NCBI GenBank assembly: GCA_017936265.1
Contig: JAGBFX010000061.1
Coordinates: 1-63,734, forward strand
Direction of reading: 5' to 3'
Source: Bacteroidaceae bacterium
GTDB taxonomy: Bacteria; Bacteroidota; Bacteroidia; Bacteroidales; Bacteroidaceae
Length of the DNA: 63,734 nt
This document shows positions 1 through 63,734 of the stretch, in pieces. Position 1 is the first letter of the stretch. Every line of letters begins with the position of its first letter. The notes beneath the pieces were generated by a model. It was not told the DNA's origin and made no database searches. It saw only the letters and a program-made list of their open reading frames with translations. Position numbers and translations under genes: made by a program.

Positions 1-131
1 AGGACACAACTAAGAGGTGTAACGGATTTAAAGTTTTTCTTCTACAGATTGACTAAACTTTTTGCTTAGCCCCCCAGACTTTGCAGGTGAGCCGGTAATA
101 TAGGGAACGGCTATGGTCAAGCCATATAAAA
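1..131. other. Non-coding left edge, nothing recognised
   Basis: No convincing reading frame, RNA gene or promoter is visible between the window edge and the terminator at 136. It is probably the distal flank of the tRNA-Asn pair. Confidence 0.4.
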
Positions 132-135
132 GCAA

Positions 136-163
136 AAGGCGGAAAACTTTCGTTTTCCGCCTT
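136..163 (-). terminator. Intrinsic terminator of tRNA-Asn copy 1
   Basis: A perfect 12-bp stem (136-147 with 152-163) with a TTTC loop (top strand) lies just beyond the 3' end of the leftward tRNA. On the minus strand it is followed by a T-rich tract, as expected of an intrinsic terminator. Confidence 0.8.
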
Positions 164-164
164 G

Positions 165-238
165 CTCTTCAGGTAGGACTTGAACCTACGACCCCCTGAT
201 TAACAGTCAGGTGCTCTAACCGACTGAGCTACTGAAGA
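165..238 (-). tRNA. tRNA-Asn (anticodon GTT), copy 1
   Basis: On the minus strand a complete cloverleaf can be drawn: a 7-bp acceptor stem TCTTCAG/CTGAAGA, a D-arm GCTC/GAGC, an anticodon stem CCTGA/TCAGG around loop CTGTTAA (anticodon GTT, reading AAC/AAU), and a T-arm GTAGG/CCTAC with TTCAAGT in the loop. The discriminator base is G and no CCA is encoded. It is base-for-base identical to the copy at 286-359. It has its own terminator downstream and was probably transcribed after partial read-through of the upstream copy. Confidence 0.96.
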
Positions 239-263
239 ATATATATGGAGTTTCTCATTAAAA

Positions 264-284
264 AAGCGAGGCCTCTGCCCGCTT
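264..284 (-). terminator. Terminator between the two tRNA-Asn genes
   Basis: The arms 264-268 plus 270-272 pair with 277-284 (one bulged A) around a CTCT loop (top strand). On the minus strand the hairpin is followed by six T residues. It sits immediately 3' of the leftward tRNA at 286-359. Confidence 0.65.
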
Positions 285-285
285 G

Positions 286-359
286 CTCTTCAGGTAGGAC
301 TTGAACCTACGACCCCCTGATTAACAGTCAGGTGCTCTAACCGACTGAGCTACTGAAGA
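286..359 (-). tRNA. tRNA-Asn (anticodon GTT), copy 2
   Basis: The sequence and fold are identical to the copy at 165-238: anticodon GTT, acceptor TCTTCAG/CTGAAGA, no encoded CCA. This is the promoter-proximal copy, with a strong Bacteroidetes-type promoter upstream on the minus strand at 388-419. The tandem identical pair suggests recent duplication or gene conversion that keeps tRNA-Asn dosage up. Confidence 0.96.
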
Positions 360-387
360 ATTTTTACTCCTTTGTCGTTTGACGTTG

Positions 388-419
388 CAAAAGTAGTATA
401 TCTTTTTATACCATGCAAA
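388..419 (-). promoter_or_regulatory. Promoter for the tRNA-Asn pair
   Basis: On the minus strand TTTG (complement of 416-419) is followed after exactly 20 nt by TACTTTTG (complement of 388-395). This matches the -33 TTTG / -7 TAnnTTTG consensus of Bacteroidetes primary-sigma promoters. The tRNA 5' end is 28 nt downstream of the -7 element. Confidence 0.75.
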
Positions 420-531
420 TTTTTCGGCTTTTTTTTATCCTACAGAAGAAAAAAAGAGACAGAAGAGCAAAATTATTCTAAAAACAGAGCAAAAATAGAC
501 AGTAAAGACTGATTATAAGAGAGTAAAAGAG

Positions 532-539
532 TATCTTCG
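532..539 (+). promoter_or_regulatory. Possible -7 element for the S41 protease gene
   Basis: TATCTTCG, a one-base variant of TAnnTTTG, lies 31 nt ahead of the ATG at 571. No convincing TTTG is seen at the right spacing, so the call rests on the -7 box alone. Confidence 0.4.
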
Positions 540-570
540 CGGTTATTAAACAAAAAATGGTACTACCCCA

Positions 571-2232
571 ATGAGAAATTTTCTGAAACCCGCATATATT
601 CTGTTGCTGTCGGTACTTCTTGCATCGGCAGACAGTTTTGCCGATGACAGGCACAAGTTCCGCCTTGCAAGGCAGCTCTCCGTGTTCAACTCCATTGTCA
701 AGGACCTTAACCTGTTCTATGTAGACAGCATCATGCCCGACAAGATGATAAACAAGGGCATAGATGCCATGTTGGGCAACCTTGACCCCTACACTGTCTA
801 TTACCCCGAGGAGAAGAGCGATGAGCTGAAGATGATGACTACCGGCAAATATGCCGGAGTAGGCTCCACGATACGTTTCCATACAGACAAGAACACGACC
901 GTGCTGACAGAACCTTACGAGGGGATGCCCGCATACAAGGCAGGACTGAGGGCCGGTGATGCCATAATGTCCATTGACGGGACATCTGTAATAGGCATGA
1001 GCGTGGACAGTGTGAGCGACATGCTCCGCGGCGAGCCCGGAACAAAGTTAAACATAACCGTGCAACGCCCCGGAACAAAGAAGGAACTGACATTCAGACT
1101 CGAGAGGGAGAGCATAGCCCTGCCGCCCATCAGCTACTATGGCATACAGAACGGTAATGTCGGTTACATATCACTGGAGAGTTTTACCGAGAACTGTGCA
1201 AAAGATATGCGCCGCGCAGTGGTAGAGCTCAAGAAACAGGGAGCCGAGTCGTTCATCATCGACTTGAGGAACAACGGTGGCGGTCTGCTCAACGAGGCCA
1301 TTGAGATTGTCAACCTCTTTATCCCCAAAGGGAAGACCGTTGTTACCACTAAAGGCAAAATAAAGCAGTCGAACGAGGTGTTCGAGACCAAACGCGAACC
1401 GATAGATACAGAGTCGCCCATCGTGGTACTTGTGAACGGACAGACCGCATCGGCCTCGGAGATTGTCGCAGGTGCACTCCAGGACTTTGACAGGGCCGTA
1501 ATAATAGGTTCACGCACATACGGCAAGGGACTTGTACAGACGACAAGGCCTGTCGCCGGAGGCGGATTCCTGAAAATGACCACTGCAAAATATTACATCC
1601 CGAGCGGACGCTGCGTACAGGCGCTTGACTACTCGCACATCATTGATGACGGCAAGACAACACGCGTACCCGACAGCCTTACGAATGTGTTCCGCACTGC
1701 TACCGGCCGCGAGGTACGTGATGGCGGCGGCATCCGTCCCGACATAGAACCGAGAGGAGAGGAGATCTCGACGCTGATATATAACCTGTTGCAGGATATG
1801 GCCGTATTTGACTTCGCGACGGAATTCTGCCTGAAGAATGACTCCATTGCGCCGGCTGCGACCTTTACCATCAGCGATGAGACATACGCCGAATTCGGGA
1901 ATTTCCTCAAGGAACGCAACTACAGTTATGACCTCATCAGCGCCAAGCGACTTGCTGACCTGAAGAAAATCATTGAACTCGAAGGATTCGGCGATATTGT
2001 AAAGGATGAGATTGAATCGCTTGAGAAAAAACTGTGTGTAAATCTGGAGCACTCATTGTCGCACTTCAGCAATGATGTCAAGGTGCTTCTTGCAACGGAG
2101 ATTGTCAAGCGCTACCAGGGACAGAAGGGCGAGATTATATACAGCCTACGCGAAGACACCGACATAAAAGAGAGCTACGCACTGCTGAAGGACAAGAAAC
2201 GTTACATAGAGATACTCTCGCCAAAAGAATAG
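571..2232 (+). CDS. S41 family C-terminal processing protease (CtpA/Prc type)
   Basis: A periplasmic serine protease that clips C-termini of unfolded or envelope proteins. The first 24 or so residues form a signal peptide (basic start, then a leucine-rich core, ending near SFA). A PDZ domain follows at about 90-170, with carboxylate-binding-loop-like YAGVGS. The S41 core lies at about 190-360, with DLRNNGGGLL, a nucleophile-elbow TASASE (292-297) and the general-base Lys319 in YGKG. Thus the Ser/Lys dyad is intact. The C-terminal 200 residues are mostly helical-looking and are typical of Bacteroidetes members. At 553 residues the length is normal. It stands alone, with its stop codon just ahead of a shared bidirectional terminator. 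The exact substrate cannot be inferred. Confidence 0.93.
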   Translation: MRNFLKPAYILLLSVLLASADSFADDRHKFRLARQLSVFNSIVKDLNLFYVDSIMPDKMINKGIDAMLGNLDPYTVYYPEEKSDELKMMTTGKYAGVGSTIRFHTDKNTTVLTEPYEGMPAYKAGLRAGDAIMSIDGTSVIGMSVDSVSDMLRGEPGTKLNITVQRPGTKKELTFRLERESIALPPISYYGIQNGNVGYISLESFTENCAKDMRRAVVELKKQGAESFIIDLRNNGGGLLNEAIEIVNLFIPKGKTVVTTKGKIKQSNEVFETKREPIDTESPIVVLVNGQTASASEIVAGALQDFDRAVIIGSRTYGKGLVQTTRPVAGGGFLKMTTAKYYIPSGRCVQALDYSHIIDDGKTTRVPDSLTNVFRTATGREVRDGGGIRPDIEPRGEEISTLIYNLLQDMAVFDFATEFCLKNDSIAPAATFTISDETYAEFGNFLKERNYSYDLISAKRLADLKKIIELEGFGDIVKDEIESLEKKLCVNLEHSLSHFSNDVKVLLATEIVKRYQGQKGEIIYSLREDTDIKESYALLKDKKRYIEILSPKE

Positions 2233-2242
2233 GCCCAGAATA

Positions 2243-2298
2243 CTGAAATAAAAGAATAATAAGCCTGCGGTTGCAGGCTTATTATTCTTTTATTTCAG
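2243..2298. terminator. Bidirectional terminator, 26-bp perfect inverted repeat
   Basis: Positions 2243-2268 and 2273-2298 are exact reverse complements around a 4-nt loop GGTT. It separates convergent genes; the stop codon of the minus-strand gene (2290-2292) lies inside the right arm. The arms are rich in A on the left and T on the right, giving U-rich 3' ends in both directions. Confidence 0.85.
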
Positions 2299-2745
2299 CA
2301 GTTCAACACTTGCCCTGCCTTCGTTCATGGAGATGTTGATGACGGAGTTCTCCCCCACCACTACACTCAAAGTATCGCCTGTCGCGTGAGTTATCACATG
2401 CAGCAAGGACTCGGGCGGGAAGAGCACCCTCTCGCGTATTATCCTGCCGCTACCCGAAGCGACCGTATCGCGCAGCACACGCCTGTTCACCACCACCGGG
2501 AGACCCTGTGAGGAGGTACCGGAGGAATACACGAGGCTGTCATCAAGAATTACATCGCAGCCTTCGCCCTCATAATCCCCATAAAGGGATATCGTATATG
2601 CGAACATCTTTGACTCGACACTCTTCGAGGCCTCGCTCATCGCGTAGTATGTGAACAGCACCATTGTAAGAATGAGCACAGCAAAGAAAAAGACACTGCC
2701 ATAAAGGAACCTGAGGTTAGAGCCCGAACTTCTGTTTACTTTCAT
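2290..2745 (-). CDS. Hypothetical single-pass membrane protein
   Basis: Not recognised by family. The protein starts MKVNRSSG, has one hydrophobic segment at about 15-38 (VFFFAVLILTMVLF), and then a mostly beta-looking exterior region without cysteines. It is therefore probably an inner-membrane-anchored periplasmic domain of about 110 residues. I start it at the ATG at 2745 rather than the TTG nine bases upstream, because TTG starts are rare here. It is convergent with the S41 protease and shares its terminator. There is no operon partner. The only functional hint is its topology. Confidence 0.7.
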   Translation of the reverse strand: MKVNRSSGSNLRFLYGSVFFFAVLILTMVLFTYYAMSEASKSVESKMFAYTISLYGDYEGEGCDVILDDSLVYSSGTSSQGLPVVVNRRVLRDTVASGSGRIIRERVLFPPESLLHVITHATGDTLSVVVGENSVINISMNEGRASVELLK

Positions 2746-2889
2746 AACAACCAATTATTTTTCTGTTGCAACGTACAATAATTTTACCGCGAAGATAGCA
2801 ATTTTGCATTTAATGGCAATGCCACTGCGTGAACCTATGATAAAAACCATGATAAAAACATTCATTACCGTGCAAAAAGACGGGAAATA

Positions 2890-2921
2890 TTTGCATGAGC
2901 CGCCTTTTATTCATATCTTTG
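2890..2921 (+). promoter_or_regulatory. Promoter of the rimP-nusA-infB operon
   Basis: TTTG at 2890-2893 and TATCTTTG at 2914-2921 are separated by exactly 20 nt, a full match to the Bacteroidetes consensus. The predicted start of transcription is near 2926-2930, leaving a leader of about 110 nt that holds the hairpin at 2939-2964. Confidence 0.8.
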
Positions 2922-2938
2922 CAGTGTAAGATGAAGAT

Positions 2939-2964
2939 GAGGGGCCGACAAGCCCCTCTTTTTT
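2939..2964 (+). terminator. Leader hairpin with U-run (attenuator candidate)
   Basis: GAGGGGC (2939-2945) pairs with GCCCCTC (2952-2958) around a CGACAA loop and is directly followed by six T. It lies only about 18 nt after the -7 element and 73 nt before rimP, so it cannot be the terminator of an upstream rightward gene. It looks like an intrinsic terminator in the leader of an operon that encodes NusA. Confidence 0.6.
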
Positions 2965-3037
2965 GTGGAACTGCGGCATACCGCCGTTCCGTAACAGAAC
3001 GGAATCATATCATACATCATAATATCAAACAAGCTAT

Positions 3038-3505
3038 ATGATTGAAAGACAACAAGTAATCGATTTAACGAATGAGTGGCTCGCTGACAAGGAGTATTTT
3101 TTGGTAGATGTTGTCATCAGCAAGGATGACAAGATTACAGTCGAGATTGACCATGCCGAGGGTGTGTGGATTGAAGACTGCGCCGAGTTGAGCCGCCACA
3201 TTGAGAACGGCCTGAGCCGTGAAACCGATGATTACGAACTTGAGGTCGGCTCGGCAGGACTGGGTCAGCCGTTCAAGGTACTGCAGCAATACCAGAACCA
3301 TGTAGGCATGGAAGTCGAGGTGCTCACTAAGGAGGGAAAGAAGCTCAAGGGAATACTCAAGGAGGCTACCGCCGAGGAGTTTACTGTCACCGTGAGCAAG
3401 AAAGAGAAGAAAGAGGGTGCTAAGCGCCCGGTGCTTGTCGAGGAGGATATGCATTTTACCTACGACAGCGTAAAGTACACAAAGTATATTATAAATTTCA
3501 AATAA
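3038..3505 (+). CDS. rimP: Ribosome maturation factor RimP
   Basis: Needed for maturation of the 30S subunit, acting on 16S rRNA assembly in the cytoplasm. The 155 residues match the family's two-domain layout. The N-terminal alpha/beta domain includes VDVVISKDDKITVEID and the ELSRHIE helix; LEVGSAGLGQPF is the variant of the usual family EVSSPGLDRPL block. The C-terminal half is an SH3-like barrel (GMEVEVLTKEGKKLKGILKEA). Its position one base ahead of nusA is the standard bacterial arrangement. No Shine-Dalgarno sequence is visible, as usual in Bacteroidetes. Confidence 0.93.
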   Translation: MIERQQVIDLTNEWLADKEYFLVDVVISKDDKITVEIDHAEGVWIEDCAELSRHIENGLSRETDDYELEVGSAGLGQPFKVLQQYQNHVGMEVEVLTKEGKKLKGILKEATAEEFTVTVSKKEKKEGAKRPVLVEEDMHFTYDSVKYTKYIINFK

Positions 3506-3506
3506 A

Positions 3507-4784
3507 ATGGCAAAGAAAGAAGAAACAATCAGCCTTCTTGATACATTTCAAGAATTCAAAGAGTCGAAGAACATCGACCGCACAACTATGATCAGCGTAT
3601 TGGAGGAGAGCTTCCGCAAAGTATTGGTAAACATGTTCGGTACCGATGAGAACTACTCGGTAATCGTGAACCCCGACCGCGGAGACTTCGAGATTCAGCG
3701 CCGTCGTACCGTCGTTGCCGACAACGAGGTCGAGGACAGCAACTTCGAGATTTCACTCAGCGAGGCACAGCTCATCGATGACACATTCGAGATTGGTGAG
3801 GAGGTGAGCGAAATCGTGAACTTCGCGGAGTTCGGACGCCGCGCTATCCTCAACCTGCGCCAGACACTTGCTTCAAAGATTCTGGAGCTTGAGAAGGACA
3901 GCCTCTACAACAAGTACAGCGAGAGAATCGGTCAGATTGTAAGCGCCGAGGTTTATCAGATATGGAAGAAGGAGCTTCTGCTTGTAGATGATGAGGGCAA
4001 CGAGCTCATCCTCCCCAAGAGCGAGCAGATTCCGAGCGACTTCTACCGTAAAGGCGACAATGTGCGCGCAGTGGTGGCACGTGTCGACAACCAGAACAAC
4101 AATCCCAAGATTATCCTCAGCCGTACATCTCCTATGTTCCTCGAGCGTCTGTTCGAGCTTGAGGTACCCGAAATAAGCGACGGACTCATCACAATAAAGA
4201 AGATTGCCCGCATCCCGGGCAAGCGCGCCAAGATTGCCGTTGAGACATATGATGAGCGCATCGACCCGGTAGGTGCATGCGTCGGTGTGAAGGGTTCACG
4301 TATCCACGGCATTGTCCGCGAGCTCCGCAACGAGAACATCGATGTCATTCCTTTCACATCGAACATCGAGCTCTTCATCAAACGCGCTTTGAGCCCTGCA
4401 AGAATCCAGGACATCAAGCTCGATGAGGAGAAGAGAGTTGCCGATGTGAACCTCAAGAAAGAGGAGGTTTCACTTGCTATCGGTAAGGACGGTCTCAACA
4501 TCAAGCTTGCCAGCATGATTACAGAGTACACCATCAATGTTTACCGTGAGATTGACGCTCAGCAGGAGGATGACATCTACCTCGATGAGTTTGCTGATGA
4601 GATTGAGGAGTGGGTAATCGAGGCCATAAAGAAGATTGGTCTTGACACTGCAAAGGCTGTACTTAACGCTCCAAGAGAGGTCCTCATTGAGAAGGCCGAC
4701 CTTGAGGAGGACACTGTTGACCACGTCATCGAAGTTCTTCAGGCAGAATTCGAGGATGAGGAATTTGACAACGAGGAAGAATAA
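3507..4784 (+). CDS. nusA: Transcription termination/antitermination protein NusA
   Basis: Binds RNA polymerase and nascent RNA, modulating pausing, intrinsic termination and antitermination. The layout is an N-terminal polymerase-binding domain (1-125), an S1 domain (about 130-200), and tandem KH domains (about 210-365) with VGVKGSRIHGIVREL and SLAIGKDGLNIKLA as the two RNA-binding GxxG-type loops. A helical segment and a very acidic tail (EFEDEEFDNEEE) follow. At 425 residues it is the short form without the E. coli acidic repeats, normal for this phylum. The ATG follows the rimP stop by one base, so translation is probably coupled. Confidence 0.96.
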   Translation: MAKKEETISLLDTFQEFKESKNIDRTTMISVLEESFRKVLVNMFGTDENYSVIVNPDRGDFEIQRRRTVVADNEVEDSNFEISLSEAQLIDDTFEIGEEVSEIVNFAEFGRRAILNLRQTLASKILELEKDSLYNKYSERIGQIVSAEVYQIWKKELLLVDDEGNELILPKSEQIPSDFYRKGDNVRAVVARVDNQNNNPKIILSRTSPMFLERLFELEVPEISDGLITIKKIARIPGKRAKIAVETYDERIDPVGACVGVKGSRIHGIVRELRNENIDVIPFTSNIELFIKRALSPARIQDIKLDEEKRVADVNLKKEEVSLAIGKDGLNIKLASMITEYTINVYREIDAQQEDDIYLDEFADEIEEWVIEAIKKIGLDTAKAVLNAPREVLIEKADLEEDTVDHVIEVLQAEFEDEEFDNEEE

Positions 4785-4823
4785 TCAGGAAGCCCAGACT
4801 GCTTCAAAAAAAACAGACAACGA

Positions 4824-7625
4824 ATGAAGATAAGATTAAATAAATTACAGAAAGAGCTTAACTTAGGCCTCAGCACGATTGTGGAATTCTTGCAGAAGAA
4901 GGGCTTCGAGATAAAGGAAGACCCTAACGCTGTTGTACCCGAGGAGGGTTACAACATGCTCATGGAAGAGTTCAGCGCCGACAAGAAAGCTCGCATGCAG
5001 TCGGACAAGTTCACTCAGGAGCGCCAGAACAAGGAGAAACCCAAGACCGTTGTTGTCGAAGAGCCGAAGAAGGCCGAAGTGAACGAGACCGTCGCTGAAG
5101 CTCCAAAGAGCATAGAGACACCAAAGGAAGAACCCAAGAAAGAGGAGCCCAAGATAAAGGTTACCGGCCGTATTGACCTTGACGCGCTCAAGAGGAAGAG
5201 CGAGCCCAAGAAGAAGGAGGAACCTAAGAAAGAGGAACCCGTAAAGGAGGAGAAGCCTGTTGTTGTCGAGGAGCCGGTAAAGGAAGAGCCCAAGGTGGAA
5301 GAGCCCGCAAAGACAGAGACTCAGCCACAGCTCACCCAGGTGGATGAGGTTGCCGCACCAAAGCTCAACATCATCGGCCAGATAGACCTCTCGGCTATCA
5401 ACCAATCTACACGCCCCAAGAAGAAGAGCAAGGAGGAGAAGAGAAAGGAGCGCGAGGAGAAGGACAAGCAACGCGAGGAACAGCGCAAGGCACAGCGTGA
5501 GGCTCAGCGCCAGCAGAATGGCGGAGGCGAAGGCGGCGACAAGAAGAAGAAACGTCAGCGCATCAACAGCCAGCGCGTCGATATCAACGACGTGAAGGAG
5601 AGCGGCAGCGGAGAGAACAAGGAGTGGAGCGCAAACCGCAACAAGAGCAACGGCAGCAACCCCTCGCAGGGCAGCCGCAAGGACCGCGACCGCCAGCACA
5701 AGCGCTTTGACAAGAGCGATGTCAGCGATGAGGATGTTTCAAAGCAGATAAAAGAGACGCTCGACCGTCTGACAAACCGCGGCAAGGGCAACAAGTCGGC
5801 TAAGTACCGTAAGGAGAAACGCGACATGGCTGCCGAGCAGAGAATGCAGCAGATGAGCGAGGAGATGGAACAGAGCAAGGTTCTGCAGTTGACAGAGTTC
5901 GTTACCGCAAACGAGCTTGCGAGCATGATGAACGTATCTGTCACACAGGTCATCGCCACATGTATGAGCATCGGCATGATGGTATCTATCAACCAGCGTC
6001 TCGATGCCGAGACAATCAATATCGTTGCCGAGGAGTTCGGCTTCACAACCGAGTATGTAAGCGCGGAGGTTGCCAATGCCATTGAGGAGACTACCGACAG
6101 TGAGGAGGACCTCGAGCCACGTGCGCCTATCATTACCGTGATGGGTCACGTAGACCACGGTAAGACTTCGCTGCTCGACTACATCCGTAAGGCAAACGTC
6201 ATCGCAGGCGAGGCCGGCGGAATCACACAGCACATCGGTGCATACAACGTGAAGATGGAGAGCGGCAAGCGCATAACATTCCTTGATACTCCGGGTCACG
6301 AGGCGTTTACCGCCATGCGTGCGCGCGGTGCCAAGATTACCGATATCGTAATCATCATCATCGCTGCCGATGACAGCGTCATGCCACAGACCAAGGAGGC
6401 TATCAACCACGCCATGGCAGCAGGTGTACCCATCGTGTTCGCATTCAACAAGTGCGACAAGCCTACAGCCGACCCCAACAAGATTAAGGAGGAGCTTGCC
6501 AACCTGAACATGCTTGTCGAGGACTGGGGCGGAAAGTACCAGTCACAGGAAATCTCGGCAAAGAAGGGTATGGGTGTAGAGGAACTCATGGAGAAGGTGC
6601 TTCTCGAGGCAGAGCTTCTCGACCTGAAGGCAAACCCCAACCGCAAGGCTACAGGTTCCGTAATTGAGTCTACACTTGACAAGGGCCGCGGATATGTTGC
6701 GACAGTACTTGTACAGAACGGTACACTCAAGGTCGGCGACATTGTCGTTGCCGGCACACAGTGGGGTAAGGTAAAGGCTATCTTCAACGAGCGTAACCAG
6801 CGCATCAAGGAGATTCGTCCCGCAGAGCCCGCACTTATCCTAGGACTCAACGGCGCTCCAGCCGCAGGTGACACTTTCAACGTTGTCGAGAGCGAGCGCG
6901 AGGCACGCGAAATCACCGGCAAGCGCGAGCAGTTGCAGCGCGAGCAGGGATTGCGTACACAGAAGATGCTTACACTTGACGAGGTGGGCCGCCGCATAGC
7001 ACTCGGAAACTTCCAGACACTCAACATCATTGTCAAGGGTGACGTGGACGGCTCTATCGAGGCGCTGAGCGACTCGCTCATCAAGCTCTCTACCGAGACA
7101 ATCCAGGTCAACGTGATACACAAGGCAGTGGGTCAGATTTCGGAGAGCGACGTGAGCCTTGCAGCAGCATCGGATGCCATTATCGTCGGTTTCCAGGTAC
7201 GTCCTTCAGTAACTGCACGCAAGGTGGCCGAGAACGAGGGTGTGGATATACGTATCTACTCTATCATCTACGATGCTATCGAGGAGGTGAAGGCCGCTAT
7301 GGAGGGTATGCTCGCACCTATTGTCAAGGAGGAGATTACCGCCACAATAGAGGTACGCGAGACATTCCACATCAGCAAGGTGGGTACAGTTGCCGGCTGT
7401 ATGGTACGCGAGGGTAAGGTAAAACGCACCGACCGCGCACGCCTCATCCGCGACGGTATCGTTATCCACACAGGCTCTCTTGCAGCGCTCAAGCGCTTCA
7501 AGGAGGATGTCAAGGAGGTCGGCACCAACTTCGAGTGTGGTATCAGCCTCACATCACAGGATGACATCAAGGTAGGCGATATCATCGAGACATTCGTTGA
7601 GGTAGAGGTTAAGCAGAAACTGTAA
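4824..7625 (+). CDS. infB: Translation initiation factor IF-2
   Basis: The GTPase that brings initiator tRNA to the 30S subunit and promotes subunit joining. Residues 1-60 form the IF2_N domain. Residues 70-350 are a low-complexity charged linker with repeated EEPKKEEP-type units, followed by KERE-rich helix. The second IF2_N-like segment (about 355-410) precedes the G domain, whose P-loop is GHVDHGKT at 441-448, with DTPGHEAF and NKCDKP downstream. Domains II to IV fill the remainder (to 933). Length is usual for Bacteroidetes. It starts 39 bases after nusA in the same operon. The linker is where most species variation in this protein sits. Confidence 0.97.
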
Positions 7626-7640
7626 CCACAAGATATCACA

Positions 7641-8120
7641 ATGAATACGATAGACATCATATATATTATTGCAACAGCAGGTGCTTTGATTGGAGGATTC
7701 ATGACAGGTTTCCTCAGCAAGGTCTCATCGATTGTCGGGATAGTATTTGGTATTTTCAATGCCATTGTACTGCAGGAAAGTGCAAGCAAGATGCTGCAGG
7801 ATGCCACCGAGCTCAGTGAGACTAACGCGACAATCATAGCATTCGCTGCTCTGCTGATTGTTTCATTCATCGCAGTCAAAATTGTTGCTGCGATATTGGC
7901 ATGGATTCTTGACGTGCTGCACCTGGGAATAATAAACAAGCTTGCAGGTGCCTTGCTATCGGGAATAGTGACATTAGTCATAGTTACTGCCATAATTGAT
8001 GTGACATCCCTTCTTGCACCAGAGAACAGATACACAGGGAAAACAGTACAGCAGGGTTCGATGTTCTATAACAAGATTGCCAATGATGTATACAAGGATG
8101 TCGTAACAAGACTTTTTTAG
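7641..8120 (+). CDS. CvpA family membrane protein
   Basis: A small integral membrane protein with four hydrophobic segments (about 5-27, 33-50, 68-92, 100-125) and the CvpA-type opening in which a helix is followed by GFMTGFLSKVSSIVGIVFG. In other bacteria CvpA is linked to colicin V export and envelope integrity; its molecular function is unsettled. It lies 15 bases after infB and 19 bases before sufB, so it is probably co-transcribed with both. Length (159) is normal. Confidence 0.85.
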   Translation: MNTIDIIYIIATAGALIGGFMTGFLSKVSSIVGIVFGIFNAIVLQESASKMLQDATELSETNATIIAFAALLIVSFIAVKIVAAILAWILDVLHLGIINKLAGALLSGIVTLVIVTAIIDVTSLLAPENRYTGKTVQQGSMFYNKIANDVYKDVVTRLF

Positions 8121-8139
8121 AGATTGTGGAGATTGACAA

Positions 8140-9582
8140 ATGAAGAAGAAGGATAACATACTAAAAAAGATTGCAAACAAAGCATACGAATTCGGATTTG
8201 TCAGCAAAATCAAGACAGATATAATTGAAAGCGGACTCAATGAGGATGTCATAAGGCTCATCTCGAAGAAGAAGAATGAGCCCTCATGGCTCCTTGAGTT
8301 CCGTCTTGAAGCATACAGGCACTGGCTAACACTGAAGATGCCCACATGGGCACACCTGAACATCCCCCCCATCGACTATCAGGCAATATCCTACTATGCC
8401 GACCCTCTGAAGAAGAGTAAGGAGAAGAACAAGGAGATTGACCCGGAACTGATGAAGACATTCGAGAAACTAGGTATCCCGCTCGAAGAGCGCCTTGCCC
8501 TGAGCGGCACGGCTGTCGACGCAGTGATGGACTCTGTTTCGGTAAAGACCACTTTCAAGGAGGAGTTGAAGGAGAAGGGAATCATATTCTGCTCCATGAG
8601 TGAGGCTGTTCAGGAGCATCCTGAACTTGTACGCCAGTACCTGGGAACGGTAGTGAACTACCGCGACAACTTCTTCGCTGCGCTGAACTCGGCTGTGTTC
8701 AGCGACGGTTCGTTCGCGTTCATACCCAAGGGAGTGCGCTGTCCCAGGGAGTTGTCGACATACTTCCGAATAAACGCGGCCAATACCGGTCAGTTCGAGC
8801 GTACGCTCATCGTGGCCGATGATGACAGCTATGTATCGTACCTTGAGGGCTGTACAGCCCCCATGCGCGATGAGAACCAGCTGCATGCCGCAATTGTAGA
8901 GATTGTAGTGAACAACAATGCCGAGGTAAAATACAGCACCGTACAGAACTGGTATCCAGGCGATGCCGAGGGCAAAGGCGGTGTATACAATTTCGTTACC
9001 AAACGTGGCGACTGCCGCGGCAGAAACAGCAAACTCTCGTGGACACAGGTCGAGACAGGCTCGGCAATCACATGGAAGTACCCGAGCTGCATACTGCGCG
9101 GCGACAATTCGCAAGGTGAGTTCTACTCGGTAGCACTTACCAACAACTACCAGCAGGCCGATACCGGCACCAAGATGATACACTTGGGAAAGAATACCAG
9201 GAGCACAATCATAAGCAAGGGAATCTCTGCAGGTAAGAGCCAGAACTCCTACCGCGGTCTGGTACGCGTGAGCAAGAATGCCGACGGGGCACGCAACTAC
9301 AGCCAGTGCGACTCGTTGCTGCTCGGCGACAAGTGCGGCGCGCACACATTCCCCTACATGGACATACATAACAACAGCGCGGTAATAGAGCATGAGGCCA
9401 CGACATCAAAGATATCGGAGGACCAGCTCTTTTACTGCAACCAGCGAGGAATAGGCACCGAAGAGGCTATCGGACTAATTGTCAACGGATATGCCAAAGA
9501 GGTGCTCAACAAACTGCCTATGGAGTTCGCCATTGAGGCACAGAAACTGCTCAGCGTATCCCTTGAGGGTGCCGTAGGCTGA
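8140..9582 (+). CDS. sufB: Fe-S cluster assembly protein SufB
   Basis: Scaffold subunit of the SufBC2D complex, on which Fe-S clusters are built from sulfide delivered by SufS. At 480 residues it is full length. Recognisable blocks are the N-terminal [21 protein letters not shown] helix region, [16 protein letters not shown], the long beta-helix core with SSKTTFKEE-like and NSYRGLV segments, and the C-terminal [18 protein letters not shown] and LFYCNQRGI blocks, including the conserved cysteine and histidine region. It heads the suf genes sufB-C-D-S and is preceded by a CvpA gene. The reading frame is intact, unlike that of sufC. Confidence 0.96.
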
Positions 9583-9598
9583 CAAAAATGATGATTAT

Positions 9599-10360
9599 AT
9601 GGAGAATTTGTTAGAGATTAAGAACCTCCATGCCACGATTGACGGCAAGGAGATACTGAAAGGAATAGACCTTACCGTGAAGGCGGGCGAGGTACATGCC
9701 ATCATGGGACCCAACGGTTCGGGCAAAAGCACTTTGAGCAATGTCCTTGTGGGACATCCTGCATACACCGTTACCGAAGGAGAGGTTTATTACAAAGGGA
9801 AGAATCTGCTCGGGATGAGCCCTGAGGACCGTAGCCATGAAGGCCTTTTCCTCTCGTTCCAGTATCCTGTGGAGATACCTGGTGTGAGCATCACAAATTT
9901 CATGCGTGCTGCAATAAACGCAAAGCGCCAGTATTTGGGACAGGAGCCTATGAATGCGACGGAGTTCCTGAAGATTATGCGCGAGAAGCGTGCGTAAGTG
10001 AACCTTGACAGCAAGCTCGCCAACCGTTCTGTAAACGAGGGCTTCAGCGGAGGAGAGAAGAAACGCAACGAGATATTCCAGATGGCAATGCTTGAGCCGA
10101 CACTAAGCATTCTCGATGAGACAGACTCCGGTCTTGACATCGATGCCTTGCGCATTGTTGCAGAGGGTGTCAACAAGCTTAAGCGCGAAGACACATCGAG
10201 CCTTGTCATTACCCACTACCAGAGGCTACTGGACTATATCAAGCCAGACATAGTGCATGTGCTCTACAACGGCAAGATTGTGAAGACTGCCGGTCCCGAG
10301 CTTGTAATGGAACTTGAGGAACGCGGTTATGACTGGATTAAAAACGAGAATAAGCAATGA
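9599..10360 (+). pseudogene. sufC: SufC ATPase interrupted by an in-frame TAA
   Basis: SufC is the ABC-type ATPase that drives the SufBC2D scaffold. The 762-base gene has normal length (253 residues if continuous), but codon 133 (9995-9997) is TAA. Both sides stay in the same frame and look undegraded. The first half (9599-9997) has Walker A GPNGSGKST (37-45) and the Q-loop region FLSFQYPVE. The second half (9998-10360, GTG at its first codon) has the signature SGGEKKR (150-156), Walker B LSILDET (169-175) and the H-loop ITHYQ. Family members usually have Val or Ile at the stop position, so GTA to TAA is not one change; TTA, GAA, CAA, AAA, TCA, TAT-type codons are one base away. The sufD start overlaps its stop (ATGA). 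It may be a real nonsense mutation, a sequence error, or a gene made in two pieces through restart at GTG. Confidence 0.85.
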
Positions 10361-11694
10361 GTCAGGAACAGGAATATATTGACATATTCGAGCAGAACCT
10401 GACGCTGATAAAGGAGCCATGTGCCGAGTTGCTCAACAAGGCACGCAAAAAAGCTGCTATCCGTTTCAAGGCGACAGGATTCCCAGGTAACAAGGAAGAG
10501 AACTGGCTGCACAGCAATGTTGCCAAGAGATTCGCTACCGACTATGGCATGAATCTCGGGCGAGTGGAGGTCAATGCCGAGAGACGCACGCTGTTCACAT
10601 GCGACGTCCCCAACCTCAACACCCACCAGGCATTCATTGTGAACGACACGTTCCGCGACGGCGAGAGCGGCAAAAAGCTCCCCGACGGTGTGATACTCGC
10701 AAGCCTCAACAGGATTGCCGAGGAGAGCCCCTCCCTGCTTGAGCCATACTACAATACCCTTGCCGAACAGGGCGACAGCATCGCGCAGTTCAACACCATG
10801 TTCGCACAGGACGGTGTCGTGCTCTACATACCCAAGAACACTGTCGTAGAGGAGACCGTGCAGATTGTAACACTGTTGCAGGCAAATGTTGAGATGCTCT
10901 CGAACCGCCGACTGCTGGTAATTCTGGAGGAAAATAGCCAGGCAAGCCTGCTCATCTGCGACCACTCGGCAATGGAGAAGCAGACACTCTCGACACAAGT
11001 CACAGAGATATTCATGGGCCGTGGCGCACAGCTTGACCTTTACGAACTTGAAGAGACAGCCTACAGCAATACAAGACTGAGCCATCTGTTCGTACGTCAG
11101 GAGGCCGACAGCCGTTTCAGCCACAGCAATATAACCCTTACCAACGGTTTTACACGCAACTACATAGGCGTATCACTCGAGGGCAAGGGAGCAGAGGCAA
11201 GCATAAACGGCCTTGTCATAGGCGACAAGAGCCAGCACACCGACAACCGCACCATTGTGGACCACAAGACAGGCAACTGCAACAGCAGCGAGCTCTACAA
11301 ATATATCCTTGATGAGCAGTCGACAGGAGTCTTTGCAGGCAAGATGCTCATACGCCCCGACGCACAGCAGACCGTCTCGCAGCAGACCAACCGGAACCTG
11401 TGCCTCACAAGCGACGCACACATGTATGCACAGCCCCAACTGGAGATATATGCCGATGACGTGAAGTGCAGCCATGGTTCGACTGTAGGCCAGTTGGATG
11501 ATAATGCACTCTTCTACATGCAGCAGCGCGGCATCCCTGCCGATGAGGCACGCCATCTGCTGATGTATGCTTTTGCAGGAGAGGTAATAGAGAACATCAA
11601 GATTGAAGCACTGCGCGACAGGCTGCACATGCTTGTCGAGAAGCGGTTGCGCGGCGAGCTCAACCATTGCAGGACATGTGCGCTCTGCAAGTAA
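10357..11694 (+). CDS. sufD: Fe-S cluster assembly protein SufD
   Basis: Structural partner of SufB in the SufBC2D complex, needed for iron entry and cluster assembly. The 445-residue protein has the N-terminal helical region ([13 protein letters not shown]), a central beta-helix, and the C-terminal SufBD block with [24 protein letters not shown] and the [14 protein letters not shown] helix. The start ATG overlaps the sufC stop as ATGA, implying tight translational coupling. That coupling matters here, because ribosomes that stop at the internal sufC TAA would have to restart to reach sufD. Confidence 0.95.
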
Positions 11695-11763
11695 AAAGCA
11701 AACTGCAATAGACATCCGAGTTCTTACCTTTTACCTTTCCGTTTTCACATTTCAGTTAAAAAA

Positions 11764-12975
11764 ATGCTTAACACCGAAGAGATACGCAAGGAGTTCCCCA
11801 TACTGGAACAGAAGGTATACGGCAAGCCGCTGGTATACCTTGACAATGCCGCAACCACACAGAAACCGCAATGTGTCATTGATGTCCAGAATGAAGTTTA
11901 CACCACATTCAACGCCAACGTACACCGCGGAATACATCATCTGTCACAGGTCGCGACAGAAGCCATGGAACAGGCCCGTCACACTGTCAGGGAGTTCATC
12001 GGTGCCGCACACAGCCATGAAGTGGTCTTTACACGAGGTACCACTGAAAGTATAAACCTTGTAGCCTCATCATTCGGGAGCACATTCCTAAAGAGCGGCG
12101 ATGAGGTCATCATATCGGCAATGGAACATCACAGCAACATCGTGCCATGGCAGATGCTGCGGGACCGTATAGGAATAACATTGCGCATAATCCCGCTCAC
12201 TGCAGAGTGCACTCTTGACATAGACGCATACAAAAAACTGTTCAACGAGAGGACCAGGCTTGTCAGTGTCACGCACGTATCGAATGTGCTTGGTGTGACA
12301 AACCCGGTCAAAGAGATTATCGGGATTGCACACAGCCACAATGTACCCGTACTCGTTGACGGCGCACAGAGCGCCCCGCACATAAAGATTGACATGCAGG
12401 AGCTTGATGCCGATTTCTTCGCCTTCAGCGGGCACAAGGTCTATGCCCCTACAGGTATCGGTGTGCTCTACGGAAAGGAGAAGTGGCTGGACGCCATGCA
12501 GCCATACCACGGCGGCGGCGAGATGATAAAGAGCGTTAGTTTCGAGAAGACAACCTACAACACCCTGCCCTATAAGTTCGAGGCAGGTACACCCGACTAC
12601 GCGGGCATAATCGCACTCGGGAAGGCACTTGAATGGGTAAAGGAGAAGGGTATAGAGAATATTGCCGCACACGAGCATATGCTTACGCAATACGCAGTGG
12701 AGCAGTTGCAGAAAATTGAGGGCATGCGCATATTCGGCAAGCCTGACGGAGCGGCAGTATCATTCCTTGTCGGCAACATACACCCTGCAGACATGGGTAC
12801 CATACTCGACCACCTGGGCATTGCCGTACGCACAGGACATCACTGTGCACAGCCGCTCATGGATATTCTTGGAATACCCGGTACGGTACGTGCATCGTTT
12901 GCCGCATACAACACAAAGGAAGAGGTCGACACCCTAATCAAAGGTATTGAGAGAGCCTCAAGAATGTTCGCATAA
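11764..12975 (+). CDS. sufS: Cysteine desulfurase SufS
   Basis: A PLP enzyme of the NifS/SufS class II group that takes sulfur from L-cysteine and hands it as persulfide to the SUF scaffold. Lys225 in SGHKVYAPTG is the Schiff-base lysine, and Cys361 in RTGHHCAQPL is the persulfide-forming residue in the typical SufS context. TTRGTTE-like TRGTTESINLVA and VDGAQSAPH are the PLP-binding strands. The 403-residue length is normal. It follows sufD after 69 bases. No sufE or sufU partner gene lies in the window, so the sulfur-transfer partner must be elsewhere. Confidence 0.95.
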   Translation: MLNTEEIRKEFPILEQKVYGKPLVYLDNAATTQKPQCVIDVQNEVYTTFNANVHRGIHHLSQVATEAMEQARHTVREFIGAAHSHEVVFTRGTTESINLVASSFGSTFLKSGDEVIISAMEHHSNIVPWQMLRDRIGITLRIIPLTAECTLDIDAYKKLFNERTRLVSVTHVSNVLGVTNPVKEIIGIAHSHNVPVLVDGAQSAPHIKIDMQELDADFFAFSGHKVYAPTGIGVLYGKEKWLDAMQPYHGGGEMIKSVSFEKTTYNTLPYKFEAGTPDYAGIIALGKALEWVKEKGIENIAAHEHMLTQYAVEQLQKIEGMRIFGKPDGAAVSFLVGNIHPADMGTILDHLGIAVRTGHHCAQPLMDILGIPGTVRASFAAYNTKEEVDTLIKGIERASRMFA

Positions 12976-12986
12976 CCACTTGAACC

Positions 12987-13598
12987 ATGCTTAAGCCATA
13001 CCAGAGAGAAGGAGTCATTGAAGCCGGCTGCGACGAAGCCGGCCGAGGATGCCTTGCCGGAGACGTATATGCCGCAGCAGTGATTCTGCCGTCCGACTTT
13101 AAGAATGAGCTGCTGAATGACTCGAAACAGCTTACCGAGGCACAGCGCTACCAGTTGCGCGAGGTAATAGAGCGCGAATCCGTCGCATGGTCGGTAGGCA
13201 TCGTGACAGCAGCCGAGATTGACAGGATGAATATTCTGCGGGCATCGATTCTTGCCATGCACCGCGCCGTCGACGGACTGAAGATACGTCCCGAGCATCT
13301 GCTCATTGACGGCAACAAGTTCACACCATACCCGGGCATCACGCACAACACGGTCGTAAAGGGCGACGCCACCTTCATGAGCATAGCTGCCGCATCGATT
13401 CTTGCCAAGACCTACCGCGATGACTACATGCTGCGCATAGCCGAGGAGTACCCCATGTATGACTGGAAAAGCAATAAGGGCTACCCCACTGCCAAGCACC
13501 GCGCAGCGATACGTGAACATGGGGTTACACCCTATCATCGCATGTCGTTCAACCTGCTCGGGGAAGAGCCCAAGCAGCTGGAACTCTCTTTTGAATAA
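12987..13598 (+). CDS. rnhB: Ribonuclease HII
   Basis: Cleaves the RNA strand of RNA-DNA hybrids and starts removal of single ribonucleotides misincorporated in DNA. The 203-residue protein shows the catalytic [15 protein letters not shown] block, in which the DE pair binds metal, followed by LIDGNKFTP, the [21 protein letters not shown] block and the C-terminal [24 protein letters not shown] tail. It starts 11 bases after sufS and is the last gene of the rightward run; the next gene converges on it with 9 bases between. Confidence 0.95.
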
Positions 13599-13607
13599 TA
13601 GAACTCC

Positions 13608-14441
13608 TTACTCGAAGCTACGCAACAGCGCTATCTCCTCGGCCCAACGGCTCTCATCGGGTGTCTCAAGGATTATAGGCATATTGTCGAAACGGCTGTC
13701 CTTCATGAAACGCTTGAAGAAATCGATGCCCAACAGGCCGATGCCCACATTGTCGTGACGGTCGACGCGGGAACCGAGCGGTTTCTTGGTGTCGTTGAGG
13801 TGGATACCCTTGAGGTATTCCAGACCGACCACGCGGTCAAGTTCGCCGAAAGCGCCTTCATAATCGCCCACGATATCATACCCTGCAGAGTAGAAGTGGC
13901 ACGTATCAATACAGAAACCGACACGGCTCTTGTCCTCTACGCGGTCAATGATATAACGTATCTCCTCGAGCCTGTTACCTACATTGCTTCCCTGCCCCGC
14001 AGTATTCTCGATGACGGCAGTAACGCCTGTCGTCCTTGCCAGAGCGAGGTTGATGTTTGCTGCAATACGGTCAAGACACTCCTCAACTGATATCTTGTTC
14101 AGATGACTGCCCGGGTGGAAATTCAGCAGTTTGAGACCAAGCTGTTCACAACGTTGCATCTCATCAAGGAAAGCCGCGCGCGACTTCTGGATTGCATCCT
14201 CATCGGGGTTGCCAAGATTGATGAGATAACTGTCGTGAGGCAGGATGAACTCAGGCATAAAGCCTCCTTTGCTGCAATTCTCCTTGAAGAGCGCGATACT
14301 CTTTGCCGTAAGCGGTGCAGCCACCCACTGACGCTGATTCTTGGTAAAGAGCGCGAATGCATTTGCGCCCACGGCCGTAGCATTAAGAGGCGCGTTCTCC
14401 ACGCCACCTCCGGCCGATACATGAGGTCCGATATATTTCAT
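13608..14441 (-). CDS. nfo: Deoxyribonuclease IV (AP endonuclease Nfo)
   Basis: Cuts DNA at abasic sites and trims damaged 3' ends in base excision repair. The 277-residue protein begins [14 protein letters not shown], the family signature, and keeps the metal-binding blocks [38 protein letters not shown] and [13 protein letters not shown]. The three-zinc site of the TIM-barrel fold therefore looks intact. It faces rnhB tail to tail. A TACTTTCG -7-like box (complement of 14469-14476) lies about 28 bases upstream, just past the terminator of the phosphate transporter. Confidence 0.95.
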
Positions 14442-14493
14442 AATCGTTTTTTTACTGCTATTGTCTAACGAAAGTAAAGTTACAAAAAAATTA

Positions 14494-14534
14494 CTGGCGG
14501 AAAGCTACATTATACATAATTAACACCCCGCCAG
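14494..14534 (-). terminator. Terminator of the phosphate transporter gene
   Basis: CTGGCGG (14494-14500) pairs with CCGCCAG (14528-14534). On the minus strand the hairpin is followed by TAATTTTTTT. It lies between the transporter's stop and the nfo start. Confidence 0.6.
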
Positions 14535-14557
14535 CAATTGTCATTTCAGTCCAATCG

Positions 14558-16861
14558 TCATAGCCTCAAATCCTCGGCAGGAACAGATGATGACTGCACT
14601 GCGAAGAACTTGTTGCTACCACGCAACAGGTTACGTACCTCGCTGAGCAACTCATGGCTCTCCTGTATAAGATTAAGGTATACGAAGTCCATGCGCAGGC
14701 TGCCCTCGCTCTGATGCAGACGCATCGTCTGCTCCTTGCGCAGGTTGGCAAGAGCGTGTTTGAGACTCTTCGCGCGGCTTGAAACCTCCTCGGCCGAAGA
14801 GTAATCGCCCGAAGCTATAATCTCATTGATATCCTTGAGTACACTGTACACGTCGCGGCAATATGGAGAGAACTCCTCGACATAAATCTTCGACAGCGGG
14901 CTGAAGCTGTTGTCGGCATGCTCCTTCATAGGTTCTCCGATGCGTGTCAGCGTGTTCAGCATCTGCTGGCAACTGTTGGTACACAGATGATACCATGTGC
15001 TGCGCTCGAACGCGAGCTGCTGGTCAATACGCTGCAGACCACGTGTCTCGGCACGGCGTTCCTTCTTCATGAATGCCTTCTCCTCGACAATCTTTATCAG
15101 AGCGCTCTTCAATGGACGCAGAGAGTCCTTGGAGAATGCCTCGAACAGCACTTTATAGGTCTCTGCAGAGAATGCGAGTGTATGTGTAAGTGTCTCGGCA
15201 GCATGCTCCTTGAGATTGCCCCAGACCTCTTCCTTGTCATCGGACTTGAGGACAACATTCATTTTCTCGTCAACCTTCTCGGCACTCTTCTTCTTGTTAT
15301 AGTTGATGTGGCTGCGGACAAGCAGATAAACCACAAGCGCAATCATGACATACATGGCGATGACACCACCGAAGTTGAGGATAGTAGCCACAAGCGCAGC
15401 CAGTATGAAGGCAGCACCCGCTGTGATGAACCAGCCACCCACGACAGAAACGACACCCGTCACACGGTATACGGCACTCTCACGCCCCCATGCACGATCG
15501 GCAAGAGAAGAACCCATACCCACCATGAACGTTACATATGTCGTAGAGAGAGGCAGTTTAAGAGAAGTACCCAGTGCAATGAGCAGACCGGCAAGCACCA
15601 GATTGACCGATGCACGTACGAGGTCAAAGGCAACATCCTCACGCTCTTCGAGCGGAGCAAAGCGTTTGTTGACCCAGTCCTTTATACTCTGAGGAGTCTT
15701 GCGAGACACTGCATCAACACTCTTTGACACTACGCGTACCATATTACGCGCGATAGAAGAGGTTCCGAACATCTCGTTACCCTCATCCTGCTGACTTGAA
15801 AGGTCTATTGATGTCTGAAGCACCTTGCGCGCCTTCTTGCTTGTAAAGAGCGCATATACCATTATGGCACCGGCACCTATGAGGAAAAATACAGATGTCT
15901 TGGCCGGCAAATTGAGCGAGGTCATCATGAACGAGTCGACAGCACCTGCGCCATTGGCAACGAAATCCCTGAAAGACTCGAAGCCTGCCAGCGTAACACC
16001 GATGAAGTTCACAAGGTCATTGCCCGCAAACGCCATTGCAAGCGAGAATGTACCCATGAGCACTACAATCTTCAGCACATTCACCTTGCACCAATAGAGA
16101 ACCTGCATAAGCAAGGTAAAGAAAGCGAAAGCACACAAAAGGAAGAGCATAGTCTCCTCAAACACAAAGTGTTGAACATTCTCGGGCAACAGCCCCACAA
16201 GAGCGCTGCCCTTAAGGCCCTTGACAAGCATGAAGTATATGATTGCCGTTGTGGCGAAACCGCCATAGAGACCTATCTTGCGGCCAAGGTGCTTGCGATA
16301 GTGGAATGTGAATATTATACGTGAAATCCACTGCACAATAAGACCAAAGATGAAGGCGATGGCAACAGACAGGAAGATTGAGATGATGATGGTCAGCGCC
16401 CTGTCGGTGTTGAGCATACCCAATCCTGCATCCGATGATGAGAGCAACGCTGTCATGAATGAAGCACCCAGCAACTCGAACACCATAGAGACCGTAGTTG
16501 ACGTAGGCAAGCCCAACGAGTTGAAAAGGTCGAGCAGGAACACGTCACTGATTACCACCGCCAGATAGATGCACATAACGTTGGCAAAACTGAAGTGGCT
16601 CGGGTCGAAGATTCCGTGACGGGCAACATCCATCATACCGCTGCTGAAGGCAGCTCCGATGAAGACACCAAGCGCGGCCACAATAAGCACATGCTTGATT
16701 TTTGCAGCCTTGGAACCCACCGCAGCACTCAAGAAGTTCACCGCGTCATTACTAACACCCACAGTAAGGTCAATGATAGCAAGCGTAAACATGAAAAGCA
16801 CCACGAACATGTATGACAGTTCGACAGTGCTTAGGTTTGAGACAAATGAAACAATGTCCAT
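14558..16861 (-). CDS. PiT-family phosphate transporter with PhoU-like C-terminal domain
   Basis: A low-affinity inorganic phosphate symporter of the inner membrane. Residues 1-530 are hydrophobic with about 12 membrane spans and the duplicated PiT signatures: GVSNDAVNFLSAAVGSKAA and GLPTSTTVSMVFELLG in the first half, and GNDLVNFIGVTLAGF and LKLPLSTTYVTFMVGMGSSLADRAWG in the second. Residues 560-767 are soluble and helical, resembling PhoU (long helices with paired-residue repeats), and probably gate or sense phosphate. The fusion is common in Bacteroidales. It is a single-gene unit on the minus strand, with a terminator after it and a promoter-like site at 16993-17022. Confidence 0.92.
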   Translation of the reverse strand: MDIVSFVSNLSTVELSYMFVVLFMFTLAIIDLTVGVSNDAVNFLSAAVGSKAAKIKHVLIVAALGVFIGAAFSSGMMDVARHGIFDPSHFSFANVMCIYLAVVISDVFLLDLFNSLGLPTSTTVSMVFELLGASFMTALLSSSDAGLGMLNTDRALTIIISIFLSVAIAFIFGLIVQWISRIIFTFHYRKHLGRKIGLYGGFATTAIIYFMLVKGLKGSALVGLLPENVQHFVFEETMLFLLCAFAFFTLLMQVLYWCKVNVLKIVVLMGTFSLAMAFAGNDLVNFIGVTLAGFESFRDFVANGAGAVDSFMMTSLNLPAKTSVFFLIGAGAIMVYALFTSKKARKVLQTSIDLSSQQDEGNEMFGTSSIARNMVRVVSKSVDAVSRKTPQSIKDWVNKRFAPLEEREDVAFDLVRASVNLVLAGLLIALGTSLKLPLSTTYVTFMVGMGSSLADRAWGRESAVYRVTGVVSVVGGWFITAGAAFILAALVATILNFGGVIAMYVMIALVVYLLVRSHINYNKKKSAEKVDEKMNVVLKSDDKEEVWGNLKEHAAETLTHTLAFSAETYKVLFEAFSKDSLRPLKSALIKIVEEKAFMKKERRAETRGLQRIDQQLAFERSTWYHLCTNSCQQMLNTLTRIGEPMKEHADNSFSPLSKIYVEEFSPYCRDVYSVLKDINEIIASGDYSSAEEVSSRAKSLKHALANLRKEQTMRLHQSEGSLRMDFVYLNLIQESHELLSEVRNLLRGSNKFFAVQSSSVPAEDLRL

Positions 16862-16992
16862 AAATTGATATTTTAATTTATTTATATAATGTCTGCTTTA
16901 AACGACTTATACAAAAGCAATAATTCCGTTAACATTACATAAACCATACATAATGGTTGCAGAGCTATTACGGCAATTTTGCAAAATTGTTA

Positions 16993-17022
16993 CAAAAATA
17001 TCAATTATTTTTAAAATCCAAA
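16993..17022 (-). promoter_or_regulatory. Probable promoter of the phosphate transporter
   Basis: On the minus strand TTTG (complement of 17019-17022) precedes TATTTTTG (complement of 16993-17000) by 18 nt. The gene start is about 130 bases further, so the leader would be long. Confidence 0.45.
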
Positions 17023-17174
17023 ACAGAAGAGAAGAAAATAAATATCATGCTCAAGAAGCGACTAGACCCCCATTTTAATATGGTACACATCCCGGCCGGT
17101 TCTGCACATTGGCCCGGCAAATCAAAAAAAACAAAAAAAATGCGCTTTTTCTTTTACTTTCGCGAAAAATCTTC

Positions 17175-17182
17175 TACATTTG
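17175..17182 (+). promoter_or_regulatory. Likely -7 element for the coiled-coil/zapA operon
   Basis: TACATTTG matches TAnnTTTG exactly, 48 nt before the ATG at 17231. The -33 region is T-rich but has no exact TTTG. Confidence 0.5.
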
Positions 17183-17230
17183 CGAGAAATCACGAATATA
17201 TTGCAATATTTGTGAAAAGATTGTTGTAAC

Positions 17231-17524
17231 ATGACCGAGAAGGATAGAATTGTAATGGCTACTTTTGAGGAGAAACTCCACCGCCTTGTGTATGAGCACA
17301 AGCAGTTGGAGGAGGCCAACCGGGAGTTGTCACGTATCCTTGAGGAGAAGGAGAATATGCTCAAGGAACTGCAGCAACGCTGTTCGGCTCTCGAGAAGAG
17401 TTACAACGACCTTAAACAGGCCAAGATAATATCCCTTACCGCCGAAGGCATCGACGGGACCAAGGAGAGAATATCGAGGCTGGTGCGTGAAATCGACCGT
17501 TGCATCGAGTCGCTCAAGAAATGA
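17231..17524 (+). CDS. Small coiled-coil protein, ZapB-like
   Basis: A 97-residue, highly charged protein predicted to be almost entirely a coiled coil: heptad-like leucines run through EKLHRLVYEHKQLEEANREL and the ENMLKELQQRCSALEKSYNDL segment. The C-terminal GIDGTKERISRLVREIDRCI is typical of small proteins encoded just ahead of zapA in Bacteroidetes. By position and shape it could be a divisome scaffold like ZapB, but sequence similarity to E. coli ZapB cannot be claimed. zapA starts 18 bases downstream, so they form an operon. Confidence 0.8.
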   Translation: MTEKDRIVMATFEEKLHRLVYEHKQLEEANRELSRILEEKENMLKELQQRCSALEKSYNDLKQAKIISLTAEGIDGTKERISRLVREIDRCIESLKK

Positions 17525-17542
17525 CATTAAACAGTAGAGACC

Positions 17543-17842
17543 ATGCATATGGAAGATAGAGAATTGGGAATTAACCTTATTATAGACGGCACGTCGTACC
17601 CGCTTACCATCAAGGCCAGCGAGGAACCATATTACCGCAAGGCGGCTCAGATTGTCAACGGCAAGCTGTCAACATATAAAGACCTGTTCATGGGCGAAGG
17701 AGGAGTCAGAGTAATGACCATGGTTGCCCTTGACATAGCATTTGACCTGGTTACACATAACGATGAGGTCGGCTCAGCCGAAGTACTACACAAGGTAAAC
17801 GAGCTTACGCGCCTCATTGACGGAGCATTGGCAAAGAAGTAA
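17543..17842 (+). CDS. zapA: Cell division protein ZapA
   Basis: A Z-ring-associated protein that bundles FtsZ filaments. The 99 residues show the ZapA fold: beta hairpin (INLIIDGTSYPLTI), the YYRKAAQIVNGKL helix, and a C-terminal long helix that carries VMTMVALDIAFDLV. The length is standard. The start used here is MHMEDREL at 17543; the second ATG at 17549 is an equal alternative. It sits between the coiled-coil gene and rny, the usual order in this phylum. Confidence 0.88.
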   Translation: MHMEDRELGINLIIDGTSYPLTIKASEEPYYRKAAQIVNGKLSTYKDLFMGEGGVRVMTMVALDIAFDLVTHNDEVGSAEVLHKVNELTRLIDGALAKK

Positions 17843-17959
17843 TTTCCAGCCCTCTACACATCGCAGTTTCACGCATTGCAGCATTCAGACAGCCGGCACT
17901 ACCCGTGCATGGCACATGATGCAGCGGTGCGTTTTATTATATATTTTAACTTATAACTT
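17843..17959. other. zapA-rny gap
   Basis: This 117-base gap has no reading frame and ends in an A+T-rich stretch just before rny. 6S RNA lies after zapA in proteobacteria, but this gap is too short and shows no clear 6S fold, so no RNA is called. Confidence 0.4.
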
Positions 17960-19504
17960 ATGGATTTCATTACAGCATTAATCATCGGATTGGCAGCAGG
18001 AGCCCTGATAGGTTTCATCGGCCAATATTTGATAAACAAGTTCGGACTGAAGGCCAAGCGTCAGCGCATAATAGATGACGCTCACAAGGAGGCCGAGGTA
18101 ATAAAGAAGAACAAGCTACTTGAGGTCAAGGAGAAGTTCCTCAACAAGAAAGCCGAGCTGGAGAAAGAGATTTCGCAGCGCAATAACAAGATTCAGCAGG
18201 CCGAGCACCACCTGAAGCAGCGCGAGGTACAGCTGAACCAACGTAACGAGGACCTTCAGCGCCGCAAGAACGAGCTTGAGGCCATGAAGGAGAACGTAGA
18301 GGCTCAGAAAGGTGTGGTAGAGCGCAAGCAGGAGGAACTTGACAAGCTGCATGCACAGGAGCGCGAGAAACTCGAGGCTATCAGCGGCCTGTCGGCAGAT
18401 GAGGCAAGAGAGCGCCTGGTGGAGTCACTCAAGGAGGAGGCCAAATCACAGGCTGCATCATACATCAACGACATCATCGATGACGCCAAGATGACCGCCA
18501 ACAAAGAGGCAAAGAAGATTGTCATACAGACTATCCAGCGTGTTGCCACTGAAACTGCAATCGAGAACTCGGTAACTGTGTTCCACATCGACAACGATGA
18601 GATGAAGGGACGTATCATCGGTCGCGAAGGACGCAACATCCGTGCGCTTGAGGCTGCTACAGGAGTGGAGATTGTCGTCGATGACACTCCCGAGGCTATC
18701 GTTCTGAGCGCATTCGACCCAGTACGCCGCGAGATTGCCCGCCTTGCGCTGCATCAGCTTGTTGCCGACGGACGCATCCACCCCGCTCGCATCGAGGAGG
18801 TTGTCGCCAAGGTAAAGAAACAGATTGAAGAGGAGATTATCGAGACAGGAAAGCGCACTACCATTGACCTTGGCATACATGGCATGCATCCTGAACTCAT
18901 ACGCATAATCGGTAAGATGAAGTACCGTTCATCATACGGTCAGAACCTGTTGCAGCATGCACGCGAGACAGCCAACCTGTGCGCAGTGATGGCAGCCGAG
19001 CTCGGATTGAACCCCAAGAAGGCAAAGCGTGCCGGACTGCTCCATGACATAGGCAAGGTGCCCGATGAGGAGACCGAGTTGCCACATGCAGAGTATGGTA
19101 TGAAGATTGCCGAGAAGTACAAGGAGAAGCCCGATATCTGTAATGCCATCGGTGCACACCACGATGAGGTGGAGATGACAAGCCTCATTGCCCCCATTGT
19201 ACAGGTGTGCGACGCCATCTCAGGTGCACGCCCCGGCGCACGCCGCGAAATTGTCGAGGCATACATCAAGCGTCTGCACGACCTTGAACAGCTGGCAATG
19301 TCATACCCGGGCGTAACAAAGACATACGCCATCCAGGCTGGTCGCGAGCTGCGCGTGATTGTCGGTGCCGACAAGATTGATGACAAGCAGACCGAACTGC
19401 TCTCGGGCGAGATTGCAAAGAAGATTCAGGATGAGATGACCTACCCCGGTCAGGTAAAGATTACCGTCATCCGCGAGACACGTGCAATCAACTACGCAAG
19501 ATAA
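17960..19504 (+). CDS. rny: Ribonuclease Y
   Basis: Membrane-anchored endoribonuclease that starts mRNA turnover. Layout: N-terminal membrane anchor (about 5-24), a long charged coiled coil (about 30-200), a KH domain with [19 protein letters not shown] (about 212-230), and an HD domain with the metal pair H362-D363 in [13 protein letters not shown], plus downstream [10 protein letters not shown]. The C-terminal part ends in the conserved [15 protein letters not shown] block. The 514-residue length is typical. It is the third gene of a probable operon with the coiled-coil protein and ZapA. Confidence 0.96.
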
Positions 19505-19808
19505 GCACAACCACACCACAGGGTGGTGCATCACTATTGACTAACCAAAAGTGGGTGACCCAAAGTGAAATGGGTCACCCACGTCTGTAGGGAGGTTGGA
19601 TAAAAAGAGCTATTTTTAGGCTTGCAAAGCCCGAAAAAACGCAACCGACGCTGTAATGCGAGAGCAGAGAATGCTTGTATTCTATGCCGAGCTACGAGGA
19701 GGAAAAGCCACTTAGTGGGTTAATTTACTAAACGTAAATGAGTATTTTTCGGGCAAGCGTAACAACAAAAGAGCCTTTTTAGTCAGCCTCATCTTAATAT
19801 ACCACAAA
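19505..19808. repeat. Structured intergenic repeat-like DNA
   Basis: No gene is visible in this 304-base gap. It contains a small hairpin CACCAC/GTGGTG near 19515-19528, then a perfect 12-bp stem GTGGGTGACCCA/TGGGTCACCCAC (19551-19562 with 19571-19582). Further on, GCCCGAAAAA near 19629-19638 is reverse-complementary to TTTTTCGGGC at 19744-19753. The last pair encloses about 105 bases, as in a degenerate small mobile element or a structured RNA. It shares the words GGCTTGC-AAG and GCGTAAC with the gap at 22690-22815. Confidence 0.5.
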
Positions 19809-20447
19809 ATGAGCAAGAACAACCTCACAGCAGAACTCATAAACTTCATTGAAGATGAAATAATGCCCCGCTATGAGAATTTCGACAAGGCGCATGACCG
19901 CAGACATGCATTCACGGTAATGTCACAAAGTCTGCAACTTACAAAATTCTATGAAGTGGACGTGGCAATGGTATACACCATCGCGGCATACCATGACCTG
20001 GGGCTGTGCGAAGGACGCGCCACGCACCACACTGCATCGGCACGAATTGTACGCGAGGATGAAAGGCTGAGGCAGTTCTTTACGCCCGAACAGATTGAGA
20101 CCATTGCCGATGCAGTGGAAGACCATCGCGCATCGAACACGCACGAGCCACGTACCATATACGGCAAGATTATCGCCGAGGCCGACCGCATAATAGAGCC
20201 CGGGACAATAATTACCCGCACGGTGCAGTACGGTCTGTCACACTACCCAATGCTCACGAAAGAGGAGCACATTGAACGCGCAGTGGCACACATAAAGGAG
20301 AAGTACGGCAGGGGTGGCTACCTCAAGCTGTGGATTCCCGAATCGCCCAATGCGGTGCGGCTGGAAGAGTTCCGCACAATGATCGACGACGAAGGGATGC
20401 TAAAGGAATGCATCGGGACTGCATACGACAGGGAGCGGGAGAGTTAG
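19809..20447 (+). CDS. HD domain phosphohydrolase
   Basis: A 212-residue cytoplasmic protein with an HD fold: HDRRHAFTV supplies the first histidine, and YTIAAYHDLGL gives the HD metal pair; a later VEDHRASNTHEPRTIYGKIIAEADRI block resembles HD hydrolases that act on nucleotides or nucleosides. The substrate cannot be read from sequence. The C-terminal YGRGGYLKLWIPESPNAVRLEEF segment is family-like. It overlaps the convergent mntP by four bases at the stop codons. It has no obvious operon partner. Confidence 0.82.
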   Translation: MSKNNLTAELINFIEDEIMPRYENFDKAHDRRHAFTVMSQSLQLTKFYEVDVAMVYTIAAYHDLGLCEGRATHHTASARIVREDERLRQFFTPEQIETIADAVEDHRASNTHEPRTIYGKIIAEADRIIEPGTIITRTVQYGLSHYPMLTKEEHIERAVAHIKEKYGRGGYLKLWIPESPNAVRLEEFRTMIDDEGMLKECIGTAYDRERES

Positions 20448-21019
20448 GCAGAGAGATGCTCCACAAGTACCTTTATGCCGATAGCGACAAGGATGAGACC
20501 GCCCCACAGTTCGGCACGCAGACGCTCGGCAAATGCCTTTCCGAACCTGACACCGATATAAAGCCCCAACGCTGTCATAAGCGATGATACCACACCAATG
20601 ACCACCAATGGATAGATAAGTGACGCGAAAGAGGTGTAGCCCGTACATGAGAATGATATGCCGACAGCCAGCGCGTCGATGCTTGTCGCGATAGCCAGAG
20701 TGAATATGATCTTCAGCCTACGTGGATTGAAACTTTTCTTTTCCTCCTCCTTGAACGAGTCAAGAACCATGCGCCCGCCCAGAAAGCATAGTACAGAGAA
20801 TGCCACCCAATGGTCGATGCTCTCGATGAGCGAACGGAACATCTCGGTTCCGAGCCATCCGAGCAATGGGTTCAATGCCTGAAAGAGGCCGAACAGCAGC
20901 ACCATGGCAATCATCTGTCTGGGCATAACCCTCCTAAAGATGATGCCGCTCGCCATAGAGACCGCAAAGCAGTCCATTGCCAGCGCAAATGCCAAAAGCC
21001 ATATTTCAATGTGTGTCAT
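20444..21019 (-). CDS. mntP: Manganese efflux pump MntP
   Basis: A six-span inner-membrane exporter that protects against excess manganese. The 191 residues hold the two MntP repeats, each with the key acidic motif: ALAMDCFAVSMASGI near the start and AIATSIDALAVGISFS in the second half. I start it at the ATG at 21019 (MTHIEIW), since longer readings run into promoter DNA and lose the membrane-insertion start typical of the family. TACCTTTG, a perfect -7 box, lies 23 bases upstream. It converges with the HD hydrolase gene, with a 4-base overlap. Confidence 0.93.
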   Translation of the reverse strand: MTHIEIWLLAFALAMDCFAVSMASGIIFRRVMPRQMIAMVLLFGLFQALNPLLGWLGTEMFRSLIESIDHWVAFSVLCFLGGRMVLDSFKEEEKKSFNPRRLKIIFTLAIATSIDALAVGISFSCTGYTSFASLIYPLVVIGVVSSLMTALGLYIGVRFGKAFAERLRAELWGGLILVAIGIKVLVEHLSA

Positions 21020-21041
21020 ATGCCGGGGATTGTCGGATGCA

Positions 21042-21049
21042 CAAAGGTA
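21042..21049 (-). promoter_or_regulatory. -7 element of mntP
   Basis: The complement of 21042-21049 reads TACCTTTG, an exact TAnnTTTG. The leader to the ATG is too short to hold a yybP-ykoY manganese riboswitch. The -33 region is weak. Confidence 0.5.
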
Positions 21050-21130
21050 ATGCTTTTCGGTAAATTCCGATTGGAACTTTCGCAAATAAGAGAGCCTCAC
21101 TTGGGATAAACCGTAAAAAAAGTAAAATCG

Positions 21131-21162
21131 ATTGCATAAACGGAAAAAAGGGAGTAACTTCG
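21131..21162 (+). promoter_or_regulatory. Promoter of ssrA
   Basis: ATTG at 21131-21134 and TAACTTCG at 21155-21162 are separated by 20 nt, each one base from consensus. The mature tmRNA 5' end lies 17 nt after the -7 box. Confidence 0.6.
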
Positions 21163-21178
21163 CGCACAGAATTATACT

Positions 21179-21573
21179 GGGGCTATCTGGATTTGACAGC
21201 GGGTAGAAAAGGTATGTAAGCACGCAGTGCCTCGTTGGTTCGCACTATAATCTGAGCCCGCAAGAATTTATCTGGCAACAATAACTACGCTCTTGCTGCT
21301 TAATCGAAGTATAGTAGATTAGCTTAATCCCAGCACCAGGTGCAGGGACAAGACATCACCCGGACGCTGTTGTTCCGAAGCAATCCGACATGGTGGTGCA
21401 GGCAAATCGGGACTAACCGTTGCAGGCCTCGATGCAACGGCGACATTAAAGAGGATAAGGCGCAGGTTGGCGGTCGCGGTCTTGCCTGTGCTCGAAAACC
21501 CTACCGATGACTAAGCGTGTAGAAAGCATATGGTTTCCCTGTTTGGACGAGGGTTCGACTCCCTCTAGCTCCA
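21179..21573 (+). ncRNA. ssrA: tmRNA (trans-translation RNA)
   Basis: Rescues stalled ribosomes, acting first as alanyl-tRNA and then as mRNA. The tRNA-like ends are clear: GGGGCTA at 21179-21185 pairs with TAGCTCC at 21566-21572 (discriminator A), and the 3' end carries the T-arm GAGGGTTCGACTCCCTC. The 5' end has the typical GGGGCTATCTGGATTTGACAG opening. The tag frame starts with GGC at 21274 and ends with TAA at 21301-21303. No CCA is encoded; a strong terminator hairpin begins at the next base. At 395 nt the length is in the normal range for one-piece tmRNA, and pseudoknot-like stems fill the second half. Confidence 0.97.
21274..21303 (+). other. tmRNA proteolysis tag reading frame
   Basis: Resume codon GGC is followed by AAC AAT AAC TAC GCT CTT GCT GCT TAA, encoding GNNNYALAA. 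With the alanine from charged tmRNA, the tag is A-GNNNYALAA. The ALAA end is the usual degradation signal for ClpXP-type proteases. Confidence 0.9.
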
Positions 21574-21615
21574 CACATAGAGCAGTGGCTGCAATTGCAG
21601 CCACTGCTCTATGTG
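21574..21615 (+). terminator. ssrA terminator, 19-bp perfect stem
   Basis: Positions 21574-21592 are exactly complementary to 21597-21615 around AATT. The stem begins directly after the tmRNA discriminator base, so it probably also sets 3' processing. There is no long U-run. Confidence 0.75.
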
Positions 21616-21713
21616 TACCTGAGGGGATTGTTAACGGAACATTAAAACAGCTCGGATATTTCCTCAAAAAACTCTTGCTGTTGTACATATTATGCAATAA
21701 TAGTCTTTTTTGT

Positions 21714-21744
21714 TTTGCAGTTATGCTTGTTTTGACTAAATTTG
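21714..21744 (+). promoter_or_regulatory. Promoter of the AraC-type regulator gene
   Basis: TTTG at 21714-21717 and TAAATTTG at 21737-21744 are 19 nt apart; both match consensus. The ATG at 21768 is 23 nt after the -7 box, which rules out starts further upstream. Confidence 0.7.
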
Positions 21745-21767
21745 CCATACACAAAGCAAAAAAGACT

Positions 21768-22631
21768 ATGAACAACATCTATCTCAAGAAAGTTCCCCAG
21801 CAGGGATTTGCCACCACACAATCATCATTGCAGCAATTCGTGCAGCATGTATACCAGATGCAGCACACCTCGATATTCTTCTGCCAGAGCGGCGAAGCAC
21901 TCTTTACCATAGACGGGCACAAGTACCGTTTCACTCCAGGACAGCTGATTATATGCCCAACCGGTTCAAGCATCCTGTTGCTCGACATCACGAGCGATTT
22001 CTCGGCGCGTCTGCTCGGCCTCTCAAAACACATTTGGCTCGCAGCACGCAGTTCTATGAGTCCCGAGGCAATACAGGAGATTGAGTGCTACACGCACCAG
22101 GGCTGCAACACAGAGCTTGAGAGCGAGTTTGTAAAGAACATCTTCAGGCAGGTGGATATAATGGATGCAGCCGCCGAGAACGAGGAGAACATGGAGTTCT
22201 GCCGTCAGAACATTGTACTTGCCGTAAACTCGCTATTGTTATACATGCAGCACATAAGCAAGGAGAAGGGACAGAGAGGCAAGGAGCATATAAGCGAAGG
22301 GAAGGACAAGATATTCTATGAGTTCAGGACACTGCTCACAAAGAAGTTCCGCGAGGAGCGCTCGGTGCAGTACTATGCCGACATGCTGAAAATCTCGACA
22401 CGTCACCTCAACGCCATATGCCAGCGCACAAGCGGACAGAACGCCAAGGAGATTATCGACCATTATACCATAATTGAGTTGCAGGTAGCACTCATGTACA
22501 CCCACAAGAGTTTTCAGGAGCTTGTCAACGAGTTCCGTTTCCCCGACCAGAGCTATCTGAACCGCTACTTCAAGCGCCACACAGGGTACTCGTTATCGGA
22601 ATTCCGCAGCAAAGGAGTGATGGTGGACTGA
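21768..22631 (+). CDS. AraC family transcriptional regulator
   Basis: A 287-residue regulator. The N-terminal half (1-150) looks like a cupin sensing domain (FFCQSGEALFTIDGHKYRFTPGQLIICPTGSSILL). The C-terminal 100 residues form the two-helix-turn-helix AraC domain: ADMLKISTRHLNAICQRTSG and the FQELVNEFRFPDQSYLNRYFKRHTGYSLSEFR block. The ATG at 21768 is used because its promoter lies directly upstream; earlier in-frame codons would fall in the tmRNA. The gene stands alone, and no target or ligand can be inferred. Confidence 0.9.
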   Translation: MNNIYLKKVPQQGFATTQSSLQQFVQHVYQMQHTSIFFCQSGEALFTIDGHKYRFTPGQLIICPTGSSILLLDITSDFSARLLGLSKHIWLAARSSMSPEAIQEIECYTHQGCNTELESEFVKNIFRQVDIMDAAAENEENMEFCRQNIVLAVNSLLLYMQHISKEKGQRGKEHISEGKDKIFYEFRTLLTKKFREERSVQYYADMLKISTRHLNAICQRTSGQNAKEIIDHYTIIELQVALMYTHKSFQELVNEFRFPDQSYLNRYFKRHTGYSLSEFRSKGVMVD

Positions 22632-22633
22632 TA

Positions 22634-22675
22634 AAAATGAAAAATGATGAGCATATGCTCATCATTTTTCATTTT
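22634..22675 (+). terminator. Terminator, perfect 42-nt palindrome
   Basis: The sequence is symmetric about 22654/22655 over its full length (21-bp arms). It starts 3 bases after the AraC-type gene. The arms end in T-rich sequence, as for a bidirectional terminator. Confidence 0.75.
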
Positions 22676-22822
22676 GTATAAACCTAAAATAACATAACTC
22701 AAAACTGTATAAAAGACGTGAGAGCAAGGCTTGCGAAGGGTTGGGGAACAGGAGTTTAGTGAACCTGAATGACTGTTCAACAAACCGAGCGTAACGAAGC
22801 TATCGCGTTTTTTATATAGTTT
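22676..22822. repeat. Intergenic repeat-like segment
   Basis: No gene is seen. GGGTTGGGGAACAG near 22738-22751 is approximately reverse-complementary to CTGTTCAACAAACC near 22773-22786, so a hairpin of about 14 bp with mismatches forms. The flanking words GGCTTGCGAAG and GCGTAACGAAG resemble words in the 19505-19808 gap. Confidence 0.4.
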
Positions 22823-23128
22823 TTATGCCTCCACCTTGAACATCGGCATCTGTGCCTGTCCCCCACGCTCGGGCAGACGGATTTCACCGAACTGCGCCTC
22901 GTACCTCATGAGGTTATCCTGAAGAGCCATGGCCAGACGTTTGGCATGCTCGGGAGTCATCACGATGCGCGACTTTACCTGCGCTTTGGTAACACCGGGC
23001 ATCATGCGCACAAAGTCTATTACAAACTCCGATGTGGAGTGAGCTATAATCGCAAGGTTTGAGTATATGCCCTCGGCGATATCCTCCTTGAGCTCTATCT
23101 GCAACTGGTTTTCTTTCTTTTCTATCAT
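22823..23128 (-). CDS. DUF3467 family protein
   Basis: A 101-residue, soluble-looking protein of unknown role, found widely in Bacteroidetes. Recognisable features are the IELKEDIAEGIYSNLAIIAHS start, FVIDFVRMMPGVTKAQVKSRIVMTPEHAKRL and a C-terminal QFGEIRLPE segment. The pattern (IAEGIYSNL, then TSEFVIDF) is typical of DUF3467 proteins. It follows the FKBP lipoprotein gene at 19 bases in the same direction and probably belongs to the glyS operon. No function is claimed. Confidence 0.85.
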   Translation of the reverse strand: MIEKKENQLQIELKEDIAEGIYSNLAIIAHSTSEFVIDFVRMMPGVTKAQVKSRIVMTPEHAKRLAMALQDNLMRYEAQFGEIRLPERGGQAQMPMFKVEA

Positions 23129-23147
23129 GGTTGAAGATTATTTGAGA

Positions 23148-23762
23148 TTACTCCATCGGCACTCCTGCGGGTGTGAAGGAGACCAGATTAATGTCGAATA
23201 TCAATGCCGAATATGCCGGTATGCCAGAGTTGTCATTGGCGCCAAAGCCGAGATTACTCGGTATGTAGACCCTCCAGATGTCGCCGTTGGTCTTGGTGCT
23301 GCCGGCAACCATATGCTGCACGGCAGTAGAGAAGCCCTGAACAGTACCTTTAAGGCTGAACTTGACAGGAACATCGAATGCAGGGTCAAGCTCGCCGTCA
23401 TATGAGCCGTCAAACACATAACCCTGAGGATAAGACAACGAGGGGATAAGACGTCCCTTGTAGTTCACAAGGACAGTATCGGTATATGCAGGATGCACAG
23501 TGCCATTGCCGGCCTGCAGGACATTGCAATATACATAATACTCATTGCCCCACTCCTTTGTCTCATCGAGACCTGTTGTGAGGAACACCTTCCATGTGCC
23601 ATCGGCATTGGCGCGTGCCACGTCAGCAATGGAGTCAATATACTGGACATTACGTGCCTGCCAGTTACCGAACTCCTGAATCTCCTCAGTCTCATCGCAT
23701 GCAGCAAAGCCGAACAGCAATGCTGCAAGCAGAGAGAGCATCTTGATATTTTTCATGGTCAT
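23148..23762 (-). CDS. FKBP-type peptidyl-prolyl isomerase lipoprotein
   Basis: Speeds proline isomerisation in exported proteins. The N-terminus MKNIKMLSLLAALLFGFAACDE is a lipoprotein signal with cysteine at about residue 22. The C-terminal 120 residues hold the FKBP fold: LVNYKGRLI, YVFDGSYDGELD, VQGFSTAVQHM, WRVYIPSNLGFGAND and AYSALIFDINLVSF. The start ATG at 23762 overlaps the glyS stop as ATGA; an ATG two codons on (23756) is equally good. It is probably coupled to glyS. Length (204) is usual for these envelope FKBPs. Confidence 0.9.
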   Translation of the reverse strand: MTMKNIKMLSLLAALLFGFAACDETEEIQEFGNWQARNVQYIDSIADVARANADGTWKVFLTTGLDETKEWGNEYYVYCNVLQAGNGTVHPAYTDTVLVNYKGRLIPSLSYPQGYVFDGSYDGELDPAFDVPVKFSLKGTVQGFSTAVQHMVAGSTKTNGDIWRVYIPSNLGFGANDNSGIPAYSALIFDINLVSFTPAGVPME

Positions 23763-25300
23763 GAAAGTTTCTTCAAAAGTGATGTAATGCTTACATTGTC
23801 CTGGATGATATTGCGCAGGTCGCTGATAGCAACTCGGCGCTGCTCCATTGTATCACGCTCACGCAGTGTAACCATACCGTCCTCGAGAGTCTGGTGGTCA
23901 ACAGTCACACAGTAAGGGGTACCGATGGCATCCATACGGCGATAACGCTTGCCGATAGAATCCTTCTCCTCGTAGTAACAGTTGAAGTTGAACTTGAGTT
24001 CATTCATTATCTCGCGTGCCTTCTCGGGCAGACCGTCCTTCTTAACAAGAGGAAGTACAGCAAGCTTCACTGGAGCAAGCGCTGCCGGCAGACGCAACAC
24101 GACGCGTGTCTCACCGTTCTCAAGTTTCTCCTCGCAGTACGATGCGCACATGATGCTCAGGAACATGCGGTCAACACCTATTGAAGTCTCGATGACATAC
24201 GGAGTGTAGCTCTCGTTTGTCTCGGGGTCGAAGTACTTGATGTTCTTGCCCGAGAATTTCTCATGCTGGCTCAGGTCGAAGTTTGTACGTGAGTGGATAC
24301 CCTCGACCTCCTTGAAGCCGAACGGCATGCGGAACTCGATATCGGTTGCCGCATTTGCATAGTGCGCGAGCTTCTCATGGTCGTGGTAGCGGTAAGCCTC
24401 ATCGCCGAAGCCGAGAGCCTTGTGCCATGCCAGACGTGTCTCTTTCCACTTGTTGAACAACTCGAGCTCGCTGCCAGGGCGTACGAAGAACTGCATCTCC
24501 ATCTGCTCGAACTCACGCATGCGGAAGATGAACTGACGTGCCACAATCTCGTTGCGGAAAGCCTTACCTATCTGGGCGATACCGAAAGGAACGCGCATGC
24601 GGCCGGTCTTCTGCACGTTGAGGTAGTTTACGAAGATACCCTGTGCAGTCTCGGGGCGCAGGTAAACTTTCATTGCACCGTCAGCAGTGGAGCCCATCTC
24701 GGTAGAGAACATGAGGTTGAACTGACGCACCTCGGTCCAGTTGCGTGTACCTGATATGGGGCATACAATCTCCTCATCGATAATTATCTGACGCAGCTCC
24801 TCAAGGTCCATTGCATTGAGAGCCTTTGCAAAACGCTCCTGGAGGACATCGCGCTTAGCCTTCTCGGCAAGCACCTTAGGGTTTGTCTCCATGAAAAGTT
24901 CACGGTTGAATGAGTCACCGAAGCGCTTTGCAGCTTTCGCAGCCTCCTTCTCCATCTTCTCCTCATACTTTGCAATCTGCTCCTCGATGAGCACATCGGC
25001 GCGGTAGCGCTTCTTTGAATCGCGGTTGTCGATGAGAGGGTCGTTGAACGCATCCACGTGACCCGAAGCCTTCCATATTGTCGGGTGCATGAAGATAGCC
25101 GAATCAATACCCACGATGTTGTCGTTGAGCAACACCATGCTCTGCCACCAATAAGTCTTTATATTGTTCTTGAGTTCCACACCCATCTGACCGTAATCGT
25201 AGACAGCACCGAGACCGTCATATATATCACTTGACGGGAATACGAAACCATACTCCTTGCAATGCGCAACTACTTTCTTGAAAACATCTTCCTGTGCCAT
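23759..25300 (-). CDS. glyS: Glycyl-tRNA synthetase (dimeric type)
   Basis: Attaches glycine to tRNA-Gly. The protein is 513 residues and of the single-chain class IIa type, as seen in Bacteroidetes, not the alpha2-beta2 form. Motif 1-like ELKNNIKTYWWQ, motif 2 FRNEIVARQFIFRMREFEQMEMQFF and motif 3-like MFLSIMCASYCEEK are visible, followed by an anticodon-binding domain that ends in QDNVSITSLLKK. It heads a leftward operon with the FKBP and DUF3467 genes. A TATCTTCG box on the minus strand (25355-25362) lies about 55 bases upstream. Confidence 0.96.
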   Translation of the reverse strand: MAQEDVFKKVVAHCKEYGFVFPSSDIYDGLGAVYDYGQMGVELKNNIKTYWWQSMVLLNDNIVGIDSAIFMHPTIWKASGHVDAFNDPLIDNRDSKKRYRADVLIEEQIAKYEEKMEKEAAKAAKRFGDSFNRELFMETNPKVLAEKAKRDVLQERFAKALNAMDLEELRQIIIDEEIVCPISGTRNWTEVRQFNLMFSTEMGSTADGAMKVYLRPETAQGIFVNYLNVQKTGRMRVPFGIAQIGKAFRNEIVARQFIFRMREFEQMEMQFFVRPGSELELFNKWKETRLAWHKALGFGDEAYRYHDHEKLAHYANAATDIEFRMPFGFKEVEGIHSRTNFDLSQHEKFSGKNIKYFDPETNESYTPYVIETSIGVDRMFLSIMCASYCEEKLENGETRVVLRLPAALAPVKLAVLPLVKKDGLPEKAREIMNELKFNFNCYYEEKDSIGKRYRRMDAIGTPYCVTVDHQTLEDGMVTLRERDTMEQRRVAISDLRNIIQDNVSITSLLKKLS

Positions 25301-25354
25301 AATTGTATATTGATTTTATTATTTCAATCTTATTTTACAATCTCAAATATTTTG

Positions 25355-25362
25355 CGAAGATA
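25355..25362 (-). promoter_or_regulatory. Likely -7 element of glyS
   Basis: The complement reads TATCTTCG, one base from consensus. No clear TTTG sits at -33, so this is a moderate call. Confidence 0.4.
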
Positions 25363-25496
25363 ACGTTTTTTTGCCTAAAAACCTTATTGAAAACAGCATA
25401 TAATTGTAAATTATACTAAATTTAACGGCAACAGCAAAGAAGGGAACGCGTTTTTCACAAATACAAAGTGAACAGCCACATTATTGAGAGCGCAAA

Positions 25497-25528
25497 TTTC
25501 GTTTTTCGCCATTTTTTGTTTACTTTTG
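25497..25528 (+). promoter_or_regulatory. Promoter of the topoisomerase A-subunit gene
   Basis: TTTC (25497-25500) and TACTTTTG (25521-25528) lie 20 nt apart. This places transcription initiation near 25535 and shows that the true start codon is downstream, at 25565. Confidence 0.65.
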
Positions 25529-25564
25529 CAAGAAGGCGATAAAACACGTTGCCTACAACCATTT

Positions 25565-28246
25565 ATGACGTCTATGGACAACAACGGATTTGAAGAGAAT
25601 ATCGATGAGATGAACGGCCCGGAGGAGAACCTGACCGGGAACGATGACGCCACCACAGGGGAGCACAGCAGCTACCACCCCGACGGCAACGGCGACCCCA
25701 TCACGCACAAGCTGACAGGCATGTACCAGAACTGGTTTCTGGACTATGCCTCATATGTGATTCTGGAGCGTGCGGTGCCACACTTGTACGATGGCCTTAA
25801 ACCTGTTCAGCGCCGCATCCTGCATGCCATGCGCGAGCTTGATGACGGACGCTACAACAAAGTGGCGAACGTGGTGGGTCACACAATGCAGTACCACCCG
25901 CACGGCGACGCATCAATTGCCGGCGCACTGGTGCAGATGGGTCAGAAGGATTTCCTCATCGACTGCCAGGGCAACTGGGGTAACATACTCACAGGCGACT
26001 CGGCTGCCGCACCGCGATACATCGAGGCACGTCTGTCGCACTTTGCCCATGACGTAGTATTCAACCCCAAGACCACGGAGTGGAAGCTCTCATATGACGG
26101 CCGCAACAAAGAGCCTATAACCCTGCCTGTAAAGTTCCCGCTACTGCTGGTGCATGGCGTCGAGGGTATCGCAGTGGGTCTCTCTTCAAAGATTCTGCCA
26201 CATAATTTCAACGAGGTGTGCGATGCAGCCATCGCCTACCTGCGCAAGGAACCGTTCCAGCTGCTACCCGACTTTCAGACAGGCGGCAGCATTGACGTGT
26301 CGCGCTACCATGACGGCGACCGTACCGGCCGTGTGCGCATCAGAGCAAAGATCACAAAGTCTGAGGACAACAAGACCCTGACCATCAACGAGATTCCGTT
26401 CGGCAAGACAACGCCGCTCATCATCGAATCGATACTGAAGGCTGCCGACAACGGCAAAATCAAGATACGCAAGGTCGATGACAACACATCGGACAAGGTG
26501 GAGATTCTTGTACATCTGGCACCGGGAGTGTCAAGCGACAAGACCATTGACGCCCTTTATGCATTCACTGACTGCGAGATAAGCATTACCCCATGCTGCT
26601 GTGTAATCGACAACCACACACCGGTGTTCCTTACTGTAAGCGAGTTGTTGCGCCGCTCGGTAGAGAGTACCAAGGAGCTGCTGCGCCTCGAGTTGCAGAT
26701 ACGCAAGGGTGAACTTCTCGAGCAGCTGCACTTCGCATCGTTGGAGAGCATCTTCATCGAGGAGCGCATATACAAGGACAAGGAGTTCGAGCAGGCACCC
26801 GACATGGACACTGCACTGGCACACATTGATCGTCGTCTTGAGCCTTACAAGCCCGATTTCATCCGCGAGATTACACGCGATGACCTGCTACGCCTGATGG
26901 AGATAAAGATGGCACGTATCCTGCGATTCAACAAGGAGAAGGCCGAAGAACTTATTGCCCGCCTCAAGAACGAGATTGCTGACATTGACAAGCAGCTTTC
27001 ACAGATGACGGCAGTGACAATAAAATGGTTCACGATGCTGAAGGAGAAATACGGCGCACGTTATCCGCGACAGACCGAAATACGCAACTTCGACACCATT
27101 GTGGCCGCAAAGGTAATTGAGGCCAACCAGAAGTTGTACATCAACCGCGCCGAGGGTTTCATCGGTACATCCCTGAAGAAAGATGAGTTCGTGACAAACT
27201 GCTCCGAGATTGATGACATCATAATCTTCTACAAGGACGGCAAGTACAAGATTGTCAAGGTAAGCGAGAAACTGTTCGTGGGCAAGAACGTCATCCACGT
27301 CGATGTATTCAAGAAAAACGACAAACGCACCATATACAACGTGGTTTACCGTGACGGGAAGAACGGCATACACTATATAAAGCGTTTTGCCGCAACAGGC
27401 ATGACACGCGACCGCGAGTACGACCTGACACAGGGCACACCGGGCTCAAAGGTCGCATACTTCACAGCCAATCCCAACGGAGAGGCCGAGATAATCAAGG
27501 TATTGCTCAAGCCCAACCCGCGCCTGAGGAACTCGATAATAGAGAAAGACTTCAGCAACATCGCCATCAAGGGTCGCCAGTCAATGGGCAACATACTCAC
27601 AAAGAACGAGGTACTGCGCATAACGCTCAAGAAGCACGGCAGTTCTACGCTCGGCGGACGCAAGGTTTGGTTCGACCGTGACATACTGCGCATAAACTTC
27701 GACAACCATGGAGAGTACCTGGGCGAATTCGGCAACGATGACAAGATATTGGCAATACGCAAGAACGGAGAGTTCTACGTTACCCCGATAGACCTCAACA
27801 ACCACTACGAGGATGACCTCATGGTAATAGAGAAGTTCGACCCAGCGAAGGTGTGGAGTGCCGCCCTCTACGACGCCAGCCAGCAGGGATACCCCTACAT
27901 CAAGCGCTTTACCCTTGAGCAGAGTCCTCGCCGTCAGAACTGCTTCGGCGACAACAAGGACAACGAGCTCATTTGGTTCTCCGAGACACCGTTCCCGCGC
28001 ATACAGGTAATGTTCGGCGGCAACGACAACTTCCGCGAGCCACTGGTAATTGAGGTCGATGAGTTCATTGGAGTGAAGAGCTACAAGGCACGCGGCAAGC
28101 GTCTGACCACATATGAGATAGATGAGATTATCGAACTTGAGCCCACAAAGTTCCCCCCGCCACCCGAGGTTGTCGAGGAGCCCGAGAACGAAGAGCCCGA
28201 CAACGACAACCCCGAACAGCTGACGCTATTCGGTAAGGATGCATAA
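25565..28246 (+). CDS. Type IIA topoisomerase subunit A (ParC/GyrA family)
   Basis: Breaks and rejoins DNA to remove supercoils or links between daughter chromosomes. After an acidic N-terminal tail (about 50 residues) comes the GyrA/ParC core (ASYVILERAVPHLYDGLKPVQRRILHAM), with the QYHPHGDASIAGALVQM block and the catalytic Tyr152 in AAPRYIEARLS. A long coiled-coil arm and a C-terminal beta-pinwheel-type region follow. The pinwheel lacks an obvious QRRGGKG GyrA-box, which favours a topoisomerase IV ParC-like role, although annotation could read GyrA. Length is 893 residues from the ATG at 25565; upstream frame is promoter. No B subunit lies nearby. The protein ends in an acidic tail. Confidence 0.88.
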   Translation: MTSMDNNGFEENIDEMNGPEENLTGNDDATTGEHSSYHPDGNGDPITHKLTGMYQNWFLDYASYVILERAVPHLYDGLKPVQRRILHAMRELDDGRYNKVANVVGHTMQYHPHGDASIAGALVQMGQKDFLIDCQGNWGNILTGDSAAAPRYIEARLSHFAHDVVFNPKTTEWKLSYDGRNKEPITLPVKFPLLLVHGVEGIAVGLSSKILPHNFNEVCDAAIAYLRKEPFQLLPDFQTGGSIDVSRYHDGDRTGRVRIRAKITKSEDNKTLTINEIPFGKTTPLIIESILKAADNGKIKIRKVDDNTSDKVEILVHLAPGVSSDKTIDALYAFTDCEISITPCCCVIDNHTPVFLTVSELLRRSVESTKELLRLELQIRKGELLEQLHFASLESIFIEERIYKDKEFEQAPDMDTALAHIDRRLEPYKPDFIREITRDDLLRLMEIKMARILRFNKEKAEELIARLKNEIADIDKQLSQMTAVTIKWFTMLKEKYGARYPRQTEIRNFDTIVAAKVIEANQKLYINRAEGFIGTSLKKDEFVTNCSEIDDIIIFYKDGKYKIVKVSEKLFVGKNVIHVDVFKKNDKRTIYNVVYRDGKNGIHYIKRFAATGMTRDREYDLTQGTPGSKVAYFTANPNGEAEIIKVLLKPNPRLRNSIIEKDFSNIAIKGRQSMGNILTKNEVLRITLKKHGSSTLGGRKVWFDRDILRINFDNHGEYLGEFGNDDKILAIRKNGEFYVTPIDLNNHYEDDLMVIEKFDPAKVWSAALYDASQQGYPYIKRFTLEQSPRRQNCFGDNKDNELIWFSETPFPRIQVMFGGNDNFREPLVIEVDEFIGVKSYKARGKRLTTYEIDEIIELEPTKFPPPPEVVEEPENEEPDNDNPEQLTLFGKDA

Positions 28247-28280
28247 TTACCGCGGACCTTATTATTCGATTACCATGTAA

Positions 28281-29141
28281 ATGAGAACCATAAGAATCAT
28301 AATTGCAGCCCTTGCACTGCTGGTAATGCCGGCAGCGTCAAGGGCGCAGCATTTTGTTGCCGACAGCATCATCCCCGAGAGGATTGTAGTCAAGAGTACC
28401 ACCTTCGGGCTCTCGGGCATCAATGCCCTTGACACATACCTCAGCGGGTACGACTACACCGGCGGCGGACTTTACATGCAGCATGAGAACTTCCGCGACG
28501 CACGCACCGGGAAGTACAGATGGAAATTCCAGACAATGTTCAACGGCACAGTGGGTTACACCACACTCGGCAACACAGGAGAGATTGTAGCCATGGGCTC
28601 ATACTCCTGGGGCGGATACCACACGTTTGCCGTCGGCAACAGCCTGAAGCTGCTGGCAGGAGCACAGCTCCAGTTCGAAGGCGGTACGCTCTATGTCCCG
28701 AACAACGGCAACAATCCAGTGGCTGTAAAACTGCGTACCGCATTGGCAGCATCGGGCATGGCCATATACCATTTCCAACTGTTCAGAAATGAGTTGACGG
28801 CACGTCTTCAGCTCGACGTGCCACTCGCAGGAGTGATGTTCGCGCCCGAGTTCGGACAGAGCTACTACGAGATATTCGGCCTTGGACATGCCGGCGGTGT
28901 CGTAGCATTCACCCACCCGTTCAACTCTCCTTCGTGGCGGCAGATGCTTACGCTTGACATACCGCTGCGCTGGCGACACCACAGCAGCACACTACGCATT
29001 GCATACACAGGCGACATATACCAGAGCGACATAAACGGCATACGTTGCCACATATACCGCCATGCTCTCTCGCTTGGCTTTGTAAAGACAATATTCAAGA
29101 TAAAGCAGGAGAACAGCATCAAGGCATACTCACCATACTGA
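28281..29141 (+). CDS. Probable outer-membrane beta-barrel protein (DUF3316-like)
   Basis: A 286-residue exported protein. A signal peptide (MRTIRIIIAALALLVMPAASRA) is followed by a beta-rich region of alternating polar and aromatic residues, with repeated Gly-Tyr segments (SGYDYTGGGLYMQHENF; MGSYSWGGYHTFAVG), that ends in an aromatic-rich C-terminus. This looks like an outer-membrane barrel, similar to what I remember of DUF3316 proteins, but the family call is not certain. It lies 35 bases after the topoisomerase gene and 9 bases ahead of an S41 lipoprotein, a neighbour pair seen in other Bacteroidales. Confidence 0.7.
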   Translation: MRTIRIIIAALALLVMPAASRAQHFVADSIIPERIVVKSTTFGLSGINALDTYLSGYDYTGGGLYMQHENFRDARTGKYRWKFQTMFNGTVGYTTLGNTGEIVAMGSYSWGGYHTFAVGNSLKLLAGAQLQFEGGTLYVPNNGNNPVAVKLRTALAASGMAIYHFQLFRNELTARLQLDVPLAGVMFAPEFGQSYYEIFGLGHAGGVVAFTHPFNSPSWRQMLTLDIPLRWRHHSSTLRIAYTGDIYQSDINGIRCHIYRHALSLGFVKTIFKIKQENSIKAYSPY

Positions 29142-29149
29142 CAACTGAT

Positions 29150-30184
29150 ATGATAAGGAGATTTCTGTTATATATGACCCTGCCGCTCATACTAGCCGGC
29201 TGCATTGAGGAGGATGAGTTCACCAACACACCGCGCGGCAATTTCGAGGCGCTGTGGAGCATCATGGATGAACATTACTGTTTTTTCCCTGAAGCCGAGG
29301 AGGAGTTCGGCCTCGACTGGAACGCAGTGTATGAGAAATACAGGCCCATTGTCAATGAGACAGAGAGCGAGGCACAGCTGTTTGACGTTCTCGGAGATAT
29401 GATTGCCGAGCTGCGTGACGGGCATGTGAACCTATCATCAATATACGGCACAAAATTCTACTGGGACTGGAAGCTCGACTACCCGAAGAACTTCAGCGAC
29501 TCCATCCAGCGCAACTACCTGGGGCACGACTTCAGGATTACCAACGGGATAAAGTACACGGCCATGCCCGACAGCATCGGGTACGTTTATGTGGAGAGCT
29601 TCGCAAGCGGGTTCGGCGCAGACAACCTCTCGGTAATGCTCATGAACCTGAAGCACACCAAAGGAATTGTGCTCGACATACGCGACAACGGAGGCGGCAT
29701 GCTCACGGCCGCCGAGAGACTGGCGTCGCACTTCACTAAGGAGAAGATACACTGCGGATACATACAGCACAAGACAGGCAAAGGGCACTACGACCTGTCG
29801 CAACCCGAAAGGCTGTACCTTGAAGCATCAAAAGGCGCCATATGGCTCCGCCCAGTGGTTGTACTCACCAACAGGGGCGTATACAGCGCAGCCAATTACT
29901 TCGTTATGATGATGCGCGAGCTGCCACACGTGGCAATCATGGGCGACAGGACAGGCGGCGGCAGCGGCATGCCTCTAAACAGCACACTGCCGAACGGATG
30001 GAGCGTCAGATTCTCGGCATGCCCCATACTCGATGCGCAAGGCAACCACACCGAGTTCGGCATTGAGCCGGACGTGAAGGTAGACATCACCAGCGAGGAT
30101 TGGAGCAATGGTCGTGACACGATGATAGAGGAGGCCAAGAAGCTCATTTTCGAGTACTACGACAAAATATCGGGGAAAGAATAG
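29150..30184 (+). CDS. S41 family peptidase lipoprotein
   Basis: A cell-envelope serine protease of the tricorn/retinoid-binding-protein-like S41 group. The N-terminus MIRRFLLYMTLPLILAGC is a lipobox signal; cysteine is residue 18. The S41 core shows AELRDGHVNL, GYVYVESFASGFGADN, the substrate-binding DIRDNGGGM, a Ser-containing elbow RGVYSAANYF, and GDRTGGGSGMPL. A PDZ domain is not obvious. The start at 29150 is chosen because it gives a lipoprotein signal; the longer reading overlaps the preceding gene. It shares an operon with the DUF3316-like barrel (8-base gap). Length is 344. Confidence 0.88.
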   Translation: MIRRFLLYMTLPLILAGCIEEDEFTNTPRGNFEALWSIMDEHYCFFPEAEEEFGLDWNAVYEKYRPIVNETESEAQLFDVLGDMIAELRDGHVNLSSIYGTKFYWDWKLDYPKNFSDSIQRNYLGHDFRITNGIKYTAMPDSIGYVYVESFASGFGADNLSVMLMNLKHTKGIVLDIRDNGGGMLTAAERLASHFTKEKIHCGYIQHKTGKGHYDLSQPERLYLEASKGAIWLRPVVVLTNRGVYSAANYFVMMMRELPHVAIMGDRTGGGSGMPLNSTLPNGWSVRFSACPILDAQGNHTEFGIEPDVKVDITSEDWSNGRDTMIEEAKKLIFEYYDKISGKE

Positions 30185-30205
30185 CTGTAATTAAGAAAAA
30201 AGTGC

Positions 30206-30213
30206 TATCTTCG
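30206..30213 (+). promoter_or_regulatory. Likely -7 element of tRNA-Leu
   Basis: TATCTTCG lies 33 nt before the tRNA 5' end. No good -33 box is seen. Confidence 0.4.
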
Positions 30214-30246
30214 CGGCATACTTGCAAAGGCAAGCTAAGTTTTATC

Positions 30247-30328
30247 GCGCGTGTGGCGAAATTGGTAGACGCGCCAGACTTAGGATCTGGTGTTTTGCGA
30301 CGTGTAGGTTCGAGTCCTATCACGCGCA
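30247..30328 (+). tRNA. tRNA-Leu (anticodon TAG)
   Basis: A class II tRNA with a 7-bp acceptor stem GCGCGTG/CACGCGC, D-arm GCGAAATTGGTAGACGC, anticodon stem CCAGA/TCTGG around CTTAGGA (anticodon TAG), a short variable arm, and a T-arm with GGTTCGAGTCC. Discriminator is A; no CCA is encoded. It reads CUA/CUG-family codons. A terminator follows at 30338-30366. Confidence 0.95.
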
Positions 30329-30337
30329 CGATGAGAC

Positions 30338-30366
30338 AAAAGAGCAGATTTTTCTGCTCTTTTTTT
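30338..30366 (+). terminator. tRNA-Leu terminator
   Basis: AAAAGAGCAG (30338-30347) pairs with CTGCTCTTTT (30354-30363), loop ATTTTT, followed by further T residues. Confidence 0.85.
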
Positions 30367-30370
30367 ATGC

Positions 30371-30599
30371 AGACTCCTCCGCTTTTTAAAGAGGACAAAG
30401 TTGCGAGTAAGTGAGTGTAATGCGAACTTGTTTGTAATTACACAACGAGCAGGAGCAAATTCGCCAAAGGCAAATACCCGAAGGGGGAGGGAGTTCTTGT
30501 GGCGTAGCGACAGGCCGCGATAAGGCGGCCTCAAAGATTCGATCTTTTCCTATAGATGCGTTGCAGTCACGGGCGGGCTGACCTCGCCCTACGACTTCG
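30371..30599. repeat. Intergenic repeat-like DNA after tRNA-Leu
   Basis: No gene is found. The segment opens with CTCCTCCGCTTTTTAA (30374-30389), which recurs exactly at 39609-39624 after the fucosidase gene. In both places a complementary G-rich arm follows (here GGGGGAGGGAGT near 30483-30494). The middle has many short inverted words (AGTGTAAT/ATTACA), and GGCCGC/GCGGCC occurs near 30513-30532. This is likely a degenerate dispersed element. Confidence 0.55.
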
Positions 30600-31088
30600 T
30601 TAACCGTTGTCCGTCAATCGTTCAATAGTCCCTTCTGTAAGCCTGTACGTTGTCCACTCATCAAGAGCAACGGCTCCCATGGAACGGTAAAACTCTATGC
30701 TGGGGGTGTTCCAGTTGAGGCAGACCCACTCCATTCGGCCGCACTTACGCTCATTGGCAATCCTTACAAGTTCAAGGAACAAGGCCTTACCATACCCCTT
30801 GCCTCGGTATTCGGGATATACATACAGGTCCTCAAGATAGAGGCCGCCACGCCCTACGAAGGTTGAAAAATTATGGAAGAAGAGTGCAAAACCGACCTCC
30901 TTTCCTTCCTCCATTGCGAAAATGACCTCGGCACGCCCTTTATCAAACAACTGTTCTTCGAGGAGTTCAACCGTAGCCTCAACCTCGTTCTCCATCTTTT
31001 CATACTTCGCAATCCCTTTAATGAACTCAAGGACAAGAGCCGCATCTTCACGCTCCGCCTTGCGTATAACAGGCTTTTTTCTTTCCAT
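30600..31088 (-). CDS. GNAT acetyltransferase, SSAT/diamine-type
   Basis: A 162-residue N-acetyltransferase. The acetyl-CoA binding motif VYPEYRGKGYGKALFLELV is present, preceded by GRGGLYLEDLYV and followed by MEWVCLNWNTPSIEFYRSMGA, as in spermidine/spermine acetyltransferases and related diamine or thialysine acetyltransferases. The start used gives MERKKPVIRKAERED; the lead sequence before the RKA strand is short, as in the family. A polyamine-like substrate is possible but not proven. It lies alone, downstream of the large GH2 gene in the same direction, with a hairpin between. Confidence 0.85.
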   Translation of the reverse strand: MERKKPVIRKAEREDAALVLEFIKGIAKYEKMENEVEATVELLEEQLFDKGRAEVIFAMEEGKEVGFALFFHNFSTFVGRGGLYLEDLYVYPEYRGKGYGKALFLELVRIANERKCGRMEWVCLNWNTPSIEFYRSMGAVALDEWTTYRLTEGTIERLTDNG

Positions 31089-31108
31089 ATCTTAATGTCA
31101 AATATCAA

Positions 31109-31147
31109 GGCAGGTCCCATAAACCTGATAGATTTACAGGACCTGCC
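31109..31147 (-). terminator. Terminator of the GH2 gene
   Basis: GGCAGGTCC (31109-31117) pairs with GGACCTGCC (31139-31147) around a 21-nt loop containing further partial pairing. It lies downstream of the leftward GH2 gene; no strong U-run follows. Confidence 0.5.
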
Positions 31148-31168
31148 GATGATTACAAGTTCTTCATA

Positions 31169-35434
<4,266 letters not shown>

Positions 35435-35485
35435 TTATAGTTAGTAGTTTGTTCTTGCACGTAATAAACCAAAGTTAGCCAATTG

Positions 35486-35493
35486 CAAAGATA
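35486..35493 (-). promoter_or_regulatory. Likely -7 element of the GH2 gene
   Basis: The complement reads TATCTTTG, an exact consensus match, 54 nt ahead of the start. A second candidate TAACTTTG (complement of 35470-35477) is closer. The -33 region is weak in both cases. Confidence 0.45.
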
Positions 35494-35550
35494 TTAAAAG
35501 TTATAATTTTACAATAAAATATAAAATACTTAATAGCAGATTTATATTTT

Positions 35551-35581
35551 TTTCAGAACTCGGCAAAATGCCGTATCTTCG
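35551..35581 (+). promoter_or_regulatory. Promoter of the M23 peptidase gene
   Basis: TTTC (35551-35554) and TATCTTCG (35574-35581) are separated by 19 nt; each is one base off consensus. The ATG is 33 nt downstream. Confidence 0.55.
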
Positions 35582-35614
35582 TGCAGACTTATTATTAAAC
35601 AACACAAAAGCACG

Positions 35615-36889
35615 ATGAAAAAAAGCATAATCGCCATAACGACAGCAATAGCACTTCTTGTCCTCGGAGCAGCGCTGCTCCTCATCCGCAACACTGGAGC
35701 AGATAGCACAGACAACCACTCACTGACCGATACAGTTACCGGGGACACTATCCCTGCAAAACCCGATGTAATGAAATACGGGCTGCCGATTGAGGAATTC
35801 ATCGTTACATACGACACCATAAAGCCGAAGGAGACTCTTGCCGAGGTCCTTTTCGGGTTCGGTTTCAGTGCACAGCAGATACATGACCTTACACAATGCC
35901 CAGACAGCATATTCGATGAAAGGAAGATTCGTCCGGGACAGGCATGCGCCATGCTGTGCGACAGAGACAGCACTGCGCGATATTTTATATATGAGACCAG
36001 CCCCAAAAGTTACGTGACCTTTGACATAGCCAATGGCTTGTGTGCCACAAGACACGAGAAGCCCACATCATGGAGAACTGCAGAGGTTGCCGGGCGCGTG
36101 AACTCTTCACTTTGGGTCGCAATGGAGAAGAGCGGCACATCGCCGCAGTTGGCGGTACTCATGTCGCACATCTTCGGCTGGTCAATCGACTTTTTCGGCA
36201 TACAGGAGGGCGATGAGTTCCGCCTTGTATACTCGCGGGAATATGTCGAGGATACACCGCTCAACAACTACCGCATCGATGCGGCATCGTTCTGCGCATC
36301 GGGCAATACCGTATATGCAATACCGTTCACACAGGGCGAGGAGGGAGAACTCTTCTACAACATTGACGGCAACAGCCTCGAAGGAGCGTTCCTGAAGGCT
36401 CCGCTTGACTTCTACCGCATATCATCGAAATTCTCGAACAGCCGTTACCACCCGGTGCTGAAACGCTACCGCGCGCATCATGGAGTGGACTATGCGGCAC
36501 CTACCGGCACTCCTGTATATGCCATAGGAAGCGGTAAGGTCATAAAGAAAGGATATCAGGCCAACGGCGGGGGCAACTACATAAAGATTCGCCACAACAG
36601 CACATATACGACGACCTACATGCACCTGTCAAAGTTTGCCAAGGGGCTGAAAGAGGGGGATTTTGTCAAGCAGAAACAGGTAATCGGATATGTAGGCTCC
36701 ACAGGCCTGTCAACAGGTCCGCATCTTGATTTCCGTGTGCATGAGAACGGCAAGCCCGTCAACCCGCTGACAATAAAATCACAGCCCAAAATGCCGATAA
36801 GCGAGGCGAACAAAGAGGCGTTCACAGCAGTAAAGGACTCCCTTGTGAAAAGACTTGCCGGTATTCAGTTGACACTTACACAAGAATGA
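35615..36889 (+). CDS. M23 family metallopeptidase (LytM-like)
   Basis: A membrane-anchored periplasmic protein of 424 residues. The N-terminal hydrophobic helix (about 5-25) is followed by a LysM/OapA-like region (about 60-110), a helical-beta linker, and a C-terminal M23 domain (about 265-400). The metal site shows HHGVD (288-292) and GPHLDFRV; thus His370-X-Asp372 replaces the classical HxH, so one zinc ligand would be Asp or the site may be altered. M23 domains cut peptidoglycan cross-bridges or regulate other hydrolases. The gene overlaps the convergent YeiH-type transporter by 14 bases at the 3' end. Confidence 0.88.
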   Translation: MKKSIIAITTAIALLVLGAALLLIRNTGADSTDNHSLTDTVTGDTIPAKPDVMKYGLPIEEFIVTYDTIKPKETLAEVLFGFGFSAQQIHDLTQCPDSIFDERKIRPGQACAMLCDRDSTARYFIYETSPKSYVTFDIANGLCATRHEKPTSWRTAEVAGRVNSSLWVAMEKSGTSPQLAVLMSHIFGWSIDFFGIQEGDEFRLVYSREYVEDTPLNNYRIDAASFCASGNTVYAIPFTQGEEGELFYNIDGNSLEGAFLKAPLDFYRISSKFSNSRYHPVLKRYRAHHGVDYAAPTGTPVYAIGSGKVIKKGYQANGGGNYIKIRHNSTYTTTYMHLSKFAKGLKEGDFVKQKQVIGYVGSTGLSTGPHLDFRVHENGKPVNPLTIKSQPKMPISEANKEAFTAVKDSLVKRLAGIQLTLTQE

Positions 36890-37844
36890 TATAAAGCAGC
36901 GAACCTACACTTATAAGCACCCACAGCAGAATACCCTGAAGCAGAGGTTTGATACCTACCTGCTTGAGGACATCGACCGACAATGATGCGCCAATAAAGA
37001 ACATAGTAAGTGTCAGGCACTTGCGTGCGATACCATTGATAGCCCTGCCTACCTGTGGAACAGAATCGAGCAGATAGGTGTTTACCACCATTGCCACTAT
37101 GAACCACAGGATGAACCAGGGGATTGTGACTTTCCTGCCCTTGCTGCGGAAGAGAAAAGCGGTGAATATCGCCACAGGGATAATCCACAGAGCACGTGTG
37201 AGTTTTATTGTCGTTGCCACTTCAAGCGCAGCCTCGCTGTACGCGGCACCCGCTCCCACCACCGAGCTTGTATCATGTATGGCAATTGCCGCCCAAGTAC
37301 CGAAATCGGCATCACTGAGCCCAAGCGCGCGCCCTATCACGGGGAATATGAAGAGTGCAACTGCATTGAGGATGAAGACAGTACCCAATGCCACCGACAT
37401 CTCGCTGCCTTTTGCATTTATTATCGGCCCCACAGCTGCTATCGCACTGCCGCCACAGATAGCAGTTCCCGTACTGACAAGATAAGAGGTATTGCGGTCA
37501 ACTTTCAACAGCCTGCGCCCCACAACCCAGCCAAGGACAAGGGTCCCGAACACCGAGACAATGGTAAATGCCATGCCCGAGGCTCCCGAAGCGAGAGAAC
37601 TCCCGAGGTTCATTCCAAAACCGAGTCCAACCACAGAATACTGCAGCAACATCTTGGAACACTTTTTATTGAAGTCGGGAAACGGCTGCCCGCACAACAA
37701 CGCGAACAACAATCCCATAAAGAGCAGGAACGGCGGAGTGACCCATGAGCAAACGCCCTCAAGACCAGGTATATATGTTATGAACAACGCCACCGCAAAC
37801 AGCACTAGGTTGGCGATATACAATATTCTCGAATACATCATCAT
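36876..37844 (-). CDS. Putative sulfate exporter family transporter (YeiH/UPF0324)
   Basis: A 322-residue membrane protein with about 10 spans. It carries the UPF0324 signatures TGTAICGGSAIAAVGPI and IAIHDTSSVVGAGAAY, and repeated helical hairpins as in the YeiH family. Transport of sulfonate or sulfate has been suggested for the family; the real substrate is not known. Three ATG codons open the frame (MMMYSR), so the start could be any of them. The 3' end overlaps the M23 peptidase gene by 14 bases, antisense. The DUF4491 gene lies 9 bases upstream in the same direction, so the two are probably co-transcribed. Confidence 0.88.
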   Translation of the reverse strand: MMMYSRILYIANLVLFAVALFITYIPGLEGVCSWVTPPFLLFMGLLFALLCGQPFPDFNKKCSKMLLQYSVVGLGFGMNLGSSLASGASGMAFTIVSVFGTLVLGWVVGRRLLKVDRNTSYLVSTGTAICGGSAIAAVGPIINAKGSEMSVALGTVFILNAVALFIFPVIGRALGLSDADFGTWAAIAIHDTSSVVGAGAAYSEAALEVATTIKLTRALWIIPVAIFTAFLFRSKGRKVTIPWFILWFIVAMVVNTYLLDSVPQVGRAINGIARKCLTLTMFFIGASLSVDVLKQVGIKPLLQGILLWVLISVGSLLYIILV

Positions 37845-37853
37845 TGCAGCATT

Positions 37854-38156
37854 TTATCTGTTTTTTCTCTTCGGATTGGCGGGGAACCATCCTTTCTCGA
37901 CCCTTTTCTTCTGGGCGAAGACCTCGCCAATGCTCCAGAAAGATGAGAATGCCACCACGCCAAGGATTATTGAAAGCGTCAGGTCCACAACCAGCAGCGA
38001 AGCGATGCCTGCGACAATTCCGAGGAGCAGAAAAAGCCACCAGCTCCTGACCCCAATATAATATTCAGCCTTGATGACAAGGGGATGAAAAAGCCCGATT
38101 ACAAGGAAAGTGACAACGCCTATTATTATTCCCGAAAAATTCAATTCCATATTCAT
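37854..38156 (-). CDS. DUF4491 family membrane protein
   Basis: A 100-residue protein with three hydrophobic helices, of unknown role, in the Bacteroidetes-specific DUF4491 family: FSGIIIGVVTFLVIGLFHP, the EYYIGVRSWWLFLLLG block and the C-terminal SFWSIGEVFAQKKRVEKGWF box. I start at 38156 (MNMELNFSG) or 38150; upstream frame lacks family sequence. It lies directly upstream of the YeiH-type transporter and may belong to its operon. No function is claimed. Confidence 0.8.
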   Translation of the reverse strand: MNMELNFSGIIIGVVTFLVIGLFHPLVIKAEYYIGVRSWWLFLLLGIVAGIASLLVVDLTLSIILGVVAFSSFWSIGEVFAQKKRVEKGWFPANPKRKNR

Positions 38157-38208
38157 TCTTTCATTTGCATGCAAAATTAGCACCGAAACAGCCAAACACA
38201 AAAAATAA

Positions 38209-38240
38209 TTTGTACTTTTCGGGAGCTTAACTTATTTTTG
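38209..38240 (+). promoter_or_regulatory. Promoter of the GH29 gene
   Basis: TTTG (38209-38212) and TATTTTTG (38233-38240) are 20 nt apart, an exact consensus match; the ATG is 28 nt downstream. The divergent DUF4491 start lies 53 bases on the other side. Confidence 0.75.
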
Positions 38241-38268
38241 CAATAAACAGAACAAAACCACAATAACC

Positions 38269-39594
38269 ATGAATATCCTAAAGAGAATAATCCAGGCAGG
38301 AGCATTGTCTTCGCTGCTGTTAGTTTCAACAACGGCCAACGCACAGGAGGCGCAGTATACACCGACCCCCGAAAATCTGAAGGCACGCCAAGAGTTCGCC
38401 GACAGCAAGTTCGGTATCTTCATCCACTGGGGCATATACAGCATGTTCGCGCAGGGCGAGTGGTACCTGCAGAACTTCCCCATCGACAAGAACGAGTATG
38501 CAAAGGCTGCCGATGCATTCTATCCCCACCGCTTTGACGCAAAGGCATGGGTATCGGCAATAAAGGATGCAGGAGCAAAATATATCTGTTTCACAAGCCG
38601 TCACCATGACAGTTTTTCAATGTGGGATACCGAGCAGAGCGACTACAACATTGTCGATGCTACCCCATTCGGCCGCGATGTCATAAAGGAACTTGCCGAG
38701 GAGTGCCACAAGCAGGGCATCAAGCTGCATCTCTACTACTCGCACATCGACTGGGCACGCGATGAGTATCCGTTGGGACGCACCGGCACACAAGTCGTCG
38801 GACGCGACAAAGCCAAAGCCGACTGGCCCGCATACTACGATTTCATGAACAAGCAGCTTACCGAACTTCTCACAAACTATGGCGAGATTGGTGCAATATG
38901 GTTCGACGGCAAGTGGGACCGCGACCAGGACTCAATACCTTTCAATTGGCAGCTCGACGAGCAGTATGCCATGATACACCGTCTGCAGCCCGCATGCCTC
39001 ATCGGCAATAACCACCACGAGGTACCCAACCCGGGCGAGGATATACAGATATTCGAGCGCGACCTCCCGGGCGAGAACAAGGCGGGACTAAGCGGACAGG
39101 AGGTAAGCCGTCTGCCGCTTGAGACATGCCAGACAATGAACGGAATGTGGGGCTACAAGCTCGTTGACCAGAACTACAAGAGCACCGAGACACTGTTACG
39201 ACTGCTCATCAGCACATCGGGCAAGGGTGCGAACCTGCTGCTCAATGTAGGTCCCCAGCCCAACGGCGAGATACCCGCTGCTGCGCTTGAGCGCATGAAG
39301 GAGATGGGCGAGTGGCTGCGCGCCAACGGCGAGACCGTATACGGCACGACAGCGGGCGACATCCCCGCACAGGATTGGGGCGTGACCACACGCAAGGGCA
39401 ACCGTCTGTTCGTACACATATTCAACCTTGCCGAAAAAGAGCTGACCCTTCCGCTTGAGTGCAAAGTGAAGAAGGCATTCACATATGCCGACAAGCAGCC
39501 TGTCAAGTTCAAGAAGACCAAAGAGGGCGTGAAGCTGATGTTTGACGAGGTGCCTACAGGCGTAGATTATATCATTGAACTTGTAACAAAGTAG
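38269..39594 (+). CDS. Secreted alpha-L-fucosidase, GH29
   Basis: Cleaves terminal alpha-linked fucose, e.g. from mucin or milk glycans. A signal peptide (1-25, ending TTANAQ) precedes the GH29 TIM barrel, with FGIFIHWGIYSMFAQGEWY near the start, CFTSRHHDSFSMWD, and the nucleophile Asp213 in IGAIWFDGKWDRD. A beta-sandwich C-terminal domain follows. At 441 residues it is compact but complete, a GH29-A type. It has its own strong promoter and is followed by a repeat-like element, then cutC. The neighbouring GH2 enzyme suggests a shared glycan-foraging role. Confidence 0.94.
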   Translation: MNILKRIIQAGALSSLLLVSTTANAQEAQYTPTPENLKARQEFADSKFGIFIHWGIYSMFAQGEWYLQNFPIDKNEYAKAADAFYPHRFDAKAWVSAIKDAGAKYICFTSRHHDSFSMWDTEQSDYNIVDATPFGRDVIKELAEECHKQGIKLHLYYSHIDWARDEYPLGRTGTQVVGRDKAKADWPAYYDFMNKQLTELLTNYGEIGAIWFDGKWDRDQDSIPFNWQLDEQYAMIHRLQPACLIGNNHHEVPNPGEDIQIFERDLPGENKAGLSGQEVSRLPLETCQTMNGMWGYKLVDQNYKSTETLLRLLISTSGKGANLLLNVGPQPNGEIPAAALERMKEMGEWLRANGETVYGTTAGDIPAQDWGVTTRKGNRLFVHIFNLAEKELTLPLECKVKKAFTYADKQPVKFKKTKEGVKLMFDEVPTGVDYIIELVTK

Positions 39595-39599
39595 AAACT

Positions 39600-39680
39600 G
39601 CAAGAAAGCTCCTCCGCTTTTTAAGGTGGCACAAACAAAGTGCAGTGACGGAGGAGTTGGGAAACAATTGAGGTGCTGCC
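39600..39680. repeat. Dispersed intergenic element, CTCCTCCG hairpin
   Basis: CTCCTCCG (39609-39616) pairs with CGGAGGAG (39649-39656). The 16-base word CTCCTCCGCTTTTTAA (39609-39624) recurs exactly at 30374-30389, also just after a terminated gene. Confidence 0.55.
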
Positions 39681-39727
39681 GGCATCGACAAAAGTTTAAA
39701 TACTTTTTAAGTTTTACGTTTAACATC

Positions 39728-40462
39728 ATGGCTATACTTGAAATTTGCGCAGGAAGCGTAGAAAGCACCATTGCGGCACGCGACGGCGGAGCGCAACGCA
39801 TTGAGCTGTGTGCCGCGCTCGAGATAGGTGGAGTAACACCGTCGGCGGGTCTCATTGCCGAGGCACGCAAAGTAGAGGGACTTACCCTCAACGTAATCAT
39901 ACGCCCCCGAGGCGGAGATTTCCTATACGATGACTATGAGGCTGCATGCATGGAACAGGACATACGTACCTGCAAACAGCTGGGTGCAGACGGCGTAGTC
40001 ATAGGCGCGCTCACGGCAGAAGGCGACATAGACACTGCACTATGCAAACGCCTTATTGCAGCAGCAGACGGAATGAGCGTTACCTTCCACCGCGCATTTG
40101 ATATGTGCCGCGACCCGCACAAAGCCCTTGAGGAGCTCATTGCTATGGGTTGTAACAGAGTGCTGACATCCGGTCAGGCTGCAACAGCGCTTGTCGGGGT
40201 ACCGTTACTAAAAGAGCTTGTAGAGCAGGCTGACGGGCGCATAATAATTATGCCCGGATGCGGAGTAAACAGCGGCAACGCAGCGGCTATTCTGCAAGCC
40301 ACAGGCGCAAATGAGATACACGCCTCGGCACGCAAGAGCGTCGGAAGCGGCATGATTTTCCGCCATAGCGGAGTTAGCATGGGAAACCCCGACAGCGACG
40401 AATATGCCCGCAAGGAGACATGCAAGGATGAGGTAAGGAGAATTGTCGAGAGTATCGGATAA
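39728..40462 (+). CDS. cutC: CutC family copper homeostasis protein
   Basis: A 244-residue TIM-barrel protein. It starts MAILEICAGSVEST, and has GAQRIELCAALEIGG, IRPRGGDFLYDD, the VTFHRAFDM block, NRVLTSGQ and IMPGCGVNSGNA, all CutC hallmarks. CutC was linked to copper tolerance in E. coli, but its molecular function is not firmly known. The start at 39728 matches the family N-terminus; longer readings run through the repeat element. A strong bidirectional hairpin follows the gene. Confidence 0.92.
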   Translation: MAILEICAGSVESTIAARDGGAQRIELCAALEIGGVTPSAGLIAEARKVEGLTLNVIIRPRGGDFLYDDYEAACMEQDIRTCKQLGADGVVIGALTAEGDIDTALCKRLIAAADGMSVTFHRAFDMCRDPHKALEELIAMGCNRVLTSGQAATALVGVPLLKELVEQADGRIIIMPGCGVNSGNAAAILQATGANEIHASARKSVGSGMIFRHSGVSMGNPDSDEYARKETCKDEVRRIVESIG

Positions 40463-40473
40463 GTACAATACAT

Positions 40474-40527
40474 CCTTTATACATGAAACATGCCAGGCAG
40501 TAGCCTGGCATGTTTCATGTATAAAGG
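40474..40527. terminator. Bidirectional terminator, 25-bp perfect stem
   Basis: Positions 40474-40498 are exactly complementary to 40503-40527, loop AGTA. It lies between cutC and the convergent small protein gene that ends at 40532. Confidence 0.85.
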
Positions 40528-40531
40528 GCTT

Positions 40532-40888
40532 TCATTCAAACAACGTCTTGTATTTCATGCGGACCATTGCACTCTTCTCCCATATATAATCGCTTTCACA
40601 GGAAGAGAGGGAACTGTTCCCTTTGTATGCATCACGCGCTATCTCTTCAAGCCCCTCTTTGAAGAACACGAGCCCGTCATCAGACACCGTGGTCTGCTCA
40701 AGCACAAACTCGAAATATTTCAGCGCATCATACTCCATTCCAATGCCACAATCGTAACAATCGTGGCCACACTGCAGCATGGCACGCAGAGACTCCTTCT
40801 TCTGTTCAATATTATCCCCGCATTGTTCAATGCGCTTAATAGCCCTGGTGTAATTGTAGCTCTCGGGCTGCATTCCTTTCTCTTCCAT
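40532..40888 (-). CDS. Hypothetical protein, cysteine-cluster
   Basis: Not recognised. A 118-residue, acidic, soluble-looking protein with a QCGHDCYDCGIGMEYDALKYFEFVLEQ segment: three cysteines and a histidine within about 10 residues, which may bind metal. The helix-rich pattern (KRIEQCGDNIEQKKESLRAML) is compatible with an alpha-helical fold. It shares a terminator with cutC and lies 24 bases after the transglutaminase-like gene, in the same direction. No function can be given. Confidence 0.65.
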   Translation of the reverse strand: MEEKGMQPESYNYTRAIKRIEQCGDNIEQKKESLRAMLQCGHDCYDCGIGMEYDALKYFEFVLEQTTVSDDGLVFFKEGLEEIARDAYKGNSSLSSCESDYIWEKSAMVRMKYKTLFE

Positions 40889-40912
40889 AAAACGAAGAAT
40901 TTACTTATATAC

Positions 40913-43555
40913 TCAACGCAACTTGTTGATAACCTTGTAGAGCTGTTCGCCCAAGCCGATAGAATAACCCTGTGACATGAACACTACGCGATTGAAGGTG
41001 TCGGCAACAAGTATCACAGGGCGGTTAGGATTCTGCAGCTTCATGTTCCTTACAATCTCGTTGTAGATTGTGTCATCGATGTCGGTACCCCAGACAACCG
41101 TTGACGGCAGGTCGGGGAAGTCATTCACAAAGCGGCTCGCCTCGCCCTTGTCACGGAAGAGAAGCACCATCTTCTGCCCCCACTTCTCGAACTCATCCTT
41201 GTATGGCATCACATCGCGCAGGAAGTGGTTGGTAGGTTCGCTGCCCGGAGCGATGAGAGCAATGATATAATAGCCGCGTCCTGTTGCAGAGAGCAATGAA
41301 CGCTCGCGATTTTCTTTTGTGTCGTAGAAGAGATTCTCGCTATTGAAGTCACCTATTACCTGCAACTCCTCGCTGCTCTCGCGCTGCACATACTCAAGCA
41401 AATTCTCCTCGCCCTCTTTCACATTGAAGAAGGTAAGGTGTGCCAGCACACCGCCATCGGCCATGCGGGTACCTGTCATCATCAAGTAGTCGCCCGCATC
41501 CATCGGAGCACCGTCACGGAAGTGTGAATTGACGGTAGTTGCCTCCTCGGGATAGCCGAGCAGCTGCAGACGGCCGTCGACAATCTTTGAGATTGAGAAG
41601 TGCGAGTAGTATTTGGGGTTGTCGAAATAGCGTGTCGGAACAAAATCTGTCCTTATGCTGCCCTGTGGAGCATTCTCGGCTACAGCCTCCTCGAAGTTGA
41701 CATCGGTCCAACGGCCCGGAGACGGCATGTACTGGGTCTTTCCTGTCACCTCATCAATACGTGCGGGGATACCTATCGCACGCGCGCCGGCAACAAAGAA
41801 GATGTCGCGTGAATGAGGGTCAGCTACACGCATATCCCAGACACCCTTAGGCGACATGCAGAGCGAGAGAGGATTCCACTCGCCGTTTACAGTAATATTC
41901 TCGCGGCACCAGTCGACCCAACGCTGCGGGTCGCCTGCAAAGAACTGACGTTTGTCGGCATCGAACTGAGAGCGGAAGAATGACTTGTAAGGAGTCAGCA
42001 TCTCGTTGCTTACTCTGGGGTTGAGGATATAGTTGCGGTATATCTCATCGTAGCTGCCGTTGCGGGCCGTATTCTTGAGGTGGTCCTCAAGAACCTCGAG
42101 GCTTACATCGCGGAGGTCCTTGTCCGACACTACCGTAAGCAGGTAATACGCAAGCTGAAGTTCCGATACAGGAGTCTTTGCAAGAAATTTCACAATTGTC
42201 TCGTGATTGCCGCGTGACCTGCGGAGAATCTCGACAAGGTTATCCCTTGCATCGCCGCCGAAGCCGCGGCTCTCCACAAAGGCAAGTGCCTTATCGGGAG
42301 TAATGAATGTTGATACATAGGCTGCGCGGATTGAATCCTCACATGCGAAACGGCGGGCATTCTCGGCTGCCTGTTCCTCGCTGACAAAAGGCACTGTATT
42401 GCGCTCACGGGGAGGAGTAATATTCATCTCAAGCGTTGCAGTATAACCGGGTTCCTTGTCAAGGACTACAGTTACCTCCTTATCCTTGCCTGCCGCGAAT
42501 TTCTCGAAACCGAACTTGCCGTCATTCGACGCCCATGCGACCATGTCGCCAAGACCGCTTGTGATAGAGGTATTGCCGTTGTCATCGCACACCTTTGTAG
42601 CAGCTGTGTAGAACTCGGCATAGTTATATATCTTGAACTCTACCGTAGCCTTTACCGGGTTGCCCTCCTTGTCGACAACCTTTACATTTGTCGTTGCCAC
42701 GGGAGCATAATTGGATGTAACGTTTATCTCTGTGAAGCAAGGAGTGACACTGAGTACCTCTTCGGGGCCGTCGTAACTGCCGAAGGCGTTGGTGTGCATG
42801 AGCATGCCTCGTGATGCGGGGGCATTGAACCAGGCAAGATTGAGCACCGGTTCAGGCTCGCACGCACCGAGGAAGTACCATTTCCCGTCAATCCAGGCCT
42901 CGACCCATGCGTGGTTGTTGTCGGTGTGTGCCCAACGCGGAGTGTATACCTGACGCGCAGGAATACCTACAGCACGCAGAGCGGCAACGGTAAATGTCGA
43001 CTCCTCGCCGCAACGGCCGTATGCAGTGCGCACTGTAGCAAGAGGCGAGCTTGTACGTATGTCGCTTGGAGTATATGTGACCTTCTCATGACACCAGTGG
43101 TTGACCTCAAGCACAGCATCACGCATAGAGAGCCCCACTACTCTGCTACGCAACTCGTTGAAGAAGACTTCGCGGCTGTTGTCAAGGTTCTCGTTGTTGA
43201 CACGTACAGGCAGGACAAAATGAAGGAACTCCCTGACAGGCACGCTCTTTCCCCATGGCATTTCGGTACGCGCCTTGAGTGCATAATTGACATTGTTCAG
43301 ATGAAACTCGGCCGAATAATCTGCTATGTCGGGAAGAGGCATGTATGCATACATGAACTGCATGGCCTGACGCTGTTCCGGCTCAAGGGCCCTATCGAAG
43401 ACCTCGAAATAACTCTCATCTGCGATGACCTTGCGGCGTTTCTCGAAATCGGCTGCTATCTTGCCGTTTTTATCGAAGGATTTCTGGGCATTCGCCTCTC
43501 CTGTGGAAAGGAATACAAAAAATGTTGCAAGCAACATAAAGGCTGTTTTTCTCAT
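40913..43555 (-). CDS. Transglutaminase-like domain exported protein
   Basis: An 880-residue exported protein. A signal peptide (1-23, ending ANAQ) leads into a transglutaminase-like domain: Cys182 in TAYGRCGEESTF and His215 in NNHAWVEAWIDG, with the third residue of the triad probably in the FLGACEPEP strand. Carboxypeptidase-regulatory-like beta-sandwich (VKVVDKEGNPVKATVEFKIYN) and a second, degenerate repeat of the transglutaminase-like motif (RDIFFVAGARAIGIPARIDEVTGK, without a clear Cys) follow. The C-terminal 150 residues resemble a thioredoxin-like fold. Such proteins often act as proteases or peptide-binding proteins in the envelope. The large number of accessory domains is typical of Bacteroidales. 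Confidence 0.82.
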   Translation of the reverse strand: MRKTAFMLLATFFVFLSTGEANAQKSFDKNGKIAADFEKRRKVIADESYFEVFDRALEPEQRQAMQFMYAYMPLPDIADYSAEFHLNNVNYALKARTEMPWGKSVPVREFLHFVLPVRVNNENLDNSREVFFNELRSRVVGLSMRDAVLEVNHWCHEKVTYTPSDIRTSSPLATVRTAYGRCGEESTFTVAALRAVGIPARQVYTPRWAHTDNNHAWVEAWIDGKWYFLGACEPEPVLNLAWFNAPASRGMLMHTNAFGSYDGPEEVLSVTPCFTEINVTSNYAPVATTNVKVVDKEGNPVKATVEFKIYNYAEFYTAATKVCDDNGNTSITSGLGDMVAWASNDGKFGFEKFAAGKDKEVTVVLDKEPGYTATLEMNITPPRERNTVPFVSEEQAAENARRFACEDSIRAAYVSTFITPDKALAFVESRGFGGDARDNLVEILRRSRGNHETIVKFLAKTPVSELQLAYYLLTVVSDKDLRDVSLEVLEDHLKNTARNGSYDEIYRNYILNPRVSNEMLTPYKSFFRSQFDADKRQFFAGDPQRWVDWCRENITVNGEWNPLSLCMSPKGVWDMRVADPHSRDIFFVAGARAIGIPARIDEVTGKTQYMPSPGRWTDVNFEEAVAENAPQGSIRTDFVPTRYFDNPKYYSHFSISKIVDGRLQLLGYPEEATTVNSHFRDGAPMDAGDYLMMTGTRMADGGVLAHLTFFNVKEGEENLLEYVQRESSEELQVIGDFNSENLFYDTKENRERSLLSATGRGYYIIALIAPGSEPTNHFLRDVMPYKDEFEKWGQKMVLLFRDKGEASRFVNDFPDLPSTVVWGTDIDDTIYNEIVRNMKLQNPNRPVILVADTFNRVVFMSQGYSIGLGEQLYKVINKLR

Positions 43556-43621
43556 ATCGTTTTATTTTGTTTTTCAGACAGGCATAATCAGCAATACATT
43601 TCAGGATTTGTCTTGATATCT

Positions 43622-43655
43622 CAAAAATACAAATAATTGCCGAACAGAGCGCAAA
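43622..43655 (-). promoter_or_regulatory. Possible promoter of the transglutaminase-like gene
   Basis: On the minus strand TTTG (complement of 43652-43655) precedes TATTTTTG (complement of 43622-43629) by 22 nt; spacing is slightly long. The gene starts 66 bases further. Confidence 0.35.
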
Positions 43656-43743
43656 ATAAAGAAAATATTGGCAAACTATCTCAAATAACGCTGAATAGTT
43701 TCACAAAATCTCCCATACGCGCATGTTATTTTAATAAATTTAC

Positions 43744-43751
43744 TAATTTCG
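43744..43751 (+). promoter_or_regulatory. Possible -7 element of the ABC transporter gene
   Basis: TAATTTCG lies 19 nt before the ATG at 43771. No TTTG is seen at the right spacing. Confidence 0.3.
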
Positions 43752-43770
43752 CAGATTGTTTATTTATTTA

Positions 43771-45465
43771 ATGGCAATGAAAAACGACATAAAGACCAAG
43801 AATCTTATCAAATGGCTTTGGAGGAACTCCAAGGGAGCACGCAGGCAAGCAGTAGCCAACACCCTGACAGGTTTTCTTGATGTTGCGTGCCAGCTGCTGT
43901 GGGTGCTCGCTTGCAAACATGCCATAGATATAGCCACAGGCGTCGAAGAGGGGTCGCTTGCAGTGACAGGAGTAATCATCGGTGCACTGATGCTCGTTGA
44001 GATACTCTCCCGGGGAGTCAGCCGTTGGATTCATGCCGTTGTCGGCAACAAGGTGCGCAACAGAATGAGACTCAAGATTTTCGCACGTCTGCTCCGTGGT
44101 GAGTGGATGGGATTGCAGAAACACCATACAGGCGACCTCACGAACCGCCTCGAGGGAGATGTCAACAGCATAACCGCACTCATCACAGAGAGCGTTCCCG
44201 CCACATTAGTGGTAATGATGCAGCTTGTGGCATCATTCTTCCTGCTGTTCCACATGAGCCCCGTCCTTGCCGTGTCAATATTGATAATACTCCCCGTGTG
44301 CCTTTTCGCGAGCCGTTTCTATGTACGCAAGATGAGGCGCTTCAACCGCGATGTGCGCGACAGCGACAGCAAGATTCAGTCGGTACTGCAGGAGAGCCTC
44401 CAGCACAAGGAACTTATAAAGACACTTGAGCAGAACAGTTCAACCGAGAAACAGCTGAGCGAGCTGCAACAGCAACTGCACTCTCAGGTAACCAGCCGCA
44501 CGAAATTCTCTTTGGGAGCATTTACACTGATACAACTGGGATTTGCCGCAGGATACCTTGTAGCATTCCTTTGGGGTGCTGCAGGCCTGATGGAAGGAGC
44601 AATCACATTCGGCGCCATGACAGCATACCTGCAGCTTGTGGGATTGATACAGCGCCCGACCATGGATCTGAGCAGATTCATCCCCGGCATAGTCTCATCA
44701 CTGACGGCAGCCGAGCGCCTCTACGAGCTTGAGGATATTCCGCTTGAGAAACAGGGCGATGCCATAATGCTCGAAGGCACAGCGGGTGTACGTTTCAGGG
44801 GAGTCACATTCCGTTACACCGATGAGAGCCGACTGATACTCGATGATTTCAGCTACGATTTCCCGCCCGACAGCAGCACTGCCATCGTGGGCGAGACCGG
44901 TGCAGGAAAGAGCACCCTGATACGCCTGCTCGTGGCACTCATCAACCCGAGCAGCGGCGACATCGAGCTGTACAACGGCAAAGAGAGTCACCGTTCATCG
45001 ACACTGACACGCCGCAACTTCATATATATTCCGCAGGGCAACACTCTTGTCAGCGGAACCATAAGGGACAATCTACTCATGGGAGACCCCGATGCCACTG
45101 AGGAGCAGATGAGGAGAGCGCTCCACATTGCATGTGCCGACTATGTATATGACCTCCCCGACGGCATCGACAGCCAGATAACCGAGCGCGGAGGCGGTCT
45201 CAGCGAGGGACAGGCACAGAGAATAGCCGTCGCACGCTCGATACTGCGTCCCGGCAGCATACTGATTCTCGATGAGGTCACATCGGCGCTTGATGAGGAG
45301 ACCGAGCAAGAGATGTTGCGCCGCCTGACACAGAGCCAGATTGGAAAGACACTCATCTTCGTGACTCATCGCCCTGCTATAATGCAATATTGCAGCCAGG
45401 TGTTGCGTATTGACAAGCCCAGACACGACAATGAGAGCCAGCTTGACGCCACACATGCAAAATAG
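43771..45465 (+). CDS. ABC transporter, fused permease and ATPase
   Basis: An exporter half-transporter of 564 residues. Six membrane spans fill the first 300 residues, then the ATPase with Walker A GETGAGKST, signature LSEGQAQR, Walker B SILILDEVTSALDE and H-loop VTHRPA. It probably works as a homodimer that exports a lipid, peptide or drug; sequence alone gives no substrate. The start at 43771 (MAMKNDIKTKN) is favoured over a TTG five codons upstream. ruvA follows 59 bases later. Confidence 0.9.
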   Translation: MAMKNDIKTKNLIKWLWRNSKGARRQAVANTLTGFLDVACQLLWVLACKHAIDIATGVEEGSLAVTGVIIGALMLVEILSRGVSRWIHAVVGNKVRNRMRLKIFARLLRGEWMGLQKHHTGDLTNRLEGDVNSITALITESVPATLVVMMQLVASFFLLFHMSPVLAVSILIILPVCLFASRFYVRKMRRFNRDVRDSDSKIQSVLQESLQHKELIKTLEQNSSTEKQLSELQQQLHSQVTSRTKFSLGAFTLIQLGFAAGYLVAFLWGAAGLMEGAITFGAMTAYLQLVGLIQRPTMDLSRFIPGIVSSLTAAERLYELEDIPLEKQGDAIMLEGTAGVRFRGVTFRYTDESRLILDDFSYDFPPDSSTAIVGETGAGKSTLIRLLVALINPSSGDIELYNGKESHRSSTLTRRNFIYIPQGNTLVSGTIRDNLLMGDPDATEEQMRRALHIACADYVYDLPDGIDSQITERGGGLSEGQAQRIAVARSILRPGSILILDEVTSALDEETEQEMLRRLTQSQIGKTLIFVTHRPAIMQYCSQVLRIDKPRHDNESQLDATHAK

Positions 45466-45524
45466 AGCCTCCTGTGGCAATAAATCAGTTAAAACATCGT
45501 TTTCTAAAAGATAAATGCGACACT

Positions 45525-46118
45525 ATGATTGAATATTTGAGAGGAGAACTTGCCGAACTGACCCCCACCACAGCCATAATCGAGTGCTGCGGTGTCGGTT
45601 ACGAGACAAGTATCACACTGAACACATACAGCGCCCTACAGGGCAAAAAGGATGTAAAGATTTACATCTACGAGGTTATCCGCGAGGACACGCACCAGCT
45701 GTTCGGTTTCTGCAACAAACACGAACGCGAACTGTTCCTATTGCTCATTTCCGTATCAGGAATCGGAGGCAACACTGCACGCACTATATTGTCGGCGTTC
45801 ACCGTAAACGAGCTGTGCGACGCCATTGCTACAGGCAACGAGGTTGCCATCAAAAGCGTGAAGGGCATAGGTCTGAAGACTGCCCAGCGCCTCATCGTCG
45901 ACCTTAAGGACAAGATTGCGGGCATATATGACGGAACTGCAAGCAGCACAGCAACTGCCGCACCAGCGAACAACGACAACATTGACGGTGCGGTGCAGGC
46001 CCTTGCAATGCTCGGGTTCCCTGTTTCGGCAGCCAACAAGGTGGTGCAGTCAATCGCCAAGAGCGAACCTGAGGCGACAATAGAGCAACTCATCAAGCTC
46101 GCCCTCAAGCAGCTGTAA
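45525..46118 (+). CDS. ruvA: Holliday junction DNA helicase subunit RuvA
   Basis: Binds four-way junctions and directs the RuvB motor in branch migration. The 197-residue protein opens MIEYLRGELAELTPTTAIIE with the OB-fold (YEVIREDTHQLFGF), then the tandem helix-hairpin-helix motifs SVSGIGGNTARTIL and VKGIGLKTAQRLI, a flexible linker, and the RuvB-binding domain III (VQALAMLGFPVSAANKVV). The start at 45525 matches the family; earlier frame lacks conservation. sprA follows directly, as in many Bacteroidetes. Confidence 0.95.
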   Translation: MIEYLRGELAELTPTTAIIECCGVGYETSITLNTYSALQGKKDVKIYIYEVIREDTHQLFGFCNKHERELFLLLISVSGIGGNTARTILSAFTVNELCDAIATGNEVAIKSVKGIGLKTAQRLIVDLKDKIAGIYDGTASSTATAAPANNDNIDGAVQALAMLGFPVSAANKVVQSIAKSEPEATIEQLIKLALKQL

Positions 46119-46140
46119 ACGAAAAACAGAAAAACACACG

Positions 46141-49100
46141 ATGCAGAGACGCACGCTGACACTGATGCTTATCCTTTTCGCAAGTATGATGGTACTTGCG
46201 CAGGGCAACGTGCGCTCCGACTCGATACGCAAGGCAAGGCGCAACACCACACGGCAGAGCGCAAATGTAAAGAATGACACCCTGCCCGCAAGGTTCCCCG
46301 TCGCAAAGACGACACCCGACAATGTGAACGACCTGCAGGGGCATGCCCTTGACCTGAAATCACCGCAGAACATAGTTACCGACACCATCTACAACGATAA
46401 AGACAGCACCTACATCATATCTACCAAGCTGAGCAGCGGTTCAATGCTTGGCACCCCGCTGCTGTTGAGCCGCGATGAATATTCGCTGTGGCACGAGAAG
46501 AGGCAGATGCAGAGCTACTTCAGGAAGAAAGGCAACGAAGAGTGGGAGAAGTCAAAGAAGAAGGACAAGTTCGACTTTACCGACATGCACTTCGACCTGG
46601 GACCGGCCGAGAAGATTTTCGGCCCGGGCGGTGTACGCATAAAGACAACTGGAAACGCCGAACTGAAGATAGGCTATTCGTTCCAGAGCATCGACAACCC
46701 TTCATTGCCATCGCGCAGCCGGAACACGAACAGTTTTGACTTTGATGAGAAAATCAATCTCAGCCTGCGAGGCAGTGTCGGCGACAAGATGAACATGGAC
46801 TTCAACTATAACACAGAGTCCACATTCAGCTATGACGCCAAGAAGATAAACCTTAAGTACGATGGCAAGGAGGATGAGGTCATAAAGCTGCTCGAGGCCG
46901 GCAACGTCTCGTTCCCTACCAATTCAAGCCTCATCAAGGGGGCATCATCGCTGTTCGGTATCAGAGCTGACCTGCAGTTCGGCAAGCTTACTTTGCAGAC
47001 CGTTGTGTCACAGAAGACATCAAACACCAGCACTGTCAGTTCAAAAGGAGGAACGCAACTTACCACATACGAGATTGAGATAACTGACTACGATGAGAAC
47101 AAGCACTTCTTCCTTGCGCACTACTTCCGTGACAACTACGACCGCTCAATGTCCCAGTTGCCTACAATCCTGTCGGGAGTCACTATCAACCGCATCGAGG
47201 TGTGGATTACCAACAAGACAAGCGACTACAACAACCCGCGCAACATTGTAGCATTCACCGACATCGGCGAAGGCAACCACATAAGCAACAGCATGTGGCA
47301 GAGCAATGGAGTGACAATCCCGGCGAACGAGGCCAACAACCTTTACTCGCAGATGAACAGCACATATTCGGCAATACGTGACGTCGACCAGGTAAATAAC
47401 GTACTGGGCAGCATAAGCGGGATGAACGGCGGAACCGACTATGAGAAACTGTCGAATGCCCGTTTGCTTTCTACATCGGAATATACCCTTAACAACGCAC
47501 TCGGTTTCATCTCGCTTAAGACACCGCTCCGTGCCGATGAGGTTCTTGCCGTCGCCTATGAATTCACATATGGCGGACAGACATACCAGGTCGGAGAGTT
47601 CTCGAGCGACGTAAAAGAGTCAAAGACAACCCTTTTCGTGAAGTTGCTGAAGCCCAACGCATGCTCTCCCAAGAACGGCTGCTGGGACCTCATGATGAAG
47701 AATGTCTATTCAATAGGAACACGCAGCCTCAAGGAGACGGACTTCAAGCTTGACGTATACTACGCCAGCGACAGTCTGGGAACAAACATAACATACCTGC
47801 CCGAGCAGGGCCTCAAGGGAGAGAGTCTGTTACAGATGCTCGGGCTCGACCGTCTTGACAGCAACAACAGCAAGGAGAACCCCAACGGAATATTCGACTT
47901 CATTCAGGGATACACAGTGGATGCCACTTCGGGCAGAATATTTTTCCCGTCGGTGGAGCCGTTCGGCAGCTATCTCAGAAAGAAAATCGGCAATGATGCC
48001 ATTGCCGACAAATATGTGTTTGAAGAGTTGTACGACTCGACAAAGACCGTTGCCAAGCAGATTGCCGAAAAGGACAAGTTCTACCTCATAGGAGAGTATA
48101 CAGGCTCATCGGCAAACGTGATACAGACAGGTTCTACGAACATACCGAGGGGGTCTGTCGTAGTGACAGCCGGCGGCGTTACGCTTGTAGAGAACAGCGA
48201 CTATCAGGTAGACTACTCATCGGGAACGGTAACAATCCTGAACCAGAACATCATAGACGCAGGCACCAACGTACAGGTATCGCTCGAGAGCAACACTCTC
48301 TTCAACATGCAGAGAAAGACTGTGCTCGGTCTCAACTGGAAGTATGACTACTCGGACGACTTCAAGTTCGGCGGTACATTGCTGTCGCTGTCGGAAAAGC
48401 CGCTGACATCAAAGGTAGACATGGGCTCTGAGCCTTTGCAGAATTTCCTGTGGGGATTCAACCTCAGCTGGAAGAAGCAGAGCCAGTGGCTCACAAACAT
48501 GATTGACAAGCTGCCGTTCATCAGCTGTACAGAGCCGTCATCAATAAACCTGTCGGCCGAGTTCGCACGTCTTGAGGCAGGGACATCGAGCGACGTACAG
48601 AGCGAGGCATCATATATCGATGACTTCGAGAGCACCGAGAACGGCATTGACATCAAGTCTCCGTCACAATGGATGCTCGCAGCCTTGCCAAGCGGCATGC
48701 CCTACAGTAACCTCACAAACGACATACGCACGGGATATGACCGTGCCCACATCAGTTGGTACACCATTGACCCGCTCTTCACACGCCGCAGTTCATCGCT
48801 TACACCGGCACACATCAAGAGCGACATGGAACAGTTGTCGAACCACTATGTGCGCGAGGTATACGAACGCGAGCTATACCCCAACAAGGAATCAACATAC
48901 GGCGAGTCATCGACACTATCGCTGCTGAACGTCACATACTATCCCAACGAGCGAGGTCCTTACAACCTTGACACAGATGTAAACTACGACGGACACCTGA
49001 ATAACCCAGAGAAACGTTGGGGAGGTATCACGCGTCAGCTGACGACAACAGACTTCGAGGGAGCCAACATACAGTACCTCGAGTTCTGGCTGCTCGACCC

Positions 49101-52100
49101 GTTCATCTATGAGCAGGCCGGCATGGGCGGCGAGCTCTATTTCAACCTCGGCGAAGTGTCCGAGGACATCTTGAAGGACGGCAAGAAGTTCTATGAGAAC
49201 GGCCTTCCGGCAAGCAGCAACTCATACAGCTATGAGGAGACTGCATGGGGACGTATACCCACAACCACCAGCCTTGTATATGCGTTCGACAACAACAACG
49301 ACAGCCGCAAGCAGCAGGATGTGGGCCTCAACGGACTCAGCAGCATGGATGAGGCCAATTTCCCTGTATACAGGGATTACCTTGCCGCGCTCAACGGACG
49401 CGTGCGACCCGAGGTATATGACAGCATTGCAGCCGACCCCGCCGGCGACAACTACCACTACTTCAGAGGCGGCGACTACGATGCGGCTCAACGCGGCATT
49501 ATTGAGCGATACAAATATTACAACAATACCGAGGGTAACTCCCCCTCATCGGACGGCAGCAGCTTCAGCAGTGCGGCAAAGACCACTCCAGACATTGAAG
49601 ACGCCAACCAGGACTTCACCATGGATGAGTACGAGAACTTCTTCCAGTACAGGATATCGCTGCGTCCCGAAGATATGCAGGTAGGAAAGAACTACATTAC
49701 CGACAAGCGCACCGTAACGACCAAGCTACGCAACGGCAATACAGAGAGCGTCGACTGGTACAAGTTCCGTATACCTATAAACGAGTATGAGAAGATTGTA
49801 GGCTCGATACGCGACTTCACATCGATACGTTTCATACGTATGTACATGACGCAGTTCCAGAAGCCCGTCACCCTGCGTTTTGCCACAATGCAGCTTGTTC
49901 GAGGCGACTGGCGCCCTTATATGCAGCCCATTGCATCGAAGCTCAATACCGCACCGACAATCTCGGGCGAGTTCACCACATCAGCTGTAAGCATCGAGGA
50001 GCATGGCGACAGGAAGCCAGTGAACTATGTGCTGCCTCCGGGCATCACCCGCATACTCGACCCGAGCCAGCCACAGCTGCGTCAGGACAATGAGCAGGCA
50101 CTCTCACTCAACGTAAGCAACCTCGGCAGCAAGGAGTCGCGTGCCGTATACAAGAAGAGCAATCTTGATATACGCCAATATGAGCGCATACAACTGTACA
50201 TACATGCCGAGGCGCCCGAGTTCGGAGCAAACGAGCTGAAGGACAATGACCTGTCGCTGTTCATCCGTTTGGGCTCGGACTACAAGAGCAACTACTATGA
50301 GTATGAGGTTCCGCTGAATGTGACTCCTCATGGCTCTTACGACGGCAACAGCACAGCTGCCGCAACAGCCGTGTGGCCGCAGGAGAACATGATTGACATA
50401 CCGCTGAGCAAACTCACGGACATTAAGGTAAAGCGCAATACCCTGCGAAATAACAATGCCGAGGGTGTGAGCAACACAACCATATACAGCGAGTATGATG
50501 ATGACACTCCAAAGAACAGGATAAGCATCGTGGGAAGCCCATCTATCGGCCAGATAAAGGTAATGATGATTGGTATTCGCAACAACAGTCCGAGCGCCAA
50601 GTCTGCAACGGTGTGGGTAAACGAGATGCGCCTTCTGGGCTTCAACAACAAGAGCGGATGGGCGGCACAAGGAAACCTCAACATCAAACTGAGCGACATC
50701 GGTTCGTTTGCAGCGCAGGGCAAGATTGAAACAGCCGGTTTCGGCGGCCTCGAGGACAAGCTGGCATCGCGTCGCACCGATGACTACTACCGCTACTCGT
50801 TGACAGGAACAGTCGACTTCGGCCGTTTCTTCCCCAAATCGTTCAAGTTGTCGTTGCCGACATACTACTCATACACCGAAGAGGTGACATCGCCGCTCTA
50901 CAGCCCGTTCGACTCGGACCTTCTTCTTGATGACGTGCTCGGCTCATACAGCGGAGCAAGCAGGGACTCGTTGAGGAACATTGCCGAGGTACATTCCGTA
51001 ATGCGCAATTTCAGCATCAGCAACGCCAAGCTCAACATAAAGAGCAAGACCGCCATGCCCTATGACCCCGCGAATTTCAGCATAAGCTTCTCGCATTCAA
51101 CAACCGACAATAGCGGAAGCACAGTCAGCTGGGAAAACAGGCTAAATTGGAAGGCGTCGCTCGCATACAACTATGCAAGCCCAATAAAGACCATCAAGCC
51201 GTTCGAGAAGATGATAAAGAGCAAGTCGAAGTGGTTCAAGATCCTAAAGGAATGGGGAATAAACCCGCTGCCACAGTCACTTGCCCTTAACTCAGACATA
51301 ACACGCTCGTACCACGAGCTGCAGCGACGCGACCTCAATGCCATTGCCGGCGGCGAGGAGATACCGCTTACCTTCTCGCAGCAGTTCTATTGGAACCGCT
51401 CGATGTCAATAAAGTGGGACCCCACCACCAACCTCAAGATGAGCCTCAGCACAGGCACCAATGCCGAGATTGAGGAGCCGTTCCTGCCTGTGAACAAGGA
51501 CAAGTACCCCAACGAGTATGCCATCTGGAAAGACTCGGTAAAGACAAGCCTTAAAGGGATGGGCCGACCGCTCGGCTATCAGCAGAACTTCACGGCCTCA
51601 TACACTCTGCCATTCAACAAGATGCCTATCTTCGAGTGGCTCACAGCAGACGCCAGCTACTCGGCGACATACAACTGGCAGAGAGGAAACAGTGTCGGAG
51701 GCGTGAACTTCGGCAACAACATCGCCAACAAGAGGAACGTGACACTTAAAGGAACGCTCAACTTCGAGAAGCTGTACAACATATTCCCTTATCTCGAGGA
51801 GACAAACAAGCGTTTCGCAAGCAGCAACAAGAAATCGACAAGCAAGAGCAAGAAGAAAGTCCAGAAACCGAAGCCCTTTACCAAGGAGATAAAGCTACAG
51901 ATGGACACCACCGTCACGCTTGCACATAACCTCAAGAGCAAAAAGCTGGAGATAACCGCACGCACCAAGAGCGGCGAGAAGTACAAGCTCAAGTACAAGG
52001 TAATCGATGAGAACAAAATTCTCATAAAGAACAACGACAGCATCAGCGTCAAGGTTACAGTTCTTGCCAAGGCCAAGAACGGCGAGAGGAGCAGTTTTGC

Positions 52101-53508
52101 CAAAGCCATGCAATACCCGACAAGGGCACTCATGATGGTACGCAACGTCTCGTTCAGCTACACCAACGCATATGCCATGAACCTTCCGGGATTCATGCCT
52201 TCGGCGGGCGACATGTTCGGTCAGGGACGGAGCGACGGCATGTATGCACCAGGTCTTGACTTCGCGTTCGGCCTCACCGATGACAGTTTCCTTGGAAAGG
52301 CCCACAAACGCAACTGGCTACTGAGGAACGACAGCATATCGGCACAGGCAACGACAACTGCGGCCGAGGATTTGCAGGTGCGCATGACCCTTGAACCGCT
52401 AAAGGACCTGAAAATAGACCTCAATGCCAACTGGACACGCAACCAGAGCAAGAGCATACAGTTCATGTATGACGGCATGCCCACCAACGAGTCGGGAGGA
52501 TTCAACATGACGACAATAAGCATAGGCAACTCTTTCGGTGGCGGCAAGGCAAGCAATAACTACCAGAGTGACGTATTCGACAAATTTGTCGGCAGCCTTG
52601 AGAAACACCGCACACGCATAGAGAAGAAATATGAGGGTAGCCGATACCCGGCATCAAGCTCACTGGCAGGCGAACTGTATGACCCGGCGAACGGCGGTGT
52701 AGACCTCTACTCGGCCGACGTGATGATACCCGCATTCCTTGAGGCATACTCAAACGGCGGCGGAACAGATATATTCCCGTCAATGCTGAGCATGCTGCCA
52801 AACTGGAAAATCAAGTATTCGGGTCTTTCAAAACTCGAATGGTTCAAGAAGTGGTTCAAGAGCGTCAACATCGAACACGGTTACAAGAGTGTATATGCAG
52901 TGGGTTCATACAGCACATACGCCACATACATGGAGTACACAAACGGCATCGGCTATGTAAACAACACGGCCACAGGCATGCCGATACCAAGCAGCCGCTA
53001 CAACATAAGCACGGTATCAATAAACGAGAGTTTCTCTCCGCTGTTCGGGCTTGACGTTACCACGAACAACAATCTCACGCTCGGAGGCAAGTTCATCCAG
53101 TCAAGAGTCCTGAATCTGAGTCTCACTGCCATACAGATGGTAGAGACCTACTCGCAGGAGATAGCCTTCAATGTAGGCTACAAGATACTTGGCGTAAAAT
53201 TGTTCGGCGGCGGAAAGAAAGCGAGCAAGAAGAAGGAAAGTAAGGGCAACGACATAAACCTCCGCGCCGACTTCTCGTTCAAGAACACATCATCAATTTG
53301 CCGTAGCATAGACAAGGGCACGACACAGGCGACAAGCGGCAACAAGTCGTTCAACTACTCATTTACGGCCGACTATGCATACAGCAAAATGCTTACCTTC
53401 AGCCTCTACTTTGACAGGCAGAAGACAATACCTCTTATATCTACAAGCTCATACCCGACCACGACAACCGACTTCGGTATCAGCATGAAATTCTCTTTGA
53501 CAAGATAA
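46141..53508 (+). CDS. sprA: T9SS outer-membrane translocon protein SprA (Sov)
   Basis: The giant beta-barrel that forms the protein-conducting channel of the type IX secretion system, also tied to gliding motility in flavobacteria. 2455 residues, close to the usual size. A signal peptide (about 1-21, ending MVLAQG) is followed by repeated beta-rich plug and barrel segments. Recognised blocks include FGPGGVRIKTTGNAELKIGY, FNYNTESTFSYDAKKINLKYDG, SYIDDFESTENGIDI and SKQFSY-like amphipathic strands. The C-terminus ends in an aromatic-capped barrel strand (TDFGISMKFSLTR). The frame is intact over 7.3 kb. It follows ruvA by 22 bases, a neighbourhood common in Bacteroidales. A likely client, the GH2 enzyme with a T9SS-type C-terminus, lies 10 kb away. 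Confidence 0.95.
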   Translation: MQRRTLTLMLILFASMMVLAQGNVRSDSIRKARRNTTRQSANVKNDTLPARFPVAKTTPDNVNDLQGHALDLKSPQNIVTDTIYNDKDSTYIISTKLSSGSMLGTPLLLSRDEYSLWHEKRQMQSYFRKKGNEEWEKSKKKDKFDFTDMHFDLGPAEKIFGPGGVRIKTTGNAELKIGYSFQSIDNPSLPSRSRNTNSFDFDEKINLSLRGSVGDKMNMDFNYNTESTFSYDAKKINLKYDGKEDEVIKLLEAGNVSFPTNSSLIKGASSLFGIRADLQFGKLTLQTVVSQKTSNTSTVSSKGGTQLTTYEIEITDYDENKHFFLAHYFRDNYDRSMSQLPTILSGVTINRIEVWITNKTSDYNNPRNIVAFTDIGEGNHISNSMWQSNGVTIPANEANNLYSQMNSTYSAIRDVDQVNNVLGSISGMNGGTDYEKLSNARLLSTSEYTLNNALGFISLKTPLRADEVLAVAYEFTYGGQTYQVGEFSSDVKESKTTLFVKLLKPNACSPKNGCWDLMMKNVYSIGTRSLKETDFKLDVYYASDSLGTNITYLPEQGLKGESLLQMLGLDRLDSNNSKENPNGIFDFIQGYTVDATSGRIFFPSVEPFGSYLRKKIGNDAIADKYVFEELYDSTKTVAKQIAEKDKFYLIGEYTGSSANVIQTGSTNIPRGSVVVTAGGVTLVENSDYQVDYSSGTVTILNQNIIDAGTNVQVSLESNTLFNMQRKTVLGLNWKYDYSDDFKFGGTLLSLSEKPLTSKVDMGSEPLQNFLWGFNLSWKKQSQWLTNMIDKLPFISCTEPSSINLSAEFARLEAGTSSDVQSEASYIDDFESTENGIDIKSPSQWMLAALPSGMPYSNLTNDIRTGYDRAHISWYTIDPLFTRRSSSLTPAHIKSDMEQLSNHYVREVYERELYPNKESTYGESSTLSLLNVTYYPNERGPYNLDTDVNYDGHLNNPEKRWGGITRQLTTTDFEGANIQYLEFWLLDPFIYEQAGMGGELYFNLGEVSEDILKDGKKFYENGLPASSNSYSYEETAWGRIPTTTSLVYAFDNNNDSRKQQDVGLNGLSSMDEANFPVYRDYLAALNGRVRPEVYDSIAADPAGDNYHYFRGGDYDAAQRGIIERYKYYNNTEGNSPSSDGSSFSSAAKTTPDIEDANQDFTMDEYENFFQYRISLRPEDMQVGKNYITDKRTVTTKLRNGNTESVDWYKFRIPINEYEKIVGSIRDFTSIRFIRMYMTQFQKPVTLRFATMQLVRGDWRPYMQPIASKLNTAPTISGEFTTSAVSIEEHGDRKPVNYVLPPGITRILDPSQPQLRQDNEQALSLNVSNLGSKESRAVYKKSNLDIRQYERIQLYIHAEAPEFGANELKDNDLSLFIRLGSDYKSNYYEYEVPLNVTPHGSYDGNSTAAATAVWPQENMIDIPLSKLTDIKVKRNTLRNNNAEGVSNTTIYSEYDDDTPKNRISIVGSPSIGQIKVMMIGIRNNSPSAKSATVWVNEMRLLGFNNKSGWAAQGNLNIKLSDIGSFAAQGKIETAGFGGLEDKLASRRTDDYYRYSLTGTVDFGRFFPKSFKLSLPTYYSYTEEVTSPLYSPFDSDLLLDDVLGSYSGASRDSLRNIAEVHSVMRNFSISNAKLNIKSKTAMPYDPANFSISFSHSTTDNSGSTVSWENRLNWKASLAYNYASPIKTIKPFEKMIKSKSKWFKILKEWGINPLPQSLALNSDITRSYHELQRRDLNAIAGGEEIPLTFSQQFYWNRSMSIKWDPTTNLKMSLSTGTNAEIEEPFLPVNKDKYPNEYAIWKDSVKTSLKGMGRPLGYQQNFTASYTLPFNKMPIFEWLTADASYSATYNWQRGNSVGGVNFGNNIANKRNVTLKGTLNFEKLYNIFPYLEETNKRFASSNKKSTSKSKKKVQKPKPFTKEIKLQMDTTVTLAHNLKSKKLEITARTKSGEKYKLKYKVIDENKILIKNNDSISVKVTVLAKAKNGERSSFAKAMQYPTRALMMVRNVSFSYTNAYAMNLPGFMPSAGDMFGQGRSDGMYAPGLDFAFGLTDDSFLGKAHKRNWLLRNDSISAQATTTAAEDLQVRMTLEPLKDLKIDLNANWTRNQSKSIQFMYDGMPTNESGGFNMTTISIGNSFGGGKASNNYQSDVFDKFVGSLEKHRTRIEKKYEGSRYPASSSLAGELYDPANGGVDLYSADVMIPAFLEAYSNGGGTDIFPSMLSMLPNWKIKYSGLSKLEWFKKWFKSVNIEHGYKSVYAVGSYSTYATYMEYTNGIGYVNNTATGMPIPSSRYNISTVSINESFSPLFGLDVTTNNNLTLGGKFIQSRVLNLSLTAIQMVETYSQEIAFNVGYKILGVKLFGGGKKASKKKESKGNDINLRADFSFKNTSSICRSIDKGTTQATSGNKSFNYSFTADYAYSKMLTFSLYFDRQKTIPLISTSSYPTTTTDFGISMKFSLTR

Positions 53509-53564
53509 AAAGCCGTTATATAAAGGTGTATATTTCTGCTTTTGAAAATTCTTTGAACGAACTC

Positions 53565-53757
53565 ATGAAAGTTGCCGAAGAAACAGCAGAGTCTATGAAA
53601 GAGAATGACTGTAGAAGAAACCGACTAAAATTATTACTACAAAAGTTGCAAGATGTCAAAAGTTGAGAAAGGTGTTATTGAACCAGGAGCAAGCATGTTC
53701 TACCGAATTATAGAGGCTTTGGGAATGAGAATAGAAATTGTAAAGCCTATTGCTTGA
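53565..53757 (+). pseudogene. Remnant of an XRE-like DNA-binding (antitoxin-type) gene
   Basis: Two short frames overlap. The first (53565-53666, 33 residues) is a charged helix: MKVAEETAESMKEN and then basic RRNRLKLLLQKLQDVK. The second (53653-53757, 34 residues) reads MSKVEKGVIEPGASMFYRIIEALGMRIEIVKPIA, a pattern like the third to fifth helices of a helix-turn-helix antitoxin (SKVEKG, then FYRIIEALGM). One frame shift between the two would join them. Protein-like sequence continues upstream in the first frame back to about 53512 without a start codon. I read it as the decayed tail of an acquired gene. It could also be a real tiny gene; no toxin gene lies beside it. Confidence 0.4.
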
Positions 53758-53764
53758 TTGATTT

Positions 53765-53790
53765 AGGATGCTGTAACAGGCATCCTTTTT
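53765..53790 (+). terminator. Terminator after the remnant genes
   Basis: AGGATGC (53765-53771) pairs with GCATCCT (53780-53786), with further CTG/CAG pairing inside, followed by a T-run to 53790. Confidence 0.7.
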
Positions 53791-53877
53791 CATTGACAAG
53801 AGTGCAGCATGTAAAGGATTTCACTTTTTTCGTATTACAGAATAGGCATGGCGGACATCGTGTGTATGCACATATGA

Positions 53878-53926
53878 GTACAAAAATCAGCGGGTCAGAT
53901 ATTTACTGACCCGCTGATTTTTGTAC
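53878..53926 (-). terminator. tRNA-Arg terminator, 21-bp perfect stem
   Basis: 53878-53898 is exactly complementary to 53906-53926, loop of 7. The right arm overlaps the tRNA 3' end by 3 bases, so termination and 3' maturation are linked. On the minus strand a T5 tract lies within the stem end. Confidence 0.75.
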
Positions 53927-53995
53927 CTCGGTCGGGAATCGAACCCGAATCTAATCTTTAGGAGAGACTTATTCTATCCATTGAACTACCAAGGC
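53924..53995 (-). tRNA. tRNA-Arg (anticodon CCT)
   Basis: The minus strand folds with acceptor GCCTTGG/CCGAGGT (two G-U pairs), anticodon stem AGTCT/AGATT around CTCCTAA (anticodon CCT, reading AGG), D-arm GTTCAATGGATAGAAT, and a T-arm with GGGTTCGATTCCC. No CCA is encoded. It is a rarely used arginine isoacceptor. It lies next to A+T-rich DNA that has gene remnants, a common setting for tRNA-targeted integration, though no flanking direct repeat was seen. Confidence 0.92.
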
Positions 53996-54030
53996 GAACC
54001 TGAAAAATGCACTGATGTGCCATTCTGCCG

Positions 54031-54062
54031 CGAAGATAATCAAAATCTTCGCAAACTTCAAA
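54031..54062 (-). promoter_or_regulatory. Promoter of tRNA-Arg
   Basis: On the minus strand TTTG (complement of 54059-54062) precedes TATCTTCG (complement of 54031-54038) by exactly 20 nt. It lies 35 nt before the tRNA 5' end. Confidence 0.65.
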
Positions 54063-54154
54063 TGCTGTAATGCTATTTTAACATCACAACCCTCAAAAAC
54101 TGTTATTTTGTTTTAACATTATACAACATTAGAGGCAAGTTCGGTCAAAAGGAG

Positions 54155-54162
54155 TATCTTTG
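54155..54162 (+). promoter_or_regulatory. -7 element of the TPR protein gene
   Basis: TATCTTTG matches the consensus exactly and lies 26 nt before the ATG at 54189. No clear -33 TTTG at the right spacing. Confidence 0.45.
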
Positions 54163-54188
54163 CACAGAACAGCAAAACACTACTGCAC

Positions 54189-54980
54189 ATGAGACTGATA
54201 GCGACAACCATACTTGTTCTTGTAACGGCATTTGCAACTGCACAGGAATATGACACCCTCCTTGCCAAGGGGGTGGAAAATATAAAGGAGAAGAATTTTG
54301 AGAGCGCTGCCGAATCTTTCGAAGAGGCACTTCCGCTTGCCAACGGAGACAACGAGAAGTTCGCCCTTCACGTCAACCTGGCCTACTCGTGCATGATGGC
54401 AGGCTACACCGACAAGGCGCTCGAGAGCTACAGTGAGGCCATAAGACTTCACGGGTATGACAGGAACCTGCATTTCCAGCGTGCGGCTGCATACATGCAG
54501 GCAGCTCGCCCTGATGATGCCATTGAGGACTGCAACACTATCATCAAGAAGAATCCGGAAGATGCGGAGGCTATGCTGATGAGAGCAGAGGCGCACATGG
54601 CCAAGGGAGATAACGGCAAGGCGCAGAAAGGGTTCATAGAGGTAATGAACCGCGAGCCAGGCAACCTGAATGCACGTTTGGGGCTTGCTATGACCTACAA
54701 GAACGAAAAGCTATACGAAAAGGCTTCGTTGCTCATCGGGCTACTTATAGAAGAGTTCCCCGACAACGCTGCGCTCTACATCGCACGCAGCGACATTGAA
54801 AGAGAAGAGGGATTGTTTGAACTCGCCCTTATGGATATCGACAGGGCGATAGAGATAGACCCCGACAATGCTGAATACTACACATTGCAGGCAATCCTTC
54901 TCGAGAATTGTGGCAAGAAAAGTGCCGCTGACAAGAGTCGCAACAAGGCAGAAATATTAAAAAACAGCCCAATAAAGTAA
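54189..54980 (+). CDS. Exported TPR repeat protein
   Basis: A 263-residue exported protein. A signal peptide (about 1-19, ending FATAQ) leads into six or so tetratricopeptide repeats, e.g. KGVENIKEKNFESAAESFEEALPL, YTDKALESYSEAIRLHG, and RPDDAIEDCNTIIKKNPED. TPR arrays bind partner proteins, so this is probably a periplasmic or outer-membrane scaffold; no partner is apparent. It is a one-gene unit with its own promoter. Confidence 0.88.
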   Translation: MRLIATTILVLVTAFATAQEYDTLLAKGVENIKEKNFESAAESFEEALPLANGDNEKFALHVNLAYSCMMAGYTDKALESYSEAIRLHGYDRNLHFQRAAAYMQAARPDDAIEDCNTIIKKNPEDAEAMLMRAEAHMAKGDNGKAQKGFIEVMNREPGNLNARLGLAMTYKNEKLYEKASLLIGLLIEEFPDNAALYIARSDIEREEGLFELALMDIDRAIEIDPDNAEYYTLQAILLENCGKKSAADKSRNKAEILKNSPIK

Positions 54981-55140
54981 AAAAAACATACTTCTTCTCA
55001 TAATTGCCGACCTTTACATGCGCGTCACAAACACTTCTGCGGGGAGCTAAGGTTTTGTTGAGGAAAAACGAAAGCCGGATTTCAAAAAAAGCATTTTTGA
55101 TAATTTTTCACATCTCATAGTTAAAAAAGAGAGGTTTTTA

Positions 55141-55172
55141 TTTGAATGGCTCCCCTGAAATTAGTACTTTTG
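55141..55172 (+). promoter_or_regulatory. Promoter of the AraC/alkD/fur/purA run
   Basis: TTTG (55141-55144) and TACTTTTG (55165-55172) are exactly 20 nt apart, a full consensus match. It excludes the in-frame ATG at 55146 as the start and supports the ATG at 55197. Confidence 0.75.
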
Positions 55173-55196
55173 GAAAGAACATTGAAAACAAAAGTC

Positions 55197-55628
55197 ATGA
55201 CAGAAAAAAACGCTCCTTACAACATTAAGGAAAAGAAAGAAAAGAATGCGACCTACCGCTCGCTTATACGCGCGGAACTGGCCGATGAATTGTACGAAAA
55301 AATTCTGAACATCATAGTTATACAGAAGAGATACCGTGACAAGGAGTTCTCGGCAAAAGAGCTTGCCAAGGAGCTCCAGACCAACACCAGATACATATCT
55401 GCTGTCATAAATTCACGTTTCAACACAAACTTTTCCTGCCTGATAAACGAGTACAGGATAAAGGAGGCGCTTCATCGCATGACAGACAAAAGATACCTGG
55501 ACATGACCATTGAGGAGATTGGAGCCCTTGTAGGGTTCGCCAATCGCCAGTCTTTCTATGCCTCATTCTACCGCATCATGGGCGAGACACCCAATGGCTA
55601 CAGGAAGAGACACCTCGCAACCAGATAA
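55197..55628 (+). CDS. Stand-alone AraC-type DNA-binding protein
   Basis: A 143-residue regulator made of an AraC-type domain with almost no sensing domain. The first helix-turn-helix is SAKELAKELQTNTRYISAVINSRFNTNF, and the second is TIEEIGALVGFANRQSFYASFYRIMGETPNGYRKRH. A 45-residue basic N-terminal part precedes it. The start at 55197 is set by the promoter. The AlkD-like gene starts one base after its stop, so the pair is probably co-regulated. The lack of a ligand domain suggests partner-dependent or constitutive action. Confidence 0.85.
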   Translation: MTEKNAPYNIKEKKEKNATYRSLIRAELADELYEKILNIIVIQKRYRDKEFSAKELAKELQTNTRYISAVINSRFNTNFSCLINEYRIKEALHRMTDKRYLDMTIEEIGALVGFANRQSFYASFYRIMGETPNGYRKRHLATR

Positions 55629-55629
55629 G

Positions 55630-56262
55630 ATGGAAGATATTCGGGAGACTATCAGGAACATAAAGAAGGAACTCCGTCTGTACATGAACGGAGTCACATC
55701 AATGCAACAGCGCAAGCTCGGCATGGCCTACAATATTATTTTCGGAGTGAGTTTTCCTCATCTCAGAGAGATTGCCGGCAAGTTCAGCCAAGACGCCGGA
55801 GTTGCCAAAGCGCTGTGGAAGGAAAATATCCGCGAGAGCAAACTGCTGGCTATACTCCTGCTGCCGGCGGAGTGCTATGCCGATGTCGCCGAGCAGTGGA
55901 TTGGAGAGTGCCGCTACCGGGAGAATGCCGATCACCTTGCACACAGGATACTCTGCAAGCTCCCCGATGCAATAGACAGAGCACTTGAATGGACCAGCAA
56001 CGAAAAGGAGATGTACAGCTATTGCGGCTACCTTACCCTGTCACATCTGTTCAGAGGCGGGGCGACACTTACCAAAGAGCAGGAGCAGCTCTTTTTCGAG
56101 GGTTTGTCAGCACATATTGCCGACAACGCGGTCAAAGAGAATGCCACACAGGCACTCAAGGCCCTCACACTCTACTGCGACGAGGATGATGAGAGGGAGG
56201 CGCGTTTCAACACATTCATGGGTCCCGAATACACTTTTTGCCCATCTAAAGAAGATGTTTGA
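55630..56262 (+). CDS. DNA alkylation repair enzyme, AlkD-like
   Basis: A 210-residue protein of HEAT-repeat-like helices, matching the DNA alkylation repair (AlkD/AlkC) superfamily, whose members excise N3- and N7-alkylpurines. Blocks include the MQQRKLGMAYNIIFGVSFPHLREIA helix pair and the LLAILLLPAECYADVAEQWIGECRYRENADHLAHRIL region. The catalytic Asp/Trp set of AlkD cannot be confirmed by eye, so function is a family inference. It begins one base after the AraC-type gene and 66 bases before fur. The start at 55630 is favoured over a longer in-frame reading, which would overlap the AraC-type gene. Confidence 0.78.
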   Translation: MEDIRETIRNIKKELRLYMNGVTSMQQRKLGMAYNIIFGVSFPHLREIAGKFSQDAGVAKALWKENIRESKLLAILLLPAECYADVAEQWIGECRYRENADHLAHRILCKLPDAIDRALEWTSNEKEMYSYCGYLTLSHLFRGGATLTKEQEQLFFEGLSAHIADNAVKENATQALKALTLYCDEDDEREARFNTFMGPEYTFCPSKEDV

Positions 56263-56303
56263 AAATTTAGAGCCGTTTCTATACTAAATTATAAAAAAAT
56301 AGA

Positions 56304-56311
56304 TAACTTTG
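56304..56311 (+). promoter_or_regulatory. Possible -7 element of fur
   Basis: TAACTTTG matches the consensus, 16 nt before the ATG at 56328. There is no matching -33 box. Confidence 0.35.
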
Positions 56312-56327
56312 CAATAAGATGTAGAGC

Positions 56328-56804
56328 ATGGAAAACAGCAAGATTGCAGAGTCGGCGAGAGAGCTGTTCTCGGACTACCTGAAAGAGAACAGATGCCGTA
56401 GGACCCCGGAGCGTTTCGCGATACTCGAAGCGGTATACTCCATAAACGGATGCTTTGACATTGATGAGTTGCTCAAGCACATGGAGGACAACAGGAAGTT
56501 CAGGGTCAGCCGTGCCACCGTATACAACACCATATCCCTTCTCATCAATGCCAACCTTGTTGTACACCACCAGTTCGGAGCCGAATCAAAATACGAGAAG
56601 TGTTTCGGGGCTGAGAAGAGCCACATGATATGCACAAAATGCGGCAAAGTGACAGAGATCGGCAATCTGAACATAATAGAAAATATAACGACTAATATAA
56701 AGAAATTCCATTTAACCCATTATTCGCTGTACCTCTACGGGCTCTGCAACAAATGCCACCAGGCAATCAAGAGACGTAAGGCGCGAATGAATAAAGACAA
56801 ATGA
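56328..56804 (+). CDS. Fur family transcriptional regulator
   Basis: A 158-residue metal- or peroxide-sensing repressor. An N-terminal winged helix (RRTPERFAILEAVYS, and FRVSRATVYNTISLLINANLV as recognition helix) is followed by the dimerisation domain with two cysteine pairs, CTKCGKV and CNKCHQAIK, that bind structural zinc. Whether it senses iron, zinc or peroxide cannot be told. Its stop overlaps the purA start as ATGA, so purA is probably translated in coupling with it. Iron control of the downstream genes is possible but is only inference. Confidence 0.9.
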   Translation: MENSKIAESARELFSDYLKENRCRRTPERFAILEAVYSINGCFDIDELLKHMEDNRKFRVSRATVYNTISLLINANLVVHHQFGAESKYEKCFGAEKSHMICTKCGKVTEIGNLNIIENITTNIKKFHLTHYSLYLYGLCNKCHQAIKRRKARMNKDK

Positions 56805-58075
56805 ACATGAAACAGAATATCGACGTACTGTTAGGCCTGCAGTGGGGCGATGAAGGCAAAGGAAAAGTTGTTGACGTATTGACACCGAACTATGACGTTG
56901 TAGCACGTTTCCAGGGCGGTCCCAACGCGGGACACACCCTTGAGTTCGAGGGCAAGAAATTCGTACTCCGCTCCATTCCATCGGGTATATTCCAGGGTGG
57001 CAAGGTAAACATCATCGGCAACGGTGTCGTTCTTGACCCCGCACTCTTCAAGGGCGAGGCCGAGGACCTGTTCAAGGCCGGATATGACCTTACCAAGAAC
57101 CTTTTCATCTCGAAGAAGGCACACCTTATACTGCCGACTCACCGTGTGCTCGACGCAGCATACGAGGCAGCGAAGGGCGATGCGAAGGTAGGCACCACAG
57201 GCAAGGGCATCGGCCCCACATATACCGACAAGATAAGCCGCAACGGTTTGCGCGTAGGCGATATCCTTGAGAACTTCGAGCAGAAGTATGCTGCGGCAAA
57301 GGCACGTCATGGCCAGATGCTCAAGGACATGAACTACAGCTACGACATAACAGAAATGGAGCGCGTATGGCTCGAGGGTATCGAGTACCTGAAGAAGTTC
57401 CGTCTCATCGACAGCGAGCAGTTCATCAACGACCTCATGAACGAGGGCAAGAGCATCCTCTGCGAAGGCGCCCAGGGCAGTCTGCTTGACATCGACTTCG
57501 GCAGCTATCCTTTCGTGACATCATCGAACACGGTATGTGCCGGCGCATGTACAGGACTCGGTGTCGCCCCTAACAGGATAGGCAACGTATACGGAATAAC
57601 AAAGGCATACTGCACACGCGTCGGCTCAGGTCCGTTCCCCACAGAACTTTTCGATGAGACAGGCGCTGAGATGCGTGACCGCGGCCACGAGTACGGTGCA
57701 GTGACAGGACGCGAGCGCCGCTGCGGTTGGATTGACCTTGTCGCACTCAAGTACACAATCATGATAAATGGCGTCACACACCTCATTCTCATGAAGAGCG
57801 ACGTGCTTGACACGTTCCCGACAATCAAGGCTTGTATCGCATACAAGAAGAACGGCGAGACGTTGAGCCACATGCCATATGACGTGGAGGGAGTAGAGCC
57901 TGTATATACAGAACTCAAGGGTTGGATGACAGACCTCACCAAGCTTAGAAGCGAGGAGGAGTTGCCCGAAGCTTTCAAGGAGTACATAAGGTTCCTTGAG
58001 AAGGAGCTCGGCGTTCCTGTAAAGTACCTCTCGACAGGTCCCGACCGCGACCAGACAATCACACGTTCTATCTAA
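56801..58075 (+). CDS. purA: Adenylosuccinate synthetase
   Basis: Makes adenylosuccinate from IMP and aspartate, using GTP, the first step to AMP. The 424-residue enzyme has the P-loop-like GLQWGDEGKGKVVD, GPNAGHT, GTTGKGIGPTYTDK, CEGAQGSLLDID, TSSNTVCAGACTGLG and RERRCGWIDLVALKY blocks. The start ATG overlaps the fur stop; an ATG two codons on (56807, MKQNIDV) is equally possible. The frame is complete. A hairpin follows at 58082-58117. Confidence 0.96.
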   Translation: MNMKQNIDVLLGLQWGDEGKGKVVDVLTPNYDVVARFQGGPNAGHTLEFEGKKFVLRSIPSGIFQGGKVNIIGNGVVLDPALFKGEAEDLFKAGYDLTKNLFISKKAHLILPTHRVLDAAYEAAKGDAKVGTTGKGIGPTYTDKISRNGLRVGDILENFEQKYAAAKARHGQMLKDMNYSYDITEMERVWLEGIEYLKKFRLIDSEQFINDLMNEGKSILCEGAQGSLLDIDFGSYPFVTSSNTVCAGACTGLGVAPNRIGNVYGITKAYCTRVGSGPFPTELFDETGAEMRDRGHEYGAVTGRERRCGWIDLVALKYTIMINGVTHLILMKSDVLDTFPTIKACIAYKKNGETLSHMPYDVEGVEPVYTELKGWMTDLTKLRSEEELPEAFKEYIRFLEKELGVPVKYLSTGPDRDQTITRSI

Positions 58076-58081
58076 GAACCT

Positions 58082-58117
58082 ATTGGAGGTTGTTTTGTTT
58101 ACAAAGCAGCCTCCAAT
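58082..58117 (+). terminator. Terminator-like hairpin after purA
   Basis: 58082-58097 pairs with 58102-58117 (16 bp, two G-U pairs), loop TTTA. There is no U-run, so efficiency is uncertain. Confidence 0.5.
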
Positions 58118-58137
58118 CATAATACATACATTGACAG

Positions 58138-58863
58138 ATGATACATACATTCATACACCTTGCAAGAACAGCCGAGGGCTCGGGCCTGAACATGACCTAC
58201 ATAATAGTATTCGTAGGTATAGCTATCCTCAGCTACATAATCCAGGCAAGCCTGAAGAGCAAGTTCGAGAAGTATTCAAGAATCCCAATCGGGATGACCG
58301 GACGCGATGTAGCCATAAAGATGCTGCACGACAACGGCATATACGATGTAAAGGTAACAAGTACCCCCGGAATGCTTACAGACCATTACAACCCCGCCAA
58401 CAAGACAGTCAACCTGAGCCAGGGCGTATACAACTCGGCAAGCGTGGCGGCAGCTGCCGTAGCGGCACATGAGTGCGGACACGCGATACAGCATGCCCAG
58501 GCATACGCACCGCTCAAGATGCGTTCAGCGCTGGTACCCATCGTTTCGTTCTCATCGAACATTGTCATGTGGGTGCTGCTTGCCGGAGTAATAATGGTAG
58601 AGTCATTCCCGCAGCTGTTGCTGGCCGGCATAGTGCTCTTTGCCACCACTACCCTGTTCAGCTTCATCACACTGCCCGTGGAGATAAACGCGAGCCACAG
58701 GGCACTCGTGTGGCTGCAGTCGGCAGGGATAACCAACGCAAGCAACCACAAGTATGCGAGCAGCGCACTGCGTTCGGCAGCATATACATATGTTATAGCG
58801 GCACTCTCTTCACTTGCTACACTGCTGTACTACGTCATGATATACATGAACCGCAGAGACTAA
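58138..58863 (+). CDS. Zinc-dependent membrane metallopeptidase (YugP-like)
   Basis: A 241-residue inner-membrane peptidase. The zinc motif HECGH (in AAAAVAAHECGHAIQHAQ) is followed by a lengthy hydrophobic region with several spans (IVMWVLLAGVIMVES; LLLAGIVLFATTTLFSF), and a glutamate in LPVEINASHRA. The layout (LTDHYNPANKTVNLSQGVYNSASVAAAAVAAHECGHA) matches the YugP/neutral zinc metallopeptidase family. Substrate unknown. The start may be the ATG at 58192 (MTYIIVF), which begins directly with a membrane helix, as in relatives; I give the longer form. Confidence 0.86.
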   Translation: MIHTFIHLARTAEGSGLNMTYIIVFVGIAILSYIIQASLKSKFEKYSRIPIGMTGRDVAIKMLHDNGIYDVKVTSTPGMLTDHYNPANKTVNLSQGVYNSASVAAAAVAAHECGHAIQHAQAYAPLKMRSALVPIVSFSSNIVMWVLLAGVIMVESFPQLLLAGIVLFATTTLFSFITLPVEINASHRALVWLQSAGITNASNHKYASSALRSAAYTYVIAALSSLATLLYYVMIYMNRRD

Positions 58864-58922
58864 AAGAATGCCGTTCTAACGGCAACCCTATTTCTTATCC
58901 AAACATTCACTAACACAGGAAA

Positions 58923-60287
58923 ATGGCAGCAAAACCATCAATACCAAAGGGAACAAGAGACTTCTCTCCGATAGAGATGTCCAAGAGAAACTACATATTC
59001 GACACAATACGCGAGGCATTCCGTATCTTCGGATTCCAGCAAATTGAGACTCCTGCAATGGAGAGCCTCTCGACACTTATGGGCAAGTACGGCGAGGAGG
59101 GCGACAAGCTCCTCTTCAAGATACAGAATTCGGGCGACTACTTCAGCGGCCTGACCGATGAGGAGCTGCTTAGCCGCAATGCGGCCAAGCTCGCATCGAA
59201 GTTCTGCGAAAAAGGTCTGCGTTATGACCTTACCGTACCCTTCGCACGCTACGTCGTGATGCACCGCGATGAACTGGTATTCCCGTTCAAGCGTTACCAG
59301 ATTCAGCCCGTATGGCGTGCCGACCGTCCACAGAAAGGACGTTACCGCGAGTTCTACCAGTGCGATGCCGATATCATCGGCAACAACTCACTTATCAACG
59401 AGGTCGAACTCATACAGCTCATCGACTATGTGTTCGGCAAGCTCGGCATACGCGTAGCCATCAAACTAAACAACCGTAAGGTGCTTGCAGGAATAGCCGA
59501 GGTGATAGGCGAGCCCGAGAAAATAATCGACATCACGGTGGCCATCGACAAGATTGACAAAATTGGTCTTGACGGCGTCGTTGCCGAACTCAAGAGCAAG
59601 GGCATAAGCGATGAGTCGGTTGAGAGACTGCTGCCAATCCTTCAGGCACAGGGCAACAACAGCGAGAAGCTCGACATCATTGCCGAGACGCTCAAGGGCA
59701 ACGGGACAGGCGAGAAGGGAGTCGAGGAGATACGTTTCATCCTGGATGCCTTCAACAGCCTCAAGCTCAACAGTACGCTTGACCTTGACTTGACACTGGC
59801 ACGTGGCCTCAACTACTACACAGGCGCAATTCTTGAAGTGAAGGCCCTTGACGTTGTGATAGGCAGCATCACTGGCGGAGGAAGATACGACAACCTTACA
59901 GGTGTTTTCGGCATGGAAGGCGTATCGGGCGTAGGTATCTCGTTCGGTGCCGACCGCATATATGACGTCATGAACCAGCTCGATCTATACCCCAAGGACT
60001 CGATACAGACCACACAGGTAATGTTCGTGAACTTCGGCGAGAAGGAGGCCATGCACGCCCTGCAGATAATCTCCAAGCTACGCAAGGAGGGCATCTCATC
60101 AGAATTGTTCCCAAGCAGCGACAAGATGAAGAAGCAGATGGGATATGCCAACAGCCATGGCATCCCGTTTGTGGCAATCATCGGCGAGCAGGAGATTGCA
60201 GACGGCACCATTGCCGTCAAGAACATGACAACAGGCGAACAGAAGAGCATGACTGCTGAAGAACTTGCCGGATTGCTCAAGGCATAA
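58923..60287 (+). CDS. hisS: Histidyl-tRNA synthetase
   Basis: Charges tRNA-His. The 454-residue class II enzyme shows motif 1-like [15 protein letters not shown], motif 2 [30 protein letters not shown], the histidine-specific [15 protein letters not shown], motif 3 GGRYDNL and [13 protein letters not shown], and a C-terminal anticodon-binding domain ([13 protein letters not shown]). It follows the metallopeptidase gene, with a small TGCCGTT/AACGGCA hairpin in between (58869-58884). Its stop codon lies within the terminator at 60285-60330. Confidence 0.96.
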
Positions 60288-60330
60288 AACAATACAGGCT
60301 GTGTCACATGACACAGCCTGTATTGTTTTA
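60285..60330. terminator. Bidirectional terminator, 22-bp perfect stem
   Basis: 60285-60306 is exactly complementary to 60309-60330 with a nominal 2-nt gap, so the real loop is larger. The hisS TAA lies in the left arm. The next gene is convergent. Confidence 0.8.
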
Positions 60331-60350
60331 TACGGGTCAACAGCGCATCA

Positions 60351-60770
60351 TCACTCCACGCGATGCAGCACCGCCTGCGAGCCGTCGACTTTCCAGCCCT
60401 CGCTGTTCAGGAGACGGACCTTTATCTTCGTGTTCTTGCCCGCTATTGTCATGCCCTTGAGCTCCACATTGGCGGTATCGCCCAAGATTTCTTCAGAAAC
60501 GACCACATAGTCGGCACTGTGACCACGAGGCTGCCTGCCCTCGGCCGGAATAAAAAGCCGTTCGAGATACTCATCAAAGATTGCCTGTTCGGCAGGCTCA
60601 TTGAAACAGAGATTGGACCTGACATTGTCGATATCGCCCGAGCTTATCGAGTTGAAGAAGAGTATTGCCACTTCGCCCGGCTGCATCGGAGCAGCCACAG
60701 GCTCATTGCCGCCACAAGCTACAAATGAGAATATCGATAAAGCCGCAAACATTCGGATTACTGTTTTCAT
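60351..60770 (-). CDS. DUF4878-type lipoprotein
   Basis: A 139-residue lipoprotein. The N-terminus MKTVIRMFAALSIFSFVACGGNE is a lipobox signal with cysteine at residue 19. The rest is an NTF2-like cystatin-type fold: PGEVAILFFNSISSGDIDNVRSNL, YVVVSEEILGDTANVELKGM and KIKVRLLNSEGWKVDG, as in DUF4878 proteins. Its function is unknown. It is a single convergent gene against hisS. Confidence 0.82.
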   Translation of the reverse strand: MKTVIRMFAALSIFSFVACGGNEPVAAPMQPGEVAILFFNSISSGDIDNVRSNLCFNEPAEQAIFDEYLERLFIPAEGRQPRGHSADYVVVSEEILGDTANVELKGMTIAGKNTKIKVRLLNSEGWKVDGSQAVLHRVE

Positions 60771-60935
60771 GTCAAAAGCAGATTATTGGTTTCAATGCGC
60801 TAATTTACACATTTTTCCCGACAAAGGAGCATAATTGCTTGGTTAATCTGTATGCTCATCGTGGCACCGCCGCTGAACATTCCGTGAAGGTAGGAAGAGA
60901 CAAGCGCAACCATTTAAAAATAAAACAGATTTTAT

Positions 60936-60966
60936 TTTGTTCTCAATATTGTTTGGACTAACTTTG
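60936..60966 (+). promoter_or_regulatory. Promoter of pta-ackA
   Basis: TTTG (60936-60939) and TAACTTTG (60959-60966) lie 19 nt apart, both exact. Transcription should start near 60973, some 160 nt before the pta ATG. Confidence 0.7.
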
Positions 60967-60972
60967 TAGAGA

Positions 60973-61133
60973 TAATCGGGGTTACCCCGAACAGTTGCCG
61001 CACCGGTCGTCGCCCGACACTCTTTCATGCCGCCCGACTCACCCTTGCATTGTCAGGCAACACAATGCCTGCGTGATGACATTCCACAGACATCGGAACG
61101 AATACAACAAGTTACAATATAATATTTTACACT
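60973..61133 (+). ncRNA. Structured 5' leader of pta-ackA
   Basis: CGGGGTTACCCCG (near 60978-60990) forms a tight hairpin. Further on, GCATTGT (near 61046) can pair with ACAATGC (near 61063), or CAGGCA with TGCCTG, in mutually exclusive ways. The folded part ends about 50 bases before the ATG, after which A+T-rich sequence follows. Long structured leaders are unusual in the other operons here. It could be a regulatory RNA. Confidence 0.35.
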
Positions 61134-62144
61134 ATGGATGTTATTAAGAATCTAATCGAGCGTGCACAGCAGAACAAGCAGCGCATCGTTCTCCCGGAGG
61201 GAACAGAGGAGCGTACACTCAAGGCAGCCGACAAGGCTCTCGCCGACGGTATCGCAGAGTTGGTAATTCTTGGCAACAAGGAGGAGATCCTTGCACTTGC
61301 ACAGAAGAACGGCCTCACAAACATAGGGAAGGCTACAATCATTGACCCCGAGAACAACCCTGACGCCGAGAAGTATGCAAATCTTCTCTTCGAGTTGCGC
61401 AAGGCAAAGGGCATGACAATGGAGGATGCACAGAAACTGGTATGCAACCCGCTTTATCTCGGTTGCCTCATCATCAAGAACGGCGATGCTGACGGTCAGG
61501 TAGCAGGTGCCCTGAACACAACCGGTAACGTGCTCCGTCCTGCATTGCAGATTATCAAGACAACTCCGGGCATCACATGCGTCAGCGGTGCAATGATGCT
61601 CATAACAAACGCCAAGGAGTATGGCGAGGACGGCGTTCTTTTCGTTGCCGACGTTGCCGTTACTCCACAGCCCGATGCAAACCAGCTCTCACAGATTGCA
61701 GTATGTACTGCACAGACAGCGAAGGCTATCGGCGGTTTCGAGGAGCCACGCGTTGCAATGCTCAGTTTCTCAACAAAGGGCTCTGCAAAGCATGAGATGG
61801 TAGACAAGGTAACCGAGGCTACACGTCTCGCACATGAGCTTGACCCTGAGCTTTCACTCGACGGCGAGCTTCAGGCCGATGCAGCTCTCGTTCCTTTCGT
61901 TGGACAGAGCAAGGCTCCGGGCTCAACAGTAGCTGGCAAAGCCAACGTACTTGTATTCCCCGACCTCGGTGCAGGAAACATCGGTTACAAGCTCGTTCAG
62001 CGTCTTGGTCATGCCGAGGCTATCGGTCCCGTACTCCAGGGTATCGCACGTCCTGTAAACGACCTCTCTCGCGGATGCTCTGTAGAGGATGTATACATGA
62101 TGATTGCCATCACTGCAAACCAGGCTATCGCAGCAAAGAAATAA
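61134..62144 (+). CDS. pta: Phosphate acetyltransferase
   Basis: Converts acetyl-CoA and phosphate into acetyl phosphate, the first half of acetate production with ATP yield. The 336-residue short-form Pta lacks the N-terminal DRTGG-type regulatory domain. Blocks: RIVLPEGTEERTLKAA, NPLYLGCLIIKNGDADGQVAGA, TKGSAKHEMVDKV, DGELQADAALV, SKAPGSTVAGKANVLVFPDLGAGNIGYKLVQRLGHAEAIGP and the VEDVYMMIAITANQ end. ackA follows 33 bases later. Confidence 0.96.
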   Translation: MDVIKNLIERAQQNKQRIVLPEGTEERTLKAADKALADGIAELVILGNKEEILALAQKNGLTNIGKATIIDPENNPDAEKYANLLFELRKAKGMTMEDAQKLVCNPLYLGCLIIKNGDADGQVAGALNTTGNVLRPALQIIKTTPGITCVSGAMMLITNAKEYGEDGVLFVADVAVTPQPDANQLSQIAVCTAQTAKAIGGFEEPRVAMLSFSTKGSAKHEMVDKVTEATRLAHELDPELSLDGELQADAALVPFVGQSKAPGSTVAGKANVLVFPDLGAGNIGYKLVQRLGHAEAIGPVLQGIARPVNDLSRGCSVEDVYMMIAITANQAIAAKK

Positions 62145-62177
62145 TCCATCGACAAACAATTAAACATTCATATAACA

Positions 62178-63383
62178 ATGAAAATTCTTGTATTGAACTG
62201 CGGAAGTTCATCAATCAAGTATCAGCTGATTGACATTGAGAAAAAGGATGTGCTTGCAAAGGGTGGTATCGAGAAGATTGGCCTTGAGGGCTCTTTCCTC
62301 AAGTTCAACCTGCCTAATGGCGAGAAGGAGACAATCTTCACAGCAATTCCCGAGCACACAGTAGGTGTACGTCTCATTTTCGATGTACTCACAAGCGAGA
62401 AATTCGGTGCCGTAAAGTCTATCGAGGAGATTGACGCTGTAGGCCACCGCATGGTACATGGCGGCGAGAAGTTCAGCCAGTCTACACTGCTTACCGATGA
62501 GGTTCTCGAAGTATTCGAGGCATGCAACGACCTTGCACCGCTCCACAACCCTGCCAACCTCAAGGGTGTGAACGCTGTTAAGGAGGTTGCTCCACAGATT
62601 CCACAGGTGGGTGTATTCGACACATCATTCCACCAGACAATGCCCGACTATGCATACATGTATGCTCTCCCATACGAGCTTTATGAGAAGTACGGTGTAC
62701 GCCGTTACGGTTTCCACGGAACATCGCACCGTTACATCACAAAACGCGCTCTTGAGATGCTGAACATTCCCGCAGAGGGCAGCAAGATCATCACCTGCCA
62801 CATCGGTAACGGTGGTTCCATCGCAGCTGTAAAGGATGGCAAGAGCGTTGACACATCAATGGGTATGACACCACTCGCAGGCCTCATGATGGGTACCCGC
62901 AGCGGCGACGTTGACCCGGGCGCTCTCCCGTACATCATGGACAAGACAGGCCTTGACATGCAGGGAATCTCCGACATGCTCAACAAGAAATCCGGTGTTG
63001 TCGGTATCTCTGGCGTATCTTCAGACATGCGCGAGGTAAATGCAGCAGCCATAGAGGGCAACAAGCGTGCCCAGCTCTCAAATACAATGTATTTCTACCG
63101 CATCAAGAAGTACATCGGTGCTTATGCAGCTGCTATGGGCGGTGTTGATGTAATCATCTTCGCAGGCGGTGTAGGCGAGAACCAGGCAGACTGCCGTGAG
63201 ACAGTTCTCGAGGGCCTTGAGTTCCTCGGCGTAGAGCTCGACAAGGAGGTCAACGCAAAGATGCGTGGCGAAGAGGCAGTGCTCTCTACTCCTGGCTCAC
63301 GCGTAAAGGTTCTCCTTATCCCGACAGATGAGGAGCTTATGATTGCAACCGATACATACGAGATTGTAAAAGGCCTCAAGTAA
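62178..63383 (+). CDS. ackA: Acetate kinase
   Basis: Transfers phosphate from acetyl phosphate to ADP, giving acetate and ATP. The 401-residue enzyme shows ILVLNCGSSSIKYQLI, GHRMVHGGEKFSQ, FDTSFHQTMP, YGFHGTSHRYI, CHIGNGGSIAAVKDGKSVDTSMGMTPLAGLMMGTRSGDVDPG, and IIFAGGVGENQ, so all acetokinase motifs are present. It is paired with pta, as usual in fermentative Bacteroidales. A 26-bp palindrome ends the operon. Confidence 0.97.
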   Translation: MKILVLNCGSSSIKYQLIDIEKKDVLAKGGIEKIGLEGSFLKFNLPNGEKETIFTAIPEHTVGVRLIFDVLTSEKFGAVKSIEEIDAVGHRMVHGGEKFSQSTLLTDEVLEVFEACNDLAPLHNPANLKGVNAVKEVAPQIPQVGVFDTSFHQTMPDYAYMYALPYELYEKYGVRRYGFHGTSHRYITKRALEMLNIPAEGSKIITCHIGNGGSIAAVKDGKSVDTSMGMTPLAGLMMGTRSGDVDPGALPYIMDKTGLDMQGISDMLNKKSGVVGISGVSSDMREVNAAAIEGNKRAQLSNTMYFYRIKKYIGAYAAAMGGVDVIIFAGGVGENQADCRETVLEGLEFLGVELDKEVNAKMRGEEAVLSTPGSRVKVLLIPTDEELMIATDTYEIVKGLK

Positions 63384-63391
63384 ACTACAGG

Positions 63392-63447
63392 ATAGTACAA
63401 TAGCAATAATGGCGGCCAAATGGCCGCCATTATTGCTATTGTACTAT
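63392..63447 (+). terminator. pta-ackA terminator, 26-bp perfect stem
   Basis: 63392-63417 is exactly complementary to 63422-63447, loop AAAT. It starts 9 bases after the ackA stop. Confidence 0.8.
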
Positions 63448-63734
63448 AGTTCCCACGTGGGTTAATTTGGCTCAGTAGCAAAAAGGTGTGGGTTGACAAA
63501 ATATTTGCGGTTGTAATGAAAAAGAGATCCCTCGTCGCTGCGCTCTGTCGGGATGACAATTGCGCAATGACAAAAAGAGGTAATCTCTTTAAACGGCACC
63601 GTTAAATTCCACAGTTTGAACCTGTTTGATTTTTGGAAAAAGTGCGAGGCCTGTTTGACCGCTAGTTACACGATTGCTTGCAAGCGGGTAACTGAGGGAG
63701 TCCCGCAGCACCCAAAAATCAAACAGAAAGTTCA
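63448..63734. repeat. Repeat-like intergenic DNA at the right edge
   Basis: There is no supported gene. A hairpin opens with ATCCC/GGGAT near 63527-63554 (sequence GAGATCCCTCGTCGCTG in the left arm). Further right, CTGTTTGATTTTTGG (63622-63636) is exactly reverse-complementary to CCAAAAATCAAACAG (63712-63726), enclosing about 75 bases that include the self-complementary GCTTGCAAGC (63676-63685). These look like terminal inverted repeats of a tiny non-coding element, cut at the right by the window edge. Confidence 0.5.

Follow-up and report, generated by a model that had tools for sequence, protein, structure and literature searches.

The sufC gene carried by the window, the whole 63,734-nucleotide stretch of Bacteroidaceae DNA analysed here, is interrupted at codon 133 by an in-frame TAA that is private to this genome among the genomes searched. 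Comparison with related sequences suggests that this codon is probably either a consensus artefact or a nonsense mutation of very recent date in a gene that otherwise works and, with similar confidence, that the lineage does not maintain the stop.

The interrupted gene lies in a run of genes read in one direction, in the order nusA, infB, a cvpA-like gene, sufB, sufC, sufD, sufS and rnhB. The features of the suf locus are the following.

8140..9582, + strand: sufB, intact (NF008773, 890.4 bits)
9599..10360, + strand: sufC, full-length frame with one interruption (TIGR01978, 365.3 bits when read through, one TAA inside)
9599..9997, + strand: first part of sufC, 132 aa, with Walker A and the Q-loop region (TIGR01978 positions 1-127)
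9995..9997, + strand: in-frame TAA at sufC codon 133 (CTT, Leu, in the nearest relative, genome G004)
9998..10360, + strand: second part of sufC, 120 aa from GTG, with signature, Walker B and H-loop (TIGR01978 positions 131-243)
10357..11694, + strand: sufD, intact (its ATG overlaps the sufC TGA as ATGA)
11764..12975, + strand: sufS, intact (TIGR01979, 582.6 bits)

A single frame runs throughout sufC, from the ATG at 9599 through the TAA at 9995-9997 and the GTG at 9998-10000 to the terminal TGA at 10358-10360. The first-pass annotation had described a TAA splitting sufC in frame with a GTG directly after it, and both coordinates and translation bear this out. It had also stated that the two halves keep their ABC-ATPase motifs, and we located these on each side of the TAA: Walker A (GPNGSGKS) and the Q-loop region upstream, the signature, Walker B and the H-loop (ITHY) downstream, the segments being those that we take to correspond to these motif names. 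Its description of sufB, sufD and sufS as intact agrees with profile matches, by which all three are full length. Read through the stop, sufC matched positions 1-243 of TIGR01978 and passed the curated cut-off of 212.8 bits, while the pieces taken singly scored 172.4 and 179.3 bits, both under it. Together the two parts make a complete SufC with every part of the ATPase present and in order, in an operon with sufB, sufD and sufS; the reading frame, which is uninterrupted in a SufC, is cut here at codon 133. The solved SufC chain 2zu0_C aligned over residues 3-249 of the homologue from locus L079; other solved chains were 11mp_A with 2d3w, and 2d2e. Of these, 2zu0_C and 11mp_A with 2d3w are presumably E. 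coli SufC.

Several other features of the window were recorded along the way. The cvpA-like gene adjoining sufB (7641-8120) is conserved to a far lower degree, with 83% DNA and 87% amino-acid identity to its counterpart in G004, than the remaining 12 genes in the comparison with that genome (93-97% DNA identity). Between the points that match 17026 and 17134, G004 carries about 10 kb that are absent from the window and from G030, with four open reading frames longer than 150 aa, among them two that reach 1045 and 1147 aa; this looks like an island inserted in G004, in a comparison where the stretches from G035, G029 and G032 did not cover the site. A 2455-aa SprA homologue (PF14349 SprA_N, motility/secretion protein) is encoded at 46141-53508, just after a ruvA gene. 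On the minus strand, 31169-35431 encodes a 1420-aa beta-galactosidase of the LacZ type (GH2) in which a ricin-type beta-trefoil lectin domain lies close to the N-terminus; such a pairing of domains is unusual.

The source genome (G000) consists of 62 contigs totalling 2.40 Mb, the window being contig 23, and is 87.31% complete and 0.21% contaminated. The most similar SufC proteins among named relatives belong to Bacteroidaceae metagenome-assembled genomes from sheep rectum, roe deer caecum and water buffalo caecum; the source is therefore probably itself a metagenome-assembled genome from a herbivore gut. Absences reported below for this genome rest on about 87% of it and, with about 13% missing, are not final.

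The first-pass annotation had proposed that a TAA conserved in related strains would support a real split gene. None of 109 related loci carried a stop, in a set that counts some genomes twice (L014 and L079, for example, come from contigs of equal length, 87319) and thus represents fewer than 109 species. One locus, L027, was aligned over a slightly shorter length. Residue 133 in these loci is Ile (40), Leu (38), Val (22), Met (4), Phe (4) or Tyr (1). At the level of the genus, 39 of 44 genomes matched SufC at E <= 1e-60, and an inner stop occurred in one of the 40 copies listed, that of the source genome. Across the order, 374 of 393 genomes matched SufC, and among the best 150 matches listed by E-value, drawn from those 374 genomes, the source genome again had the only inner stop. 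The split position is thus not common to related genomes, and in a comparison set with one genome per species, none of these three samples (the 109 loci, the genus and the best 150 matches of the order) held a second species with a stop at the same position.

In order to place the stop in time, we compared the two parts of sufC with G004, to which the gene is 93% identical in DNA with zero indels. The first part differs by 18 synonymous changes and 4 amino-acid differences, the second by 28 synonymous and no nonsynonymous changes. Differences were polarised with five other relatives as outgroups, and the 9 synonymous differences of ambiguous direction, of which 5 lie before the stop and 4 after it, were dropped. 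Among the 28 in the second part, 17 fell on the window branch and 7 on the G004 branch, with 4 ambiguous. Two of the amino-acid differences in the first part arose on the window lineage and two on that of G004. One of the former is at residue 72, which is Glu in G004 and all five outgroups and varies across the 109 loci (E 58, A 33, S 9, D 5, K 2, T 1, Q 1). The second part contains 282.5 nonsynonymous and 77.5 synonymous sites, and about 62 amino-acid changes would be expected on the window branch had this part been unconstrained along all of it; none was observed. By rough arithmetic, any loss of constraint on this part would cover less than about 5% of the window branch. The stop is then either very young, or not truly present in the species, or else the downstream part is still made; in such a comparison, selection maintained since the stop arose cannot be distinguished from a very young stop.

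We also looked for interrupted genes elsewhere in the genome. A hexamer-based scan of the window plus 400 kb from three other contigs (464 kb, about 19% of the genome) returned 25 stops flanked on either side by coding-like sequence, that of sufC included, and the score just after the sufC stop was the highest (1.1, the next being 0.79). The scan was loose and sensitive, passing 93% of 3368 positions in 78 held-out genes. Five of the other 24 places were checked against Pfam. In four the two pieces matched different families, so these were taken as boundaries between genes and rejected as interrupted genes; for the fifth, the piece downstream matched no family, and a Met lies two codons beyond the stop. 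Short peptides were used to assess the other 19 by eye. Among 13 syntenic genes compared with G004, 12 have no inner stop, inner stops on the minus strand opposite real genes being set aside as antisense noise; the check for frameshifts was limited to this same comparison. SufC is the only convincing interrupted gene in the 464 kb, the one place where strong coding signal continues across a stop within a single protein family, which goes beyond chance; the assembly is therefore not generally error-rich.

At codon 133 itself, the window has TAA and G004 has CTT, so that all three bases differ. Such codons are infrequent (3 of 5560 in the 13 genes compared with G004), and the remaining pair, found in infB and sufS, both change the amino acid. 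The leucine codon TTA, one step from TAA, accounts for 8 of the 490 Leu codons in these genes, and of 134 Leu sites at which G004 uses CTT, the window has TTA at only 1. Since TTA is rare, a one-base error or a one-base mutation to TAA would have had to begin from an uncommon codon. The TAA could also be accounted for by a clustered change, by an intermediate Phe or Tyr codon, both residues being present at position 133 among relatives, or by longer tolerance of a stop. A search for local repeats or a duplicated template behind the three-base change gave nothing convincing. The oddity is a mild one; it weighs equally against an error and a young mutation, and it leaves room for a SufC made as two chains.

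The first-pass annotation had set out three competing explanations well, namely an error, a recent nonsense mutation and production of SufC as two polypeptides, the last of which receives no support from relatives. The explanation that we favour, at roughly even chances, is that the assembled consensus is wrong at codon 133, through a sequencing or assembly error or because several strains were merged into a single contig. Alternatively, and perhaps half as probably, the sampled strain would carry a very young nonsense mutation that selection has yet to remove. In that case the gene would yield a 132-residue product that ends before the signature, Walker B and H-loop and would be nearly or fully inactive as SufC, and expression of sufD would be expected to be lost by polarity because the sufD start overlaps the sufC stop. 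Observed directly are the stop, its restriction to one of the genomes searched, the intact neighbouring genes and the constraint on the downstream part; we infer both the choice between error and young mutation and all of the protein products described here. A comparable situation is that of interrupted coding sequences (ICDS), for example in Mycobacterium smegmatis, where likewise a single interruption in an otherwise intact gene may be an error or an authentic mutation (PMC1852416, in the part available); the present case differs from that one in that it comes from the draft genome of an uncultured species and that the codon differs at all three bases from that of the nearest relative.

A less likely reading is that translation stops at the TAA and restarts at the touching GTG, the two resulting polypeptides assembling into a functional ATPase within SufBCD. 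It has the appeal of a possible start directly after the stop, and the first-pass annotation had called the TAA-GTG junction suggestive, adding that the GTG could also simply be the conserved Val codon. The second remark is the one that held. Column 134 is an invariant Val in 23 of 23 aligned proteins; its codon is most commonly GTG in the 109 loci (GTG 51, GTC 25, GTA 23, GTT 10) and is GTG in 10 of the 29 loci of the genus; and G004 has GTG at codon 134 with no stop before it. The GTG is thus older than the stop and simply the codon of this Val, so the junction carries no independent weight and displays no visible selection. A pattern scan of viral_contigs found no instance of the same junction. 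Other observations are more favourable to a two-chain SufC. The ATGA overlap between sufC and sufD, present in the window and in all five relatives displayed, would make stopping followed by restarting plausible at this locus. In the predicted structure of the L079 protein (mean pLDDT 87.8), a helix spans residues 120-133 and the next one residues 138-141, so that codon 133 would be the last residue of a helix before a short loop; the model suggests a lenient site and a mild break point. The full constraint on the downstream part is what a still-translated part would show, and the three-base difference could reflect several steps at a tolerated stop. Against this, the TAA occurs in no relative examined, Walker A and Walker B, which form one active site, would fall on different chains, and searches of the available literature for a SufC in two parts, or for an ABC ATPase split and translated by reinitiation, showed no precedent among the papers listed. 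We regard a two-polypeptide SufC as unlikely, and slightly more so the specific proposal that the only SufC of this lineage has just become a two-chain ATPase, cut between the Q-loop and the signature by a TAA stop and a GTG restart.

Frequent readthrough of the TAA, sufficient to provide full-length SufC, is a still more doubtful explanation. In-frame stops under purifying selection have been reported as widespread, with readthrough proposed for them, and sufC resembles these cases in its low nonsynonymous change after the stop and in the lack of any other sign of decay (Belinky et al. 2021, PMC7918605, in the part available). However, the same part of that study focuses on stops found at the same position in at least two species in order to reduce artefacts (PMC7918605), while the sufC stop is found in one genome. 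All anticodons of the 32 tRNAs found in the 87% complete genome were read and none is a UAA-reading tRNA, and the 12 other syntenic genes give no sign of recoding; reassignment of the stop codon was rejected on these same two grounds. TAA is moreover usually the least leaky stop.

The last explanation is a fixed loss of sufC in the species, SUF being dispensable or replaced by a system encoded in the missing part of the genome. We searched for such a bypass. The first-pass annotation had also considered a second intact sufC elsewhere; in the 87% of the genome available, none was found above the TIGR01978 cut-off, the other 35 matches all falling below it. Three of these were flagged with an inner stop: in C42 and C15 the flagged stop is the gene's own end and both were rejected as interrupted copies, and the third, C43, scores 19.5 bits. 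One SufS is present above cut-off. Within the genus, G013 alone has more than one sufC at E <= 1e-60, with two copies on one contig (C59, 123459-124204 on the + strand and 141939-142684 on the - strand) of equal score and opposite orientation, possibly an inverted duplication or an assembly error. SufC was found in 11 of the 11 genus genomes with completeness of 90% or more and contamination of 5% or less. IscU/NifU (PF01592) was above cut-off in none of the 44 genus genomes, with sub-cut-off matches in 34 of them, including one of 20.4 bits in the source genome; Bacteroides ihuae, serving as control, was above cut-off in the same search. From these profile searches, SUF appears to be the sole scaffold system of the genus, which makes an established loss of sufC unlikely; the lack of any other sufC or ISC scaffold above cut-off would by the same token suit a SufC that is still made, in two pieces.

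SUF is usually needed where it is the sole Fe-S system. The first-pass annotation had stated that SufC is normally required, which is mostly right, with the reservation that S. mutans remains viable when either sufC or the entire cluster is deleted: in this species, where SUF is the only known Fe-S system, the available part of one study reports that deletion of sufC had no significant effect on growth and that the whole-cluster mutant was viable but impaired (PMC8264796). For Bacteroides, a paper that lists essential-gene sets calls sufC conserved in the part available (PMC6283598). Tolerance of this kind, together with the missing 13% of the genome, which may hide a second system, speaks for a fixed loss, but the lack of any amino-acid difference from G004 after the stop and the amino-acid identity of sufB and sufD to those of G004 (99.6% and 96.9%) speak against it, as does the scarcity of alternatives in the genus, and we consider it the least probable explanation of all.

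We thus return to a consensus artefact or a very recent nonsense mutation as the probable origin of the TAA. As the evidence stands, the case mainly illustrates how a lone stop confined to one draft genome can pass for new biology, and what deflates such an impression: whether the stop is private, whether constraint continues after it, and whether the apparent start codon existed before it. If the stop were nevertheless real and fixed, what is apparently the only Fe-S system of this bacterium would run on a broken, read-through or two-piece ATPase, and sufC would offer a naturally occurring split ABC-type ATPase that is directly testable.
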